Source of the DNA: Pseudomonas sp. 10S4
Lineage (GTDB): Bacteria; Pseudomonadota; Gammaproteobacteria; Pseudomonadales; Pseudomonadaceae
Direction: 5' to 3'
NCBI RefSeq assembly: GCF_034344865.1
Contig: NZ_CP133774.1
Coordinates: 5,208,001-5,272,000, forward strand
DNA length: 64,000 nt
Under the pieces are notes generated by a model. It saw nothing but the letters and a program-made list of their open reading frames with translations, did not search any database and was not told where the DNA came from. Shown here piece after piece: positions 1-64,000 of the stretch. Both the position numbers and the translations under genes were made by a program. Numbering within the stretch: the first letter of the stretch is position 1; the number at the start of each line of letters is the position of its first letter.

Positions 1-1859
<1,859 letters not shown>

Positions 1860-1991
1860 TTGAAAGCTTCTCCGACGTCAAAACAGGGCAGGGACGGTAG
1901 TGCCGGTTTTGTATCAGCAATGATGGCTGCCAGGCCAGTTGGTTTTTCTGAATGGTCGGCGTCGGTTTTTCTGAAAGGCCTGAGTCGCAGC

Positions 1992-2339
1992 TTATGCCTT
2001 GGGCAGCCAAGGTGCAGCGAGTGCCAACGCTCCATGGCCGCCACGACGGACACAGGCCAGTACTGGCATCCACGCCAGATCAGTCAGACGAACCTGAGCA
2101 CCAGGCACCACGCGCACTTCTCCGGAGGAACCACCCGCCGGGCCTGCATCGGGAATATAGACAGAGAACCAGTCGTGCTGTTGCTCAAGCACCAGGCAGA
2201 ACAGGCAAACATCGGCAGCAGTTTGTGAATCGGTCCGCGCAACAGGCGCACGGCTTTTTCCAGCAGCAAAAAGATCAGCACCAGTGGCAGGATGAACAGC
2301 AGTCCCCCGGCCACTGTGGTTTTGATAAAACGAAACATG
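1992..2339 (-). pseudogene. DUF502 family membrane protein, internally deleted and frameshifted
   Basis: The 5' part (ATG at 2339) encodes MFRFIKTTVAGGLLFILPLV and a first transmembrane helix typical of DUF502 proteins (~200 aa). After about 43 residues the frame changes, and the rest of the homology continues in another frame as DWFSVYIPDAGPAGGSSGEV and a C-terminal RRGGHGALALAAPWLPKA. Only about 116 codons' worth of sequence remains, so the middle of the gene appears missing as well as out of frame. It lies just downstream of the large secreted-protein gene and was probably cotranscribed with it. Confidence 0.7.
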
Positions 2340-2371
2340 ACTGCCCCTTTCAACGGTTATTCAACGGGATT

Positions 2372-4837
2372 TCAACGACGATGCAGTCCGCCGCCGCCGC
2401 CGCCGCCGCCACCGCTAAACGAGCGATTCATGACCTGGGAAGAGTTGTGATAGTTGTTGAAGCGTTCGTTGCCGGCAGAGCGCGCCGCTGAATCGCGGTT
2501 GAGGTTCTGAACCTGTTGGGTATTTGCAGGATTGACCCGCGTCGCACCGCCCTTGACCATCGACTGCCAGCCGTCGTTGGTCTTTTTGTAGACGTTACCG
2601 TCATGCCCGGCGTAGACATTGTCGCCGATCTTGGCGGCGCTGCTATTGCGCCCTTGGACACCTTTGTACTGGGTGGTGTTGCCGGTGTTGGGGTTGTAGA
2701 CCGCACCGCGGCTGGCAGTGACTTGAGTGCCATTGCGCACGTTGCCCGCCGTGACTTTCTGACCGGCAATGGCCCCGCCGTTGGGACCTGCCGCGACCCC
2801 GCTGCGTCCCGCCGCATAGTTGCCGGTGTAGACGTTGTGCACTGCGCCGCGCTGGCCAGCCGTGGCGACACCTGTGCGTGAGTTGTAGGAAGAACCGACC
2901 TGGCCGGCCCAGCGATTGCCGGTCCAGGCGTTGTAGCCGGCACCGTAGCGGCTGACCGAGGCGCGATCACCCCATTGGCGGTAGATGTTGCCCGTGCTGC
3001 CGGCCCAACCACCCGGACCCCAGGCCACCGCGCCGCCGTGATAACCATAGGCCGCGCCACCCCAAGGCATTGGCGCTGGATACAGGCGTGGTCCCCAAGC
3101 GTAACCCCAGCCGTAATTGCCCCACCAAGGGTAGGCGCCCCAGCCCCAGCCCATGGCCACGGTGCTGCCTCCCCAACTCCAGCCGAAACCGAAACCGAAG
3201 GTCCAGCCAGTCCAGGGCGTGTAGCGAATCGCGACGCCAAAACCGTAGGTCACTGGCGGCCCGTACCAAACGTTGCCGACCCAAGGTGTGTAAGGGTAAC
3301 CGGTGCCATAGACCACCACACCGCTGGCCGGGTCCACCGTAGAGCCTTGGTACCCCGGCGTGTAACCCACCACCACGGTGTCGCCGTTGGCTTCATAGAC
3401 TTTGACATAGGTGATGTAGTGCATTGGTGAGCTGGGCGGAATCGAGTAAATCACCGCCGGCACCGAAGTCGCCACCGACCATGGCCCCTGAACCGAAGTG
3501 GCGCTGAACCAGATACCGTTCTCGACTGCATACCAGCTATTGGCATCGACCATGATGATCGGCGTTGGCGTGTTCACCACATATTGCAGCGGCGTACCGC
3601 TGATAGCCTTGAGTTGCGGTTGACCATCGAACTGCGGCGCGGTCATTTTCACCTGGCTTTTCTTTATTGCCGAGGTCTGCGGGATGGTTGCCGCAATCGC
3701 TGCTTCCCGGGCCTGAGGCGTACCGGCCACCGAGGCTTTGACGTTCTCTTTGGCGCTGTCATCGGGGATGTTGGCGAAGTCGGCCGGTAATTTGTCCGCC
3801 GGGGCGAAGGTCCAGGGCCCTTTCAAGTCAGCCGCTTTGAACCAGCGTCCGGAGATCAGCACATAGCTGTCCTGATCGCCGACTTCCTTGAAGATATGCC
3901 CGGTGGTGTTGGTCACATAGAGCAGTTGGGTGCCCTGGATCGGCTGCCATTGAGGTGCGCCGTCGGTGACGATCAATTCAGTGGGCGCAGTTGCGATATG
4001 AATCTGTGGGATCGGTGGCTTGGCCAGTGTCGGAATTTTGTCCTTCGGGTCGCTCTGACCTGTTAGCAGATCCACCTGACGACTCTGGATCGCCGCTTTC
4101 TTGGCTTTTTCCAGATCGGCTGAAGGCGAGGGCAGTGGTGTGTACTGGCCGCCCAGTTCATCGGCCACCATCCAGCCATCGAACACATGCAGATAATGTT
4201 TGCCCTGGGCATCCTTGAGCAGCAACGGACGGGTGTTGACGACCCGCTGCAACGCAGTGCCGTCCACCGGCCGGTAAGCCGGCTCGCCATCGATGTACAC
4301 CAGCAGCGCCGGGACGTCGGAAGTGATGATGGTCGGCGGGGTATTTTCAATGGGGTCGCTGCTGGATTTCTGCTCGGCAGCGAGTACGCCGACGGCGGCT
4401 TCGAGCTGATCCAGAGAAATGGTTTTCTTGCGGCTCGCCGCGTCTTTTTTCAGCGCGGCGACCCAGCTATCTGCCTGCGCTGCGCTGGATGGGAAGTCTG
4501 CTTTGGTGAGGGTGTATTGATCGAGAACGACCCAGCGTGTGGCCTTGTCCACCAGGGTGTGAGCGCTGAACTGCACAATGCCGTAGGTGGATTTGCCATC
4601 GGCCCCGGTGGCCTCGACCGCTGCCCGCGCCTGCAGGGTATAGCCGTCCCAACTGTCGAGTTGCGGCTGATAGATCGTCAGCTTGGTATCGCCGGCGGTC
4701 AGTACCTGCGGCCAGGTCGGGCTCGCGGGAGCCTGTGCGGCGGGAGTTGCCGAAGCGGCTGGCGGTGCGGCCTGGACGCTACCGAAAGCCATCAGGCAAA
4801 GCATCAGCAAAACGGTTAGCGAGCGAGGGTAAGGCAT
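2372..4837 (-). CDS. large secreted Gly/Trp/Tyr-rich protein of unknown function
   Basis: A protein of about 821 residues with a Sec signal peptide (cut near VQA-APP). The ATG at 4837 is chosen because GGAG stands 8 nt upstream; an in-frame ATG at 4849 is the alternative. The N-terminal half is a hydrophilic, Pro/Ala-linked repetitive domain. Residues ~520-640 are extremely rich in Trp, Gly and Tyr (for example WTFGFGFGWSWGG), followed by short repeats of the type YNxxTGN and a poly-glycine tail encoded by a GCC-type triplet run near 2391-2415. Relatives in Pseudomonas are, as far as I recall, named only as hypothetical or carbohydrate-binding family V/XII; I cannot assign a function. Confidence 0.75.
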   Translation of the reverse strand: MPYPRSLTVLLMLCLMAFGSVQAAPPAASATPAAQAPASPTWPQVLTAGDTKLTIYQPQLDSWDGYTLQARAAVEATGADGKSTYGIVQFSAHTLVDKATRWVVLDQYTLTKADFPSSAAQADSWVAALKKDAASRKKTISLDQLEAAVGVLAAEQKSSSDPIENTPPTIITSDVPALLVYIDGEPAYRPVDGTALQRVVNTRPLLLKDAQGKHYLHVFDGWMVADELGGQYTPLPSPSADLEKAKKAAIQSRQVDLLTGQSDPKDKIPTLAKPPIPQIHIATAPTELIVTDGAPQWQPIQGTQLLYVTNTTGHIFKEVGDQDSYVLISGRWFKAADLKGPWTFAPADKLPADFANIPDDSAKENVKASVAGTPQAREAAIAATIPQTSAIKKSQVKMTAPQFDGQPQLKAISGTPLQYVVNTPTPIIMVDANSWYAVENGIWFSATSVQGPWSVATSVPAVIYSIPPSSPMHYITYVKVYEANGDTVVVGYTPGYQGSTVDPASGVVVYGTGYPYTPWVGNVWYGPPVTYGFGVAIRYTPWTGWTFGFGFGWSWGGSTVAMGWGWGAYPWWGNYGWGYAWGPRLYPAPMPWGGAAYGYHGGAVAWGPGGWAGSTGNIYRQWGDRASVSRYGAGYNAWTGNRWAGQVGSSYNSRTGVATAGQRGAVHNVYTGNYAAGRSGVAAGPNGGAIAGQKVTAGNVRNGTQVTASRGAVYNPNTGNTTQYKGVQGRNSSAAKIGDNVYAGHDGNVYKKTNDGWQSMVKGGATRVNPANTQQVQNLNRDSAARSAGNERFNNYHNSSQVMNRSFSGGGGGGGGGLHRR

Positions 4838-5015
4838 TGTCAGCTCCATCGACGGGGCGGTTTTTCAGGTATTTCAGGGCCGCGAAAAAAGCATAGCCGC
4901 CGGTATCGGAAATGCTCGGTGGATTTAGGGATTGGATGAAAGTCGGGTAGGGCAATGTGTTGCTTTGTGTTATTTCAAGGACACCACACCTTCAACGAAT
5001 CCATTGGAGACAGCG

Positions 5016-5999
5016 ATGTTCAAAGGCATTTTGATCGACAAAGACGACAGCGGTTACCGGGCCACGCTGCAAGAGATCAGTGAGGATCAACTGCCCGAGG
5101 GCGACGTGACGGTGCGCGTGGCGTACAGCACACTGAATTTCAAGGATGGCCTGGCGATCACTGGTAGCAGTCCGGTGGTGCGAAAATTCCCCATGGTGCC
5201 GGGGATTGATCTGGCAGGCAGCGTCGAAGTCAGTGAGCACCCGGACTACAAGGTCGGTGACCAGGTCCTGCTCAACGGCTGGGGAGTAGGCGAAGGACAT
5301 TGGGGCGGACTGGCGCAGAAAGCGCGGCTCAATGGCGACTGGCTGATTCCACTGCCGAAGGCCTTCACGGCGGCTCAGGCCATGGCAATCGGCACGGCCG
5401 GTTACACGGCGATGCTCAGCATTCTGGCGCTTGAGCACAACGGTGTAACCCCAGAGCAAGGCGAAGTGCTGGTGACCGGCGCCAATGGCGGGGTCGGCAG
5501 TTTTGCCATCGCACTATTAAGCAAACTTGGCTATCGGGTGGTGGCGTCCACCGGCCGCACCTCGGAACACGACTACCTCAAACAGTTGGGCGCCAGTGAG
5601 ATCATTGATCGCGCGGCCCTGTCCGAACCGGGGAAACCCTTGGCCAAGGAACGCTGGGCCGCCGTGATCGATTCGGTCGGCAGCCACACCTTGGCCAACG
5701 CCTGCGCCAGCACTAAGTCCAACGGCACCGTCGCCGCGTGTGGTCTGGCGCAAGGCATGGACTTTCCGGCCTCCGTTGCCCCGTTCATTTTGCGCGGTGT
5801 AACCCTCGCCGGGATCAACAGTGTGACCCAACCTAAAGCAAAACGAGTTCTGGCCTGGAGTCGTCTGGCCGAGGATCTGGACTTCGCCTTGCTGCCACTG
5901 ATTAGTCGCGAAATTGGCTTGAGCGAAGCCATCGAAGCCGCTCCGCGCTTGCTCGCGGGTCAGTTGCGAGGAAGGGTTGTCGTCGACGTCAATCGCTGA
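5016..5999 (+). CDS. acuI: acryloyl-CoA reductase AcuI / YhdH family quinone oxidoreductase
   Basis: Zinc-independent medium-chain dehydrogenase/reductase of about 327 residues, NADPH-dependent, acting on acryloyl-CoA or related enoyl substrates. The N-terminal MFKGILIDKDDSGYRATLQE, the motif YSTLNFKDGLAITG and the nucleotide-binding VLVTGANGGVGSFAIALLSK are diagnostic of the YhdH/AcuI branch. The start at 5016 has GGAGA 10 nt upstream; an upstream in-frame extension to 4932 lacks such a site. It is a single-gene unit. Confidence 0.9.
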   Translation: MFKGILIDKDDSGYRATLQEISEDQLPEGDVTVRVAYSTLNFKDGLAITGSSPVVRKFPMVPGIDLAGSVEVSEHPDYKVGDQVLLNGWGVGEGHWGGLAQKARLNGDWLIPLPKAFTAAQAMAIGTAGYTAMLSILALEHNGVTPEQGEVLVTGANGGVGSFAIALLSKLGYRVVASTGRTSEHDYLKQLGASEIIDRAALSEPGKPLAKERWAAVIDSVGSHTLANACASTKSNGTVAACGLAQGMDFPASVAPFILRGVTLAGINSVTQPKAKRVLAWSRLAEDLDFALLPLISREIGLSEAIEAAPRLLAGQLRGRVVVDVNR

Positions 6000-6078
6000 C
6001 AATGTAGGCGCCGTTGCGGCTCGTCAGGGCCGCAAATCCCAATCAAAGGAGTGGCGCGGCAATGGAAGGCAAACAGGT

Positions 6079-7155
6079 TTACGTGCAGCCGTTCAGCGCT
6101 TCACGATCCAGCAACTGTCGCTTACGCTCCACGCCCCAGCGATAGCCCGACAGGTTGCCGTCGCTGCGTACCACTCGGTGACACGGGATCGCCACTGCAA
6201 GGCTGTTCGCACCGCAGGCCTGGGCCACGGCGCGCACCGCTTTTGGCGAGCCGATGCGCTGGGCGATGTCGGCGTAACTGGCGGTGCTGCCGACGGGAAT
6301 CTCGCGCAAGGCTTGCCAGACACGCTCCTGAAACGCCGTACCACGCACGTCCAGTGGCAAGTCCAGGCCGATGGCCGGTGCTTCGATGAAACCGACAACC
6401 TGGGCGATCAATTGCTCAAATCCGTGATCGGCGCCAATCAGATTGGCCCGGCGAAACTTGTCCTGCAGATCGCACACCAATTGGTGTGGGTCGTCACCCA
6501 GAAGAATTGCGCAAACACCCCGATCACTTTGCGCCACCAGAATCGCTCCGAGCGAGCACTGGCCGACGGCAAAACGAATGTCGTTATTCTGGCCTTCGGC
6601 GCGGTAGTCGCCGGGCTTCATGCCCAGCAATTGATCGGCGGCTTCGTAGAAGCGGCTGTTGGAATTGAAGCCCGCGTCATACAAGGCATCAGTCACCGAG
6701 CCGCCATCGCTCAAACGCTCGCGAACCCGGCGTGAGCGGTGGGCGCTGGCATAGCCCTTGGGCGTCAGGCCGGTAACGGCTTTAAACACGCGATGGAAAT
6801 GGAAACTGCTCAGGCCTGCGGCGTCGGCCAGTTCACTCAGCGCCGGCAGATTCTCGGCCGATTCGATCTGACGGCAGGCAGCTGCCACCGTGGCGGCATG
6901 TTGGGCGGCGAGGTCAGTTTGATCCTTTGCAGTGCGTTTGCTGGGGCGGTAACCCGCGGCCTGGGCCTGCTCGGCCGTCTCGAAAAATTCGACGTTCTGC
7001 GGTTTCGGCAAGCGCGCCAGGCTGCTGGGGCGGCAATAGATACCAGTGGTTTTCACCGCGTAGACAAACTGCCCGTCAGCCGACGGGTCGCGAGCTACAA
7101 CGGCGGCCCAGCGTGGGTCGTTTTCGGTGGCGATCTGGTTCGAAGAGGTGGTCAT
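6079..7155 (-). CDS. ada: Ada-type transcriptional activator / O6-methylguanine-DNA methyltransferase, degenerate N-terminal zinc site
   Basis: A 358-residue three-domain protein: N-Ada (~1-85), AraC-type HTH (~95-185) and a C-terminal methyltransferase with the active site PCHRVV (Cys325). The C-terminal domain should repair O6-methylguanine. In E. coli Ada the N-terminal zinc is held by Cys38/42/69/72. The equivalent positions here are Cys41, Ser45, Ser72 and Thr75, so three ligands are gone and methylphosphotriester sensing by the classical route looks impossible. It is last in a likely operon with the 2OG oxygenase and alkB. The start MTTSS is preferred over an upstream ATG at 7182. Confidence 0.9.
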   Translation of the reverse strand: MTTSSNQIATENDPRWAAVVARDPSADGQFVYAVKTTGIYCRPSSLARLPKPQNVEFFETAEQAQAAGYRPSKRTAKDQTDLAAQHAATVAAACRQIESAENLPALSELADAAGLSSFHFHRVFKAVTGLTPKGYASAHRSRRVRERLSDGGSVTDALYDAGFNSNSRFYEAADQLLGMKPGDYRAEGQNNDIRFAVGQCSLGAILVAQSDRGVCAILLGDDPHQLVCDLQDKFRRANLIGADHGFEQLIAQVVGFIEAPAIGLDLPLDVRGTAFQERVWQALREIPVGSTASYADIAQRIGSPKAVRAVAQACGANSLAVAIPCHRVVRSDGNLSGYRWGVERKRQLLDREALNGCT

Positions 7156-7242
7156 GGCTTCATGTCCGTTGACGGGTTTCAAACAGATTAAGCAGTCGGT
7201 CGCGATGCAGCACTCCGGGTCTTGCGGTCAAACTCGACGATT

Positions 7243-7908
7243 TCATCCAGCAATACGAAACGTAAAGTTGATCCGTTGCTCGCCCAGTCGCGGATGCTGT
7301 CCGTCCTTGATTGGCAACACACCGTGGTAACGCAAACGATCGACACCGCCCCAGACCACGATGTCACCGTGAAACAACGGCACCCGCTGGCTCTTGTCGC
7401 TGCGTTCGAAACCGCCAAACAAAAACATCGCCGGCAAGCCTAGCGACACTGAAACGATCGGCGCGGCGTAGGAACCTTCGTCTTTATCCTGATGCAATGA
7501 CATCTTGGCCCCTGGGATGTAGCGGTTGATCAGGCAGGAATCAGGCACAAAGTCCTGAAATCCTGCTTCTTGCGCCGCCGTTTGCGCCAATTCGAAAAAC
7601 ACCTCGGGCATTTCGGGCCAGGGTTGCCCGGTTTGTGGATCGTTGCGGGTGTAGCGGTAGCCGCTGCGGTCGGTGGTCCAGCCTAGTGTGCCGCAACTGC
7701 TCAGCGCCACCGACATGGTAAAGCCGCCGGGCGTGACCATTTGTCGAAACGGCGCGGCCGCCAGAACCTGTGCCAGTGCCGGCAACAGTCGGTCGATCAG
7801 GGGCAGTGCAAAGCCTCTGAGGACGTAGGACTGTTCGCCGATCTGCTCGCGCCGGGGCGGTTGCTCGGGCTCAAGGTCGACGAATAAATCGAGGGTGATC
7901 GGGGTCAT
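7243..7908 (-). CDS. alkB: DNA oxidative demethylase AlkB
   Basis: Fe(II)/2-oxoglutarate dioxygenase of ~221 residues that removes 1-methyladenine and 3-methylcytosine damage. Visible are the substrate-lid region GYRYTRNDPQTGQPWPEMPE, the metal ligands in INRYIPGAKMSLHQDKDE (HxD) and the distal His in RYHGVLPIKDG, with 2OG-binding RINFTFR at the C-terminus. The ATG at 7908 lies 5 nt after the preceding stop, which suggests translational coupling; an in-frame ATG at 7923 is possible. Confidence 0.93.
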   Translation of the reverse strand: MTPITLDLFVDLEPEQPPRREQIGEQSYVLRGFALPLIDRLLPALAQVLAAAPFRQMVTPGGFTMSVALSSCGTLGWTTDRSGYRYTRNDPQTGQPWPEMPEVFFELAQTAAQEAGFQDFVPDSCLINRYIPGAKMSLHQDKDEGSYAAPIVSVSLGLPAMFLFGGFERSDKSQRVPLFHGDIVVWGGVDRLRYHGVLPIKDGQHPRLGEQRINFTFRIAG

Positions 7909-7912
7909 TGGG

Positions 7913-8635
7913 TCATAGCGCATCGTGAAAGATGATTCCAAGGGTATGCCGTTTTCCGCTGTGCAGGCGACTGACGCCGTGGCGCAGGGTCACGCGGTAA
8001 TAACCGCGAACGCCTTTGACCGGGCGCTGGTTGACGGCAAAGATCAATCCGTCACCTTTCTTTAGTCCGATTACCTGAGGGCGCGACTGCATGCGCGGGC
8101 GCTGCTCGGTCAGCACGAACTCGCCGCCAGTAAAGTCTTCATCCGGTTCTGACAGCAGAATCGCCACTTGCAGTGGGAAAACGTGTTCGCCGTACAGGTC
8201 CTGATGCAAGCAGTTGTAGTCCTGAGGGCCGTATTGCAGCAACAACGGTGTCGGCCGCTCCTGACCGGCGGCATGGCAGCGTTCGAGAAACGCTTCGTGG
8301 TTGTCGGGGAAACGGGTCGGCAGGTCCATGTGCTCGTACCAGCGATTGGCGATGGGCACGAGACGAGGGTAGAGCGCACAGCGCAGCCGGGCGACCGTGT
8401 CCGGCAACGGGTATTTGAAGTACTTGTACTCCCCGCGCCCGAAACCGTGACGGGCCATCATCACCTGTGAGCGGAATGGCTCGTGCCGTGAGTAGAGTGC
8501 GCTCACTTCGTCGCAAGCCTCGTGGCTCAACAACGAGCGAATGATGGCGCAGCCGTCCTGGTCGAGTTGTTGTTCCAGCAAGGTCCAGTCTGGCGTAGAA
8601 AAGCCGTCGATAGAGTGAGCCGGGAAAGTAGACAT
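7913..8635 (-). CDS. 2OG-Fe(II) oxygenase of the alkB-linked, prolyl-hydroxylase-like family
   Basis: A 240-residue protein with a double-stranded beta-helix signature: QDYNCLHQDLYGEHVFPLQ supplies HxD, GGEFVLTEQRPR the core strand, and the C-terminal HSGKRHTLGIIFHDA the distal His and 2OG contact. It is the first gene of a unit with alkB and ada, so a role in alkylation-damage or nucleobase oxidation chemistry is likely. The actual substrate is unknown; this family has been named DUF2086 in some annotations (from memory). Confidence 0.82.
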   Translation of the reverse strand: MSTFPAHSIDGFSTPDWTLLEQQLDQDGCAIIRSLLSHEACDEVSALYSRHEPFRSQVMMARHGFGRGEYKYFKYPLPDTVARLRCALYPRLVPIANRWYEHMDLPTRFPDNHEAFLERCHAAGQERPTPLLLQYGPQDYNCLHQDLYGEHVFPLQVAILLSEPDEDFTGGEFVLTEQRPRMQSRPQVIGLKKGDGLIFAVNQRPVKGVRGYYRVTLRHGVSRLHSGKRHTLGIIFHDAL

Positions 8636-8761
8636 TTTCTGAAGCCTTAACCAAAGGTTGAGGCGGCCAGTCTGGCAGGCGGCGATTGAGCGAACACTCC
8701 GGCGCTTGCGGTCAAATATCAGGCGGGGGAGCAGACGTCCATGTTGCCGCTCCCGATCTCG

Positions 8762-8938
8762 TTACAGCGCTTTGCTGACGCTGATGTCGCTGATCACGTC
8801 TTCGCTTGAACCGTGAATCGCGTCCAGCGCGGCTTTGGCTTCTTCCTCAGTACCCTTTTCAAGCTGGGCAAATTCGAAGCGGCGTTCGCCGTTGAGTTTG
8901 TATTTGATGACGTACTTGGTCGTTTGGGCCACGGTCAT
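8762..8938 (-). CDS. small conserved hypothetical protein (58 aa)
   Basis: Short open frame beginning MTVAQTTKYVIKYKLNGERR and ending DVISDISVSKAL, with a balanced charged composition and codon use like its neighbours. It probably folds as a small alpha/beta protein. No signal peptide or known domain is recognised. It lies downstream of, and in the same direction as, the DUF1883 gene (28 nt gap), so the two are probably cotranscribed. Confidence 0.6.
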   Translation of the reverse strand: MTVAQTTKYVIKYKLNGERRFEFAQLEKGTEEEAKAALDAIHGSSEDVISDISVSKAL

Positions 8939-8966
8939 GACTGCCTGTTCACGTGTATGGGCGTAC

Positions 8967-9272
8967 TCAGCTCAGTTTTGTGCTGGAACGGCGGACGATT
9001 TTGATTGAGTGAGTCAGGGTCGGCTTGCGCGTCACGCTGATGGCCTTGCGGCTGTTGACCATGTCGATGGTGATGTTCCAGAAACCGGTGCTCGGTGCAG
9101 TAATTCGTGCCGGGAAGGTGTCGAACGCTCCGCCGTGATAAGTGTGGCGGCCGCCATTCTTGAAGCTGCGGAAGTTGGCGTCGTTCATCAAGCGGATGTT
9201 GCAGGTTTGGGAGCACTGGATGACGACAATGTCGTCCTCATTGAGGTGCTCGCGCTGGTGGATAAATTTCAT
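8967..9272 (-). CDS. DUF1883 domain-containing protein
   Basis: A 101-residue protein starting MKFIHQREHLNEDDIVVIQC. The DUF1883 signature continues as CNIRLMNDANFRSFKNG, then GGAFDTFPARITAPSTGFWN and a basic C-terminus (TLTHSIKIVRRSS). It is a cytosolic beta-rich fold of unknown function. GGAGGCGCC stands just before the ATG. Confidence 0.82.
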   Translation of the reverse strand: MKFIHQREHLNEDDIVVIQCSQTCNIRLMNDANFRSFKNGGRHTYHGGAFDTFPARITAPSTGFWNITIDMVNSRKAISVTRKPTLTHSIKIVRRSSTKLS

Positions 9273-9483
9273 GAGGCGCCTCCAGAAGGGCTTTTTCTAC
9301 AAAATCAAAACGATAGCAGGGCAATGGGCGCAGTTTATCAGCCCGAACAGGTTATTATCTGGCTGTCGACGTCGTGTTTGACAATTAAAAACAGTTATTC
9401 GGAATTCTATGAGCGATAAAAGCAACGAGCCTCGGAGAAAAACAGCATTTACGCTGTCGGAGGGTCTTTATCGGAGGTTTTGT

Positions 9484-9840
9484 ATGAAGTGGGGTGTTCT
9501 GGTCCTGCCTTTGGCGCTAGCGGTGAGTGGTTGTGCAAATGTCGCAGAAATCAACGAGTCGCTGCCGACCATGAGTGTGATCTCAGGCAAAAAGCCCCAT
9601 GAGTACGCGCAGTGCCTGGTCGAGAAGCTGGCGTCCAGCCGTGGCGCCTTGCAGCTTGAGCCGCACAAGGACGGTGTGCGAGTGATCGTACCCGGCAAAT
9701 TTTCCTCGGGTCCGGCGGCCGTTTTCGATATCGAAGAACGCTCAAGTGGCAGCAGCATCAAGTTGCATGAGCGCATGTCCAACGTGCCAGTACGTCCTAA
9801 GGATGTACAGGGCGCCGCCAACGCGTGCATTTCCGGCTGA
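9484..9840 (+). CDS. putative lipoprotein
   Basis: A 118-residue protein starting at the ATG at 9484, chosen because GGAGG lies 6 nt upstream and because this start gives a clean type II signal peptide with lipobox LAVSGC near residue 17. An upstream in-frame ATG at 9409 would bury the signal in a longer, charged N-terminus. The mature part (IVPGKFSSGPAAVFDIEE) is hydrophilic. Function unknown. It is followed by a strong terminator. Confidence 0.75.
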   Translation: MKWGVLVLPLALAVSGCANVAEINESLPTMSVISGKKPHEYAQCLVEKLASSRGALQLEPHKDGVRVIVPGKFSSGPAAVFDIEERSSGSSIKLHERMSNVPVRPKDVQGAANACISG

Positions 9841-9863
9841 TGGACTATCGGCAGTCAGCCTGA

Positions 9864-9890
9864 TGCCGCCAAAGCGTTGCTTTGGCGGCA
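9864..9890 (+). terminator. intrinsic terminator after the lipoprotein gene
   Basis: Twelve-base-pair perfect stem TGCCGCCAAAGC / GCTTTGGCGGCA with a GTT loop, followed by a T-rich stretch. Confidence 0.75.
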
Positions 9891-9911
9891 TTGTCATTTC
9901 TGGAGTCACGC

Positions 9912-10142
9912 ATGAAGCGCGAGCAAATACGGGAACGCCATGCAGAGGGCCATATCTCTGCCACGCACGTTATTCAGAACCCGGCCAATTCCGGGGAATG
10001 GATCGTGTTTTTCAAGAAGAGCGCCGGGCGCAGCTATTTTCTGGTGGATGAAAGCGATGAAGTTGAATCGTTCGCCCGCCTGGACGATTTGATCGAGACC
10101 GTGCGCGGCCTCGGGATCAAATTTGCCGAAATCCACATGTAG
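9912..10142 (+). CDS. small hypothetical protein (76 aa)
   Basis: Starts MKREQIRERHAEGHISATHV, with GGAG 8 nt upstream, and ends GLGIKFAEIHM. The composition is that of a soluble alpha/beta protein (SGEWIVFFKKSAGRSYFLVD). It resembles short Pseudomonas plasmid/chromosome hypotheticals, but no function is known. Its stop codon lies inside a hairpin shared with the convergent lipoprotein gene. Confidence 0.65.
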   Translation: MKREQIRERHAEGHISATHVIQNPANSGEWIVFFKKSAGRSYFLVDESDEVESFARLDDLIETVRGLGIKFAEIHM

Positions 10143-10157
10143 GGCAGGGCGCCCTAC
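10139..10157. terminator. short bidirectional hairpin containing both convergent stop codons
   Basis: GTAGGGC-AGGGC-GCCCTAC: the TAG of the plus gene and the TAG of the minus lipoprotein gene are the two arms of the same palindrome. It has no T-tract, so its terminator strength is doubtful. Confidence 0.4.
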
Positions 10158-10435
10158 TTGCAGACCACCACTACGCTGCGGTTCTTGAAGTTGCCGACAT
10201 CCACACCCAGGGTCTTGTCGCTTTCCTTGGTGGCGGGGCTGCCGTTGGTGCTGACGATTCGGTAGCCGGTGCCAGCACACGAGTCATCGGCTTTTTCGTA
10301 GCAGGTGGCCCAGGAGTTGGCTTCTCCGGAACAGTCGATGCTCAGGCCCTGCTCGCCGTTTTTCAGGTAAGTGCTTTCTGATGTGGCGCAGCCAGTGAGC
10401 GCCAGTACCGCAATCAGTGCCAGAAATTTGTTCAT
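10154..10435 (-). CDS. putative lipoprotein
   Basis: A 93-residue protein with a type II signal peptide and lipobox ALTGCA (Cys near residue 16). The mature domain contains four further cysteines in DCSGEANSWATCYEKADDSC and a C-terminal VVVVCK. This pattern is common in small Pseudomonas outer-membrane lipoproteins. No function is assigned. Convergent with the 76-residue ORF. Confidence 0.75.
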   Translation of the reverse strand: MNKFLALIAVLALTGCATSESTYLKNGEQGLSIDCSGEANSWATCYEKADDSCAGTGYRIVSTNGSPATKESDKTLGVDVGNFKNRSVVVVCK

Positions 10436-10527
10436 GTCGTTGTCGTCGTCAAGGGAAGGGCTAAACGCTATGACAGCGCCGGAATTGAAAGGTTATGGCG
10501 AGTGGCCAGTCCTGCGAAAATAAACCA

Positions 10528-10555
10528 TAAAAAAGCCCTGCTTCAAGGCAGGGCT
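10528..10555 (-). terminator. intrinsic terminator of the 62-residue minus-strand gene
   Basis: On the minus strand AGCCCTGCCTTGAAGCAGGG and CT are followed by six T. It lies about 20 nt after the stop of the gene at 10576-10764. Confidence 0.8.
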
Positions 10556-10575
10556 GCGTTCGTGTCAGGAACCGT

Positions 10576-10764
10576 TCAGGATTTGTCCTTGCCGCGCCGC
10601 TTTGGGCCTGCAGGTTGATCCTGCAACACCGATGCCACTTCAATCGCCAACGCTTCGGTCGGGAAAGGTCCGGCGATATTCTCGCCAGCGACGCTGTCTA
10701 CCCACCATTGGCCGTCTTTCGCCTGATTGATCAAGTACCCGTTGACGCTTTTTGCTACCGACAT
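10576..10764 (-). CDS. small hypothetical protein (62 aa)
   Basis: Sequence MSVAKSVNGYLINQAKDGQW followed by WVDSVAGENIAGPF and a lysine-rich tail GPKRRGKDKS. Cytosolic; no recognised domain. It is followed by a good intrinsic terminator, which supports it being a real transcription unit. The 283-nt gap between it and galU shows no convincing gene. Confidence 0.6.
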   Translation of the reverse strand: MSVAKSVNGYLINQAKDGQWWVDSVAGENIAGPFPTEALAIEVASVLQDQPAGPKRRGKDKS

Positions 10765-11047
10765 CTATCTGCCTCGTTGGCTGGTTCAATCGCGCCATGA
10801 TACCGCCAAATGCACTCAACAGGTGCTGATGGGCGTATGGTGGTGCAGATTCTGCGCCTGGTTGAAGACGGTGCACAATGCCCGGTCTCTGCTATCTATT
10901 AATAGGCAACGGAACGACTTGCGGAACTATCCGCCAGAATATTTCTCTATGATGGCATCGGTTAGCCAGTGCGGGGCATTGTAAGGTGCACGCCGCCTGA
11001 TTAGACTGCGCCGAAACTCGTACAACACAGCCCTTTCAAGGACTTAT

Positions 11048-11887
11048 ATGATCAAGAAATGCTTGTTCCCAGCAGCCGGTTACGGTACTCGCTTCCTGCC
11101 AGCGACTAAAGCCATGCCCAAAGAAATGCTGCCGGTGGTAAACAAGCCACTGATCCAGTACGGCGTCGAAGAAGCACTGGACGCAGGCTTGACCGAAATC
11201 TCCATCGTGACCGGTCGTGGCAAGCGCGCTCTGGAAGACCACTTCGATATCAGCTACGAGCTGGAAAACCAGATCAAAGGCACTGACAAGGAAAAGTACC
11301 TGGTCGGTATCCGCAAGTTGCTCGACAACTGCTCGTTCTCCTACACGCGCCAGACTGAAATGAAGGGCCTGGGTCACGCGATCCTGACCGGTCGTCCGCT
11401 GATCGGCGACGAACCGTTCGCTGTGGTGCTGGCGGATGACTTGTGCGTAAACCTCGAAGGCGACGGCGTACTGACCCAGATGGTCAAGCTGTACAAACAG
11501 TACCGCTGCTCGATCATCGCGATCCAGGAAGTCGACCCGCAGGAAACCAACAAGTACGGCGTCATCGCTGGCGACCTGATCGGTGACGATCTGTACCGCG
11601 TACGCAACATGGTTGAAAAACCAGCGCCTGAAGATGCACCGTCGAACCTGGCAATCATCGGTCGTTACATCCTGACGCCGGACATCTTCGACCTGATCAA
11701 GCAAACCGAGCCAGGCAAGGGCGGCGAGATCCAGATCACCGACGCCCTGATGAAGCAGGCGCAGAACGGTTGCGTGATCGCCTACAAGTTCAAAGGCAAG
11801 CGTTTTGACTGCGGTGGCGCTGAAGGCTACATCGAAGCGACCAACTTCTGCTTCGAGAACTTCTACAAGACTGGCAAGGCTTACTAA
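11048..11887 (+). CDS. galU: UTP-glucose-1-phosphate uridylyltransferase
   Basis: Makes UDP-glucose from UTP and glucose-1-phosphate for LPS, exopolysaccharide and trehalose pathways. The 279-residue product has the nucleotidyltransferase signature FPAAGYGTRFLPATKAMPKE near the N-terminus, then VVLADDLCVN and FDCGGAEGYIEATNFC at the C-terminus. Length is as expected for bacterial GalU. AAGGA precedes the ATG, and a terminator follows 25 nt after the stop. Confidence 0.97.
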   Translation: MIKKCLFPAAGYGTRFLPATKAMPKEMLPVVNKPLIQYGVEEALDAGLTEISIVTGRGKRALEDHFDISYELENQIKGTDKEKYLVGIRKLLDNCSFSYTRQTEMKGLGHAILTGRPLIGDEPFAVVLADDLCVNLEGDGVLTQMVKLYKQYRCSIIAIQEVDPQETNKYGVIAGDLIGDDLYRVRNMVEKPAPEDAPSNLAIIGRYILTPDIFDLIKQTEPGKGGEIQITDALMKQAQNGCVIAYKFKGKRFDCGGAEGYIEATNFCFENFYKTGKAY

Positions 11888-11911
11888 TAGCGCCTGACCC
11901 GACTTGTACTG

Positions 11912-11939
11912 AGAAAGCCACCTTCGGGTGGCTTTTTCA
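11912..11939 (+). terminator. intrinsic terminator of galU
   Basis: AAAGCCACC-TTCG-GGTGGCTTTTT: a 9-bp stem with a TTCG tetraloop and a T run. Confidence 0.9.
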
Positions 11940-12018
11940 TTTTCCGGCCCCATATTGTTTGCAGTGCTTGCCCAGCGGGCGTCTGCGGGTATGCTGATGG
12001 CCTGCCGAGGAGATAGAA

Positions 12019-13377
12019 ATGGCCTACGATTTTGACCTTTATGTGATTGGCGCCGGTTCTGGCGGCGTGCGGGCTGCGCGATTTGCAGCCGGTTTTGGCG
12101 CAAAAGTCGCCGTGGCTGAAAGCCGCTACTTGGGTGGCACCTGTGTGAACGTCGGCTGCGTGCCGAAAAAACTGCTGGTCTACGGCGCACACTTCGCCGA
12201 AGACTTCGAGCAGTCTTCCGGTTTCGGCTGGACGCCTGGCGAGGCGAAGTTCGATTGGGCGACGCTAATCGCCAACAAGGACCGCGAGATCAATCGCCTG
12301 AACGGCATCTATCGCAACCTGCTGGTCAACAGCGGCGTGACCTTGCATGAGGGGCACGCCAAGATCATCGACCCGCATACCGTCGAGATCAACGGCGAAC
12401 GCCACACCGCCGAACACATCCTGATTGCTACCGGCGGCTGGCCGCAAATTCCGGAGATTCCGGGACACGAGCACGCAATCAGTTCCAATCAGGCGTTCTT
12501 CCTCAAGGAACTGCCGAAGCGCGTTCTGGTGGTGGGTGGCGGTTACATCGCGGTGGAATTCGCCGGGATCTTCCACGGCCTGGGTGCTGAGACCACGTTG
12601 TTGTATCGCGGCGATCTGTTCTTGCGCGGCTTCGATGGCGCGGTGCGCAAGCACTTGCAGGAAGAACTCACCAAGCGCGGCATGGACTTGCAGTTCAACG
12701 CGGACATCGAGCGCATCGAGAAGCAGGCCGACGGCAGCCTGAAAGCGACGCTCAAGGATGGTCGTGAACTGGAGGCTGATTGCGTGTTCTACGCCACGGG
12801 TCGACGTCCGATGCTGGACAACCTCGGGCTGGAGAACACCGGCGTCAAACTCGACAAGAAAGGTTTCGTCGAAGTGAATGAGCAGTATCAGACCGCCGAG
12901 CCGTCGATTCTGGCGTTGGGTGATGTGATCGGTCGCGTGCAACTGACTCCGGTGGCGCTGGCCGAAGGCAAGGCTGTTGCGCGACGCTTGTTCAAGCCAG
13001 AGCAGTATCGCCCGGTGGATTACAAGATGATCCCGACGGCCGTGTTCAGCTTGCCGAACATCGGCACCGTCGGTCTGAACGAAGAAGAAGCCCGGGAAGC
13101 CGGGCTCGATGTGGTGATCTATGAAAGCCGTTTCCGGCAGATGAAGCTGACCCTGACTGAATGTCAGGAACGCACGCTGATGAAACTGGTGGTGGACGCC
13201 AAGACCGACAAGGTTCTGGGCTGCCACATGGTCGGCCCCGACGCCGGCGAGATCGTGCAGGGTCTGGCAATTGCCTTGAAGGCGGGTGCCACCAAGCGCG
13301 ACTTCGACGAAACCATCGGCGTGCATCCAACGGCCGCCGAAGAGTTCGTTACCATGCGTACGCCGGTCGCGAGTTAA
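12019..13377 (+). CDS. gor: glutathione-disulfide reductase
   Basis: FAD/NADPH flavoprotein of 452 residues that regenerates glutathione. FAD-binding GAGSGG starts at residue 11, the redox-active disulfide is Cys42-Cys47 in [13 protein letters not shown], the pyridine-nucleotide fold is [13 protein letters not shown] near residue 175, and the dimerisation domain ends with the catalytic His in [17 protein letters not shown] precedes the start. The stop overlaps by 4 nt the stop of the convergent KfrA-like gene. It clusters with ahpC/ahpF, a peroxide-defence neighbourhood. Confidence 0.96.
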
Positions 13378-14384
13378 TCGTCCTTCGCTGTGTCTGGCGC
13401 GGTCGCAACGACCGCCGCCAGACGCACGCTTTCATCCAGGCTGGCCTGGGTCTTCGCCAATTCGATTTCCAATGACTGATTGATCTGCGACTGCTCGTCG
13501 ACGTTCTGCTTGAGCGCCTGACTTTCCAGCAGGGCAATGCGCAAGCGTTCCTGGAGGAGGGTGCGTTCACTGTCGACGCGGTTGGCTTGCTCCAGCAGTT
13601 GATCCTGCCGACTGTTGGCTTGCTTGAGTTGCTCCTGCAACAGGCTCAGCTCTCGCAGCGTTCCGCGGTTTTCGGTCAGCAAGCGTTCGTTGTCGCGGTG
13701 CAACTGCGTGATCTCATCCTGGCGGACGAGGGCGCTTTGCTGGGCCTGACGCAATTCCATCTGAATTTGTTGTACCTGGCCTTCGTGACGGCGCTGTTCC
13801 TGCTCGCGCTGTTCCTTGACGGCATTGCGATAGTGTTCAAGCGCATCGCGGGCGTGCAGGTGTTTTTCTTCGAGGGAGCGGATCTGCTCGTCCTTGTCTT
13901 TCAAGCGTAACTCGAAATCGGACAGCGCCTGATTCAGCCCCGCATTGCGGGTCTGCTCGGTCTGCAGCATCGAGCGGGTTTCCAACAGCGCATCGGATTC
14001 CTGCGTCAGTGCCAGGCTTTGAATCTCGTATTGCTGGTGCAGTTCGGTGTTCGCCTCGCGGGCTTCATCGAGCTGTGTTTCCAGCGCTTTTCGTTGGCGA
14101 TCAAACTGCTCGCGCGCTTGGTCGATGGGTTCTTGCGCTTGCTCTTTCAGGCGTTGCGCTAGGCGCGAAACCAATCCTGCCAGCTCATCATCGATGGGTT
14201 CGGACGTCTCTTCAGCACGCTCCGGGCCGCCATCCAGCTCCTTTAGATAGCGATGAATTGTGGTTTTCGAGCCTGTATTGCCCATCTCGATCCGTACTGC
14301 GTCGATGCTTGGGTTTTCGCCACGGGCGAGGATCGCCAAACGTGCCGCTTGCACCACTGCTTTATTTACACCGCCACGAGCCAT
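13374..14384 (-). CDS. KfrA-type DNA-binding coiled-coil protein
   Basis: A 336-residue protein: the N-terminal ~100 residues resemble the KfrA N-terminal DNA-binding domain ([20 protein letters not shown], then IRM-like helix and [13 protein letters not shown]). The remaining ~220 residues are an almost uninterrupted Gln/Glu/Arg-rich coiled coil. The ATG at 14384 has GGAG 6 nt upstream and is preferred to a longer frame reaching 14444. KfrA proteins are plasmid partition/nucleoid-organising repressors. Here the gene is chromosomal and divergent from a tyrosine recombinase, so regulation of or cooperation with it is plausible (inference). Confidence 0.8.
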
Positions 14385-14401
14385 GAGTTCTCCTACGATT
14401 T

Positions 14402-14476
14402 CGTACTGTGGTACGTAACATAAATTACACATTGTACCATTCAACTTTAAAAGTTAAATCCTTTAAGTTCTTGACG
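14402..14476. promoter_or_regulatory. divergent intergenic region with palindromes, possible KfrA-like operators
   Basis: CGTAC-TGTG-GTACG at 14402-14415 and the 13-bp palindrome AACTTT-A-AAAGTT at 14443-14455 lie between the divergent KfrA-like and recombinase genes, followed by a TTGACG element at 14471. AT content is clearly higher than in the flanks. KfrA family members bind their own promoter, so these are operator candidates. This is inference only. Confidence 0.4.
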
Positions 14477-14561
14477 CGGGATATACTGGTATTACCCCGT
14501 GTGATGAGCGTTGCGCACGGTTTTCACCCGCCAAAGCGGTACGTTTTCGAGAGCAGAGCCC

Positions 14562-15506
14562 ATGACCGATCTGGATCGCTACCTGCAAGCCGCCACCCGC
14601 GACAACACTCGTCGTAGCTACCGGGCGGCCATCGAGCACTTCGAAGTCAGTTGGGGCGGGTTCCTGCCGGCGACCAGCGACAGCGTTGCGCGCTATCTCG
14701 TCGCGCATGCAGGCCTGTTGTCGATCAATACCCTGAAGCTGCGCCTCTCGGCATTGGCGCAATGGCACAACAGCCAGGGCTTTGCCGATCCGACCAAGGC
14801 GCCGGTGGTGCGTCAGGTGTTCAAGGGCATTCGCGCGTTGCACCCGGCGCAAGAGAAACAGGCCGAGCCGTTGCAGCTTCAACACTTGGAGCAAGTGGTG
14901 GCCTGGCTTGAGCAGGAAGCGCAAACCGCCCGTGCTGACGGTGATCAGCCCGGGTTGCTAAGAGCGAGGCGCGACATGGCGCTGATCCTGCTGGGCTTCT
15001 GGCGTGGCTTTCGCAGTGATGAGCTGTGCCGCTTGCAGATCGAACACGTGAAAGCCATCGCTCAGTCGGGTATCACGCTCTATCTGCCGCGCAGCAAGAG
15101 CGATCGGGAAAACCTCGGCAAGACTTTCCAGACCCCGGCGTTGCAGCGTTTGTGCCCGGTGCAGGCCTACATCGACTGGATCACCGAAGCCGCGTTGGTC
15201 CGTGGGCCGGTGTTCCGTGGCATTGACCGTTGGGGCAACTTGAGCGAGGAGGGCTTGCACGCCAACAGCGTGATTCCATTACTGCGCCAGGCGCTGGAGC
15301 GTGCCGGCATCCCCGCCGAGCACTACACCAGCCACTCCTTGCGGCGCGGCTTTGCGACCTGGGCTCACCAGAGCGGTTGGGATTTGAAGTCGTTGATGAG
15401 TTACGTGGGCTGGAAGGATATGAAGTCCGCCATGCGCTATGTTGAGGCCAGCCCGTTTCTCGGGATGACGCCACTCGCGGAAAAATCCATTGGCGCTGCT
15501 CAGTAA
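14562..15506 (+). CDS. Cre-like tyrosine recombinase / phage-type integrase
   Basis: A 314-residue site-specific recombinase. The N-terminal SAM-like core-binding domain (~1-95) includes NTRRSYRAAIEHFEVSW. The catalytic domain shows Arg151 (WRGFRSDEL), Lys179 (PRSKSD), His258-x-x-Arg261 (SHSLRRGF), Trp284 (VGWKDM) and the nucleophile Tyr293 (MRYVEA). Trp in place of the second His is the Cre arrangement. All catalytic residues are intact. It is divergent from the KfrA-like gene and followed immediately by a large inverted repeat. No phage genes are adjacent, so it is not part of an obvious prophage. Confidence 0.88.
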   Translation: MTDLDRYLQAATRDNTRRSYRAAIEHFEVSWGGFLPATSDSVARYLVAHAGLLSINTLKLRLSALAQWHNSQGFADPTKAPVVRQVFKGIRALHPAQEKQAEPLQLQHLEQVVAWLEQEAQTARADGDQPGLLRARRDMALILLGFWRGFRSDELCRLQIEHVKAIAQSGITLYLPRSKSDRENLGKTFQTPALQRLCPVQAYIDWITEAALVRGPVFRGIDRWGNLSEEGLHANSVIPLLRQALERAGIPAEHYTSHSLRRGFATWAHQSGWDLKSLMSYVGWKDMKSAMRYVEASPFLGMTPLAEKSIGAAQ

Positions 15507-15544
15507 GTTTTCTTCTATTAATACGTTCCGCTAATAGCGAAAAC
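15507..15544. repeat. interrupted inverted repeat directly after the recombinase stop
   Basis: Arms GTTTTC-TT-CTATTA and TAATAG-C-GAAAAC surround an 11-nt centre. The repeat begins at the base after the stop codon. It could be a terminator (no long T-tract) or a recombination core site of the adjacent enzyme. Confidence 0.5.
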
Positions 15545-15651
15545 CAATGAGCAGCATGAGGTTTGCCAATGAGCCATCCGGCCATCGGATGGGTAGGATT
15601 CACCCCATCAACTTCTTAACCAAACTTTTCAACCCTGACGGAGAGTCACCG

Positions 15652-16215
15652 ATGCCTATCATCAACAGCCAAGTTAAACCGTTCAAAGCTACCGCCTACA
15701 AAAATGGCGACTTCGTACAAGTGTCGGATGCTGACCTGAAAGGCAAGTGGTCTGTCGTGTTCTTCTACCCAGCTGACTTCACCTTCGTTTGCCCGACCGA
15801 ACTGGAAGACCTGGCTGACAACTACTCCGCGTTCCAGAAACTGGGCGTCGAGATCTACAGCGTTTCTACTGACACCCACTTTGCTCACGCTGCCTGGCAC
15901 AACACTTCGCCAGCTATCGGCAAAATCCAGTACACCATGATCGGCGACCCGACCCACGCCATCTCCCGCAACTTCGATGTGCTGATCGAAGAAGTTGGTC
16001 TGGCTGACCGCGGCACCTTCGTGATCAACCCAGAAGGCCAGATCAAAATCGTCGAACTGAACGACGGCGGTGTTGGCCGCGACGCTTCCGAGCTGCTGCG
16101 CAAAATCAAGGCTGCTCAGTACGTTGCTGCTCACCCAGGCGAAGTGTGCCCAGCCAAATGGAAAGAAGGCGAGGCCACTCTGGCTCCGTCCCTGGACCTG
16201 GTCGGCAAGATCTAA
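15652..16215 (+). CDS. ahpC: alkyl hydroperoxide reductase subunit C (2-Cys peroxiredoxin)
   Basis: A 187-residue peroxiredoxin that reduces H2O2, organic peroxides and peroxynitrite. Peroxidatic Cys47 lies in FTFVCPTE and resolving Cys166 in GEVCPAKW; the AhpC1 type is shown by [20 protein letters not shown] at the N-terminus. GGAGAG precedes the ATG at 15652; the longer frame from 15547 is not supported. Highly biased codon use suggests strong expression. AhpF lies 140 nt downstream beyond an intrinsic terminator. Confidence 0.97.
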
Positions 16216-16277
16216 GTCTGTGACACACGCATCACCGGGGCGGGTTTCCGCACCTCAGTAAGCTGCAACCGCCCAAT

Positions 16278-16313
16278 AAAAACGCCCGGGCGAGATTCGC
16301 TCGGGCGTTTTTT
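16278..16313 (+). terminator. intrinsic terminator between ahpC and ahpF
   Basis: AAAAACGCCCGGGCGA-GATT-CGCTCGGGCG followed by seven T. It probably makes ahpC the more abundant transcript. Confidence 0.88.
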
Positions 16314-16354
16314 TCGCCTGCTTTTCATGAAACTGCATAAAGGAAATCGCCCGT

Positions 16355-17920
16355 ATGTTGGACGCCAATCTTAAAGCCCAGTTGAAATCGTACCTGGAAC
16401 GGGTCACCCAACCGATCGAGATCGTCGCCTCCCTCGACGACGGTGCGAAATCCCAGGAAATGCACGAACTGCTGAAAGAAGTTGCCAGTCTTTCTACTCA
16501 AATTACCTTGCTCGATAACGGTGACGATGCACGTAAGCCATCGTTCTCGATCAACCGCCCGGGTGCCGATATCAGCCTGCGTTTTGCCGGCATCCCGATG
16601 GGTCACGAATTCACCTCGTTGGTGTTGGCCTTGCTGCAAGTCGGCGGCCACCCTTCGAAAGCCAGCGTTGAAGTGATCGAACAGATCCGCTCGCTCAAAG
16701 GCCAGTTCAGCTTCGAGACTTACTTCTCGCTGTCCTGCCAGAACTGCCCGGACGTGGTCCAGGCGCTGAACCTGATGGCCGTGCTCAACCCGAACATCCA
16801 CCACGTCGCCATCGACGGTGCGTTGTTCCAGGCCGAAGTCGACGATCGCAAGATCATGGCGGTGCCAAGTATCTACCTGAACGGCGAAATCTTCGGTCAG
16901 GGCCGCATGGGCCTGGAAGAAATCCTCGCCAAGATCGACACCAGCGGTGCCGAGCTTCAGGCCGAGAAGATCAGCGCCAAAGAAGCCTTTGACGTGTTGA
17001 TCGTCGGCGGTGGCCCGGCCGGTGCTTCGGCTGCGATCTACGCTGCCCGTAAAGGCATTCGTACCGGCGTGGCCGCTGAGCGTTTTGGTGGGCAGGTGCT
17101 GGACACCATGGCCATCGAGAACTTCATCTCCGTGCAGGAAACCGAAGGGCCGAAACTGGCCAGCGCCCTGGAAGAACACGTCAAACAATACGACGTCGAC
17201 ATCATGAACCTGCAACGCGCTACTGCGCTGATCCCGGCGAAGAATGTCGGCGAGTTGCATGAAGTTCGCTTCGAAAGCGGTGCCAGCCTGAAGACCAAGG
17301 CGCTGATCCTTGCCACCGGCGCCCGCTGGCGCGAAATGGGTGTGCCGGGCGAGCAGCAATACAAAGCCAAAGGCGTTTGCTTCTGCCCACACTGCGACGG
17401 CCCGCTGTTCAAGGGCAAACGTGTGGCGGTGATTGGCGGCGGTAACTCCGGCGTTGAAGCGGCCATCGACCTGGCCGGCATCGTCAGCCACGTCACGCTG
17501 CTGGAATTCGACAGCAAGCTGCGCGCCGACGCTGTGCTGCAACGCAAACTGTACAGCCTGCCGAACGTCAACGTCATCACCAGCGCGCTGACCAGCGAAG
17601 TGAAAGGTGACGGGGAGAAAGTGACCGGTCTGGTCTACAAGGATCGCGATTCGGGTGAGTTCAACACGGTCGAGCTGGAAGGGATCTTTGTGCAGATCGG
17701 TTTGCTGCCTAACACCGACTGGCTTAAAGGCACCGTCGAATTGTCGCCGCGTGGCGAGATCATCGTCGATGCTCGTGGTGAAACCTCATTGCCGGGCGTG
17801 TTCGCTGCCGGTGACGTGACCACCGTGCCGTACAAGCAGATCGTGATTGCAGTGGGCGAGGGTGCCAAGGCTTCCCTGAGCGCATTCGATCACCTGATCC
17901 GGACCTCGGCCCCGGCTTAA
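16355..17920 (+). CDS. ahpF: alkyl hydroperoxide reductase subunit F
   Basis: A 521-residue flavoprotein that transfers electrons from NADH to AhpC. The N-terminal tandem thioredoxin-like domain carries SCQNCPD (Cys near residue 129). The FAD motif [18 protein letters not shown] starts near residue 215, and the thioredoxin-reductase-like redox centre is [12 protein letters not shown] near residue 345. The NAD domain [18 protein letters not shown] and C-terminal [16 protein letters not shown] complete the family pattern. Length is normal. Confidence 0.97.
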
Positions 17921-17934
17921 ACGCCAGCGCTGAA

Positions 17935-17974
17935 AACACAAAACCCCATGAGTGATCATGGGGTTTTTTGTGTC
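17935..17974. terminator. intrinsic terminator of ahpF
   Basis: ACACAAAACCCCATGA-GTGA-TCATGGGG followed by TTTTTTGTGT: a long stem with a T run on the plus strand and A-rich 5' side, so it may act in both directions. Confidence 0.88.
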
Positions 17975-17988
17975 TGGCGCGTCCCCAA

Positions 17989-18079
17989 TGTGGGAGCGGG
18001 CTTGCTCGCGAAAGCGGTATGCCAGGCAACATTGATGTCGACTGACGCCCTCTATTCGCGAGCAAGCCCGCTCCCACAA
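17989..18079. repeat. REP doublet (REPIN), GCGGGC subtype
   Basis: TGTGGGAGCGGGCTTGCTCG and its inverse flank a ~45-nt spacer between the ahpF terminator and the 3' end of gloA. The same subtype occurs at 26054, 27262 and 38821. Confidence 0.9.
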
Positions 18080-18097
18080 GGGGATTTGTGCCGAGTC

Positions 18098-18619
18098 TTA
18101 CATCGGCGCTGGCTGAATGATCTCAACCCAGTAAGCATCCGGGTCCTTGATAAACGCCAGGCTCTTCATCCGGCCATCGTTCAAACGCTTCTGGAAATCA
18201 CAACCCAGTGCTTCAAAACGCTCGCATGCTGCACGAATGTCCGGCACTGAGATGCAGATATGACCGAAGCCACGCGGGTCGGTGTTGCCGTTGTGGTAGG
18301 CGAATTCCGGATCGTTCTCGGTGCCGTGGTTGTGGGTCAGCTCCAGAATGCCGGGAATCGATTTCATCCACTCGGTACGTGCGGCGGCGTCGGCCGGGAT
18401 CTGGTTTTTATCGACCAGCGCCAGGAAGTACAGACTGAATTCGGCTTCCGGGAAGTCGCGCTTTTCAACCAGCGAGAAACCGAGGATGCGCGTGTAGAAA
18501 TCCAGCGACTTGGTGATGTCCTTGACCCGCAGCATGGTGTGGTTGAAGACGAACTTCTGAGTGGCGGTGTCAGGTTGGGCAGTCACGCCCGGGAAGGTGT
18601 TCAATTCGTGCAGGCTCAT
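18098..18619 (-). CDS. gloA: lactoylglutathione lyase (glyoxalase I)
   Basis: A 173-residue metal-dependent enzyme that converts the methylglyoxal-glutathione hemithioacetal to S-lactoylglutathione. Metal ligands are seen in FNHTMLRVKD (His), LELTHNHG (Glu), GFGHICISV (His) and AYWVEIIQ (Glu). Motif LDFYTRILGFSLVEKRDFPE is typical of the longer, eukaryote-like GlxI form. GGAGGG lies before the ATG at 18619; the frame extension to 18688 is not supported. Confidence 0.94.
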   Translation of the reverse strand: MSLHELNTFPGVTAQPDTATQKFVFNHTMLRVKDITKSLDFYTRILGFSLVEKRDFPEAEFSLYFLALVDKNQIPADAAARTEWMKSIPGILELTHNHGTENDPEFAYHNGNTDPRGFGHICISVPDIRAACERFEALGCDFQKRLNDGRMKSLAFIKDPDAYWVEIIQPAPM

Positions 18620-18764
18620 GGGCCCTCCGGAAAATAAGTGGGGCTGGCGAATGGTCGCAATGATACGCAAGCGTCCGGGCATCGCCAAACCAAAACGGCC
18701 AGCTATTGCCTGGCGGCCGAGTGAGGCTCAGACTTTGTGGTTCAATCTGTGAGTACCCCTCGTA

Positions 18765-19289
18765 ATGATCCGACCGTTCAAATCGCTGTTCGTTTTCATG
18801 GGTTTGTTTGCACTGGCCACTGCGGCGCAAGCAGACACCCCGAGCATTGCCTGGCCAAGTGGCTGGGAGGTGGAGGCCGTAGCGCCCAATGACACCACGC
18901 CGCAGGTATCCCGCCAACGCGCGGTGAAAAACGATGCCGATGGCAACCAGGTATTGGTGATGGAGCTGACGATGACCCAAGTCGAAAGCGGCCATCAGGT
19001 GAATTTACAGGGCGTGTTGCTGGAGATGCGCAAGTCGGTGCAGAAGGACTTCTTCCAGGGCGGCTATCAAAGTGTCTGCAACAAGATTCACCCGGCCACG
19101 TTGAGTCAACTGCCAGCACTTGAAACCACTTGTACGGTTACCCAGAACGGTCGACACGTGCTGTCGCAAACATTGGTCGCTGCGGTGGAGGCGGACAAGG
19201 CCTATGTTCTTTCCTATGCCGGGCAAGCTGAGGTTTATAAGGCAAGTCAGGACGAAATACAGGCTGCCCGTAACAGCTTGAAACTGTAG
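18765..19289 (+). CDS. secreted protein, DUF4946-like
   Basis: A 174-residue protein with a Sec signal peptide (MIRPFKSLFVFMGLFALATA, cut near AQA-DTP). The mature region begins PSIAWPSGWEVEAVAPND and contains two cysteines (SVCNKIHP and TTCTVTQ) likely to form a disulfide. The pattern fits the Pseudomonas DUF4946 family from memory. Periplasmic location is inferred. Function unknown. Confidence 0.68.
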   Translation: MIRPFKSLFVFMGLFALATAAQADTPSIAWPSGWEVEAVAPNDTTPQVSRQRAVKNDADGNQVLVMELTMTQVESGHQVNLQGVLLEMRKSVQKDFFQGGYQSVCNKIHPATLSQLPALETTCTVTQNGRHVLSQTLVAAVEADKAYVLSYAGQAEVYKASQDEIQAARNSLKL

Positions 19290-19463
19290 ATGAAGAATTG
19301 AGTCGGCGATCGATTGCGCCAAGCCCCGGCCTCTTTAGATACCCAAAGGGATTAAGCACAAAGTTAGCCGGAAAGTATTGAGTTCTTGCAGCGGCGACAT
19401 CCCCGTTAGAAGCAATTTCCAACTTTATCGACGACTATCGTTGCATTTGTTAGATGTCATCCA

Positions 19464-19497
19464 CAAAAAAAGCCCTGCATTAGCAGGGCTTTTTTTG
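19464..19497. terminator. bidirectional intrinsic terminator
   Basis: AAAAAAAGCCCTGC-ATTA-GCAGGGCTTTTTTT, between the convergent DUF4946-like and MvaT-family genes. Confidence 0.93.
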
Positions 19498-19510
19498 TTG
19501 TTGCAAAGGG

Positions 19511-19873
19511 TTAGCCGCGCAACCAGGAATCAACGGTAGCTGCACCGTACTGCTCCTTCCAGGCTTTCAGGCCACGGTGGTTGCCGCCCTTGGTTTCAAT
19601 CAGTTCACCTGTGTGCGGGTTGTGATAGACCTTGACCACACGGGCGCGACGGGTTTTAGGCGCGGCCTGTTGAAGCCCCGACTTTGACGGGTTCGGGTCG
19701 AGGATGGCGACGATGTCGCGCAGGCTCTTGCCGTAGGTTTTCATCAGCCCCTGGAGCTTTTCTTCGAATTCGATTTCTTTCTTGAGCCCGGCATCGTTCT
19801 TCAGGGACTCCAGCTGCTTGAGCTGTTCTTGAAGGGCCTTTTCAGCGGCACGAAATTCAGCGAGTCTGGACAA
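19511..19873 (-). CDS. MvaT/MvaU-family H-NS-like nucleoid protein, TTG start
   Basis: A 120-residue xenogeneic silencer. The N-terminal coiled coil (SRLAEFRAAEKALQEQLKQL) drives oligomerisation. A central IEFEEKLQGLMKTYGKSLRD is the family signature, and the C-terminal AT-rich DNA-binding domain has YHNPHTGELIETKGGNHRGL. Homologues begin MSKLAEFRAAEK. Here that position is a TTG codon at 19873 with GGAG 10 nt upstream and no suitable ATG; the in-frame ATG at 19915 would add 14 residues not found in relatives. Which paralogue (MvaT, MvaU, TurB-like) is not resolved. Confidence 0.9.
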   Translation of the reverse strand: MSRLAEFRAAEKALQEQLKQLESLKNDAGLKKEIEFEEKLQGLMKTYGKSLRDIVAILDPNPSKSGLQQAAPKTRRARVVKVYHNPHTGELIETKGGNHRGLKAWKEQYGAATVDSWLRG

Positions 19874-20097
19874 TATCTTTACTCCAATAGTGTGTTTGGC
19901 TGATACCAACCGCAAACAAAGCTATAAGCCAAGAGCCTTGAAGCGACTCGGTGATAATGGCTCACCTGCCAATTTTGCACAGGTAAGAAAAATTGTAGTA
20001 GTTAATTGGCCAAGAGTAAATCCTGTCTTTTTCTTCATGTAACAACAGCAGTGTTTTGATGCAATTTGGTGCAAGATTTCGTTATTTGCCAAGCCGG

Positions 20098-21674
20098 TTA
20101 ATGGTGACTTAATGCATTAATGAAGTCGGCGCCGGGCATTGGCCGGCCAAACAGGTAGCCTTGCAGAAAGTTCACGTGGTGCGCCGTCAGGTAATCGCTT
20201 TGCGCCTCGGTTTCTACACCTTCGGCAACAATTCCCAAGTCTAGCTTGGCCGAGAGTTCGATAATGCTGTCCAGAATGTGCCCGGAAAGAGCATCGGCAC
20301 CGATCATCGCAACGAAGCTCTGATCGATTTTCAGGAAATCCACATTGAACTGTCGCAGATAACCCAGGCTTGAATGGCCGGTACCAAAGTCATCGATCGC
20401 GATCATCACGCCCAACCCGTGAAGCTGCTCGAACAACTGGTGAGTGATGTCTGTCGGCTCGATGAGTTCACGCTCGGTCAGTTCCAGCACCAGGCTGATG
20501 CTGCCCGGCACGAAGGCCCCGAGGAATTCGCGGCAGTCTTGCACCAATGCCAGGTCCTGACAGTGGCTGGCTGTGATGTTGATGCCGATGTGAAACGGCT
20601 TGTCGAACGATGCCGACACCGGTGCCAGCAGGGCGCAGGTTTGCTGCATCAAGGCGCGGGTCATCGGTACGATCAGCCCCGAGTGTTCTGCAAACGGGAT
20701 AAACAGATCCGGCCGCACCAGACCTTCCTTGGGATGATTCCAGCGCATCAGCACCTCGGTGCCACTCCACTTTTTGGTATCGCCATGCACCACCGGCTGA
20801 AAATATGGAATGAACTCCCCAGCCTCCAGCGCCCGCTGCAGCTCAACGCTGGGCGACGAGGCACGTTTTTGCAGGACATGCCCAATCAAGCCCGACACCA
20901 CGCCGAAAAAATCAGCAGGCTGAACAGCGGCGGATACTCACTGCTCATATAGCGCCAGGTTTCGCCCTCGGGAAAACCGGCGGCTACGGTAAAGGCATAC
21001 GGCCCGGAAACCCGCGTGCTTTGCGCCACCGGCAAGGCGGGCAGGGGGCCTTCATGGACTTTTCCGTCGGCGGATAACCAGTTATTGCCCACTTGCAGCA
21101 ACAGCGAAGTCCGGCGCCCGATCAGGCGCAGCACGTTGCTCAGGTGATAACCGTCGAGCGTGGTTAGCGCGCCTTTTTTGTCATCACTGAGGCGATACAC
21201 CAGTAGCGCGGTGTTGGGCGTCACCGGGTTGCCGTTCATTAACCACAACTGCCCTCGGGTATAGTCGCCCGGGTTAACCTGCTGCTGATAGTCCCCAAAT
21301 AACGAGCTGCAATAGAGGTTGTTGTCATACACCAGATTGGTCGAGCGCACGAAGGGGCGGCGCGTCACCTGCTCTCGCAGGGCCAGTTTGGCGTCGTTGC
21401 AACTGCCACCGGCGAGGGGCAGCAACACCTGCGCCGCCTCCGCTGTGTTGTCGAGCATCAGATTGAATTGGCGCAGGGCTTCGTCGGCGGTTTGCTCGGT
21501 GCTTTGTTTCAGTGCGCGTTCGGCTTGCATATAGAGGATGGCGAACCCCAACAGCACCGGCAGTACGCCGCTTAAAACGGTCACAGCAATCCGGATGCTG
21601 CGCTTGCGGCGGGACTTTACGGTCAGTGGCATCTGCGAAACCTGCGGCGATGGAATAAGGCTTTCAATGGCCAT
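20098..21674 (-). pseudogene. CSS-motif/EAL-domain c-di-GMP phosphodiesterase, frameshifted at a homopolymer
   Basis: Together the two frames give a ~525-residue membrane phosphodiesterase. It has an N-terminal TM helix, a periplasmic CSS-motif sensor (with GGSCNDAK and NLYCSSLF cysteines), a second TM helix, and an EAL domain. The EAL domain keeps its active site: EVLMRW, NIT, ELTE, DDFGTGHSSLGYL, LKID, VAEGVET and QGY. The frame breaks in the second TM at a run of six A (plus strand 20906-20911); adding one base restores LLIFFGVVSGLIGHVL. The second fragment alone would be a soluble EAL protein only if re-initiated. Confidence 0.8.
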
Positions 21675-21702
21675 GATAGTTGGCTGTTTGCGCTTATGCC
21701 GC

Positions 21703-22576
21703 TCAGCGGTAGCTCAGGCTCGAAGCCAGTTTGATAAAGGCCAGCGTTGCCGGCGAAGACTGTCGTTGATCCAGCACCGCCAACCCGATTTGACGTTTGA
21801 CCGACGGTGACAGCGGTATCTTCACATAGCGGCGGTCGTTGCCTTCCGGCAATGAGCTTTCGGCGACGACAGTCAGGGCATCGCCACGGCCTACGGTGTC
21901 CACGGTGCTGAGCAATTGCGAGCAGCGAAAGCGGATGTTCGGCGTCAATCGGGCGGCATTGAACAGGCGGCAAACCAGCTCCGAAGAGCCGGCCTCGGTC
22001 AGCACGAACGGGTCATGGCACAAATCGCTCAAACTCAGGCTGTCGCGCTTTGCCAAGGGATGATCGGCGGGCAGCAGCGCGACCATTTGGTCCTCCAGCA
22101 GCGCAAAGGTGTCGAAGCGTTCCTCGAGGCAGCACTACAAAACCAATGTCGATGCGCCGCTCTTCCAGCCACTGAATCACCTGTCGATCCGGGCCTTCGT
22201 CTATATGCACTTCGATGCCGGGATGAGCCGCACGGTACTGCTTCAGGATCGTTGGCAGCAATTTTATCGATGATGTCGGACCGAACGAGCCGATGCGCAG
22301 TGTGCCGCGTTTCATCCCTCGAGCATCGGCGGCTTCCTGGCGCAAGGTGTTGGCCAGCCCGAGCATCGCCCGAGCGCGCAGCAACAGTTGCTGGCCGATG
22401 TCGCTGAGTTCGACCAACGACTGATGCCGGTGCAGCAACTCGACGCCCAACTCTTGTTCGAGTGACTTGAGGGCGTGAGAAACCGCCGATTGCGAGATCC
22501 CGAGGCGATTGGCCGCAGCCGTGAAGCCGCGCAGTTCAGCAACCAGCGAGAAGATTTCCAGTTGAGTCAGGGTCAT
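21703..22576 (-). pseudogene. LysR-family regulator, frameshifted
   Basis: N-terminal winged HTH MTLTQLEIFSLVAELRGFTA through AVSHALKSLEQELGVELLHR is intact, as is the first half of the effector domain (TLRIGSFGPTSSIKLLPTIL). Near 22123-22127 one extra base shifts the frame; removing it joins IGFVVLP to EERFDTFALLEDQMVALLPA and continues to a normal C-terminus. The repaired length is ~290 aa, typical for LysR proteins. It is divergent from an EamA transporter it probably controls. Confidence 0.8.
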
Positions 22577-22645
22577 GAGTGTTTACTCATTTTACGATGA
22601 TCGAGCATTAGCCAGATGATACGGCATCTTTTCTTCTGGTGACTT

Positions 22646-23590
22646 ATGAGTAGCTATGAGCAAAACCCGACAAAGCCGTCGGATGTGCCGGTTTACCTGA
22701 AGCTGGCAGCGGTGACCATGATCTGGGGCGGGACCTTTGTCGCCGGGCGCTTCCTGGGCGGCAGTCTCAGTCCGTTGTTTGCCGCCAGCCTGCGATTTTT
22801 GCTCGCCAGCATCGCGTTGTTGCTGTTTGTGTGGCTGGCCCAGGTGCAGCTGCTGCGACCAAGCCTGAGGCAATGGTTACAATTGGCATTGCTGGGATTT
22901 TTCGGCATCTTCTTCTACAACCTGTGCTTCTTTTACGGGCTGCATTACATCAACGCGTCACGGGCGTCGTTGATCGTGGCGTTGAATCCGGCGGTGATTG
23001 GCTTGGCGTCGTGGCTACTGTTCAAGGAACGCTTGGGCCGGGCGAAAGTGGCTGGAATTGTGATCTGTATCGCCGGGGCCAGTATCGTGATCGTCAGCCG
23101 AAATCCGCAATTGCTGGCGACCAATGCCGATGCGTGGATCGGCGATCTGCTGATTTTCGGCTGCGTCCTGAGTTGGGGCGTTTACTCGCTGTTTTCCAGG
23201 GAACTGAATCAAACATTGGGGCCGGTGCAGACGGTGACCTACTCGATTTTGTTGGGCACGGCGATGCTCTGGGCGACCAGTGCGCTGCGGGGCGAACTGA
23301 GTGTGGATACGCTTGTCAGCCTCGGCCCGCAACAATGGCTGAGCCTGATGTACCTCGGCGTGCTCGGCTCGGCGCTGGCCTATATTGGCTACTACGACGG
23401 CATCCGCAAGATCGGCGCGACCCGCTCGGGCGTGTTCATTGCCCTGAATCCGCTGACCGCCGTGATCCTCGGCGCGTTGCTGTTGGGCGAGCAACTGACA
23501 TTGACCATGTGCCTGGGCGGCGGGCTGATTTTGACGGGGATTTACCTGTGCAACAAACCGCTTGCGCCGTCCACGAAAAAGGGGATTTGA
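22646..23590 (+). CDS. EamA/DMT-superfamily transporter
   Basis: A 314-residue inner-membrane protein with ten predicted helices in two EamA repeats: the first ends near LASWLLFKERLGRAKVAGIV and the second near LTAVILGALLLGEQLTLTM. Helix 1 has the family motif MIWGGTFVAGRFLG. It probably exports a small metabolite. It is divergent from a LysR gene with a 69-nt gap, a common transporter/regulator pairing. Substrate unknown. Confidence 0.88.
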   Translation: MSSYEQNPTKPSDVPVYLKLAAVTMIWGGTFVAGRFLGGSLSPLFAASLRFLLASIALLLFVWLAQVQLLRPSLRQWLQLALLGFFGIFFYNLCFFYGLHYINASRASLIVALNPAVIGLASWLLFKERLGRAKVAGIVICIAGASIVIVSRNPQLLATNADAWIGDLLIFGCVLSWGVYSLFSRELNQTLGPVQTVTYSILLGTAMLWATSALRGELSVDTLVSLGPQQWLSLMYLGVLGSALAYIGYYDGIRKIGATRSGVFIALNPLTAVILGALLLGEQLTLTMCLGGGLILTGIYLCNKPLAPSTKKGI

Positions 23591-23855
23591 TACAGAAGGC
23601 GGACAAACCGTTTTACGCTGTGTAGAATCGGTTTACGCATACAATAATAAACGTCTTCTGGCAGCAGAAGCCTCGCCCGCAAGAGCCTTGGGTCGACAAT
23701 GAAGAGTTTTGGGTTTCAATTGATCTACGGTGACTTCCTCGCCCGCAGCGTTCGGGGCATCTCCTGCGCGCCACCCGCCAGTCTCAGCATTGCTAGCAAC
23801 TAACGATCCGTTAATTCAGCCGTTAATTTTAAAAGCAGATGATGAGGCGCCAACC

Positions 23856-24932
23856 ATGGCAGATTTATACGAAAACCCAATGGGCCTGATGGGCTTTGAA
23901 TTCATTGAGTTTGCATCGCCGACCCCGAACACCCTGGAGCCGATCTTCGAGATCATGGGCTTCAGCAAGGTCGCGACCCACCGCTCCAAAGACGTGCACC
24001 TGTATCGCCAGGGCCAGATCAACCTGATCCTCAACAACGAACCTCACAGCGTTGCTTCGTATTTCGCGGCCGAGCACGGTCCGTCGGTGTGCGGCATGGC
24101 GTTCCGCGTCAAGAATGCCCAGCAGGCGTTTGCCCGTGCCCTGGAACTCGGCGCCCAGCCGATTCATATCGAAACCGGCCCGATGGAACTGAACCTGCCG
24201 GCGATCAAAGGCATCGGCGGCGCGCCGCTGTACCTGATCGACCGTTTCGGCGAAGGCAGCTCGATCTACGACATCGACTTCGTGTTCATCGAAGGCGTGG
24301 ACCGCAACCCGGAAGGGGCTGGCCTGAAGATCATCGATCACCTGACTCACAACGTGTATCGCGGTCGCATGGCCTACTGGGCCAACTTCTACGAGAAGCT
24401 GTTCAACTTCCGCGAAATCCGTTACTTCGACATCAAGGGCGAATACACCGGCCTGACCTCCAAGGCGATGACCGCGCCGGATGGCATGATCCGCATCCCG
24501 TTGAACGAAGAATCGTCCAAGGGCGCCGGGCAGATCGAAGAGTTCCTGATGCAGTTCAACGGCGAAGGCATCCAGCACGTTGCGTTCCTCAGCGACAACT
24601 TGATCGACACCTGGGATCGCCTGAAGAAAATCGGCATGCGCTTCATGACCGCGCCGCCAGAAACCTACTACGAAATGCTCGAAGGCCGTTTGCCGAACCA
24701 CGGTGAGCCGGTCGATCAACTGCAAATGCGCGGGATCCTGCTGGACGGTTCGTCCGAGTCGGGCGACAAGCGTCTGTTGCTGCAGATCTTCTCGGAAACC
24801 CTGATGGGGCCAGTGTTCTTCGAATTCATCCAGCGTAAAGGCGATGATGGCTTCGGCGAAGGCAACTTCAAGGCGTTGTTCGAATCGATTGAGCGGGACC
24901 AGGTGCGTCGCGGTGTGCTCGCTACCGAGTAA
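23856..24932 (+). CDS. hpd: 4-hydroxyphenylpyruvate dioxygenase
   Basis: Converts 4-hydroxyphenylpyruvate to homogentisate in tyrosine degradation and pyomelanin supply. The 358-residue product begins [20 protein letters not shown] as in the crystallised P. fluorescens enzyme. Fe(II) ligands are His162 ([12 protein letters not shown]), a second His in [11 protein letters not shown] and a Glu in [19 protein letters not shown]. The ATG at 23856 has GAGG 10 nt upstream; the frame extension to 23730 is non-homologous. The 265-nt upstream gap has no gene, and no homogentisate genes are adjacent. Confidence 0.96.
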
Positions 24933-24952
24933 GCCGCTAGTGTTGTAAAAAA

Positions 24953-25041
24953 TGTGGGAGCGAGCTTGCTCGCGATAGCGTCTTCAGATTCAACACGGAT
25001 GTTGGCTGACAGACCGCTATCGCGAGCAAGCTCGCTCCCAC
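24953..25041. repeat. REP doublet (REPIN), GCGAGC subtype
   Basis: TGTGGGAGCGAGCTTGCTCG, spacer, then the inverse copy. Between the convergent hpd and rarD genes. The same subtype recurs at 60219. Confidence 0.9.
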
Positions 25042-25056
25042 TTTGTTTTTGGGCGC

Positions 25057-25939
25057 CTAAGGTCTGCGGTTGCGCATCATGTGTTTGAACCCTTCAAACA
25101 CCAGAACCACCACTGCCAACCAGATCGGAATGTAGGTCAGCCATTCGCCAGGCTTGATGCTTTCCCCCAGCAGCAACGCCACGCCGAGCAACAGCACCGG
25201 TTCAACATAGCTCAACAACCCGAACAGGCTGAACGGCAACAGTCGGCTGGCAATGATGTAGACCACCAGCGCCGAAGCACTGATCAACCCCAGTACAGGG
25301 ATCAGCAGCGACAGCCACGGGTATTGATCGAATACGCCGAAACCTTGTTCACCGCCCCAGACGAACCAGAACGCCACCGGCAGCATCAAGGTCATGTCCA
25401 GCCACAAACCGCCGAGGTTGTCGGTCTTCAGCCACTTGCGCAGCACGAAGTAGGTGGGATAACCGACCACCACCAGCAACGTCGCCCAAGAAAAACCGCC
25501 AACCTGGTACAGCTCGTTGAGCACGCCGAGGGAGGCAAAAAACACCGCGACTTTTTGCAGGTAGGACAAACGCTCGCCGTAGGCAATCCGCCCGGTCAGC
25601 ACCATCGACAGTGGCAGCAGGAAATAGCCCAACGAGACGTCGAGGCTGTAGCCGTTGAGCGGCGCCCACATAAACAGCCAGAGTTGCAGGCCCAGCAGCG
25701 TCGCAGACACTGATCAGGGCAGCGAGCAGTTTCGGTTTGCCGGTCAGGCGCTTGAGGATCTCGACCGAGCGCCGCCATTCGCCGGACACCACCATGAACA
25801 CTGTCATGCAGGGCACGGTCAGCAACATCCGCCAGCCGAAGATTTCTACGCCGCTCAACGGGGTGAGCAACGAGGTGTAGTAATACATGACGGCAAACAG
25901 CACCGAGGCTGTGACCGATAAAGCGATACCTTTAGACAA
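25057..25939 (-). pseudogene. rarD: EamA-family transporter RarD, frameshifted
   Basis: The 5' frame encodes MSKGIALSVTASVLFAVMYY and YTSLLTPLSGVEIFGWRMLL, and the second frame continues from VSATLLGLQLWLFMWAPLNG to a full C-terminus, matching RarD (~294 aa). The break is near 25708-25716, where one extra base separates PKLLAALI from VSATLLG. RarD-type proteins are ten-helix DMT permeases of unclear substrate. Either an assembly error or a recent loss. Confidence 0.8.
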
Positions 25940-26053
25940 ACTGTCCTCGCGGGGTTGAACGTGAAACGGGGTGCGGAGGATACGTGGTTTTAGCGTAGAA
26001 CATTGTCCGATTGATCAAGAACGAACATGGATTTTGCATTCAACACAAAACCC

Positions 26054-26145
26054 TGTGGGAGCGGGCTTGCTCGCGAAGGCGGCGGGTCAGTCAATATTGA
26101 TGCCGGCTGATCCACCGCTTTCGCGAGCAAGCTTCGCTCCTACAG
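26054..26145. repeat. REP doublet (REPIN), GCGGGC subtype
   Basis: TGTGGGAGCGGGCTTGCTCG on the left; the right arm is slightly degenerate (GCTTCGCTCCTACAG), a hybrid with the TAGGAGCGAGG subtype. Confidence 0.87.
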
Positions 26146-26156
26146 GATGTATGTCT

Positions 26157-27170
26157 TCAGGTATTGCGGGGTTTACGGCCGGACACGAAGTGGCTCACGT
26201 CATTGAATCCCGGTGTCGAGGAGTGCCCAGGCGTTACCAGCGAATCGATAAACGCCTCATCTTCTGCCGTGATCTTCACCGCTTGGGCCTTGGTGTATGC
26301 GTCCCATTGTTCCTCAGTGCGCGGCCCGACGATGGCCGAGGTCACGGCGCTGTTGTTCAACACCCAGGCGATGGCGAATTCGACGATGCCTACGTCACGC
26401 CCCTGGGTGTATTGCTGGATTTGCTGGGCAATGCGCAGCGATTCAACGCGCCATTCGGTTTCGAGGATGCGTTTGTCCTGACGCCCGGCGCGGCTGTTGG
26501 CGTCCGGCTTCACGTCCGGTGCGTATTTGCCGCTGAGCACGCCGCGGGCCAGTGGACTGTAAGGCACAACACCCAAGCCATAGGCGTGAGCCGCGGTAAT
26601 CTGCTCGGTCTCAGCCTGGCGATTGACGATGTTGTACAGCGGTTGGCTGATCACCGGCCGATCGACGCCGAGTTTGTCGGCCACGCGGATCACTTCGGCG
26701 ATGCGCCAGCCACGGTAGTTGGACAGGCCCCAGTAGCGGATCTTGCCTTGGCGAATCAGGTCGCCGATGGCCGAGATCGTCACTTCCAGCGGCGTGCTGT
26801 GGTCTTCGCGGTGCAGGTAATAGATGTCGACATAGTCGGTGCCCAGACGCGTCAGGCTGGCGTCGATGCCGTTGAACAGGTGCTTGCGGCTCAGGCCGCT
26901 GCGGTTCGGCACGCCGTCCACGGGGCCGAAACCGACCTTGGTGGCGAGTACCCATTCGTGACGGTTGCCGGCAATGGCTTCACCGACGATTTCTTCAGAG
27001 CGGCCGCCGGTATAGACGTCGGCGGTGTCGATGAAATTGATGCCCTGGTCCCAGGCCTTGTCGATGATCCGCAGGGAATCTTCGGTGCTGGTCTGTTCGC
27101 CGAACATCATGGTGCCCAAGGTCAGGGTGGACACCTGCAACCCCGAATGACCCAGTGTGCGGTAACTCAT
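26157..27170 (-). CDS. aldo/keto reductase
   Basis: A 337-residue NADPH-dependent TIM-barrel oxidoreductase. The catalytic tetrad is visible as Asp and Tyr in NFIDTADVYTGGRSE, Lys in VLATKVGFG and His in DIYYLHRED. The cofactor phosphate site is SAIVGPRTEEQ. It resembles the YajO/Tas-like branch acting on small aldehydes or sugars. It is flanked on both sides by REP doublets, i.e. a monocistronic unit. Confidence 0.9.
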   Translation of the reverse strand: MSYRTLGHSGLQVSTLTLGTMMFGEQTSTEDSLRIIDKAWDQGINFIDTADVYTGGRSEEIVGEAIAGNRHEWVLATKVGFGPVDGVPNRSGLSRKHLFNGIDASLTRLGTDYVDIYYLHREDHSTPLEVTISAIGDLIRQGKIRYWGLSNYRGWRIAEVIRVADKLGVDRPVISQPLYNIVNRQAETEQITAAHAYGLGVVPYSPLARGVLSGKYAPDVKPDANSRAGRQDKRILETEWRVESLRIAQQIQQYTQGRDVGIVEFAIAWVLNNSAVTSAIVGPRTEEQWDAYTKAQAVKITAEDEAFIDSLVTPGHSSTPGFNDVSHFVSGRKPRNT

Positions 27171-27261
27171 GACGAAATCCTTTTGCCGATGGGAAAGGCG
27201 TCAATCAAATACCAGAACGGCCGCTTGGATCAAACTGATTTATCGAACAGCGCGAATCAAA

Positions 27262-27351
27262 TGTGGGAGCGGGCTTGCTCGCGAAGCGGTCATGTCAGTC
27301 GACATCTATACTGCCTGACACACCGCATTCGCGAGCAAGCCCGCTCCCACA
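27262..27351. repeat. REP doublet (REPIN), GCGGGC subtype
   Basis: TGTGGGAGCGGGCTTGCTCG and its inverse, 90 nt overall, just downstream of the MFS gene stop. Confidence 0.9.
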
Positions 27352-27366
27352 TTGGTCCGCGCAATA

Positions 27367-28677
27367 TCAGGCGCGAAGGGTTCGCGTCATCCGCAACGCC
27401 AACACACTCCCGCACACGATCACACCCGCCAACAGATACAACGCCGCATCCGTCGACCCGGTACTGTCCTTGACCCAACCAACAAGGTACGGGCTCAGGA
27501 AGCCCGCCATCTGCCCCATCGAGTTGATCAACGCCAAACCACCCGCCGCCGCGCCCGCGCTCAGCAGCGCTGTCGGCACCGGCCAGAACATTGGCAGGCC
27601 GGTGAGGGCGCCCATGGTCGCAATGGTCAAGCCGAGAATCGCAATCGCCGGCGTAGTGGCGAAGTTCACCGCGATCAACAAGCCCACTGCGCCCATCAGC
27701 ATCGGCACCACCAGGTGCCAGCGACGCTCTTTGCGCAGGTCCGCCGAACGACCGACCAGCAACATAAACACTGCCGCCAGCAGGTACGGAATCGCGCTCA
27801 ACCAGCCGATTACCAGGTTATCGCTGAAACCGAGGTTCTTGATGATCGACGGCAGCCAGAAGTTGATCGCGTAAACGCCGCTCTGGATGCAGAAGTAGAT
27901 CAGACCGAACGCCCAGATCGCCGGGTTCTTGAACACCGCCGCCAACGAGTCCGTGGTGGTTTTCGGCTTGCTGGCCAAGTCTTCAGCGTGGTCGGCTTCC
28001 AGCACGGAACGCTCGTGCGGGGTCAGCCACTTGGCATTAGCGTAACTGTCACTGAGCAGGAAGTAGGCGAGGACGCCGAGGATTACCGTCGGAATGCCTT
28101 GCAGCAAAAACATCCACTGCCAGCCCGCCAAACCTGCGTGGCCGGCGCCGAAGTGGTTAAGAATCCAGCCAGAGAACGGGCTGCCAAGCAGGCCGGACAC
28201 CGGGATCGCCGACATGAACAGCGCCATGATGCGGCCACGGCGGAAGGTCGGGAACCACTGCGAAAGATAGAGCACCACGCCCGGGAAGAACCCGGCTTCG
28301 GCCGCGCCGGTGAACAAGCGCAAGGTGTAGAACTCGGTCGGCGTGGTGACGAACAACAGGCAGGTCGACAGCGAGCCCCAGACGATCATCATCAGCGCAA
28401 TCCAGCGCCGTGGGCCGAACCTGGTCAGCGCCAGGTTGCTCGGCACGCCGCATAGTACGTAGCCAATAAAGAAGATCCCGGCCCCGAGGCCGTACACGGT
28501 TTCGCTGAATTTCAGTGCGTCGAGCATCTGCAGTTTGGCAAATCCAACGTTCACCCGGTCGAGGTAGTTGAACAGGTAGCAGATGAAGATGAAGGGGATC
28601 AAACGCAGGGTAATGCGTTTGTAGACGGCGTTTTTATCGTCAGCGATGGCCTGGATAGCTGCGGCGCTCTGTGACAT
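27367..28677 (-). CDS. MFS transporter of the anion:cation symporter family, probable sugar-acid permease
   Basis: A 436-residue, 12-helix permease. The ATG at 28677 gives the usual N-terminus (MSQSAAAIQAIADDKNAVYK) with GAGAG upstream; the longer frame to 28827 is spurious. The ACS-family hallmarks are CYLFNYLDRVNVGFAKLQM in helix 1 and GAAEAGFFPGVVLYLSQWFP in helix 4. It is divergent from cdaR and next to glycerate kinase, so glucarate/galactarate/glycerate uptake is likely (GudP/GarP-like), by context rather than by a unique motif. Confidence 0.88.
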   Translation of the reverse strand: MSQSAAAIQAIADDKNAVYKRITLRLIPFIFICYLFNYLDRVNVGFAKLQMLDALKFSETVYGLGAGIFFIGYVLCGVPSNLALTRFGPRRWIALMMIVWGSLSTCLLFVTTPTEFYTLRLFTGAAEAGFFPGVVLYLSQWFPTFRRGRIMALFMSAIPVSGLLGSPFSGWILNHFGAGHAGLAGWQWMFLLQGIPTVILGVLAYFLLSDSYANAKWLTPHERSVLEADHAEDLASKPKTTTDSLAAVFKNPAIWAFGLIYFCIQSGVYAINFWLPSIIKNLGFSDNLVIGWLSAIPYLLAAVFMLLVGRSADLRKERRWHLVVPMLMGAVGLLIAVNFATTPAIAILGLTIATMGALTGLPMFWPVPTALLSAGAAAGGLALINSMGQMAGFLSPYLVGWVKDSTGSTDAALYLLAGVIVCGSVLALRMTRTLRA

Positions 28678-28846
28678 GGCGGCTCTCTCTTTATTATGAT
28701 TTTTTGCGATGCAAAGGGTAACGTTGATCGCCCTGTGAGTCTCGGCCACCCTTCGGGTGATTGTCTTTGTGCCTGAGCACAGGGTTTGCCAACAAGGCCT
28801 GTGCGGGTGAACAACCCGTCCCACCACGTTTTCAAGGATTTGCCCA

Positions 28847-29959
28847 ATGTTTGAACTCGATCACGACCTGGCCCAGGACATCGTAGACCGGGCGATGGCC
28901 ATCCTGCCTTACAACGTCAACGTCATGGACAGTCAGGGGCTGATCCTCGGCAGCGGCGAGCCCGAGCGGATCAACACTCGCCACGAAGGTGCGCAACTGG
29001 TGCTGGCCAACGGGCGGGTGGTGGAGATCGACGCACAAACGGCGATTCACCTCAAAGGCGTACAACCGGGCATTAACCTGCCGCTGTTGCTCGATCAACG
29101 GCTGATCGGCGTGCTGGGCATTACCGGCGAACCGGAGCAACTACGCACTTACGCCGAACTGGTGCGCATGACCGCTGAAATGCTGGTGGGCCAGCGCAAC
29201 CAACAGGCCGAGCAGCAATGGCGGCGTCAGCGCTGCGATGATTTGCTCGCGTTGCTGCTGACCGACGCCGGGGATTCGCCGCGCTTGGTCGACGAGGCGC
29301 AACAATTGGGGCTCAAGCCACAACTGACGCGGGTGCCGTATCTATTTGAGTTGGGCATGGAGCACGGGCCGGGGCAGACCGTCGAAGCCCTTAGTGCCTG
29401 GTTGATCAGTCGTTACCCGGACAGTTGGTGCGTCAGTTCGGCCAAGTCGTCGCTGCTGTGGTGTCGGCCGGCGAATCAGGTGATTGAGCATGAACGCTTG
29501 CTGGAAAAACTCGATGGCCTGGGCTGGAACATTCTGCGTATCGCCGTGGGCGGGCAGGCCGATGGGTTGCCGGGTTTGCGCCGTTGCTATCGTCGGGTCG
29601 GGGATTTGTTGGCCTATGGGCGCGATGTGTTGCCGCGTTCACGGTTGTTGACGCTGAACCGTTATCGACTACCCGTGATGCTCTGGCGCCACCGCAACGA
29701 CGATGCGCTGGACGAATTGCTCAAGCCGTTGCGCAAAGTCATCGCCAAGGACAACAACGGCCAACTGCTGGCGACATTGCGTTGCTGGTGCGACCACGAC
29801 GGCCAGAGCCAGGCCTGTGCCGATGCGTTGGGCATCCATCGCAACAGTTTGCGTTATCGAATGGAGCGGATTGCCGAGCTGAGTGGGGTTGATCCATTGC
29901 GGCTGGATGGGATGTTGGCGCTTTACCTGGGTGTGCAACTGCTTCCGCAAACCGACTGA
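28847..29959 (+). CDS. cdaR: CdaR-type sugar diacid regulator
   Basis: A 370-residue activator: N-terminal diacid-recognition domain (LDHDLAQDIVDRAMAILPYN through GINLPLLLDQRLIGVLGITG), a central GGDEF-like region, and a C-terminal PucR-type HTH (ALGIHRNSLRYRMERIAELS). In E. coli CdaR activates galactarate, glucarate and glycerate uptake and use genes. Its placement between an MFS permease and glycerate kinase fits that role. Confidence 0.92.
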   Translation: MFELDHDLAQDIVDRAMAILPYNVNVMDSQGLILGSGEPERINTRHEGAQLVLANGRVVEIDAQTAIHLKGVQPGINLPLLLDQRLIGVLGITGEPEQLRTYAELVRMTAEMLVGQRNQQAEQQWRRQRCDDLLALLLTDAGDSPRLVDEAQQLGLKPQLTRVPYLFELGMEHGPGQTVEALSAWLISRYPDSWCVSSAKSSLLWCRPANQVIEHERLLEKLDGLGWNILRIAVGGQADGLPGLRRCYRRVGDLLAYGRDVLPRSRLLTLNRYRLPVMLWRHRNDDALDELLKPLRKVIAKDNNGQLLATLRCWCDHDGQSQACADALGIHRNSLRYRMERIAELSGVDPLRLDGMLALYLGVQLLPQTD

Positions 29960-30099
29960 GAGATGTGGCGACTGGAAGGACGCCATCAATAATGACTTTG
30001 TATAAATGAACAATAAACGCCATACCCGCTTGTGCAGCGGACCGGCGTCATCGTTCCGGGCAACTGGCAGCATGGAGGCATTGGAACTGGAGAATTCTC

Positions 30100-31243
30100 A
30101 TGAAAATCGTCATCGCCCCCGATTCGTTCAAGGACAGCCTGAGTGCCCAGGGCGTAGCCGATGCCATCGCGCTCGGGTTGGCCGAGGTCTGGCCGGATGC
30201 GCAATTGGTCAAATGCGCCGATGGCCGACGGCGGGGAGGGAACGGTCGAGTCGATTCTGGCGGCGTGCGCCGGTGAATTGCGTCGCACCAATGTGCGCGG
30301 CCCGCTGGGCGCATCGGTCGAAGCGGCTTGGGGTTGGTTGCCACACAACCACACAGCGATCATCGAAATGGCTGAAGCGAGCGGCTTGCAACTGGTGCCA
30401 CCGGGGCAGCGCGATGCCTGCATTAGCAGCACGTTCGGCACTGGTGAACTGATCCGCGCCGCGCTGGATGCCGGGGCACAACGGGTGATCCTGGCGATTG
30501 GCGGCAGCGCCACCAATGACGGCGGCGCCGGGGCGATGCAAGCCTTGGGCGTGAAGTTGCTCGACGCGCAGGGCCAAATTCTCGCCCCCGGTGGCTTGGC
30601 ACTGGCACAACTGGCCCGCATCGACTTGAGTGATATCGATCCACGCCTGAACACAGTGCGCTTCGACATCGCCGCCGACGTCAACAATCCGCTGTGCGGT
30701 CCCCACGGCGCCTCGGCGATTTTCGGCCCGCAAAAAGGTGCGTCACCGCAGCAGGTCCAGCAACTGGACCAAGCCCTTGGGCACTTTGCCGATCTGTGCG
30801 CACAGGCACTCGATAAAGACGTACGCGACGAGCCGGGCAGCGGCGCGGCGGGTGGTCTGGGGTTTGCGGCCAAGGCGTTTCTCGGTGCGCAGTTTCAGGC
30901 TGGTGTAGAAGTGGTCGCCGAACTGGTGGGGCTGGCTGACGCCGTCAACGGTGCGGACCTGGTGATTACCGGCGAAGGCCGATTCGATGCGCAGACCTTG
31001 CGCGGCAAGACACCGTTTGGTGTGGCGCGGATTGCACGGCAGCAGGGTGTGCCGGTGATTGTCATTGCTGGAACGCTGGGTGAGGGTTATCAGGCATTGT
31101 ACGAACACGGCATCGACGCTGTATTTGCATTGGTGAGCGGGCCAATGACACTGGAGCAGGCGTGTACCGAGGCGCCGCGGTTGTTGCGGGAGCGGGCGGC
31201 TGATATTGCGCGGGTTTGGCGCATCGCAACCAGGCCAATCTGA
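30100..31243 (+). pseudogene. garK: glycerate 2-kinase (GarK/GlxK family), frameshifted near the start
   Basis: The start at 30100 (GGAG 8 nt upstream) reads MKIVIAPDSFKDSLSAQGVA to about codon 38, where one extra base near 30213-30218 breaks the frame. Without it the sequence continues as KCPMADGGEGTVESILAACA to a normal C-terminus. Conserved GlxK-type motifs follow: LAIGGSATNDGGAGAMQALG, GPHGASAIFGPQKGASP and GAAGGLGFA. Repaired length is ~380 aa. It would convert glycerate to 2-phosphoglycerate, downstream of the CdaR regulon. Confidence 0.83.
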
Positions 31244-31252
31244 CTTCGACCC

Positions 31253-31372
31253 TGTGGCGAGGGGGCTTGCCCCGTTGGGGCGCGAAGCGGCCCCCTACAA
31301 TCGCCCTGACATACCGCACCGTATGGTTTTACGACTGTTTCGCAGCCGGACGGGGCAAGCCCCCTCGCCACA
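31253..31372. repeat. REP doublet (REPIN), GGGGGC subtype
   Basis: TGTGGCGAGGGGGCTTGCCC and its inverse, with an internal palindromic spacer. It occupies the first third of the 358-nt gap between glycerate kinase and the chemoreceptor. Confidence 0.88.
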
Positions 31373-31393
31373 ACAGTGGTGTCTTCCATGATG

Positions 31394-31419
31394 CGAGTGT
31401 TTCACCGCTGAAACACTCG
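31394..31419. other. perfect hairpin upstream of the chemoreceptor gene
   Basis: CGAGTGTTTCA-CCGC-TGAAACACTCG, an 11-bp perfect stem without a T-tract. It could be a weak terminator or an operator. The rest of the 31244-31601 gap shows no gene. Confidence 0.55.
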
Positions 31420-31601
31420 TAACCCCTTGAAATATATTTCCACTTGCCCCGAAAAAAACCTCAAGTCCGGCCGATAACCCTCATAGGCGCGCACGAAACC
31501 AATTCCAACTGCAGCGCCAAGCTGATCCGGCCGGCCTCCATGCCCGCCCGACAGCTATCACGGCACGGATGCTCGAAGCCTCAATCACCGAGAATCATCC
31601 T

Positions 31602-33227
31602 ATGTCCTTGCGTAATCTGAACATCGCGCCTCGAGCTTTCCTGGGTTTCGCCTTCATTGCCTTGCTGGTTATCGTGCTGGGCGTGTTTGCCGTGAATCGT
31701 ATGTCGCTCATCCGACAGGCGTCCGTGGACATGGAAAGCAATCAGCTTCCCAGCGTCGGTTTTTTGGGCAACATCACTGAAAACGTCCTGCGCCTGCGCA
31801 TTCTCTCGTTCCGTATTTTGATCAACCGTGATACGGCCTCGTTGCAGGACGCTGATACCCGGATCTCGGTGTTGGTGGACAAGGTCAAGCAGGCGCAGGC
31901 AAGTTACGCGGCACTGCCTGCGGGCGGCGAAGAGGCGGCTTTGTACAAGACGTTCGCTGCCACGCTGGACAACTACCTGCAAGCCCAGCGCGAGATGATG
32001 GATCTCTCACGCCAGAACAAGGTTGAAGACATGCACACCCTGATCAATACACGGATCAAGGACGGCACCGACCTGATGGGCGAGCAGTTGAATAAACTGA
32101 TCGCCATCAACAAGGCCGATGCAACGGCTGCCGATGCCGAGGCTCGCGATCAGTACGCCTTTGCCACCAACGGCATCATCGCCGTCTCCGTGGTCGCGGC
32201 CCTGATGACTGTGCTGCTGGCCTGGTTGCTGACCCGCAGCATCGTCGAACCGTTGAACCGTGCCGTGCAGGCAGCCGAAACCATTGCTGGCGGCAACTTG
32301 ACCAAAACCATCGAAATCGATGGCAAGGATGAACCGTCCCGCCTGCTCGGCGCTTTGTCGGTCATGCAAGCCAACCTGCGCAAAACCATCGAGCAGATCG
32401 CCGGTTCCGCCACTCAGTTGGGTGCCGCCGCTGAAGAGCTCAGTGCAGTCACCGAAGAAGCCTCGCGCGGCCTGCAACAGCAGAACAACGAAATCGAACA
32501 GGCCGCCACTGCAGTCAATGAAATGACCGCCGCCGTCGAAGAAGTGGCACGCAACGCGGTGTCGACCTCCGAAGCCTCGAACCAGTCGACCCAGGCTGCC
32601 CGTGAAGGTCGCAACCGCGTGGTGGAAACCGTTGACGCGATCCAGACTATGACCCACGACGTGCAAAACACCTCGGTGATGATCGAAGGCCTGGCGGCTC
32701 AGGGTCGCGACATCGGCAAGGTACTGGACGTGATCCGCGCCATCGCCGAGCAAACCAACTTGCTGGCGCTCAACGCCGCAATCGAAGCGGCTCGTGCCGG
32801 TGAAGCCGGACGTGGTTTCGCGGTGGTGGCAGACGAAGTTCGGGCGCTGGCCCACCGCACCGCGCAATCGACCCAGGAAATCGAAAAAATGGTCGCCGGC
32901 ATTCAGAACGGCACCGGTGAAGCAGTCTCCTCGATGCAGCAAAGCAATCAGCGCACCCACAGCACCCTGGAATTGGCCCGCGCCGCCGGGGTTGCGTTGG
33001 AGCAGATCACCCAATCGATCCATATGATCAACGAGCGCAACCTGGTCATCGCCAGTGCTTCGGAAGAACAGGCCCAGGTGTCCCGCGAAGTCGATCGCAA
33101 CCTGGTCAACATTCGTGACCTGGCTATCCAGTCCGCCGCCGGTGCCAACCAGACCAGCACCGCGACGCATGAACTGTCGCGTTTGGCGGTGGATTTGAAT
33201 GCGATGGTGGCGCGATTTGTAATTTGA
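31602..33227 (+). CDS. methyl-accepting chemotaxis protein
   Basis: A 541-residue transmembrane chemoreceptor. A TM helix at ~10-30 precedes a four-helix-bundle-type periplasmic domain (~31-185), then a second TM, a HAMP segment ([20 protein letters not shown]) and the cytoplasmic signalling domain. The hairpin tip [20 protein letters not shown] and [20 protein letters not shown] are diagnostic. The ATG at 31602 is preferred to 31569. Its ligand is unknown; it sits between glycerate use and arginine/keto-acid genes. No C-terminal CheR-tethering pentapeptide is seen. Confidence 0.95.
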
Positions 33228-33267
33228 GATAGGGTTGTGACTGGAACACGCGCGATAGGAGAAGTAC

Positions 33268-34455
33268 ATGCGCTATTCAGCCCTGACCCAACGCATCGCC
33301 GGTGACGGAGCGGCGGCCTGGCAGATTCATGATCGAGCGCTGGAGTTGCGCGAGCAGGGCGTTGATGTGCTGCTGCTGTCGGTGGGCGATCCGGATTTCG
33401 ATACGCCCAAGCTTATTGTGCAGGCTGCGATCGACAGCCTGCTGGCCGGCGACACTCATTACTCCGACGTACGCGGCACCCGGGCGCTGCGTAACAGCAT
33501 CGCCAGCCGGCATCGGAGACGCAGCGGTCAGGCGGTGGATGCCGGGCATGTGATCGTGTTACCGGGTGCGCAATGCGCGGTGTATTCGGTAGCGCAATGC
33601 CTGCTCGATCCGGGCGATGAAGTGATCGTCGCCGAACCGATGTATGTCACTTACGAAGGTGTTTTCGGGGCCTGCGGGGCAAAAGTGGTTCCGGTGGCGG
33701 TGCGTCCGGAGAATGGTTTTCGGGTGGATCCGGCCGATGTCGCGGCGCTGATCACCCCCAAAACCCGGGTGATTCTGCTCAACAGCCCAAACAATCCGTC
33801 TGGTGCCAGCCTTCCATTGTTGATCTGGCAGGAACTGGCGGTGCTCTGCGTTCGTCACGACTTGTGGCTGATCAGCGATGAGGTCTATAGCGACTTGCTG
33901 TACGAAGGTGAGCACATCAGCCCGGCCAGTTTGCCCGGCATGGCCGAGCGCACCGCGACCATTAATAGCCTGTCAAAATCCCACGCCATGAGCGGTTGGC
34001 GGGTCGGTTGGGTGATCGGTCCAAAACCCTTGGCCGAACACTTGGTGCACCTGTCGTTGTGCATGCTGTTTGGGATTCCGGATTTTGTGCAGAACGCTGC
34101 GCAAGTTGCACTGGACGGGGACTTGCCGGAAGTGGCGCAAATGCGTGAAGAATATCGCCAGCGCCGGGACCTGGTGTGCGCACGATTGAGCACGTGCCCT
34201 GGCATCCGGCCGATCAAGCCTGATGGCGGGATGTTCGTGATGGTCGATGTACGCCAGACGGGGCTGTGTGCCCAAGGGTTTGCCGAGCGGTTGCTGGAAG
34301 GGTATGGGGTGTCGGTGCTGGCGGGCGAGGCGTTCGGGCCGAGTGCGGCAGGGCATATTCGACTTGGGTTGGTGGTGGATCAGGTGAAACTGGCGGATGC
34401 GTGTCGGCGGATTGCGCTGTGTGCGGCGGATCTGCTTGAGGCTCGGCGGGCCTGA
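33268..34455 (+). CDS. aruH: arginine:pyruvate transaminase AruH-like aminotransferase
   Basis: A 395-residue fold-type I PLP enzyme. PLP Lys lies in NSLSKSHAMSGWRVGW, and the substrate carboxylate Arg in GHIRLGLV. The N-terminus MRYSALTQRIAGDGAAAW and the stretch LLLSVGDPDFDTPKLIVQAA resemble P. aeruginosa AruH, which starts the arginine transaminase route (arginine + pyruvate to 2-ketoarginine + alanine). The aruI decarboxylase is not adjacent here. AGGAG precedes the ATG. Confidence 0.85.
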   Translation: MRYSALTQRIAGDGAAAWQIHDRALELREQGVDVLLLSVGDPDFDTPKLIVQAAIDSLLAGDTHYSDVRGTRALRNSIASRHRRRSGQAVDAGHVIVLPGAQCAVYSVAQCLLDPGDEVIVAEPMYVTYEGVFGACGAKVVPVAVRPENGFRVDPADVAALITPKTRVILLNSPNNPSGASLPLLIWQELAVLCVRHDLWLISDEVYSDLLYEGEHISPASLPGMAERTATINSLSKSHAMSGWRVGWVIGPKPLAEHLVHLSLCMLFGIPDFVQNAAQVALDGDLPEVAQMREEYRQRRDLVCARLSTCPGIRPIKPDGGMFVMVDVRQTGLCAQGFAERLLEGYGVSVLAGEAFGPSAAGHIRLGLVVDQVKLADACRRIALCAADLLEARRA

Positions 34456-34476
34456 CGGAAATGTGGTGGGTTTGAG

Positions 34477-34554
34477 GGCCTCTTCGCGGGCAAGCCTCGC
34501 TCCTACAAGGATACGCATCCCCCTGTAGGAGCGAGGCTTGCCCGCGAAGGCGCC
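34477..34554. repeat. REP doublet (REPIN), TAGGAGCGAGG subtype
   Basis: Inverted copies CGCGGGCAAGCCTCGCTCCT and TGTAGGAGCGAGGCTTGCCC with only ~14 nt between them. Convergent gap between aruH and kguD. The same subtype occurs at 49281, 53810 and 62903. Confidence 0.9.
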
Positions 34555-34573
34555 CTGACAGGCACCAAATTTC

Positions 34574-35557
34574 TTAAGCCTTCCACGCCTCGGCATTCAC
34601 CAGATTCACCGGCCGCTCACCCGCCAACGCCATCAGCAGATTGTCCACCGCACACTTGGCCATCGCTTCCCGCGTTTCATGGGTCGCCGAACCAATGTGC
34701 GGCGTCGCCACCACGTTGTTCAACTGCATCAACGGCGAATCCTGGTTCAGCGGCTCTCGCTCAAACACATCCAGCCCGGCCGCGCGAATTTTCCCGTCCT
34801 GCAACGCCTGGATCAGCGCTGCTTCGTCCACCACTTTGCCCCGTGAAATATTGATAAAGATCGTTTCAGGGCCCATCAAGGCGAACTGTTCGGCGCCAAT
34901 CAACCCTTCGGTTTCAGCGGTCAGCGGCAAGGTCAGGCAGACAAAATCCGCTTGCTGCAACAGCTCGGGCAGGGTGCGGTATTGCGCATTGAAGCGCTGT
35001 TCGACAGCCGGTTTCGGCGAGTGGCTGTGATAAATCACCGGCATGCCAAACCCGAAATGCCCACGCTGGGCCAGCGCTTCACCGATGCGGCCCATGCCGA
35101 TGATGCCCAGCGTCTTGCCGTGCACATCGGTGCCAAACTGCGCTGGGCCGATGTTGCGGCTCCACTGGCCGGCGCGAACCAGGTTGGCCAGTTCTACTAC
35201 GCGTCGGGCGGTGGCCAGGATCAGCGCGAAACCGGTGTCGGCCGTGGTTTCGGTCAGCACGTCGGGAGTGTTGCTGAGCAGGACCCGTCGTTCGGTCAGG
35301 TAATTGATGTCGTAGTTGTCGACGCCCACCGAGACGCTGGCAATCGCTTCCAGATTCGGTGCGAGGTCGAGCAATGCAGCGTCCAGTTTCAGACTCGCAC
35401 CCAGCAAGCCCTGAGCCTGGGGCAGGGCCGCGCGCAACTTGGCGAGGCCCTCGGCATCCAGGCTTTCGATCAGGGTCACGTCGGTCTGCTCATGCAAGCG
35501 AGCCATCAGCAGCGGCGAGAGTTTCTTGTACAGCACAACCTGCTTTTTCATCGTCAT
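34574..35557 (-). CDS. kguD: 2-ketogluconate-6-phosphate reductase
   Basis: A 327-residue D-isomer-specific 2-hydroxyacid dehydrogenase. The Rossmann motif is GKTLGIIGMGRIGEALAQRG, and catalytic Arg, Glu and His lie in NISRGKVVDEAALIQAL, GLDVFEREP and ATPHIGSATHE. Alone it could be called glyoxylate/hydroxypyruvate reductase. As the last gene of the kguE-kguK-kguT-kguD order it should reduce 2-keto-6-phosphogluconate to 6-phosphogluconate with NADPH. Only 15 nt separates it from kguT. Confidence 0.9.
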   Translation of the reverse strand: MTMKKQVVLYKKLSPLLMARLHEQTDVTLIESLDAEGLAKLRAALPQAQGLLGASLKLDAALLDLAPNLEAIASVSVGVDNYDINYLTERRVLLSNTPDVLTETTADTGFALILATARRVVELANLVRAGQWSRNIGPAQFGTDVHGKTLGIIGMGRIGEALAQRGHFGFGMPVIYHSHSPKPAVEQRFNAQYRTLPELLQQADFVCLTLPLTAETEGLIGAEQFALMGPETIFINISRGKVVDEAALIQALQDGKIRAAGLDVFEREPLNQDSPLMQLNNVVATPHIGSATHETREAMAKCAVDNLLMALAGERPVNLVNAEAWKA

Positions 35558-35572
35558 CGTCTCAACTTCAAT

Positions 35573-36871
35573 TCAAGGGTGAGCAGCCATCGGCCGTTTC
35601 ACAACAGCCTTGGCCACGACCCGGTCACTGGCGCCGGGCTTGAGGAAAATCGTCAGCACCACCGAGAGCATCAACGCGCCGCTCATCAACAGATACGACG
35701 CGCCGGGCGAACCGGTGGTGCTGTTCAAATAGCCGACCAGATAAGAACCGCCAAACGAGCCAAGTGCGCCCATGCTATTGATCAGCGCCATGGCGCCACC
35801 GGCAACGTTGGCCGGCAGGATCTCCGGGACGATCGCAAAAAACGGCCCGTAAGGTGCGTACATGCAGGCGCCGGCGATCACCAGCAAGGTGTAGGACCAC
35901 CAGAAGTGTTCAGCGCCCAACGCGTAAGAGCCGTAGAACGCAATCGAGGCGATGAGCAGCGGCGGCCACACAAAGCGTTTGCGCTTCTGCAATTTATCCG
36001 AGCCCCAGGACACCGCAAGCATGCCGATCACCGCTGCCAGGTACGGCAGCGCCGAGAGCCAGCCGGCTTCGACCATGTCCATCTGCAAACCAGCCTTGAG
36101 GATCGACGGCAGCCACAGCACAAAACCGTAGACGCCAATGCTCCAGCAGAAAAACTGCAAGGCCAGCACGATCACTTTCGGCGAGCGGAAGGCTTCGGCG
36201 TAGTTCTTCACGGCTTTGATGCCAACCTGTTCGGCGGCCAAGGCGCTTTCCAGGTCTTGTTTTTCCTGGTCGCTGAGCCACTTGGCCTGGGCTGGACGCT
36301 CATCGGCCAGACGCCACCAGATAAACGCCCAGATCACCGCCGGCAGACCCTCGATGATGAACATCCAGCGCCAGCCAACGCTGCTGACGAGGTAGGCCGA
36401 GACGACGGACATCCACAGCACCGTGACCGGGTTGCCGAGGATCAGGAAGGTGTTGGCTTTGGAGCGTTCGCCGCTGGTGAACCAGTTACTGAGCAGGATG
36501 AGCATCGCGGGCATGATGGCCGCCTCGACGATTCCGATCGCGAACCGGATGACGAATAGCACCCAGATGTTCGTGACGATGCCGATGCAGCTGGCCAGGA
36601 TGCCCCACAGGATCAGCGCGTAGAAGATCAGCTTCTTCGCGCTCCGCCGTTGCGCGTAACTCGCGCTCGGCACCTGGAAGAAGAAGTAGCCGAGGAAGAA
36701 CAGGGCTGCAAGGAAGGCCGAGGCGCTGGCCGTGATGTTGAGGTCTTTCGCCATCCCCGCGGCGGCGCCCAGACTGTAATTCGAGCGGTCGAGGTACGCC
36801 AGGCTGTAGGTGATGAATACGATGGGCATGATGTACCACCAGCGGCGGGCGGCGAGTGTTGCAGTTTTCAT
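35573..36871 (-). CDS. kguT: 2-ketogluconate transporter (MFS)
   Basis: A 432-residue, 12-helix MFS permease of the anion:cation symporter family, with YSLAYLDRSNYSLGAAAGMA in helix 1 and GIVEAAIMPAMLILLSNWFT in helix 4. Context (kguK upstream, kguD downstream, PtxS operators) identifies 2-ketogluconate as substrate. It lies 122 nt after kguK with a REP doublet in between, which may modulate relative expression. Confidence 0.92.
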   Translation of the reverse strand: MKTATLAARRWWYIMPIVFITYSLAYLDRSNYSLGAAAGMAKDLNITASASAFLAALFFLGYFFFQVPSASYAQRRSAKKLIFYALILWGILASCIGIVTNIWVLFVIRFAIGIVEAAIMPAMLILLSNWFTSGERSKANTFLILGNPVTVLWMSVVSAYLVSSVGWRWMFIIEGLPAVIWAFIWWRLADERPAQAKWLSDQEKQDLESALAAEQVGIKAVKNYAEAFRSPKVIVLALQFFCWSIGVYGFVLWLPSILKAGLQMDMVEAGWLSALPYLAAVIGMLAVSWGSDKLQKRKRFVWPPLLIASIAFYGSYALGAEHFWWSYTLLVIAGACMYAPYGPFFAIVPEILPANVAGGAMALINSMGALGSFGGSYLVGYLNSTTGSPGASYLLMSGALMLSVVLTIFLKPGASDRVVAKAVVKRPMAAHP

Positions 36872-36943
36872 GATGGTGCTCCTGAGCTTGTTGTTTTTGT
36901 CGCAGCAGGTAACGGTTTAAATCTTCAGTGGTTGGGCGGGCCT

Positions 36944-37027
36944 CTTCGCGAGCAAGTCGAATCGTCGCACCGTTCGCTCCTACAGGAGATGTGCTAACCC
37001 TGTAGTAGCGAAGCTTGCTCGCGAATG
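36944..37027. repeat. REP doublet (REPIN) overlapping the 3' end of kguK
   Basis: CGCGAGCAAG... and the inverse ...CTTGCTCGCG with degenerate inner parts (TAGTAGCGAAG). The right-hand arm lies inside the kguK coding frame. Confidence 0.8.
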
Positions 37028-37968
37028 GCGTCCTGAAACTCGGCGGGTAACTCACGGCGGGTCGGCAATCCCTCCATATCCCCCCGACTCTGCACTGCAC
37101 GACTGCCAATCCAGTTGGCGCGCTTCACGGCGTCGGCAAAACTGTGGTTTTCCAGCAGAGCGCTGATCATCCCTACGGCAAAGCCATCGCCAGCCCCGAC
37201 AGTATCGACAACCGTTTGCACCGGTACGCCAGCCACAAAACCCTGATCCAGATGTGTGCGGTAATAAGCGCCGTGCGGCCCGAGTTTGATCGCCACGGCT
37301 TCGGCACCTTGGTCGAGGTAAAACGCCGCAATGTCCGCCGGGTCTTCAAACCCGGTCAGCAAACGACCCTCGCTCAAACCCGGCAGCACCCAATGGGCGA
37401 GGGCGGCGAGGCGGTTGATCTCGGTAATCATCTGTTGCTCGCTGGCCCACAGGCTCGGGCGCAGGTTCGGGTCGAAAGACACGCTGCGACCGGCCGCGCG
37501 CATGCGGGTCATTAATTCGAAGGACATTTCCCGAGCGCTGGCCGACAGTGCCGGCGGAATGCCGGTGGCGTGCAAGTGCCGGGCGTTGAGCAGTTGCGTG
37601 GTAATCGACTGCACCGACAAATGGCTGGCTGCCGAACCACGGCGGAAATATTCGACCACCGGGTCGCTGCCATCATCGGTACGCGACTTGAGCTGAAACC
37701 CGGTGGGGTGCGCCGGGTCGATAGCGACATGGCGGCAATCCAGGCCTTCTTTCTCCAGCGTATCGATCACAAAGCGACCCAGGGAATCAGCGCCGACCCG
37801 GCTCAGCCAGGTAACGTTGAACCCCAGTCGCGACAAGCCGATGGCGACGTTGCTGTCGGCCCCGGCAATGCGTTTATGAAAATGGCCAACCTCGGCCAGG
37901 TCGCCGTTCTGCTCGGCGACGAACATCGCCATGGTTTCGCCGAACGACAGAATATCGATCTCAGACAT
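36994..37968 (-). CDS. kguK: 2-ketogluconate kinase
   Basis: A 324-residue PfkB/ribokinase-family kinase that phosphorylates 2-ketogluconate at C6. The N-terminal [20 protein letters not shown] and [18 protein letters not shown] are followed by the C-terminal anion-hole motif [20 protein letters not shown]. The ATG at 37968 overlaps the kguE stop by 8 nt, indicating translational coupling. The last ten or so codons, [11 protein letters not shown], are written in REP sequence, so the C-terminus has probably been altered by REP insertion. Confidence 0.92.
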
Positions 37969-38743
37969 GCGTGCTCTCCAACCGTGATTGACCGAGGCGG
38001 GCGAGGGTGGCGACATGCTCGGTGGTCAGTTGCACCAGGTCATCGCCTTGCAGCGGATATTCCGCCGCCCGCATTACGCCTTGGGCCATATGCCGCAGCA
38101 GTTGTTCCCATAAATGCAGGTCGGCGGCGCCGGGCGGTATCGCCACCAATTTACCGTCGGCCCGGCGGACCACCGCTTTGCAATGCACGTAACCGACATG
38201 CCGACCGAGCAACCGCGCGGCGCTGGCGGCGGACTGGTCCTGCCATTGCCAGTTGCCGATGTCGAAGGTCATTTTGATCGGCAGGTTGTGCTGCTCGACT
38301 TCATTGAAGAAACGCTGGAACGGTTCGATGCGGCCGCCGTGCAAGGTCTGGTCGTTTTCGACCAGCAGTTGCACCGGGCTCTGGCTCAGCTGCCGCGCCA
38401 ACGCCTGGAGATCGTTGTTGTCGGTGAAGTAGCCGAGGGAGACTTTCAGCCATTTGGCGCCGAATGTTTGGGCCCGTTGCAGGGTTATGGCCAGCTCGGG
38501 ATTGGGTTTCGATTGACCGGCGAGCCACAGCTCGGTGGGCGAGGAGTAGACGCTTTCCAGGCCTTGGGCCTGGGTGGCGTCGGCCAGTTGCGTCGGGTCT
38601 TCAACCGTCAACAACTCTTCGCGCCATTCGATGCGCGTGGCGCCGGCGGCGGCCAATACGTCGACAAAACTGCCTTGACCGAGTTGACGGACCAGGTCGG
38701 CGCCGTAGCTCGACAGGCTGATGGAAACGGGTGGTTTATTCAT
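37961..38743 (-). CDS. kguE: KguE, putative epimerase/isomerase of the 2-ketogluconate operon
   Basis: A 260-residue xylose-isomerase-like TIM-barrel protein starting [20 protein letters not shown]. Metal/acid residues are visible in [24 protein letters not shown] and VGYVHCKAV. It is the first gene of the kgu operon, directly behind a PtxS operator. Its exact reaction is not established to my knowledge. Confidence 0.9.
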
Positions 38744-38756
38744 TGTTATCTACCTC

Positions 38757-38770
38757 TGAAACCGGTTTCA
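38757..38770. promoter_or_regulatory. PtxS operator upstream of kguE
   Basis: Perfect palindrome TGAAACCGGTTTCA, 14 nt before the kguE start. It is identical to the site upstream of ptxS and matches the reported PtxS recognition sequence. Confidence 0.92.
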
Positions 38771-38820
38771 TTTTTGTTCAAAAAAAGGGATTGCCTTCAA
38801 GCGGGCGGCGTTTTCAAGGA

Positions 38821-38903
38821 CGCCTTCGCGAGCAATCCCGCTCCCACAAGGGATTTGTGTACGCCGCCGATCCAATGTGGGAGCGGGCTTGCTCGCGAAG
38901 AGG
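38821..38903. repeat. REP doublet (REPIN), GCGGGC subtype
   Basis: TTCGCGAGCAATCCCGCTCC and TGTGGGAGCGGGCTTGCTCG, between the ptxS stop and the kguE promoter. Confidence 0.88.
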
Positions 38904-38912
38904 CCGGAACAT

Positions 38913-39938
38913 TCACTGAAAATCCCCAAGCGTCGACCCACGCACCACCAACCGCGCCGCAAAATCCACCGTCCGCACCGGCCCGATATCCCCGCGCAAC
39001 CGTTTGAGCAAACACTCAAACGCACTCGCACCAATCTCCGCCGTCGGCTGGGCGAGGGCGGTAATCCCGCTGCCTACCAACGGATACCAATCCAGATCAT
39101 CGAGGGCAATCAGCCCGACATCCTCGAACAACTTGCAGCCCAATTCACGCAACGCATGGGTACTGGCCAGCGCCGCAATCCCGTTGGCACAGAACAGCGC
39201 TTTCGGCCCCGGGCCGGGTGCATCGAGGAAGGTTTTCAAATGTGAGGTCAGGTCGCTGCCGGTTTCGACCACAGCCCCTTGTAGCGCAGGGCGTTGCTGA
39301 ATCTGCGCCTTGAAACTGCTCACCCGCTCGATCCGCGAACTGGTCCCGTCAAACGGTTCAGTCACCAGCAACACATCGCGGTAACCGCGCTCTTCAAGGT
39401 GGGCGAGGGCCAGTTCAACGGCGGCCGGATTATCCAGCCCGACCAGGTCGCTCTCGAGTTGCTCAACCTTGCGGTCTACCAATACCAGCGGCATTTCCCG
39501 ATGCAGTTCGCGCAGTTCATCGCGGTGATGACCCAAGGTGTTCACGATCAAGCCTTCGATGTTGTACGAGCGCAGCAACGCCAAGTGCTGACGTTCCTGC
39601 TCGTCATCGCGATCGGTGTTGCACACCACCAAGCTGTAGCCGTGCTGGCGGCAAGCGGTTTCCACGCCATGCATCACGGCAATCGAATAAGGGTTACGGA
39701 TATCGGCCACCAGCATGCCAATCAGGCGAGTTCGCCCGCGTTTAAGGCCACGGGCCATTTGGTTGGGGCGATAGCCCAACTCGCTGATGGCTTGCTCGAT
39801 GCGCAAGGCAGTGGCATCGGAGAGCAGCGCGCGGTCGTCGCCGATAAAGCGCGACACGCTGGCCTTGGACACGCCCGCGTGTTCGGCGACATCGAGCATG
39901 GTGACGCGGCTGCGCTGGGCGGCGGAGAAATCGTTCAC
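38913..39938 (-). CDS. ptxS: LacI-family repressor PtxS
   Basis: A 341-residue repressor: LacI-type HTH VTMLDVAEHAGVSKASVSRF and hinge helix YRPNQMARGLKRGRTRLIGM, then a periplasmic-binding-protein-like effector domain (MLVADIRNPYSIAVMHGVET). PtxS represses itself and the kgu operon, and 2-ketogluconate releases it. Two identical operators flank the gene, which supports the assignment. The kguE-K-T-D genes lie downstream in the same orientation. Confidence 0.93.
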   Translation of the reverse strand: MNDFSAAQRSRVTMLDVAEHAGVSKASVSRFIGDDRALLSDATALRIEQAISELGYRPNQMARGLKRGRTRLIGMLVADIRNPYSIAVMHGVETACRQHGYSLVVCNTDRDDEQERQHLALLRSYNIEGLIVNTLGHHRDELRELHREMPLVLVDRKVEQLESDLVGLDNPAAVELALAHLEERGYRDVLLVTEPFDGTSSRIERVSSFKAQIQQRPALQGAVVETGSDLTSHLKTFLDAPGPGPKALFCANGIAALASTHALRELGCKLFEDVGLIALDDLDWYPLVGSGITALAQPTAEIGASAFECLLKRLRGDIGPVRTVDFAARLVVRGSTLGDFQ

Positions 39939-39989
39939 GGCTGGGCGACCTTGTTATTGGAATTATTTGAGTTCCAGTTCGTATTCGTC

Positions 39990-40003
39990 TGAAACCGGTT
40001 TCA
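39990..40003. promoter_or_regulatory. PtxS operator upstream of ptxS
   Basis: TGAAACCGGTTTCA, 52 nt upstream of the ptxS start: autoregulatory site identical to the kguE operator. Confidence 0.92.
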
Positions 40004-40090
40004 GGAAACCTCACAAGGTAGGTCTTCGTCAAGCTTGCTTTGGTGCAGATTCACTCAAAAACTGGACGACAGCCGACAAGCGGTCGGGAA

Positions 40091-40110
40091 ACCTGTCAGA
40101 TCTGACAGTA
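40091..40110. promoter_or_regulatory. LuxR-type (lux/las) box, left end of the surface island
   Basis: ACCTGTCAGATCTGACAGTA. The inner 16 nt are a perfect palindrome and match every defined base of the first 18 positions of the lux-box consensus ACCTGT-NN-GATC-NN-ACAGGT. A TCTAAT (-10-like) hexamer at 40132-40137 puts the box centre near -43, the class II position for LuxR activators. It ends exactly 100 nt before the ATG at 40210. Confidence 0.75.
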
Positions 40111-40209
40111 GGCAGCATCTGCGTTTGACCGTCTAATTTCCTACCAGAGGAACAGGAAAACAAAGGCTTTGGAGATACGCACAAAAGCCGATATGACGGA
40201 GTGACGCAG

Positions 40210-41082
40210 ATGGTTTCTAAAGAAGATTCAAGTAGCGCTGCAACGTTATCCGGCGGCGGTGTGCTGGCATTGCCGCTGACGATTGATGGCGTCAATCCTG
40301 GCGATCCGCTGCAGCTGATTCCTCCGGGAGCCTCCACCACCGGCGCGATACTGAGGATTCCACCCTGGACGCCCTCTACCATCGCTGGACGCAACGATCT
40401 GTTGGAAATATGGGTACTTGAGCCAGGTGCCACGGCGGAAGTCCTGTTCTACAGCAATCCGTTTCCTGTACCGATCGCGTTTCCCTCATCGATTACATTG
40501 CCTGCTCAGTACTTGCAGCGTGCCGGTCAAATCCAATTGAAATATCGCGTGACGCTGGGTGATAACGGGAATGAGGACTCATCCGTGCCACAACGGTTCA
40601 CCGTCAGCCCTCCCGTTGTCGTCAATCTGCTGGCACCGAAATTTACAGTGGAGTCGTCCCATAACGGTGAATTCGAAATTCGGGGATACCTGAACTGCAG
40701 AGTTGTGCCCCGGATATGGGTAAGGGTGTTGTTGCATATACCCGCTCAACCCGGACGCTTTAACGTCAATGACGAATTCATTCTGGACTGGGAGGGTTTC
40801 AGGAGCCTGAACGGTACCGAACCCATTCCGGGCACAGCGGGGCGGTTCTCCAAGTTTTTGACCCAGGCAGAGGCCAACTCTCCAACCGGGTTCATTTTTG
40901 TGGTGGACAGCGACAAGTATATTCAATACATCGAACCCATTACATTCGGTTCGGCGCAGGCCTTTTATACCTTGTACCGAAACGGCGTCCCATTGGGTCG
41001 CTCACGAACAGATACCGTGAAAATCGATCGTAAAGTATCGGGGGAGGGGTTGTGTGATGCGAACTTTGATCCTTATCCCTGA
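40210..41082 (+). CDS. beta-rich protein of unknown function, first gene of the lux-box island
   Basis: A 290-residue protein. The ATG at 40210 is preferred because GGAG lies 8 nt upstream; a GTG nine bases earlier is the alternative. No signal peptide, TM helix or known catalytic motif. The sequence alternates hydrophobic and polar residues with many Pro/Gly turns (for example LQLIPPGASTTGAILRIPPW), suggesting two immunoglobulin-like beta-sandwich modules (~1-140 and ~145-290). Similar modules occur in the next gene. Codon use is less GC-biased than in neighbours, which suggests acquisition. I do not recognise a family. Confidence 0.7.
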   Translation: MVSKEDSSSAATLSGGGVLALPLTIDGVNPGDPLQLIPPGASTTGAILRIPPWTPSTIAGRNDLLEIWVLEPGATAEVLFYSNPFPVPIAFPSSITLPAQYLQRAGQIQLKYRVTLGDNGNEDSSVPQRFTVSPPVVVNLLAPKFTVESSHNGEFEIRGYLNCRVVPRIWVRVLLHIPAQPGRFNVNDEFILDWEGFRSLNGTEPIPGTAGRFSKFLTQAEANSPTGFIFVVDSDKYIQYIEPITFGSAQAFYTLYRNGVPLGRSRTDTVKIDRKVSGEGLCDANFDPYP

Positions 41083-41288
41083 ACAACTGGGCAACGCAAG
41101 TAAATAGACAAACAAGTACGCGTGAGCATTTTATACCTTACAAACCTTGCACGACATCCATGCCGAATGTCGTACAGGGTGCTGAATAACTATTCAGCTC
41201 TCGGAGTATGCAGTTTGAAGTCGCGTAGTTCTCCATGAAGTAAGCGCATGTACAGATCGGCAATGAACTCACCGATGGAGAAACTCAA
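41083..41288. other. intergenic region with two hairpins between the two beta-rich genes
   Basis: ACGACAT at 41151-41157 pairs with ATGTCGT at 41167-41173, and GCTGAATA-AC-TATTCAGC forms a near-continuous palindrome at 41181-41198. Neither is followed by a T-tract. No gene is seen. A GGAG site precedes the next ATG. Confidence 0.5.
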
Positions 41289-43427
41289 ATGAATCAGAAA
41301 GTGAACGAAGTACTCGCGGAACAACCGATAGTTATAGATAATTTGGCGGACGGCCGTCTGACGTACAAACAATTAAGAGTTGATGGCACCATAGAAGTCG
41401 AACTGTCTAAGGTCGCAGATCCGGATTCAACGCGTGTAGAACTTCAAATGTTTCCACCTGGCGGGTCTCCCATCCCTGATTCTCCTGTTTTCGTCGTTGC
41501 CAGTAAGGATAAGGCAACCGAACCAGGAGGCGTGTGGACCTTTCCACTCTCGTTCACAGTCGATGTCAGCAGGCTCGCCGATCGGTTCGACGCAGCGGGT
41601 AACTATGTGGGATGGGAACTGGCGTTTGTTGTTTATGAACCCAGTGGCAACCCCGACACATCAAACCCACACACCTTGATTTTTGTCGATCTGACAGCCC
41701 CCTGGCAGCGGCAACCGGGAGCTGGCAATCGCACGGGAACCCGGCCGCCAGCCCTGCTACCCAGCACACCGCCAGTGCCAAGCGTCATTAATGACGCTTG
41801 GCTTAATGACCCTGCCAACGCTGGTGGCTTGAACCTGGTCATCTCCACGACCTATACAAAGTTTGAAGCGGGCCTGGATCAAGCGACGGTCTATATTTCC
41901 GAACAGACGAATTATCCGGCCATGCGCGCCGAAACACCGGCATATGCAGGACCATTAAATGCCGGTGGTGTTGTCAACGTGCCCTTGACCTTCCTCAGGG
42001 GGTTGAGCGATGGCCGTTTTTATTATGCCTACGACCTCCAGGATGCTCCTGGCAATATCAGTAATAACTCTCAGATCAACCTACTGTTTCAAGTGGTCAG
42101 AGCACCAGCTCCCCTACTCAACGTACCAAGGATTCCGGTGACCGGGGCAGATGGTCGTACTCCCATTACGCTCTCGACCGTAGGCGCTCCGCCGCCCTCG
42201 CGTGCCGTGATTGAAATTGATATTCATAGCACCTGGTTGCCAGGTGATCGCATCATCCCCTACATGCAGGCCGTGGGCACCACCAACCTGGTGCAGGTGC
42301 CGGAGCAACCGGTTCCCGCCCCCGGCGGCGCGACCGTGCTGCGCTTCGTGCTGGACTACGACAAAATGAATGAGGTCTTCGACGGCGACGATGGCCAGGA
42401 CGAAGTTGAGTTCGAATACTGGTATGAGCTGGAGCGCAGCTCTATTCCAACCAATCCTACTTCAAGGTCGGTATTCGGACTGGTTGACTTCTCTTACGCC
42501 GGCCCCGAACAGCCAAACTTGCCGGACCTCGAAAACCCGAACATACCGGTGGTTATCGTGCAGGGGGCAGGTATTCCAACCCCCGCTCCGAATACGCTGG
42601 GGCCAGATCAGGCAGGCCTGGATGCAGAAATGCAGGCACCTATCAGGACCAGCCCAGCCAGGCCGGTTACCGGTCGCGAAATCTATACGTTTTATTATCA
42701 AGGCAAGGAAGTGGGCGTTCGCAGCCCAACGGCCGGACAAACCACCCCTGTGACCTGTCCGCTGCCATGGCAGACCATCCGCGATGAGGGCAATGGCACA
42801 ATCGCGAACGGTAATCCGAGAAAGGCCTATGTGACCATCGAGTTGCCGGGGGGCAACAACGTGATGCGGCAGACGCCGGATACCGATGTGAGCGTCACGG
42901 CGATCATCATCAACTTGCCCGTACCACAGGTGATTGTTTCGGCGTATTTACTGAATATTCCTGGCCAGGCGCCTATCTTCGTACCTGAACGGGTCGCTAC
43001 TCTGGTCAACTGTCCATCCCTGGATCATCCGACTGTGCCAGGTGGATCAGCTCCACCCTATCTACCGCGCCGACTGCGTATCAGAATCCGCCGCGACCCC
43101 AATATTCCGACTGGGACACCAGTGGCGGTGACGTTTGAAGGGCGCACGACAGATACCCCGGCAGGTGCGCTGATTCCTGGCACCGAAATGAGCGATACAC
43201 AGAACATGCCGCCGACGGGAGATCTGGAAATATTTCTCACGGATTATGCCCGGATCCGACTCATCCAGTTGCCGCCTACGGGGACCCCTCCACAGCGTCC
43301 AGCCAATCGATACGCACGTATCGCGTATACGGCGAATGGTATTACGGCAGTCGTCACCCTGCCGGTCTCGCTGTTGAATGCCAGCCTGGTGTATTGCGAA
43401 CAGGAGCGTCCGGAACCATCGCCTTGA
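41289..43427 (+). CDS. large multi-module beta-rich protein of unknown function
   Basis: A 712-residue protein starting at the ATG at 41289 with GGAG 9 nt upstream. It appears to be a string of about four or five 130-150-residue beta-sandwich modules separated by Pro-rich linkers (for example RPPALLPSTPPVPSV and NIPVVIVQGAGIPTPAPNT). Each module ends in a beta-hairpin-like stretch such as YVGWELAFVVYEPSG, GRFYYAYDLQDAPGN or EVEFEYWYELERSS. No N-terminal signal peptide is visible, so secretion would need a non-Sec route. No enzymatic motif is seen. It lies between the shorter relative and the autotransporter. Confidence 0.7.
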   Translation: MNQKVNEVLAEQPIVIDNLADGRLTYKQLRVDGTIEVELSKVADPDSTRVELQMFPPGGSPIPDSPVFVVASKDKATEPGGVWTFPLSFTVDVSRLADRFDAAGNYVGWELAFVVYEPSGNPDTSNPHTLIFVDLTAPWQRQPGAGNRTGTRPPALLPSTPPVPSVINDAWLNDPANAGGLNLVISTTYTKFEAGLDQATVYISEQTNYPAMRAETPAYAGPLNAGGVVNVPLTFLRGLSDGRFYYAYDLQDAPGNISNNSQINLLFQVVRAPAPLLNVPRIPVTGADGRTPITLSTVGAPPPSRAVIEIDIHSTWLPGDRIIPYMQAVGTTNLVQVPEQPVPAPGGATVLRFVLDYDKMNEVFDGDDGQDEVEFEYWYELERSSIPTNPTSRSVFGLVDFSYAGPEQPNLPDLENPNIPVVIVQGAGIPTPAPNTLGPDQAGLDAEMQAPIRTSPARPVTGREIYTFYYQGKEVGVRSPTAGQTTPVTCPLPWQTIRDEGNGTIANGNPRKAYVTIELPGGNNVMRQTPDTDVSVTAIIINLPVPQVIVSAYLLNIPGQAPIFVPERVATLVNCPSLDHPTVPGGSAPPYLPRRLRIRIRRDPNIPTGTPVAVTFEGRTTDTPAGALIPGTEMSDTQNMPPTGDLEIFLTDYARIRLIQLPPTGTPPQRPANRYARIAYTANGITAVVTLPVSLLNASLVYCEQERPEPSP

Positions 43428-43451
43428 TTTGACTGGAAACCTGATTTCCTG

Positions 43452-43485
43452 CCAATGGGAACAATGTGTTTGTTGTTCCCATTGG
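43452..43485 (+). terminator. probable terminator of the 712-residue gene
   Basis: CCAATGGGAACAA / TTGTTCCCATTGG, a perfect 13-bp stem with an 8-nt loop, 25 nt after the stop. Only a weak T-rich tail follows. Confidence 0.65.
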
Positions 43486-43679
43486 ATGGAAATTTTACTT
43501 CGGCATACAAATTAGTATTTCTTAAACAACTCTCGGAAAAGTCGTACGCAATAAGGGATTTGTCCTACAGCGTATGAAGGAGGCAGGTCTTAGTCTGGCG
43601 GCCGTTCACAAGCCCGGCTCATTCACTAATCGTTTCGGAGGGTTCGCCCATCCTAGACGCATTCGCGCAGGAAGTTACT

Positions 43680-46226
43680 ATGTCGTCGAAGTTAATCGCA
43701 GTTCCCAAGATAAGAGGCGATGCACTTGCTGCGTCCATTACCCTACTTCTTGGTACATCCTTTGCCCAAGCGGCTAATTTGCCGCCTAATACCTCGCAGA
43801 CAATTGATGGCTCCACTGCGGTGGAGACCTGGCAACTGCAAAATAATGCCTCTCTGACGGGCACCAACGCCCAAACATTGAATATCGCCGCCGCGGCCGG
43901 CAGCACCGTCAACCTGACCAGCTCGACAGTCAACTCTGCGTCGGGACAAGGTATTTCCTTGAGCAGTGCTACGGCATTGCTAAACAACACCACCGTGATC
44001 AGCAACGTCGGCATCGGTATATCGGGCCTGCGAAATGTACAAAGCCCTGGTGGCTCGCGGATCAGCTTGAGCAACAACAGTACGGCGCGCGGGTTGCTTG
44101 GAGGCATTGCAGGCAACCGTTTCAGTGATATCTCCGTTCAAAACTCCACAGTACAGGGCACGGGCGCGACGAGTTTCGGCGTGCGCTTGCTTGAAGGCTC
44201 CCTGACTGCCAGCGGCAGCATCATCACCGGTGGGCAGAACGGTATTATCGTTGGCAACGACACGGTTGCCGCCAGCGTGTCACCGAGCACCATCATCTTG
44301 GACAGCACTCGAGTGGAAGGCACGACAGGTTCGAGCATAGTAATCGGCAACGCTCCCCAAACCACTCAGGCCCGCGCCAATATCGAGGTTCGCAACGGCT
44401 CGACACTGGTCAGCGGCAACAACACAGCGCTGCAAGTCAGCAACGGTGCTTCGGCGACGCTGCTGGTCGATAACAGTGCCTTGACGGGCAATGTCGTGGT
44501 CGATCAGGGCAGTTCCGGGACCGTGACCTTGCAAAATAACGCATCGCTTACCGGTGACATGCAAAACGTCAACACCGCCACGCTCAACAATCAGGCACAG
44601 ATGCGCGGCAATGTGCTGGGGGCGGACAGTGTCGTGATCGACAATCGCTCGACACTGACGGGCAACCTGCAAGACATTGGCAGTACGACGCTGAACAATC
44701 AGGCACAGATGCGCGGCAATGTACTGGGGGCGGACAGTGTTTTGATCGACAACGGCTCGACGCTGACGGGTAACCTGCAAGACATTGGCGCCGCAACGCT
44801 GAACCATCTGAGCAACATGACCGGTAACGTCACAGCGGCGTCGGGCTCGGCATCCAGCCTGACGCTGGACAATGGTGCGAGTTTGACCGGCCAGGTCAAT
44901 AACGTTGCCAACTTTTCCATCAGCAACCAGGCTCTGTGGCAAATGACTGACAGCCAGTCGGTCAATAACCTCACGCTTAATGGCGGCCGAGTGCGGTTTG
45001 GCAGCAATCAGGAATATTTTCAGTTAGACGTCGCGAACCTGTCTGGCAATGGCACGTTCGAGATGAACACCGACTTCAAACAACGCATCACGGATCTGTT
45101 GAACGTCACGGGCAGCGCATCAGGCAATCATCAGTTGCTGGTGGCGAGCAGTGGTGCCGATCCGGTGAGCGATGCGCCGATTAAAGTCGTACAAACCACG
45201 GGTGGTAGTGCCCATTTTGGGCTGGTTAACGGCCCGGTCGATGTCGGCGCGTTCACCTATGGCCTGGTCAAGGAGGGTGAGGATTGGTATTTGCAGCCCG
45301 ACAGGGAGGTTGTCAGCACCCCGACCCGCTCGGTTTTGGCGATATTTGGCACAGCCCCCACCGTGATCTACGGCGAAATGGCCACGTTGAACAACCGTAT
45401 GGGTGACCTGCGGGTCAACGGCGGGCAGACCGGTGGTTGGGTTCGCAGTTTTGGTAGTCGCTACAGCATCGGCGGTAACGCCTATGGTGGTGGTTATAGT
45501 CAAACCCAGTCCGGCATTTCGATGGGGGTTGATACGCCGGTGCAGATCGCTGGCGAGCGGGTGTTGCTCGGCGCATTTGCCGGCTATAGCAAATCCAATC
45601 TGGATTTGAGCCGTGGCAGCTCTGGGGAAATTGGCAGCACATCGCTCGGTATGTATGGCACCTGGCTGGGTGACAGTGGTTACTACCTGGATACCGTGGC
45701 CAAGCTCAACCATTTCCGCAACGATGCGAAGGTCACGATGAGCGACGGCACCCAAACCAAGGGGAATTACAACAACCTGGGCGCCAGTGCGTCGGTGGAA
45801 TTCGGTAAACACATTGAGCTGGATTCGGATTACTACATTGAGCCATTCACCCAATGGCAGGTGGCCGCGGTGCAAGGCAAGGACTACAGCCTCGACAATG
45901 GTCTGCGTGCGGATGCCAATACCACACGGTCCATGCTCGGGAAAGCGGGCATGAATGCGGGACGTAGTATGACCCTGGCCAATGGAAGCAAACTTCAACC
46001 TCATCTCACTGCCGCCGTAGTACGTGAGTTTGCCAGAAATAACGAAGTTCGCGTCAACGACAACAAGTTCAATAATGACTTGTCCGGCAATCGTCTTGAA
46101 CTGGGCGCGGGTGTTTCTTGGACGCTGAACGACCGCTGGCAACTCCACGCAGAACTGGATACCAGCAAGGGCGATAGTGTGACAAAAGACTATGGCGTGA
46201 ACATTGGGGCTCATATACGATTTTAA
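43680..46226 (+). CDS. pertactin-type autotransporter
   Basis: An 848-residue type Va secreted protein. The signal peptide (~1-32) ends SFAQA-AN. The passenger (~33-450) is Ser/Thr/Asn-rich and repetitive (ASLTG, STLTGNLQDIG), typical of a beta-helix. A pertactin-like autochaperone segment follows (~455-540, with GNGTFEMNTDFKQRITDLLN and EGEDWYLQP). The C-terminal beta-barrel (~580-848) starts GGWVRSFGSRYSIGGNAYGG and ends in the BAM signal Phe (NIGAHIRF). No protease or lipase catalytic motif is seen, so adhesion or self-association is the likely role. It ends with its own terminator. Confidence 0.9.
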   Translation: MSSKLIAVPKIRGDALAASITLLLGTSFAQAANLPPNTSQTIDGSTAVETWQLQNNASLTGTNAQTLNIAAAAGSTVNLTSSTVNSASGQGISLSSATALLNNTTVISNVGIGISGLRNVQSPGGSRISLSNNSTARGLLGGIAGNRFSDISVQNSTVQGTGATSFGVRLLEGSLTASGSIITGGQNGIIVGNDTVAASVSPSTIILDSTRVEGTTGSSIVIGNAPQTTQARANIEVRNGSTLVSGNNTALQVSNGASATLLVDNSALTGNVVVDQGSSGTVTLQNNASLTGDMQNVNTATLNNQAQMRGNVLGADSVVIDNRSTLTGNLQDIGSTTLNNQAQMRGNVLGADSVLIDNGSTLTGNLQDIGAATLNHLSNMTGNVTAASGSASSLTLDNGASLTGQVNNVANFSISNQALWQMTDSQSVNNLTLNGGRVRFGSNQEYFQLDVANLSGNGTFEMNTDFKQRITDLLNVTGSASGNHQLLVASSGADPVSDAPIKVVQTTGGSAHFGLVNGPVDVGAFTYGLVKEGEDWYLQPDREVVSTPTRSVLAIFGTAPTVIYGEMATLNNRMGDLRVNGGQTGGWVRSFGSRYSIGGNAYGGGYSQTQSGISMGVDTPVQIAGERVLLGAFAGYSKSNLDLSRGSSGEIGSTSLGMYGTWLGDSGYYLDTVAKLNHFRNDAKVTMSDGTQTKGNYNNLGASASVEFGKHIELDSDYYIEPFTQWQVAAVQGKDYSLDNGLRADANTTRSMLGKAGMNAGRSMTLANGSKLQPHLTAAVVREFARNNEVRVNDNKFNNDLSGNRLELGAGVSWTLNDRWQLHAELDTSKGDSVTKDYGVNIGAHIRF
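44580..44795 (+). repeat. 108-bp tandem repeat inside the autotransporter passenger
   Basis: Two nearly identical 108-bp units (44580-44687 and 44688-44795) encode 36-residue repeats of the form TLNNQAQMRGNVLGADSV + IDNxSTLTGNLQDIG. A third, degenerate copy begins at 44796 (TLNHLSNMTGNV). High nucleotide identity implies recent duplication or slippage. Confidence 0.9.
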
Positions 46227-46292
46227 GAGGTGCCCAGTCCTGAAAATAGCTCAGAAGGTGTAAACCTTATTCAGGACGAGACAGAGGCCATC

Positions 46293-46324
46293 AAAAAGGG
46301 AAGCATTAGCTTCCCTTTTTTATT
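46293..46324. terminator. bidirectional terminator between the autotransporter and the minus-strand island gene
   Basis: AAAAAGGGAAGC-ATTA-GCTTCCCTTTTTT, with A and T tracts on either side. Confidence 0.92.
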
Positions 46325-46335
46325 TCGGAATCTAC

Positions 46336-46775
46336 TCAACGCACCGGTAATTTGACTTTGAAATGTCCTTTCAGAACAAAGGTTTTATCCTCCTGCCCAC
46401 GAATTTCAACAGCGACATTGAAGCTTCCACCCACTTTACCGTCCAGTTGTGGATCCAAAGTAACAGTGCCTGAGATCGCTTCAGAGATAGCACCATCAAC
46501 TTTAATGCTCAACGAAACGTCAGACTCGCCGCCCACCGGGTAATTGGCTGAAGCAAGTGAGTCAGGAAGGGAAATAGTAATTTCCCTGACGGCAATAGTG
46601 ACTCCCTGATGAGTTAGCCTAACAGGACGCTCTACGGCTACCAGTTGTGTGAGGTGGATTTCCTCACGGCTGATAAAAAAGCCGACGTCGCAATGAACTC
46701 CGGAAATTCATGAGTGCTGGAGGTACGAAAGTGTTCGCCGGGGGCGAAGCCAAGGGTTTTCACGATTAGATTCAT
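46336..46775 (-). pseudogene. small beta-rich hypothetical gene at the right end of the island, frameshifted
   Basis: The ATG at 46775 has a GGAG upstream and reads MNLIVKTLGFAPGEHFRTSS for ~45 codons before a stop. The larger open frame (46336-46707) has no usable start and encodes VGFFISREEIHLTQLVAVER through DKTFVLKGHFKVKLPVR. Joining them needs one missing base near 46680-46710 and gives ~146 aa of alternating beta-strand pattern. No known family. It faces the autotransporter, with a LuxR-type box 100 nt upstream of its start. Confidence 0.55.
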
Positions 46776-46870
46776 GGGGAGGCTCTCCGATACTTTAAGT
46801 AGGGTATCCAAAGGCCATATACGTTGACCTTAATTCTGGATGAACAATAAAAGCGCCAATCAGGGTGGCT

Positions 46871-46898
46871 TGTAAACTGTAAGATCTAACAGTTTACA
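46871..46898. promoter_or_regulatory. LuxR-type (lux/las) box, right end of the surface island
   Basis: The core AACTGTAAGATCTAACAGTT (46875-46894) lies in a 28-bp palindrome with one mismatched pair (flanks TGTA/TACA). It carries CTGT-NN-GATC-NN-ACAG like the box at 40091. Its near edge is exactly 100 nt from the start of the minus-strand gene at 46775. Confidence 0.72.
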
Positions 46899-46954
46899 GT
46901 CGGTGCGAAGTGTGCTGGCAAGAGCGTCGAGTTATTGAAGTAACTGGCGCCGGA

Positions 46955-47591
46955 TTATGGCGTTGACTTATAGAGTGATAATTGCGGTAGCCATACAGAA
47001 ACGAGCAACAATAAACCCATGTTGTAGTTGAGAATTCTCTGTGCATTGGGGGCTTTCAACAGAACTCGGGAGCGGGCTCCCAGTACCGCCCAAGTGGAAA
47101 GGCAGGGCAAGGAGACCAAAAAGAAGGCGAGCGACAGTATCATCACATGCATCCATTTTTCCTGACCTTGGGCGGCAAACACACTGATCACCGCCAACGC
47201 CATCATCCAGCTCTTGGGGTTGATCAGTTGCAAACTGGCGGCGCCCTTGAAACCCAGTCGTTGTGATTGAGGAGGGCGGGACGATGGTTCATGGGCATTG
47301 ACCGGCGCCCAAAAGATCTGCCAAGCCAAATAACTCAACCACGCGACGCCTGCCCACTGCATTGCGGTTTGCAGGTGGGGGTGGGCACTGAGAACGTGGC
47401 CAAGACCGCCGCCCACGGCCAACACGAGCAGCGCCGCACCGGTGGCAGGCCCCAAAAACGATCGGTAGCGCAGCCTTGAAACCATATCTGGCGCTATTGC
47501 TCAGCACCAGGATATTGGTCGGGCCGGGGGTGATGGACGCGACGAAAGCGAATGCCAAAAACGGCAACAAGCTGGAAAAAGTGGAAATCAT
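46955..47591 (-). pseudogene. LysE-family amino-acid exporter, frameshifted
   Basis: N-terminal MISTFSSLLPFLAFAFVASI and TPGPTNILVLSNSARYGFKA are classic LysE/RhtB. Near 47441-47446 one extra base shifts the frame. Removing it continues as TGAALLVLAVGGGLGHVLSA and INPKSWMMALAVISVFAAQG to the C-terminus (~211 aa). Six TM helices are expected. The start at 47591 has GGAG 9 nt upstream. It lies 49 nt downstream of an AraC-family gene in the same direction. Confidence 0.82.
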
Positions 47592-47640
47592 AATCATGGA
47601 CTCCTTGGACAGTCAGGAGCCGATCTTCACAAAGGCCAGG

Positions 47641-48480
47641 TCACGCGTCTGGAAGATTTGAGCAGCGCTTGCGGTACATCGCCGGGGTCAGCCCATAGGC
47701 GCGAACAAACCAGCGCCCCAGATGGCTTTGATCGGCAAACCCCAACTCCATCGCCACCGTCGCCGGTTGCAAGCCGCTGGCGAGCATGCGCCGGGCCTTG
47801 GACAGGCGCAGTTGTACCAGGTAAGCGTGTGGGGCCAACCCATAAGCTGCCTTGAAGGCGCGGGTCAGGCGAAAGCGATCTACGCCAGTGGCGGCGGCCA
47901 ATTGATCGAGGCCGATATCGAGATGGGCGTTGGCATGCAAGTACTCCCGGGCTTTTTGCGCCACCAGCGGCAAGCGTGGATCTTCGCTGTAGCGGGTGCG
48001 CCAGTGCAGATGGCGGGTCAGGTGTTCGAGCAAACCGTCGAGGGCGGTCTGACGAACGATTTTCAGCTCGCCACCGTGCAAGGTCTGGAAGGCCAGGCTG
48101 GTGGCCTGGGCCAGTTGCGGGTCGGGGGTCAGGGTGTTGGCGAAACTCAGTTGGCTGTTGAGTGGGGCGTCTTCGAACAGCTCGCCCAATTCCCGTTCCA
48201 GCCATTGCGGGTCGAGGTACAGCATGCGGTAAGTGAAGCCGTCCTCGGTGGGCGCTTCACCGTCGTGGATGTCGCCCGGTTCCAGCAGAAACACCTTGCC
48301 CGGCGTGCTTTGATGCCTGGCCCGCCGGCAGTTGAATTGCTGTACGCCTTGCTCCGTCACGCCCACCAGATAACTGTCATGCCAGTGCGGGTCGTAGGCG
48401 TGGCCCTCGAAATGCGCGCGCAAGGTTTCGATGCCGGTGTCGGTGTCCTGGGCCAGGTCGATCCAGTTGTGCGAAGTCAT
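47641..48480 (-). CDS. AraC-family transcriptional regulator
   Basis: A 279-residue protein with an N-terminal cupin-like sensor (HAYDPHWHDSYLVGVTEQGV, LLEPGDIHDGEAP) and a C-terminal double HTH (LDQLAAATGVDRFRLTRAFK and AMELGFADQSHLGRWFVRAY). This architecture is common in regulators transcribed with a LysE exporter, where amino acids or related compounds are the inducer. The exporter follows directly. Confidence 0.9.
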   Translation of the reverse strand: MTSHNWIDLAQDTDTGIETLRAHFEGHAYDPHWHDSYLVGVTEQGVQQFNCRRARHQSTPGKVFLLEPGDIHDGEAPTEDGFTYRMLYLDPQWLERELGELFEDAPLNSQLSFANTLTPDPQLAQATSLAFQTLHGGELKIVRQTALDGLLEHLTRHLHWRTRYSEDPRLPLVAQKAREYLHANAHLDIGLDQLAAATGVDRFRLTRAFKAAYGLAPHAYLVQLRLSKARRMLASGLQPATVAMELGFADQSHLGRWFVRAYGLTPAMYRKRCSNLPDA

Positions 48481-48556
48481 GCTGCACCTGTGAGACGGTT
48501 TACCGACTTATTTAACGCCTGCAACCCGGTGGCTGCCTAGAACGTTTGTGCAGCCA

Positions 48557-49198
48557 CTAACCGAACAGTCCCGCCGCGATGTTGATCGAAAACCCGAGAA
48601 TCGCCGTGTTGAACACAAAACCGATCAGCGATTGCGCCAACACAATCTTGCGCATGGTTCGGGTGGCCACGCCCACATCCGCCGTCTGCACCGCGACGCC
48701 GATGGTGAACGAGAAGTACAGAAAGTCCCAGTAGTTGGGAGTGGTCAGGCCCTCGGCAAAACGCAGTGCCGGCTCCTTGCCGTCCCAGGTGTAGAACAGG
48801 CGGGCGTAGTGCACGCTGAAAATCACCCCGATCAGCAACCATGAACCAATGACCGTCGCCGCGGTAAAGGCGTAATGCAGCAGCTTGCGCGATGTTTCCA
48901 GGTCTTTGCTGCCGGCCAGTTCGAAGGTGATGGTCGCCAGGCTGGCAATCGCCGCAATGCTCACCATGAACAGCACCAGCCCGGCGTTTTCGTCTTCGAT
49001 CTCCGCAAGGCGTTTGACGTCCGGTGCCTTGGCACGCGTGGCGAGCCAGACCATCAATACGAGGTAAGTCCAGACCCCGGCGTTCCAGCCGATGAGGATT
49101 TTGCTGATGATCGAATCGGCCGGAGCCAGAATGCCGACCGCGATGCCAAGTGTGGCAGCGGCGGTCAGGCGAGGGTGGGTGCGGGCGAGGAGGGGCAT
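48557..49198 (-). CDS. DUF1345 integral membrane protein
   Basis: A 213-residue protein with about five TM helices ([72 protein letters not shown] and a C-terminal helix). The DUF1345 signature is [20 protein letters not shown] followed by [19 protein letters not shown]. Function unknown. Confidence 0.88.
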
Positions 49199-49280
49199 AA
49201 AGGCTCGATGGGTCAGTTGCTTTGCAACACCTTAGCGCAGGGCGATGCGCCGTGACCACAAGGCTGAAGCCAAGTGCCCT

Positions 49281-49374
49281 TGTAGGAGCGAGGCTTGCCC
49301 GCGAAAGCGGTGTGTCAGGCAACATCAATGCTGACTGACACGGCCTCTTCGCGGGCAAGCCTCGCTCCTACGGG
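49281..49374. repeat. REP doublet (REPIN), TAGGAGCGAGG subtype
   Basis: TGTAGGAGCGAGGCTTGCCC, ~45-nt spacer and the inverse copy; it lies within 10 nt of the RND permease stop. Confidence 0.9.
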
Positions 49375-49377
49375 GAC

Positions 49378-52300
49378 TTAGGTGTCTTTATGGCGCTTGC
49401 CCACCAGTTTCATCACCACCACAAAAAACACGGGTACAAACAGCACCGCCAATGTAGCGGTAATCATCCCGCCGATCACTCCGGTGCCAATCGCTTGCTG
49501 GCTCGCGGAACTGGCCCCGGTGGCAATTGCCAGCGGCACCACGCCGAGGATGAACGCCAGTGAGGTCATCACAATCGGCCGCAACCGCAACCGCGCGGCT
49601 TGCAGCGTGGCGTCGATCAGGTCGTGGCCTTCGTCGTACAGGCTCTTGGCGAATTCGATGATCAGGATCGCGTTCTTCGCCGACAGGCCGATGATGGTAA
49701 TCAGCCCGACCTTGAAGAACACATCGTTCGGCATCCCGCGTAACGTCACCGCCAGTACCGCACCGAGCACGCCGAGCGGCACCACCAGCAACACCGACGT
49801 CGGAATCGACCAGCTCTCATACAGCGCCGCCAGGCACAGGAACACGATCAGCAGCGACAAACCGAGCAGAATCGGCGCCTGACTGCCGGACAGACGTTCC
49901 TGCAACGACAGGCCGGTCCATTCCTGGCCCAACCCCGCCGGGCCTTGCGCCACCAGCCGTTCGATTTCCGCCATGGCTTCACCGGTGCTGTGGCCGGGTG
50001 CCGGCTCACCGGAAATACTGATGGCCGGGTAACCGTTGTAACGGGTCAGTTGCGCCGGGCCCTGTGTCCATTTGGCCTGGACGAAAGCCGACAGCGGCAC
50101 CATTTTGCCGTCGTTGTTGCGCACGTGAATCTTCAGCAGGTCCGCGACCTGGCTGCGCTGATCACCTTCGGCCTGAACCACAACGCGCTGCATCCGTCCC
50201 TGATTGGGGAAGTCATTGATGTAGGCCGAACCGACCGCCGTGGACAGCACGCTGCCAATATCCGCAAAGGAAACCCCAAGCGCGTTCGCCTGCTTGCGGT
50301 CGACTTCCAGTTGCACCTGCGGCGCTTCGGCCAGGGCGCTTTCGCGCACGTTGGCCAGGATCGGACTTTTTCGGCCGCTGCCAGTAACTGACTGCGAGCC
50401 TGCATCAACGTGGCATGGCCGAGGCCGCCGCGATCCTGCAGGCGGAACTCGAAACCACTGGAGGTGCCGAGGCCGTTCACGGGTGGCGGCAGCACGGCAA
50501 AGGCCACGGCGTCCTTGATCTGGCTCAGGGCGATGTTGGCCCGGTCGGCAATCGAACTGGCCGAATCATTGCTGCTGCGCTGCGACCAGTCCTTCAACGT
50601 GGTAAACGCCAACGCCGCGTTCTGGCCGCTGCCGGAGAAGCTGAAACCGAGAATCACCGTGCTGTCGCCCACACCGGGTTCCGTGGCGTTATGCGCTTCG
50701 ATCTGCTCCACCACCTTCACCGTACGATTTTTGCTTGCGCCTGGCGGCAGTTGAATATCGGTGATGGTGTAACCCTGGTCTTCCACCGGCAGGAACGAGG
50801 AGGGCAGGCGACTGAAGCAAACGCCCAGACCAATCAGCAGCACGCCGTAGATCAACAGATAACGCCCCGTGCGCTTCAACGCATAGGCGACCCAACCTTG
50901 ATAACGCTCGGTCAGTTGTTCGAAGCGGCGGTTGAACCAGCCGAAGAAACCGCCCTTGGCATGGTGTTCACCCTTGGCAATCGGTTTGAGCAGGGTGGCG
51001 CAGAGTGCCGGGGTCAAGGTCAGGGCGAGGAACGCCGAGAACAGGATCGAGGTGGCCATCGACAGTGAGAACTGCTGGTAGATCACACCCACCGAACCCG
51101 GCATGAACGCCATCGGGATGAATACCGCCACCAGCACCAGAGTGATGCCGACGATGGCGCCGGTGATCTGCTTCATGGCCTTGCGCGTCGCCTCCTTGGG
51201 CGACAGGCCCTCGGTGACCATGATCCGCTCGACGTTCTCCACCACCACAATGGCGTCGTCCACCAGAATGCCGATGGCCAGTACCATGCCAAACATGGTC
51301 AGCACGTTGATCGAAAAACCCAGCGCGAGCATGGTCGCAAAGGTGCCCATCAACGCCACCGGCACCACCAGGGTCGGGATCAGCGTGTAACGGATGTTTT
51401 GCAAGAACAGGAACATCACCGCAAACACCAGCAACATTGCTTCGCCAAGGGTGTAGACCACTTTGGTGATCGAGACCTTGACGAACGGCGAGGTGTCGTA
51501 CGGGATCTTGTATTCCACGCCTGCCGGGAAGTAGCGCGACAGTTCGTCCATTTTCGCCCGCACCAGCGTCGCGGTGCTCAGGGCGTTGGCGCCCGGTGCC
51601 AGCTGCACGCTGACGGCGGTCGACGGTTTGCCATTCAGGCGAGTGGAGAACTGATATTCCTGACTGCCGATTTCGACCCGTGCCACGTCACCGATGCGCA
51701 CTGTGGAACCATCGGGGTTGGCCTTGAGCACGATGTCGGCGAACTCTTCAGGCGTCGACAACTGGCCTTTGACCAGGATGGTCGCGGTGATTTCCTGAGT
51801 GGTGCGGGCCGGCAGGTCGCCGATGCTGCCGGCCGACACCTGGGCGTTTTGCGCAACGACAGCGGCATTCACATCGGCGGGCGTGAGGTTGAAACCGATC
51901 AGCTTTTGCGGGTCGATCCAGATCCGCATGGCACGCTCGGCACCATACAATTGCGCCTTGCCGACGCCGTCCAGACGCTTGATCTCGTTCATCACGTTGC
52001 GCGCCAGATAATCGCTGAGCGCCACGTCGTTGAGCTTGCCGTCATTGGAGGTCAGGGTGATCAGCAGCAGGAAACCGGCGGAGACTTTCTCCACTTGCAG
52101 CCCTTGTTGCGTGACCGCTTGCGGCAGGCGCGATTCGACGATTTTCAGACGATTTTGCACATCCACTTGAGCCATCTCCGGGTCGGTGCCCGGTTGGAAC
52201 GTTGCGGTGATGGTGGCGCTGCCAAGGCTGCTCTGGGACTCGAAATACAGCAGGTGATCAGCGCCGTTGAGTTCTTCTTCGATCAGGCTGACCACGCTCT

Positions 52301-52475
52301 CGTCCACGGTTTGCGCCGAAGCGCCCGGGTACACGGCGTAGATTTCAATTTGCGGCGGCGCGACCACCGGGTACTGCGCCACCGGCAACTGCGGAATGGC
52401 CAGGGCGCCGGCCAGCAGGATGAACAACGCGAGCACCCAGGCAAACACAGGGCGGTCGATAAAGAACTGCGGCAT
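49378..52475 (-). pseudogene. RND efflux permease (AcrB/MexB-like), frameshifted at a homopolymer
   Basis: The first frame gives ~700 residues from MPQFFIDRPVFAWVLALFIL, with the proton-relay motif GILVDDAIVVVENVERI and normal porter domains. The second frame runs from NVRESALAEAPQVQLEVDRK to the C-terminus. The break is at a run of five T (plus strand 50367-50371); one more base restores AAEKSPILANVRES and a 1032-residue HAE1 permease. With the adaptor and divergent two-component system it forms a drug/solvent-type efflux locus. No outer-membrane channel gene is adjacent. Confidence 0.87.
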
Positions 52476-52490
52476 AAAAAAGCGTCCTGC

Positions 52491-53648
52491 TTACTGACCA
52501 GTCACCTGGGCAAGTGGAAGAGGGGTGTCGTCGATCTGGACTTTGTCACCGGGCTTGGCGTGTTGCAGGCCTTCGGTAACGATGCGGTCGCCCGGCTTGA
52601 GACCACCGATGACGATCCAACGATCGTTCTGCACCGCGCCCAGTTGCACCGGTTGCTGGCCGACACGCTGATTGGCGTCGAGCAGCAGCACCTGGGCAAT
52701 CCCGGCGCTGTCACGCTGGATGGCCCGTTGCGGCACGCTGATGCCTTGCTGGTTCACGGCTTGTTCCAGTCGCACGCGAACAAAGCTGCCAGGCAGCAGG
52801 TCGAGGTCCGGGTTAGGGAACTCGCTGCGCAGGATGATCTGCCCGGTACCCGGATCGACGGTGATGTCAGCAAACAGCAGTTTGCCCGGCAGCGGGTAGA
52901 GGCTGCCGTCATCCTGAATCAGCGTGGCCTTGACCTGGTCCTGGCCGACCTGCTGCAACTGACCGGAACGGAAGGCCCGACGCAGGTCGTTGAGTTCCCG
53001 GGTCGATTGGGTCAGGTCGGCGTGAATCGGGTTCAGTTGCTGGATCAACGCCAGCGGGGTGGTTTCGTTCTGTCCGACCAACGCGCCTTCGGTGACCAGT
53101 GCCCGCCCGACGCGTCCGGAAATCGGCGCAGTTACGGTGGCATAACCGAGGTTCAGTTTGGCTCGCGCCACGGCTGCCTTGTTGGCGGCCACGTCAGCGG
53201 CGGTTTGCCGGGCATTGGCCCGGGCGTTGTCATAGTCCTGGCCACTGATGGCATTGCCTTCGATCAACTGTGAATAGCGCTGCTCTTGCAGTTTGGCCTG
53301 GAACGCATTGGCCTCGGCCTTGCGCAAAGAGGCTTCGGCGCTGTCGAGGTCAGCCTTGAAGGGTGCAGGGTCGATGCGGAACAGTACGTCGCCCTGTTTC
53401 ACATCGCTGCCTTCACGGAAGGTGCGCTGCAACACAACGCCGGCCACCCGGGCGCGGACTTCGGCGATACGCGGCGCAGCAATCCGCCCGCTCAGTTCGC
53501 TGGTGATCGCCAGTGGCCGTGCTTCGATGGTTTCGATGCGCACGGTGGCCAGTGGTGCCGCTTCTTCAGCGGTCGAGGACTTGTCACAAGCGCTCAGTGT
53601 CAACGCCAGTGCAATCAGGCTGAGCGTGGCAAGCAGATTCTTTGACAT
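52491..53648 (-). CDS. RND efflux periplasmic adaptor (membrane fusion protein)
   Basis: A 385-residue lipoprotein: lipobox ALTLSACDK (Cys ~21), lipoyl-like segment VRARVAGVVLQRTFREGSDV, an alpha-hairpin (~100-165, SGQDYDNARANARQTAADVA), a beta-barrel and a membrane-proximal domain. It pairs with the permease 15 nt downstream. The gene order adaptor-permease with a divergent OmpR-type system recalls P. aeruginosa PA1435-PA1438 (from memory). Confidence 0.92.
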   Translation of the reverse strand: MSKNLLATLSLIALALTLSACDKSSTAEEAAPLATVRIETIEARPLAITSELSGRIAAPRIAEVRARVAGVVLQRTFREGSDVKQGDVLFRIDPAPFKADLDSAEASLRKAEANAFQAKLQEQRYSQLIEGNAISGQDYDNARANARQTAADVAANKAAVARAKLNLGYATVTAPISGRVGRALVTEGALVGQNETTPLALIQQLNPIHADLTQSTRELNDLRRAFRSGQLQQVGQDQVKATLIQDDGSLYPLPGKLLFADITVDPGTGQIILRSEFPNPDLDLLPGSFVRVRLEQAVNQQGISVPQRAIQRDSAGIAQVLLLDANQRVGQQPVQLGAVQNDRWIVIGGLKPGDRIVTEGLQHAKPGDKVQIDDTPLPLAQVTGQ

Positions 53649-53809
53649 GTGAATACCCCAATAATGACCCCCAGCATCCTACGGGGAGGCGACGAGAGTA
53701 GCGGTGAAGCTTTGTAGGCGCTGTGTGAAATTGTGTAAGGGTTTTACTCGCGGGTGCGTGAGGGCGTATATCCTTGGCGCCTTGATTTTTTTCAGCGACT
53801 GGCAGGCCG

Positions 53810-53884
53810 CCTTCGCGGGCAAGCCTCGCTCCTACAGGAGAATGTGATACCTCTGTAGGAGCGAGGCTTGCCCGCGAAGAGGCC
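53810..53884. repeat. REP doublet (REPIN), TAGGAGCGAGG subtype
   Basis: Two inverted copies with a short centre, in the divergent gap between the efflux adaptor and the response regulator, an unusual promoter-proximal position. Confidence 0.88.
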
Positions 53885-53919
53885 CGAACAGTCGCCACCG
53901 CACTTTCTGGAAACACCCC

Positions 53920-54621
53920 ATGCCCAACATCCTCCTGGTCGAAGACGACACCGCGCTCTCCGAATTGATCGCCAGCTACCTGGAACGCAACGGTTACTCC
54001 GTGAGCGTGATCAGCCGCGGTGACCATGTGCGCGAACGTGCCCGGGTCAATCCGCCGGACCTGGTGATCCTCGACTTGATGCTGCCCGGGCTTGATGGCC
54101 TGCAAGTCTGCCGGTTGCTGAGAGCCGACTCGGCGACCTTGCCGATCCTGATGCTCACCGCACGGGACGACAGCCACGATCAAGTGCTGGGCCTGGAAAT
54201 GGGCGCCGACGATTACGTCACCAAACCCTGCGAGCCGCGGGTGTTGCTGGCACGGGTGCGCACCTTGTTGCGGCGCAGCAGCCTCGGCGAACCGCAGACC
54301 GCCAACGATCGCATCCTGATGGGCAACCTGTGCATCGACCTGTCCGAGCGCACCGTGACCTGGCGTGAACAACTGGTGGAGCTGTCCAGCGGTGAATACA
54401 ACCTGTTGGTGGTGCTGGCCCGGCATGCCGGTGAAGTGCTGAGCCGCGACCAGATCCTGCAACGCCTGCGCGGTATCGAATTCAACGGTACGGATCGCTC
54501 GGTGGACGTGGCGATTTCCAAGCTGCGGCGCAAGTTCGATGATCACGCCGGCGAGGCCCGCAAGATCAAGACTGTGTGGGGCAAGGGTTACCTGTTCAGT
54601 CGCTCCGAGTGGGAATGCTGA
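53920..54621 (+). CDS. OmpR-family response regulator
   Basis: A 233-residue protein. The receiver domain has the acidic pair in LLVEDDTALSELI, phospho-acceptor Asp in LVILDLMLPGLDGL, Thr in LMLTARDD and Lys in DDYVTKPCEPRVLLARV. The C-terminal winged helix includes SDVAISKLRRKF-type recognition and WGKGYLFS. RstA-like. It lies 4 nt upstream of its sensor kinase and divergent from the RND genes it probably regulates. Confidence 0.93.
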   Translation: MPNILLVEDDTALSELIASYLERNGYSVSVISRGDHVRERARVNPPDLVILDLMLPGLDGLQVCRLLRADSATLPILMLTARDDSHDQVLGLEMGADDYVTKPCEPRVLLARVRTLLRRSSLGEPQTANDRILMGNLCIDLSERTVTWREQLVELSSGEYNLLVVLARHAGEVLSRDQILQRLRGIEFNGTDRSVDVAISKLRRKFDDHAGEARKIKTVWGKGYLFSRSEWEC

Positions 54622-54625
54622 ATCG

Positions 54626-55927
54626 ATGTTCAGAATCCTGTTTCGCCTGTATCTGGTAACGATCGTCTCGTACAGCGCGGCGATTTATCTGGTGCCGGAT
54701 GTGGTGATCAAGCTGTTCCATGAGCGCTTTGTCTCCTACAACCTCGACTATTCCCGTGGCTTGCAGACGTTGATCGTCAAGCAGTTCCACGCCGTGCCAG
54801 TTGAACAGTGGCCAGCCTTGGCCGCCGAAATGGACAAGGAATTCCAGCCGCTGCAAATCGTGCTGGCCCGCAATGACGATGCGGATTTCACCCTTGATGA
54901 GCAGGAGCGTTTGCAGCGCGGCGAGAACATCGTGCGTATTGGCGATTGGGGTTGGCGGACCTTGGCGGTCGCACCGCTGAACGAGCAGGCGGTGGTGCAA
55001 ATGGTGGTGCCGCCGGATCCGATGGACGTCAATTTGTTGTACTGGAGCATCAACGTGCTGATCGGCGCGACGATGCTCGCGTGCCTGCTGCTGTGGCTGC
55101 GCCCGCACTGGCGCGACCTCGAACGTCTGAAAGGCACCGCCGAACGCTTTGGTAAAGGCCACTTGAGCGAGCGCACCCAGATATCCAAAAACTCAAACAT
55201 CGGCAGCCTGGCCAACGTATTCGACACCATGGCCGGTGACATTGAAAACCTGCTCAACCAGCAGCGGGACTTGCTCAACGCGGTGTCCCACGAACTGCGC
55301 ACGCCGCTGACACGGCTGGACTTCGGCCTGGCCCTGGCGTTGTCCGATGACATGCCGGCGCCAAGCCGCGAACGCCTGCAAGGGTTGGTCGCGCACATTC
55401 GTGAACTGGATGAATTGGTGCTGGAGCTGCTGTCCTATAGCCGCTTGCAGAATCCGGCGCGCTTGCCGGAGCAGGTTGAAGTGTCGCTGGATGAGTTTAT
55501 CGACAGCATTTTGGGCAGTGTCGATGAAGAGTTGGAATCACCGGACATCGTCATCGACGTGCTGCTGCATGGTCAGCTCGAGCGCTTCACCCTCGACCCA
55601 CGCCTGACCGCGCGCGCCCTGCAAAACCTGCTGCGCAATGCGATGCGCTACTGCGAAAAGCGCATTCAGATTGGCGTGCAAGTGTGCCCCAAAGGCTGCG
55701 AGATCTGGGTCGATGATGACGGGATCGGCATTCCGGAAGATGAGCGGGAGCGGATTTTCGAACCGTTTTATCGGTTGGATCGCAGCCGGGATCGCGCCAC
55801 TGGAGGCTTCGGTCTCGGGCTGGCGATCAGTCGCCGGGCGCTGGAAGCGCAGGGCGGGACGTTGACGGTTGAAGCGTCGCCGCTGGGTGGGGCTCGGTTT
55901 CGCCTGTGGTTGCCGACACCGGCCTGA
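54626..55927 (+). CDS. sensor histidine kinase
   Basis: A 433-residue RstB-like kinase with two TM helices (~5-25 and ~140-160) around a periplasmic sensor domain, a HAMP segment, the H-box LLNAVSHELRTPLTRLDFGL, and HATPase motifs LQNLLRNAMRYC, DDDGIGIPEDERERIFEPFY and GGFGLGLAISRR. The ATG at 54626 is preferred; the frame extends upstream to 54539 within the regulator gene. Signal unknown, perhaps envelope or drug stress given the efflux neighbours. Confidence 0.92.
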   Translation: MFRILFRLYLVTIVSYSAAIYLVPDVVIKLFHERFVSYNLDYSRGLQTLIVKQFHAVPVEQWPALAAEMDKEFQPLQIVLARNDDADFTLDEQERLQRGENIVRIGDWGWRTLAVAPLNEQAVVQMVVPPDPMDVNLLYWSINVLIGATMLACLLLWLRPHWRDLERLKGTAERFGKGHLSERTQISKNSNIGSLANVFDTMAGDIENLLNQQRDLLNAVSHELRTPLTRLDFGLALALSDDMPAPSRERLQGLVAHIRELDELVLELLSYSRLQNPARLPEQVEVSLDEFIDSILGSVDEELESPDIVIDVLLHGQLERFTLDPRLTARALQNLLRNAMRYCEKRIQIGVQVCPKGCEIWVDDDGIGIPEDERERIFEPFYRLDRSRDRATGGFGLGLAISRRALEAQGGTLTVEASPLGGARFRLWLPTPA

Positions 55928-55968
55928 ATCCAGAGTCCACTCTGAACTGTGGGCCACAACGCTGCCCC

Positions 55969-56102
55969 TGTGGCGAGGGAGCTTGCTCCCGCCGGGCTGC
56001 GAAGCGGCCCCAATTCCAGCGAATACCGTGTCTCCTGACACACCGCATTCAAAGGTTTTGCGACTGCTGCGCAGCCGAGCGGGAGCAAGCTCCCTCGCCA
56101 CA
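55969..56102. repeat. REP doublet (REPIN), GGGAGC subtype
   Basis: TGTGGCGAGGGAGCTTGCTC, a ~90-nt spacer with internal GCGAAGCGGCC/GGCTGCGCAGC-like stem, and the inverse copy. Convergent gap between the kinase and pncA. Confidence 0.88.
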
Positions 56103-56113
56103 GGGATCAGGTC

Positions 56114-56755
56114 TCACCCCAAAATTTCATTCGCTGAAATTAGTTTCACCCCGGCCACCTGCATCCGCTCAATCGCCGCAGCCAGCGACCCATCGAGATC
56201 AATCGCCCGGCATGCATCCAGCACTACAAACGCATTGAACCCGGCCGCTCGTGCATCGAGCGCCGAAAACATCACGCAGAAATCCAGCGCCAGCCCAACC
56301 AGATAAACCGTGTCGATCCCACGTTCCTTCAAGTAGCCGGCCAGCCCGGTGGTGGTCGTGCGATCGGCTTCGAGGAACGCGGAGTAACTGTCGATATCCG
56401 GATTGCAGCCTTTGCGAATGATCAGTTGCGCATGTGGCAAATCCAGATCGGCGTGCAAATCGGCACCGGGTGTACCCCGTACGCAATGAACCGGCCACAG
56501 CGTCTGCTCACCGTAGGGCAACTGAATGACGTCGTAGGGCTTGCGACCCGGATGGCTGGGGGCAAACGAGGCATGCCCCGCCGGGTGCCAGTCCTGAGCA
56601 ATGATCACCTGACTGAACTGCCCACCGAGGCGATTGATCAATGGCACGATCAAGTCGCCTTCGGGCACCGCAAGTTGGCCGCCGGGGATGAAGTCGTTCT
56701 GTACGTCGATCACCAGCAGGGCTGTACGCGAAGCGTGGAGAGATGGATGTGGCAT
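56114..56755 (-). CDS. pncA: nicotinamidase / pyrazinamidase
   Basis: A 213-residue cysteine hydrolase that deamidates nicotinamide to nicotinate for NAD salvage. The catalytic triad is visible: Asp in LLVIDVQNDFIPGG, Lys in IIRKGCNPDIDSYS and Cys in GLALDFCVMFSALDA. The metal site is DWHPAGHASF. Length fits PncA. GGAGG lies just before the ATG. Confidence 0.95.
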   Translation of the reverse strand: MPHPSLHASRTALLVIDVQNDFIPGGQLAVPEGDLIVPLINRLGGQFSQVIIAQDWHPAGHASFAPSHPGRKPYDVIQLPYGEQTLWPVHCVRGTPGADLHADLDLPHAQLIIRKGCNPDIDSYSAFLEADRTTTTGLAGYLKERGIDTVYLVGLALDFCVMFSALDARAAGFNAFVVLDACRAIDLDGSLAAAIERMQVAGVKLISANEILG

Positions 56756-56804
56756 GGGGTGATTCCTCCTTGGAAGTCAGTCGATAGGATAGTGACGATT
56801 TGCG

Positions 56805-57581
56805 TTATGCGCTCAGCCGACTTCTCAAAACCTTGGCGATGTCCTCAAGGTCCGCCATCGAGTTGTGCCCGATCAACATCCACGCGTGTTCCGTGTCAGC
56901 CCAGTAGACAACGTTCATGTTGTGTCTACGTTCCTGGGCAAAATGCCGGCTGCCACTGTTGGAACGGGTGACGCACAGCGCCATCGGGCCGTGGGCCGGG
57001 TCCAGATAGGTGATTTGCGCGATGGGCACGCCGTCGTATTCGAGAATTTGTGCACGCTTGAAATCCAGGCGCGGCAGGGTCAGTTGCGCCGGCGCCAGGT
57101 TCAGGCCCAGACGGGCGTCGATGGTGCGCAGTTGGGCACGCTGGGTTGCCTCGTCGGTGGGCAAGTGCTCCAGGGTTTGCGGTACATAGAGCGACATATA
57201 GTCAGCCACCAGCCCGCGCCAGTTGGTTTTTTGCTGACTCAACTGCCAACCGAGGAACAACCGGTCCGCCAGCACACCGCTCACTACAAGGCCAGCCGCT
57301 GCGGCCAGAAACCAGCGCCGACTAAGTGCCGGGCGGGCAGGGCTGGGCAAGGTGTCGAGCATGGCGTGCAAGCGATCCATTGGCGCTTGCTGACCCAATT
57401 CGTCGTAAGCATCCTTGAACGGCAGGCTGCTGCGGGCCAGCCATTGCAGGCGCAGGTTGAGCGCCGGGTCTTCGTTAATGGCGGCGTTGATGCGGGTGCG
57501 CTGTTCAGTGTCGAGTTGGTCGTCGAGGTAGGCCACCAACTGTTCATCCGAAAGGATCGTCGGGCGTAGGGGGTCGGTCAT
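56805..57581 (-). CDS. membrane-anchored anti-sigma factor
   Basis: A 258-residue protein. The N-terminal anti-sigma domain (SDEQLVAYLDDQLDTEQRTR) is followed by one TM helix (RRWFLAAAAGLVVSGVLADR, ~88-107) and a periplasmic sensor domain with PRLDFKRAQILEYDGVPIAQ. The start codon overlaps the sigma gene stop by 4 nt, indicating translational coupling and a tied sigma/anti-sigma pair. Confidence 0.88.
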   Translation of the reverse strand: MTDPLRPTILSDEQLVAYLDDQLDTEQRTRINAAINEDPALNLRLQWLARSSLPFKDAYDELGQQAPMDRLHAMLDTLPSPARPALSRRWFLAAAAGLVVSGVLADRLFLGWQLSQQKTNWRGLVADYMSLYVPQTLEHLPTDEATQRAQLRTIDARLGLNLAPAQLTLPRLDFKRAQILEYDGVPIAQITYLDPAHGPMALCVTRSNSGSRHFAQERRHNMNVVYWADTEHAWMLIGHNSMADLEDIAKVLRSRLSA

Positions 57582-58075
57582 CGACGTTCTCCAGAGGTAG
57601 AACTCGGTACAGCGTGCAGGGGTGGGTACTCCGCAAGTTTCAGGCGGGCGGTAGCCAGTCGGCTCATGACGGTGCCGATCGGCACTTGCAGCACCTCGGC
57701 CACTTCGCGGTAGGACAGGCCTTCGACGTAGGCCAGGTACACCGTTTCGCGTTGGGTTTCGGGCAAGGCATCGACGCGCCGGATGACCTGCGCGGCCAGC
57801 ACATGGGTTTGCGCCGCGTGCTCGCCGTCGAACGACAGCGCCTCGTCGGCATTCACCAAGCCCTGGCCCAGGCGCACACGGCGGGCGCGCACTTCATTGA
57901 GCCAGATCGAGTGCAAGATACTCAGCAGCCAGCGGTCCATGCGCGTACCGGGCACAAACTGCCCGGCCCGTTCGAGCGCCCGTACGCAGGTGGCTTGCAC
58001 CAGGTCTTCGGCCACATGCCGTTGTCGGGACAGCAGCAAGCCGTAACGCCATAAACGCGCCAGATGCTGGCCCAA
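57578..58075 (-). CDS. ECF-type RNA polymerase sigma factor with unclear start codon
   Basis: Region 2 is RHVAEDLVQATCVRALERAG with WLLSILHSIWLNEVRARR, and region 4 is LPETQRETVYLAYVEGLSYR with VPIGTVMSRLATARLKL. The frame as listed begins at a TTG (58075) without a good ribosome site. The homologous N-terminus AIASDQAFRAELGQHLARLW extends ten codons upstream to an ATC at 58103-58105, which has a strong GGAGG 5 nt before it. So the true start is probably that ATC, or an ATG changed by error. It forms a unit with the anti-sigma gene and probably the upstream TPR gene. Confidence 0.85.
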   Translation of the reverse strand: MGQHLARLWRYGLLLSRQRHVAEDLVQATCVRALERAGQFVPGTRMDRWLLSILHSIWLNEVRARRVRLGQGLVNADEALSFDGEHAAQTHVLAAQVIRRVDALPETQRETVYLAYVEGLSYREVAEVLQVPIGTVMSRLATARLKLAEYPPLHAVPSSTSGERR

Positions 58076-58127
58076 CTCTGCTCTAAATGCCTGATCGCTG
58101 GCGATGGCGACCTCCGTCCGTTCGGTG

Positions 58128-58658
58128 TCAGGTTTTCGATGAATCGTTGATGGCTTCGGCCAGGTCCTGGTATTCCTCGCAGGTGCTGCCGCAGATCGAC
58201 TTGATGTGCTGCAACTGCTCCTGGGCCAGGTCGATACGACCTTTGATCACATAAGCCTCGCCGAGGTATTCGCGTACTCGCGCATACTGCGGGTCGAGTT
58301 TGACCGATTGCAGGTAATAGCCGATGCCTTCGTCGGTGCGGCCTAGTTTACGCGTGGCGTAGCCGCGATAGTTCAGTGCCTTGGCGGTGTTGGGATTTTT
58401 AAGCGTATCGAGCAGGGCCAGGGCTTCTTCGTAGCGACCGTCCTTGGCCAGGCGATAGGCGTAGTCCACCCGGTCGTTATCCGGCACCAGGCTGCTGGTT
58501 TGCAGCACACACTTGTTCGATTTGCTGTCGAACACCTGGCCTTTGGGGCAATTGGGCTTGGCGGGTGCGGCGTCGTCACCGTGGGCGAACACCAGCGTGC
58601 TGGACAGCGCTGCGACCAACAGCAGCGGGGTGGCGAAAACAGCGAAACGGATATTCAT
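58128..58658 (-). CDS. TPR-repeat periplasmic protein
   Basis: A 176-residue protein with a Sec signal peptide (MNIRFAVFATPLLLVAALSS, cut near VFA-HGDD), a Cys pair (NCPKGQVFDSKSNKCV) and about three tetratricopeptide repeats (RYEEALALLDTLKNPNTAKA, GYYLQSVKLDPQYARVREYL). The ATG at 58658 follows GGAG. It lies directly upstream of the ECF sigma gene, suggesting an envelope-sensing or assembly role linked to that system. Confidence 0.85.
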   Translation of the reverse strand: MNIRFAVFATPLLLVAALSSTLVFAHGDDAAPAKPNCPKGQVFDSKSNKCVLQTSSLVPDNDRVDYAYRLAKDGRYEEALALLDTLKNPNTAKALNYRGYATRKLGRTDEGIGYYLQSVKLDPQYARVREYLGEAYVIKGRIDLAQEQLQHIKSICGSTCEEYQDLAEAINDSSKT

Positions 58659-58734
58659 GGGCGAAACTCCATTCAAAAAACAGAATTCAAGGGTAGGCAT
58701 CCATAGAACACCCGGCCTCGGTGTTTTATTCGTT

Positions 58735-59292
58735 TCAGATCGAATCGCTTCCCGGCAGCATCCGGCGCAGTGTGCCGTCGCGCAGGCCGTAATGGTGAAC
58801 CAGCGCCATCACCGCATGCAGCCCGGCCAGAATCACAAGGGCCCAAGCCACCTGTTCATGCAGGCCACCGAACACCGACTTCATACTCTTATCGAACGTC
58901 ATCAGGGTTGGGACATCGAACAGCCCAAAGAAGTTGAACGGTTCGGCCTGAGCCCAACGAAACAGGAAACCCAGCACGATCTGACTCAACAGCAGCAGAT
59001 ACAACGCCAGATGCGCGGTTTTCGCCGCAATATTCATCAGGCCTTGATTGAGCGCAGGCAAACGCCGGCCTCGGGACAGGCGCCAGAGCAGCCGACCGAT
59101 GACAATCACCGCCAGCAGGATGCCGCAGGAAATGTGCACCGACTGCAACCCCTTGCGCAGGGGCGTGCCTTTGGCCAATTGGTCCCAGATTTGCGAACTG
59201 GCGAACAGGAAAATCACCAACACGGCGGTCAGCCAGTGCAGGCTCATGGTCAGGCGGTCGTATCGAGTTGGCGGGTTGTTCAGGGTAGTCAT
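58735..59292 (-). CDS. cytochrome b561
   Basis: A 185-residue, four-helix di-haem membrane cytochrome. Haem ligands are likely the His in TMSLHWLTAVLVIFL, SVHISCGILLAVIVIGRLLW, KTAHLALYLLLL and the C-terminal LHAVMALVHHY. It is probably an electron carrier from quinol to periplasmic partners. It lies upstream of the TPR/ECF group in the same direction. Confidence 0.9.
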   Translation of the reverse strand: MTTLNNPPTRYDRLTMSLHWLTAVLVIFLFASSQIWDQLAKGTPLRKGLQSVHISCGILLAVIVIGRLLWRLSRGRRLPALNQGLMNIAAKTAHLALYLLLLSQIVLGFLFRWAQAEPFNFFGLFDVPTLMTFDKSMKSVFGGLHEQVAWALVILAGLHAVMALVHHYGLRDGTLRRMLPGSDSI

Positions 59293-59428
59293 GGGCAATC
59301 CTCTAAGGCGATGGCAGGTGAACACCGCTGTATGAACAATTATTCATTTCTTTGTGAAGGTCTTTGCAGGGAAAGCATTAAGCCAGACGCTATGCTCGAC
59401 AGCATTGATGTGTATCGGGAGAACTGTG

Positions 59429-60202
59429 ATGAGAGAACACATTCACCATGCTGCCGCCGATGGCTATAAAACCGGCGCCGACACCTACGTGCGTGGCCGC
59501 CCGGATTATCCACCGCAAGTGGCCGATTGGCTAACGGGCACCTTGGGTCTGGATGACGACAAAACCGTGATTGACCTCGGCGCCGGCACCGGCAAGTTCA
59601 CCGGGCGGCTGGTGGCCACAGGCGCACAGGTAATTGCCGTGGAACCGGTGCCGCAGATGCTGGAGAAGTTGTCCGCCGCTTATCCGCAAGTGCTGGCCGT
59701 CAGTGGCACGGCCACCGATTTGCCGCTGCCGGACGCCTCGGTGGATGTGGTGGTTTGCGCCCAGGCGTTTCACTGGTTTGCGAGCCCGGCAGCGCTGACC
59801 GAAATTGCCCGGGTGCTCAAGCCGGGCGGCAGGTTGGGCCTGGTGTGGAACCTGCGCGATACCCGGGTGAGTTGGGTGCCAAAACTGGATTCGATCGTCA
59901 ATGCGCTGGAAGGTGATACCCCGCGCTATTACACCGGTGCGTGGCGGTTGGCGTTTCCGCACAAGGCGTTTGGGCCGTTGCAGGCTCAGCATTTCGCTCA
60001 TGGGCACACGGGCTCGCCCGAGGATGTGATTTTCAATCGGGTGAGATCGACCAGTTTTATTGCTGCGTTGCCGCAAGCGCAGCGGGACAGGGTGGATGCG
60101 CAGATTAGGGCGTTGATTGACGGCGAGCCGGAGTTGCGCGGCAAGGACGTCATCACCGTGCCGTATGTGACAGCAGCATTTGTGGCGGTGAAGGGCAGTT
60201 AG
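59429..60202 (+). CDS. SAM-dependent class I methyltransferase
   Basis: A 257-residue protein of the UbiE/Coq5-like Methyltransf_11 type: motif I VIDLGAGTGKFTGRL, the acidic end of beta2 in VIAVEPVPQML, motif post-I with TATDLPLPDASVDVVVCAQA and EIARVLKPGGRLGLVWN. The start at 59429 has GGGAGA upstream. Substrate unknown. Confidence 0.88.
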   Translation: MREHIHHAAADGYKTGADTYVRGRPDYPPQVADWLTGTLGLDDDKTVIDLGAGTGKFTGRLVATGAQVIAVEPVPQMLEKLSAAYPQVLAVSGTATDLPLPDASVDVVVCAQAFHWFASPAALTEIARVLKPGGRLGLVWNLRDTRVSWVPKLDSIVNALEGDTPRYYTGAWRLAFPHKAFGPLQAQHFAHGHTGSPEDVIFNRVRSTSFIAALPQAQRDRVDAQIRALIDGEPELRGKDVITVPYVTAAFVAVKGS

Positions 60203-60218
60203 ATCAGCGTTGCGGCCA

Positions 60219-60296
60219 ATCGCGAGCAAGCTCGCTCCCATAGGAGATCAATGGCGTTCATAAATCCCCTGTGGGAGCGAGCTTGCTCGCGATGAG
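60219..60296. repeat. REP doublet (REPIN), GCGAGC subtype
   Basis: TCGCGAGCAAGCTCGCTCCC and TGTGGGAGCGAGCTTGCTCG, 16 nt after the methyltransferase stop. Confidence 0.9.
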
Positions 60297-60416
60297 GCCC
60301 GACCGGCCACCACACATCCCAGGTCAGTCCCGCATTTGGCCGAACCACTGCCTTACTCCCCCGTGATGCCTTGTTATAGTTCGGGCTTCATTTCTGCCCG
60401 GTAAAGGATCACTGCC

Positions 60417-61229
60417 ATGTCTCAGTACACCGCGTTCACCGTCGAACTCGCTGACAAAATCGCCCATGTGCAGATCAACCGCCCGGACAAGATCAACGCG
60501 ATGAACGCGGCGTTCTGGAGCGAGATCATCGAGATCTTCCAGTGGATCGACGACACCGACGAAGTGCGGGTCGTTGTGCTCAGCGGCGCCGGCAAACACT
60601 TTTCCTCAGGCATCGACCTGATGATGCTGGCCGGCGTAGCCAACGAGCTGGGCAAGGACGTCGGCCGCAACGCGCGCCTGCTGCGCCGCAAGATCCTCGC
60701 CCTGCAAGCCTCCTTCAACGCCGTCGACAATTGCCGCAAACCAGTGCTCGCGGCGATCCAGGGTTACTGCCTGGGCGGCGCCATCGACCTGATCGCCGCT
60801 TGCGACATGCGTTACGCCGCTGAAGACGCGCAATTCTCGATCAAGGAAATCGACATCGGCATGGCCGCCGACGTTGGCACCTTGCAACGCTTGCCGCGGA
60901 TCATCGGTGACGGCATGCTGCGTGAACTGGCTTACACTGGTCGCCAGTTTGGTGCCGAGGAAGCGCACGGCATGGGCCTGGTCAATCGCGTCTACAGCGA
61001 TGCTTCCAGCCTGCTCGACGGCGTGATGGGCATTGCCCGCGAGATCGCCAGCAAGTCGCCGATTGCGATTACCGGCACCAAAGAGATGATCAGCTACATG
61101 CGCGACCATCGTATCGACGACGGCCTCGAATACGTCGCCACCTGGAACGCCGCCATGCTGCAATCCACCGATTTGCGCGTGGCCATGGCCGCCCATATGA
61201 GCAAACAGAAACCCGAATTTCTGGACTGA
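60417..61229 (+). CDS. delta(3,5)-delta(2,4)-dienoyl-CoA isomerase (crotonase family)
   Basis: A 270-residue crotonase-fold enzyme. Catalytic acidic residues lie in FSIKEIDIGMAADVGTLQRL, and the oxyanion hole in GKHFSSGIDLMML and IQGYCLGGAIDLIAACD. The region SKSPIAITGTKEMISYMRDH and the following IDDGLEYVATWNAAMLQ resemble mammalian mitochondrial dienoyl-CoA isomerase rather than simple enoyl-CoA hydratase. It is used in beta-oxidation of unsaturated fatty acids with odd-numbered double bonds. It is 6 nt upstream of nudC. Confidence 0.88.
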   Translation: MSQYTAFTVELADKIAHVQINRPDKINAMNAAFWSEIIEIFQWIDDTDEVRVVVLSGAGKHFSSGIDLMMLAGVANELGKDVGRNARLLRRKILALQASFNAVDNCRKPVLAAIQGYCLGGAIDLIAACDMRYAAEDAQFSIKEIDIGMAADVGTLQRLPRIIGDGMLRELAYTGRQFGAEEAHGMGLVNRVYSDASSLLDGVMGIAREIASKSPIAITGTKEMISYMRDHRIDDGLEYVATWNAAMLQSTDLRVAMAAHMSKQKPEFLD

Positions 61230-61235
61230 TGAAAA

Positions 61236-62066
61236 ATGACTTCACGCTGGACCACCGCAGTACTGGACACCGATCAACCCGGCGGCTGGGCCGTGGCACG
61301 CAGCCCCGAAGGCTTTCTGTTCGATGACAATGGCGCGCTGTTCCCACGGGAATGGCTCAAGCGCCAGGACTTGTCGATCCTGGCGGAACACGGTATCGGT
61401 CACCTTGATGGCGAACCGGTCTATCTGATCGAGTTGAGTAGCCACAGCGAAGTGCCGGGCTGCAACTGGAAAGGCCTGCGGGCGTTCATGCTGGAAGGCG
61501 ATCACACGGTGTACCGGATTCTCGGTTATGCCGCGCAGATCGGCACCTGGTACCGCGAACACCGTTTTTGCGGTAACTGCGGGCAGGCGACCCAACAGGT
61601 TCCCCGTGAGCGGGCGATGTACTGCGAGCCTTGCGATATCCGCTATTACCCGCGGATTTCACCGAGCATGATCGTGCTGGTCACCCGTGGCGATGAAGTG
61701 TTGCTGGCCCGTTCGCCACGCTTTGTCACCGGGGTCTATAGCACGCTGGCCGGGTTTGCCGAACCGGGGGAGTCGGCCGAGGAATGCCTGATTCGCGAGG
61801 TTCGCGAAGAAGTGCAGATCGAGGTCAAGAATATCCAGTACATGGGCAGCCAGTGCTGGCCGTTCCCGCACTCGATGATGCTGGGCTTCCACGCCGAATA
61901 CGCCGGTGGCGAGATCGTCTGTCAGGAGGACGAGATCGAAGACGCCCAGTGGTTCAACATTCACGCGATGCCGCCATTGCCGGCATCACGCTCGATTGCC
62001 CGTTATCTGATCGATGTCTACCTGGCGCGGCGCTTAGGCCACGCTGAACCAGTGCTGCCAGGCTAG
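61236..62066 (+). CDS. nudC: NAD(+) diphosphatase NudC
   Basis: A 276-residue Nudix hydrolase that cleaves NAD(H) and removes NAD caps from RNA. The zinc ribbon is [26 protein letters not shown] (four Cys, split across ~115-140), and the Nudix box reads [20 protein letters not shown] with QIEV. The [14 protein letters not shown] motif is specific to NudC. Its last 33 nt overlap the 3' end of the convergent TSUP gene. Confidence 0.95.
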
Positions 62067-62813
62067 GCGCACGGTCAGGCCCAGCACCACGGTGATGAAC
62101 ACCGGGCGAATGAACTTGGCTCCGCCGCTGATGGCGGAGCGTGCGCCGAAGAATGCACCGACCATCACCGAAAGGCCCATGCTCAGGCCGATGATCCAGT
62201 CCACTTGACCCGAAAATACGAACACCGACAGCGCCGCAATGTTGCTGACGAAGTTCATGCTGCGGGCTACGCCGCTGGCTTTCACCAGGTCAATGGGGTA
62301 CATCAGCATGCTGCTGACGGTCCAGAACGCACCCGTGCCGGGGCCGGCCACACCGTCATAGAAACCGAGGCTGAAGCCTTGGGTCGATTGCCACTTTTTC
62401 TTGATCGGAGCGTCGCTGTCCAGCGGCGCTTTTGGCGTGCCACCAAACAACAGGTAGATGCCACAGGCGAAGACAATCACCGGCAGCATCTTGTTCAGCC
62501 ATTCCGCCGGCAGATAGTGGGCGACCACCGCACCGGTCAGCGCGCCGACCAGGGTGCCAATAATGGCGTGCACCCACTGTTTGGGGTGAAACAGCTTGCG
62601 GCGGTAGAAGGTGAAACTGGCGGTGGCCGAGCCGAAGGTCGAACTCAGTTTGTTGGTGCCCAGCACCAGGTGCGGGGGCAGGCCGGCGGTCAGCAAGGCA
62701 GGTGTGGTCAACAGACCGCCGCCGCCGGCAATGGCGTCGATGAAACCGGCAATGAAAGCGACGAAGGCCAGAATGGCCAGAGTGGTGAGGTCAACGCTAA
62801 GTTCGAAAGGCAT
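62034..62813 (-). CDS. TSUP (TauE/SafE) family permease
   Basis: A 259-residue membrane protein with about eight helices in two repeats. The first TSUP motif is [20 protein letters not shown] near residue 25, and the second is [19 protein letters not shown] near residue 155. Members export sulfite or sulfonates. With the downstream sulfur-type flavoprotein, a sulfur-metabolism link is possible but unproven. Confidence 0.9.
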
Positions 62814-62902
62814 GGAATCGGCTTATTCGGCGGGGCGCAGAAAGTGGGCTGCGGGGAAGGCCGATATCTTACCTATATCCAACCTTTGCGGCGACCCGTC
62901 TG

Positions 62903-62977
62903 GCCTCTTCGCGGGCAAGCCTCGCTCCTACGGGGAACACGATCAACCGTAGGAGCGAGGCTTGCCCGCGAAGGCAT
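62903..62977. repeat. REP doublet (REPIN), TAGGAGCGAGG subtype
   Basis: Inverted copies with a ~14-nt centre, just after the stop of the SfnC-like gene. Confidence 0.9.
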
Positions 62978-62993
62978 CATCCCAGCCAATACA

Positions 62994-64000
62994 TCACTTA
63001 ACCTGAGGCCCATTCCCGATCTGCCACACAAACGGCGGCTCAGCCCCGTTAATTTCCCAATCCCCGATAATCCGGGCCTTGTAGATCACCGGGTTATGCG
63101 ACGACACCGTCCGCGCATTGCGCCAATGCCGATCCAGGGATTTACCCTGACGAATATCCGACGCCCCGAGCGCATTGAACAGTTCGCTGGTAGCGCGTTG
63201 AATCAGTTCCGTCACCACCACTTGAGCCTTGGCCGATTCGATCTCTGCTGCAACATTCGCCGCCCGCTCCAACACCTCATCACCAGAGAAACGTGCCTCG
63301 TAAGCGCGCTGTGCCGGTTGTGCGGCTTTTAGCGTGCTGGCCTCGGCGGCATACACCAACGCCGAGATTTCCCCGACCACTTGCTGTACTTGCGAATCCT
63401 GACTGACATGCTGGGCGTTGCCATGGCTGTAGATGCGTTTGCGCTCGCGCACTTGATGCGCCACATCGCGCAACGCCGCGCGGCCGATCCCGGCGAGGGT
63501 CGCCAGCAGCACCAATTGATAGAACGCCGTCTGGTATTTGAAGCGGGTGGCGAAGTCGATGATGTTTTCGGCGTCCACTTCGGCATCGGTAAACCGCGAC
63601 GTACCGCTGCCGGTGGTGCGCTGGCCGAAACCGTCCCAGTCATCGCTCTGCACAATGCCAGGCTGGCGGGTGCGCACCGCAGCAATCACGTCGCCGCCGG
63701 TATCGCTGCGCTGGGCGTAGACGTCGATCCAGTCAGAGAAAATGCTGCCGGTGCTGTAGAACTTCTCGCCGTTGAGCCGCCATTGATCGCCGTGGGGCGA
63801 GACTTTGGTGATCACATCGCCGATGGACACGCTGCCAATTTCGGTCCACGCGCAGCCGACGAAGTCGCCGGCCACGAAGCGCTTGAACCAGACATCCCGA
63901 GCCGGGCCGGGCGCAGCGTTGAGGCGGTCCTCGGCAAACGCGAAATGTCCGCGCAAGGCTTGGGGGACGTTGGAATCGGCTTCGGCCAGTTCGATCAGCA
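62994..64000 (-). CDS. SfnC/DszC-like acyl-CoA-dehydrogenase-fold flavoprotein (5' end outside window)
   Basis: The frame is open to the right edge, so the N-terminus is missing; 335 codons are present. Acyl-CoA dehydrogenase fold: FVGCAWTEIGSV (flavin region), WRLNGEKFYSTGSIFSDWID (middle beta-domain) and the C-terminal helix bundle with GASDIRQGKSLDRHWRNART. The latter resembles DszC/SfnC-type FMNH2-dependent monooxygenases rather than true dehydrogenases. Probable role in organosulfur use. The GTG at 63956 is internal, not the start. Confidence 0.82.
   Translation of the reverse strand, partial: LIELAEADSNVPQALRGHFAFAEDRLNAAPGPARDVWFKRFVAGDFVGCAWTEIGSVSIGDVITKVSPHGDQWRLNGEKFYSTGSIFSDWIDVYAQRSDTGGDVIAAVRTRQPGIVQSDDWDGFGQRTTGSGTSRFTDAEVDAENIIDFATRFKYQTAFYQLVLLATLAGIGRAALRDVAHQVRERKRIYSHGNAQHVSQDSQVQQVVGEISALVYAAEASTLKAAQPAQRAYEARFSGDEVLERAANVAAEIESAKAQVVVTELIQRATSELFNALGASDIRQGKSLDRHWRNARTVSSHNPVIYKARIIGDWEINGAEPPFVWQIGNGPQVK

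Follow-up and report, generated by a model that had tools for sequence, protein, structure and literature searches.

Lux-type palindromes around a Pseudomonas autotransporter island as probable operators of the fpr–rlmG LuxR solo

Two lux-type palindromes that bracket a small gene island in Pseudomonas sp. 10S4 belong, as comparison of sequences across the genus shows, to a large box set shared by fluorescent Pseudomonas, for which a widespread orphan LuxR receptor is the likeliest regulator. We put at roughly 0.78 the probability that they are operators of the LuxR solo encoded between fpr and rlmG, probably in its AHL-bound form and activating class II promoters. The stretch analysed, hereafter the window, covers 64,000 nucleotides, and the proposed regulon reaches far beyond the island within it.

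Two boxes at the island and their promoters

The features of the island are as follows (window coordinates).

40073–40086, + strand: conserved element of the form CCGAYNARYGGT upstream of the left box, in 11/11 aligned left promoters
40091–40110, + strand: left lux-type box ACCTGTCAGATCTGACAGTA, by sequence match
40132–40137, + strand: −10 element TCTAAT of the left promoter, at offset 40–45 from the core, in 11/11 left promoters and in the promoter family
40210–41082, + strand: 290-aa protein with tandem FnIII/Ig-like domains, by predicted fold
41289–43427, + strand: 712-aa protein of no recognised family, with relatives 51–56% identical in 7/7 islands
43680–46226, + strand: 848-aa autotransporter with pertactin-like and beta-barrel domains, with relatives 64–68% identical in 7/7 islands
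46338–46775, − strand: right-hand gene, convergent with the island and split over two frames here
46844–46849, − strand: −10-like TATTGT belonging to the right box, the gap between the two being 4 bp longer than on the left
46875–46894, − strand: right lux-type box AACTGTAAGATCTAACAGTT (20-mer)
46871–46898, − strand: extended palindrome TGTAAACTGT-N8-ACAGTTTACA around the right box, in full form in 7/11 sequences, window included

Both palindromes, initially noticed in a sequence-only reading of the window, are real and conserved: each is a dyad of 18–20 bp with a CTG-N10-CAG core, and both flank the same island in 10/10 distinct orthologous islands from related strains, where drift or absence would have counted against them. 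They are the only matches to CTGTNANNNNTNACAG within the window, as that reading had also claimed, and base composition predicts 0.00013 occurrences of the form CTGTNAGATCTNACAG per 64 kb. An Rfam search of 39500–47300 returned no match up to E 1. The identical distances to the outermost starts that had been pointed out are exact here, with 99 nt separating each 20-mer from its start (40210 on the plus and 46775 on the minus strand). As a functional feature, however, they are rejected: in two relatives (L310 and L313) the 16-mer core lies 73 nt from the called start on the left and 95 nt on the right, and the −10-like elements are placed unlike, so the equality in the window looks accidental.

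The description of the locus as a surface-protein island is borne out for the autotransporter only. For the 290-aa and 712-aa proteins no family passed its cut-off and inspection by eye revealed no signal peptide; NCBIfam gave no match for these two or for the right-hand protein. The 290-aa protein has an in-frame GTG at 40201 as a possible alternative start. In this assembly the right-hand gene runs for 45 codons to a stop and continues in another frame; where it is open, in 7/10 orthologous islands, it encodes 144–156 aa.

The TCTAAT at 40132, previously proposed to place the left box near −43, stands at the same offset as in a wider promoter family, in which 63 promoters share a lux-type dyad with a −10 at fixed offset. 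Boxes entered this set if a start was called no more than 135 nt away, and those with identical sequence, or with the same 25 N-terminal residues in the protein that follows, were counted once; some members are still related. TATAAT is matched at four or more positions in 20/63 promoters at offset 40, compared with a mean of 1.09 at other offsets, and the box promoters have no separate −35. Judged from the −10 offset only, this puts the predicted box centre near −43, the position of class II LuxR activators (centre near −42, over the −35 position); the right promoter is 4 bp off. The lux box of Vibrio fischeri is a 20-bp dyad, ACCTGT-N8-ACAGGT, centred near −42. The boxes described here are of the same dyad kind and share this position, but they differ in the inner bases, in forming many unlinked operators and in the lack of a luxI here.

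Boxes across the genome and the genus

A genome-wide scan, which the sequence-only reading had put forward as a check, found 19 CTGTNANNNNTNACAG sites versus none for the reversed pattern, so that the boxes are not unique to the island and an explanation confined to the window can be rejected. A further reversed-pattern control gave 24 boxes versus 3. Among 149 Pseudomonas genomes, 64 carry boxes and 10 the reversed pattern, and the relaxed form reaches up to 37 per genome, in statistics that take no account of the relatedness of the genomes. Almost all distinct strict boxes (93/94, from loci picked around boxes) fall outside predicted genes, and a recount gave 25 loci with the core box. Within 10S4 itself, 13/19 core sites sit 28–115 nt before a predicted start; the remaining six either lack a start at up to 115 nt or lie outside those examined. 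Starts and gaps in fetched loci are approximate because the genes were called with a hexamer gene finder made for this analysis.

Genes preceded by boxes include those for Tc-toxin-like, Ig/FnIII-like, autotransporter and beta-propeller proteins. In this genome, the genes behind the 13 sites include Tc-toxin-like and Ig-like ones, the two convergent units of the island and a response regulator with a GerE domain (6810650), of which L156 and L171 also have one behind a box. Searches of the open PMC literature found no occurrence of six box sequences, and, among the papers listed for a link between Tc toxins and LuxR solos, nothing on this regulon; in a study of Tc clusters in P. fluorescens strains (PMC5006985) the terms LuxR, regulator, promoter, palindrom and quorum never occur.

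The fpr–rlmG solo as candidate regulator

The absence of luxI and luxR from the window, as originally claimed, stands: the genome holds two Autoind_bind matches, both outside the window. No luxI was found anywhere in this genome by a search that finds one in 31/149 genomes, and hence no AHL synthase to complete a LuxI/LuxR circuit. One of the two Autoind_bind LuxR proteins is frame-broken, with close homologues in few genomes, and was rejected as the regulator. The other is the candidate.

834323–835036 of the genome, far outside the window: luxR solo ('subgroup A'), 237 aa, between fpr and rlmG, by domains and synteny

It carries the Autoind_bind (PF03472) and GerE (PF00196) domains of subgroup A, and its best NCBIfam match is SdiA, at 98.7 bits, below the 350-bit cut-off. 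The genes fpr and rlmG neighbour the solo in 61/61 loci, and a LuxR form of some kind stands between the two genes in 20/20 further loci. AHL-pocket residues are retained across these 61 solos (TraR numbering: W57 in 60, Y61 in 59, D70 in 61 and W85 in 61). Subgroup A solos such as Ppu16R, PplR of P. plecoglossicida and PpoR of P. putida share the two domains, the pocket residues and the place between ferredoxin-NADP reductase and 23S rRNA methyltransferase genes. According to PMC8546723, nearly every fluorescent Pseudomonas species in its survey carries the fpr-linked solo; its authors identified no target genes for their test case, and no promoter emerged as a target of Ppu16R. PplR and PpoR are reported to bind AHLs in the accessible parts of PMC11543582 and PMC2703642; their targets, as far as these excerpts go, are RNA-seq or microarray lists only, without an established binding site or direct target. 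The grouping of PpoR conflicts between sources, being subgroup C in PMC8546723 and the first group in PMC11543582, to judge from the sections available. The differentially expressed genes of the pplR mutant given in the available part of PMC11543582 differ from the families behind boxes here, and the words 'insecticidal' and 'Rhs' are absent from that paper. SdiA of enteric bacteria is, in the material available on it, likewise an AHL eavesdropper without luxI, unlike the solo in genus, genomic place and targets.

Boxes and solo co-occur. Every one of the 81 genomes with at least four relaxed boxes encodes either the solo or its HTH, with synteny checked in 70. A solo match at E ≤ 1e-48 is present in 70 of the 81; in the other 11, a diverged, partial or HTH-only form occupies the fpr–rlmG locus. 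By comparison, 0/29 genomes without a solo match better than 1e-10 reach four relaxed boxes. The box centre also varies with recognition-helix type: the median number of strict boxes is 6 where residue 205 is E and 1 where it is not (relaxed medians, 17 and 12.5). Six genomes that seemed to have no boxes despite a close solo lack the strict form only, and carry relaxed boxes (G135, 13; G131, 6; G002, 7; G107, 5; G129, 4; G038, 10). Solo-bearing genomes with fewer than four boxes are G007 (0), G089 (0) and G106 (3), and 23/25 genomes in the 1e-30 to 1e-48 match class also fall below four. Solos with an in-frame stop (G074 and G090) or in two pieces (G088) accompany 33, 12 and 8 boxes, respectively. 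One clade keeps solely an HTH-only form, with provisional start codons at five minus-strand loci; 8/11 of its genomes examined still have at least four boxes, and G094, G066 and G026, also HTH-only, have just one or two. Twelve of the solo-present, box-poor genomes belong to one clade and the HTH-only forms to another, so independent evolutionary events are few.

The sequence-only reading had offered quorum sensing or a LuxR solo as the means of control. The solo is favoured by the genome-wide boxes, their class II position, their conservation at the island and the co-occurrence; quorum sensing is the weaker part because luxI was not found, and overheard AHLs would for the same reason be a likelier cue than the cell's own. 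A solo dimer, probably with AHL from other bacteria bound, would occupy the 20-bp dyad, whose predicted centre is some 43 bp before the point where transcription starts, and would activate transcription by standing in for the −35 element.

Alternative readings and biological meaning

Repression of these promoters by the solo, or use of the box by a solo without any ligand, is unlikely. AHL-independent effects of PplR appear in the available text of PMC11543582 and the HTH-only forms retain boxes, but the box occupies a class II activator position without a separate −35, the AHL-pocket residues are retained and, in the same portion of that paper, 79/84 differentially expressed genes fall in the mutant, which fits activation. 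It is quite improbable that another LuxR/NarL-type regulator, GerE-only or the response regulator at 6810650, owns the boxes while the solo co-occurs by ancestry. The paucity of independent events, the GerE response regulators behind boxes here and in two other loci, and the place of GerE-only proteins outside the survey all speak for such an owner; against it stand the solo or its HTH in every box-bearing genome of the 81, boxes kept in the HTH-only clade, a box centre that varies with the solo's helix, and the frame-broken, sparsely distributed state of the sole other Autoind_bind protein here.

The SOS box reads CTGT-N8-ACAG, with an A/T-rich inner eight bases. LexA operators would account for the outer CTGT and ACAG, but the inner bases are CAGWWCTG, not A/T-rich, and the box-preceded genes are not DNA-repair genes, which makes an SOS function highly improbable. 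That the palindromes arose by chance, or serve the LacI-type regulator whose gene adjoins the left box, is scarcely credible, given an expectation far below one per window, a separate palindrome CTGAAACCGGTTTCAG closer to that gene, and retention in every orthologous island, including one (G273) with no LacI gene found beside the box.

Control by the fpr-linked solo is directly testable now that operator, promoter geometry and a gene list are to hand, and the boxes offer a way into the regulation of many large proteins that are still uncharacterised. On this evidence, signals overheard from other bacteria may switch insect-toxin-like and adhesin-like genes, and a LuxR protein may retain its regulon after losing the sensor domain. 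The odds are about even for a broader picture, in which a single LuxR solo of the core genome governs, across fluorescent pseudomonads, a large arsenal with fast turnover (Tc-toxin-like complexes together with FnIII/Ig-like and autotransporter proteins), and accessory loci join it through a ready-made class II lux box. In this picture the receptor of one clade would have lost its ligand-binding domain and persist as a 77–78-aa HTH-only form, so that an AHL-gated regulon became one that lacks an AHL sensor.

Paired boxes around the island

The sequence-only reading had proposed that two lux-type palindromes bracket the island at identical distances, with no third copy in the window. Both palindromes are present where it placed them, no other match to CTGTNANNNNTNACAG occurs in the window, and the spacing is equal, with 99 nt between each 20-mer and its start codon. 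From base composition, 0.00013 occurrences of the CTGTNAGATCTNACAG form are expected per window. The elements are as follows:

40091-40110, plus strand: left box
40132-40137: TCTAAT, -10-like hexamer
40210, plus strand: outermost left start codon
46338-46775, minus strand: convergent right-hand gene, starting at 46775
46875-46894, minus strand: right box

The 290-aa island protein has matches in 159 of 398 genomes searched. Among the best 29 non-own loci, 25 carry a mismatch-free core box near the gene start and one (genome G046) a box with one mismatch; in the remaining three, the match covers only part of the C-terminal region and the locus does not reach the start of the gene. Whole islands were compared from seven genomes and six named records, among which three contigs coincide, giving ten distinct islands: P. 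mandelii OWC5 (G135), P. paraglycinae (G375), Irchel s3h14 (G337), GM79, P. brassicacearum 38D7, ANT_J12, and those of genomes G207, G199, G355 and G273. Because all ten keep both boxes in the identical arrangement, the reading's proposal of quorum-sensing or LuxR-solo control was not refuted by the orthologous islands, in which loss of the palindromes was to count against it. A LacI-type gene adjoins the left box in nine of the ten (the exception is G273). Seven have an open right-hand reading frame of 144-156 aa; in G207 only a 60-aa piece was called, and in G199 and ANT_J12 none. Across the window and the ten islands, the left promoter has TCTAAT, TTTAAT or CTTAAT at offset 40 in 11/11, and the right box is the full extended palindrome TGTAAACTGT-N8-ACAGTTTACA in 7/11; the right promoter has a -10-like element at 44-49, counted in two sequences (the window and locus L333).

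The confidently predicted fold of the 290-aa protein (mean pLDDT 88.3) consists of tandem FnIII/Ig-like domains. The biofilm protein RbmA ranks first by E-value against the PDB, with TM-scores of at most 0.36 among the matches listed, and the model therefore supports an FnIII/Ig-like domain type alone.

A separate palindrome, CTGAAACCGGTTTCAG (39989-40004), lies in the gap separating the left box from the LacI-type gene, recurs in 12 of the 29 non-own loci checked and is probably the LacI-type regulator's own operator. The leader of the right-hand gene (about 46765-46850, minus strand) is well conserved and can fold into a hairpin in ten aligned sequences, with change on both sides at one pair only; Rfam gave no match for it.

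Boxes across the genome and the genus

The boxes are not confined to the island. Within the 7.27-Mb single contig of 10S4 (window at 5208001-5272000), CTGTNAGATCTNACAG with up to two mismatches occurs at 24 distinct places versus 3 for the reversed pattern, and CTGTNANNNNTNACAG at 19 sites versus none. Thirteen of these 19 core sites, both window sites included, lie 28-115 nt upstream of a predicted start, the window's right site preceding a broken gene. Five have no start in that range (413847, 690937, 3335117, 5200108 and 3895325, the last 243 nt from a start and overlapping the 3' end of another gene); gene context was examined at 18 of the 19, all but 232341. Genes behind boxes in 10S4 include Tc-like ones, namely VRP1 (Tc A-like, via a 107-aa gene), SpvB (Tc B-like) and RHS/TccC-like (TccC label assigned by eye), and others encoding an Ig-like protein, an ABC transporter, a GerE-containing response regulator, thioredoxin-like and DUF5122 proteins and, after an 83-aa ORF, an acyl carrier protein.

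Several 10S4 genes are split into neighbouring frames: the right-hand gene, an RhtB-like transporter (46955-47597) and an RND pump subunit (49378-52475) in the window, all single open frames in relatives, and elsewhere an Ig-like protein and a second LuxR (fetched loci L007:7409-10428 and L013:7150-7865). These splits are either assembly errors or real decay.

Of 149 Pseudomonas genomes, 64 carry the strict box CTGTNAGWWCTNACAG, with up to 15 copies, and 10 its reversed control, as a single copy each; 110 carry the relaxed box CTGTYANNNNTRACAG, with up to 37 copies, against 0-3 per genome for the controls. Loci were fetched for a subset of the listed sites, and their 104 strict-box rows represent 94 distinct boxes, of which 93 lie outside predicted genes, though the fetched loci are 82% coding. 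Measured to the closest called start, 62 of the 94 boxes are at a distance of 50-134 nt, 2 at under 50, 16 at 135-399 and 10 at 400 or more; 4 have no such start.

When 63 promoters are aligned on the box, an A-rich patch precedes it and ACCTGTCAGATCTGACAG, then (G/T)(A/T)G, emerges, without a separate -35. At offset 40, agreement with TATAAT extends to at least four positions in 20 of the 63, other offsets averaging 1.09, and the last T of the -10 (position 45) is conserved in 84%. If transcription starts 7 nt downstream of the -10, the box centre would lie near -43. LuxR-type class II activators occupy a position near -43. By dyad and position, we file the boxes as putative lux-type operators.

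Large Ig/RCC1-like proteins make up the biggest downstream cluster (22 rows), followed by Tc B-like proteins (8), then DUF5122 proteins and the 290-aa protein's family (6 each); TccC-like, Tc A-like, LacI-type and autotransporter proteins contribute 4 rows each. Row counts include repeats of one site, and domains were checked on representatives. Some relaxed boxes are paired about 85-130 bp apart (in G044, for example, C25:587886 and 587996, C28:451769 and 451855; in G037, C31:14451 and 14581), in equal or opposite orientation and often with an asymmetric centre, CTGTCATTTCTGACAG; these are perhaps divergent or double promoters.

A probable solo regulator at the fpr-rlmG locus

Two Autoind_bind proteins are encoded in the 10S4 genome. 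The second LuxR was rejected as regulator, being frame-broken and having close homologues in few genomes. The other, of 237 aa, is encoded between fpr and rlmG, which flank it in 61/61 fetched loci and are 80-95% identical across them (outside the own genome), versus 34-81% for the solo. Its domains, context and pocket place it as a predicted subgroup A solo, which shares this context in the portion available of Bez et al. 2021 (PMC8546723).

At least four relaxed boxes occur in 81 genomes, 70 of which match the solo at E<=1e-48. The other 11 comprise two diverged full solos (G051, G116), one partial (G126) and eight with the HTH only (G018, G020, G022, G050, G056, G068, G085, G115), all at fpr-rlmG. 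Synteny checks, which confirmed this context, covered 70 of the 81, namely all but G004, G030, G031, G037, G052, G067, G088, G097, G098, G122 and G136. None of the 29 genomes without a solo match better than 1e-10 (classed by match strength only) has four boxes, and box number correlates with match strength (Spearman 0.76). Counting against the link, G007 (0), G089 (0) and G106 (3) match the solo yet have fewer than four boxes, as do 23 of 25 genomes with a match between 1e-30 and 1e-48. In a tree of fpr and rlmG from 87 genomes, 12 low-box full-solo genomes form one clade, with G086 and G106 outside it, and 11 HTH-only genomes form another; these patterns therefore represent few independent evolutionary events.

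Among 59 readable recognition helices, the strict-box median is 6 with E at residue 205 (43 solos) and 1 without (16), and relaxed-box medians are 17 and 12.5; the sequence at the box centre thus varies with the helix more than the number of boxes does. In G135, with A at this residue, the left island site reads CTGTCAAATATGACAG.

The solo gene has an in-frame TGA in G074 (L084) and G090 (L117), and is in two pieces in G088; these genomes nonetheless have 33, 12 and 8 relaxed boxes.

In the 11 HTH-only genomes (the eight plus G026, G066 and G094; loci L244-L247, L250, L264-L273, L275), the fpr-rlmG locus matches the solo's C-terminal part alone, the HTH with few linker residues in some. Six (G018, G026, G050, G056, G094, G115) have an ATG start and 77-78 codons after a GGAGG- or GGAG-containing stretch, and five an open frame of 85-131 codons. 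Relaxed boxes number 4-12 in eight of the 11 and 1-2 in G094, G066 and G026. In G018, G068 and G085 some lie 27-155 nt upstream of called genes, including Ig-like and RHS-like ones (by eye); one of the G018 boxes falls within a gene, and at two loci no gene was called. Such retention would be expected if the HTH reads the boxes.

Signal and novelty

Beside the observed sites, geometry, conservation and co-occurrence, we infer ligand, binding and sign of regulation: most likely, an AHL from neighbouring bacteria would bind the solo, whose dimer would occupy the box and recruit RNA polymerase. Among related proteins, in the portions of the sources available, PpoR binds 3-oxo-C6-HSL (PMC2703642); PplR is said to occupy the fpr-rlmG context and bind several AHLs, and deleting it altered the expression of 84 genes, lowering that of 79 (PMC11543582); for the subgroup A solo Ppu16R, neither a target promoter nor an AHL effect was found (PMC8546723). 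No luxI was found in the 10S4 genome. Of the 149 genomes, 31 carry one, including box-rich genomes (G044, G053, G070, G141), and a self-produced signal could therefore act in some strains.

We found no reports of the box or regulon in the portions available of the open PMC literature, including PMC10134790 and PMC7683790. LuxR solos, lux boxes and the fpr-rlmG solo family are already known; new relative to these are the breadth of the putative accessory regulon and the clade whose solo form lacks the sensor domain.
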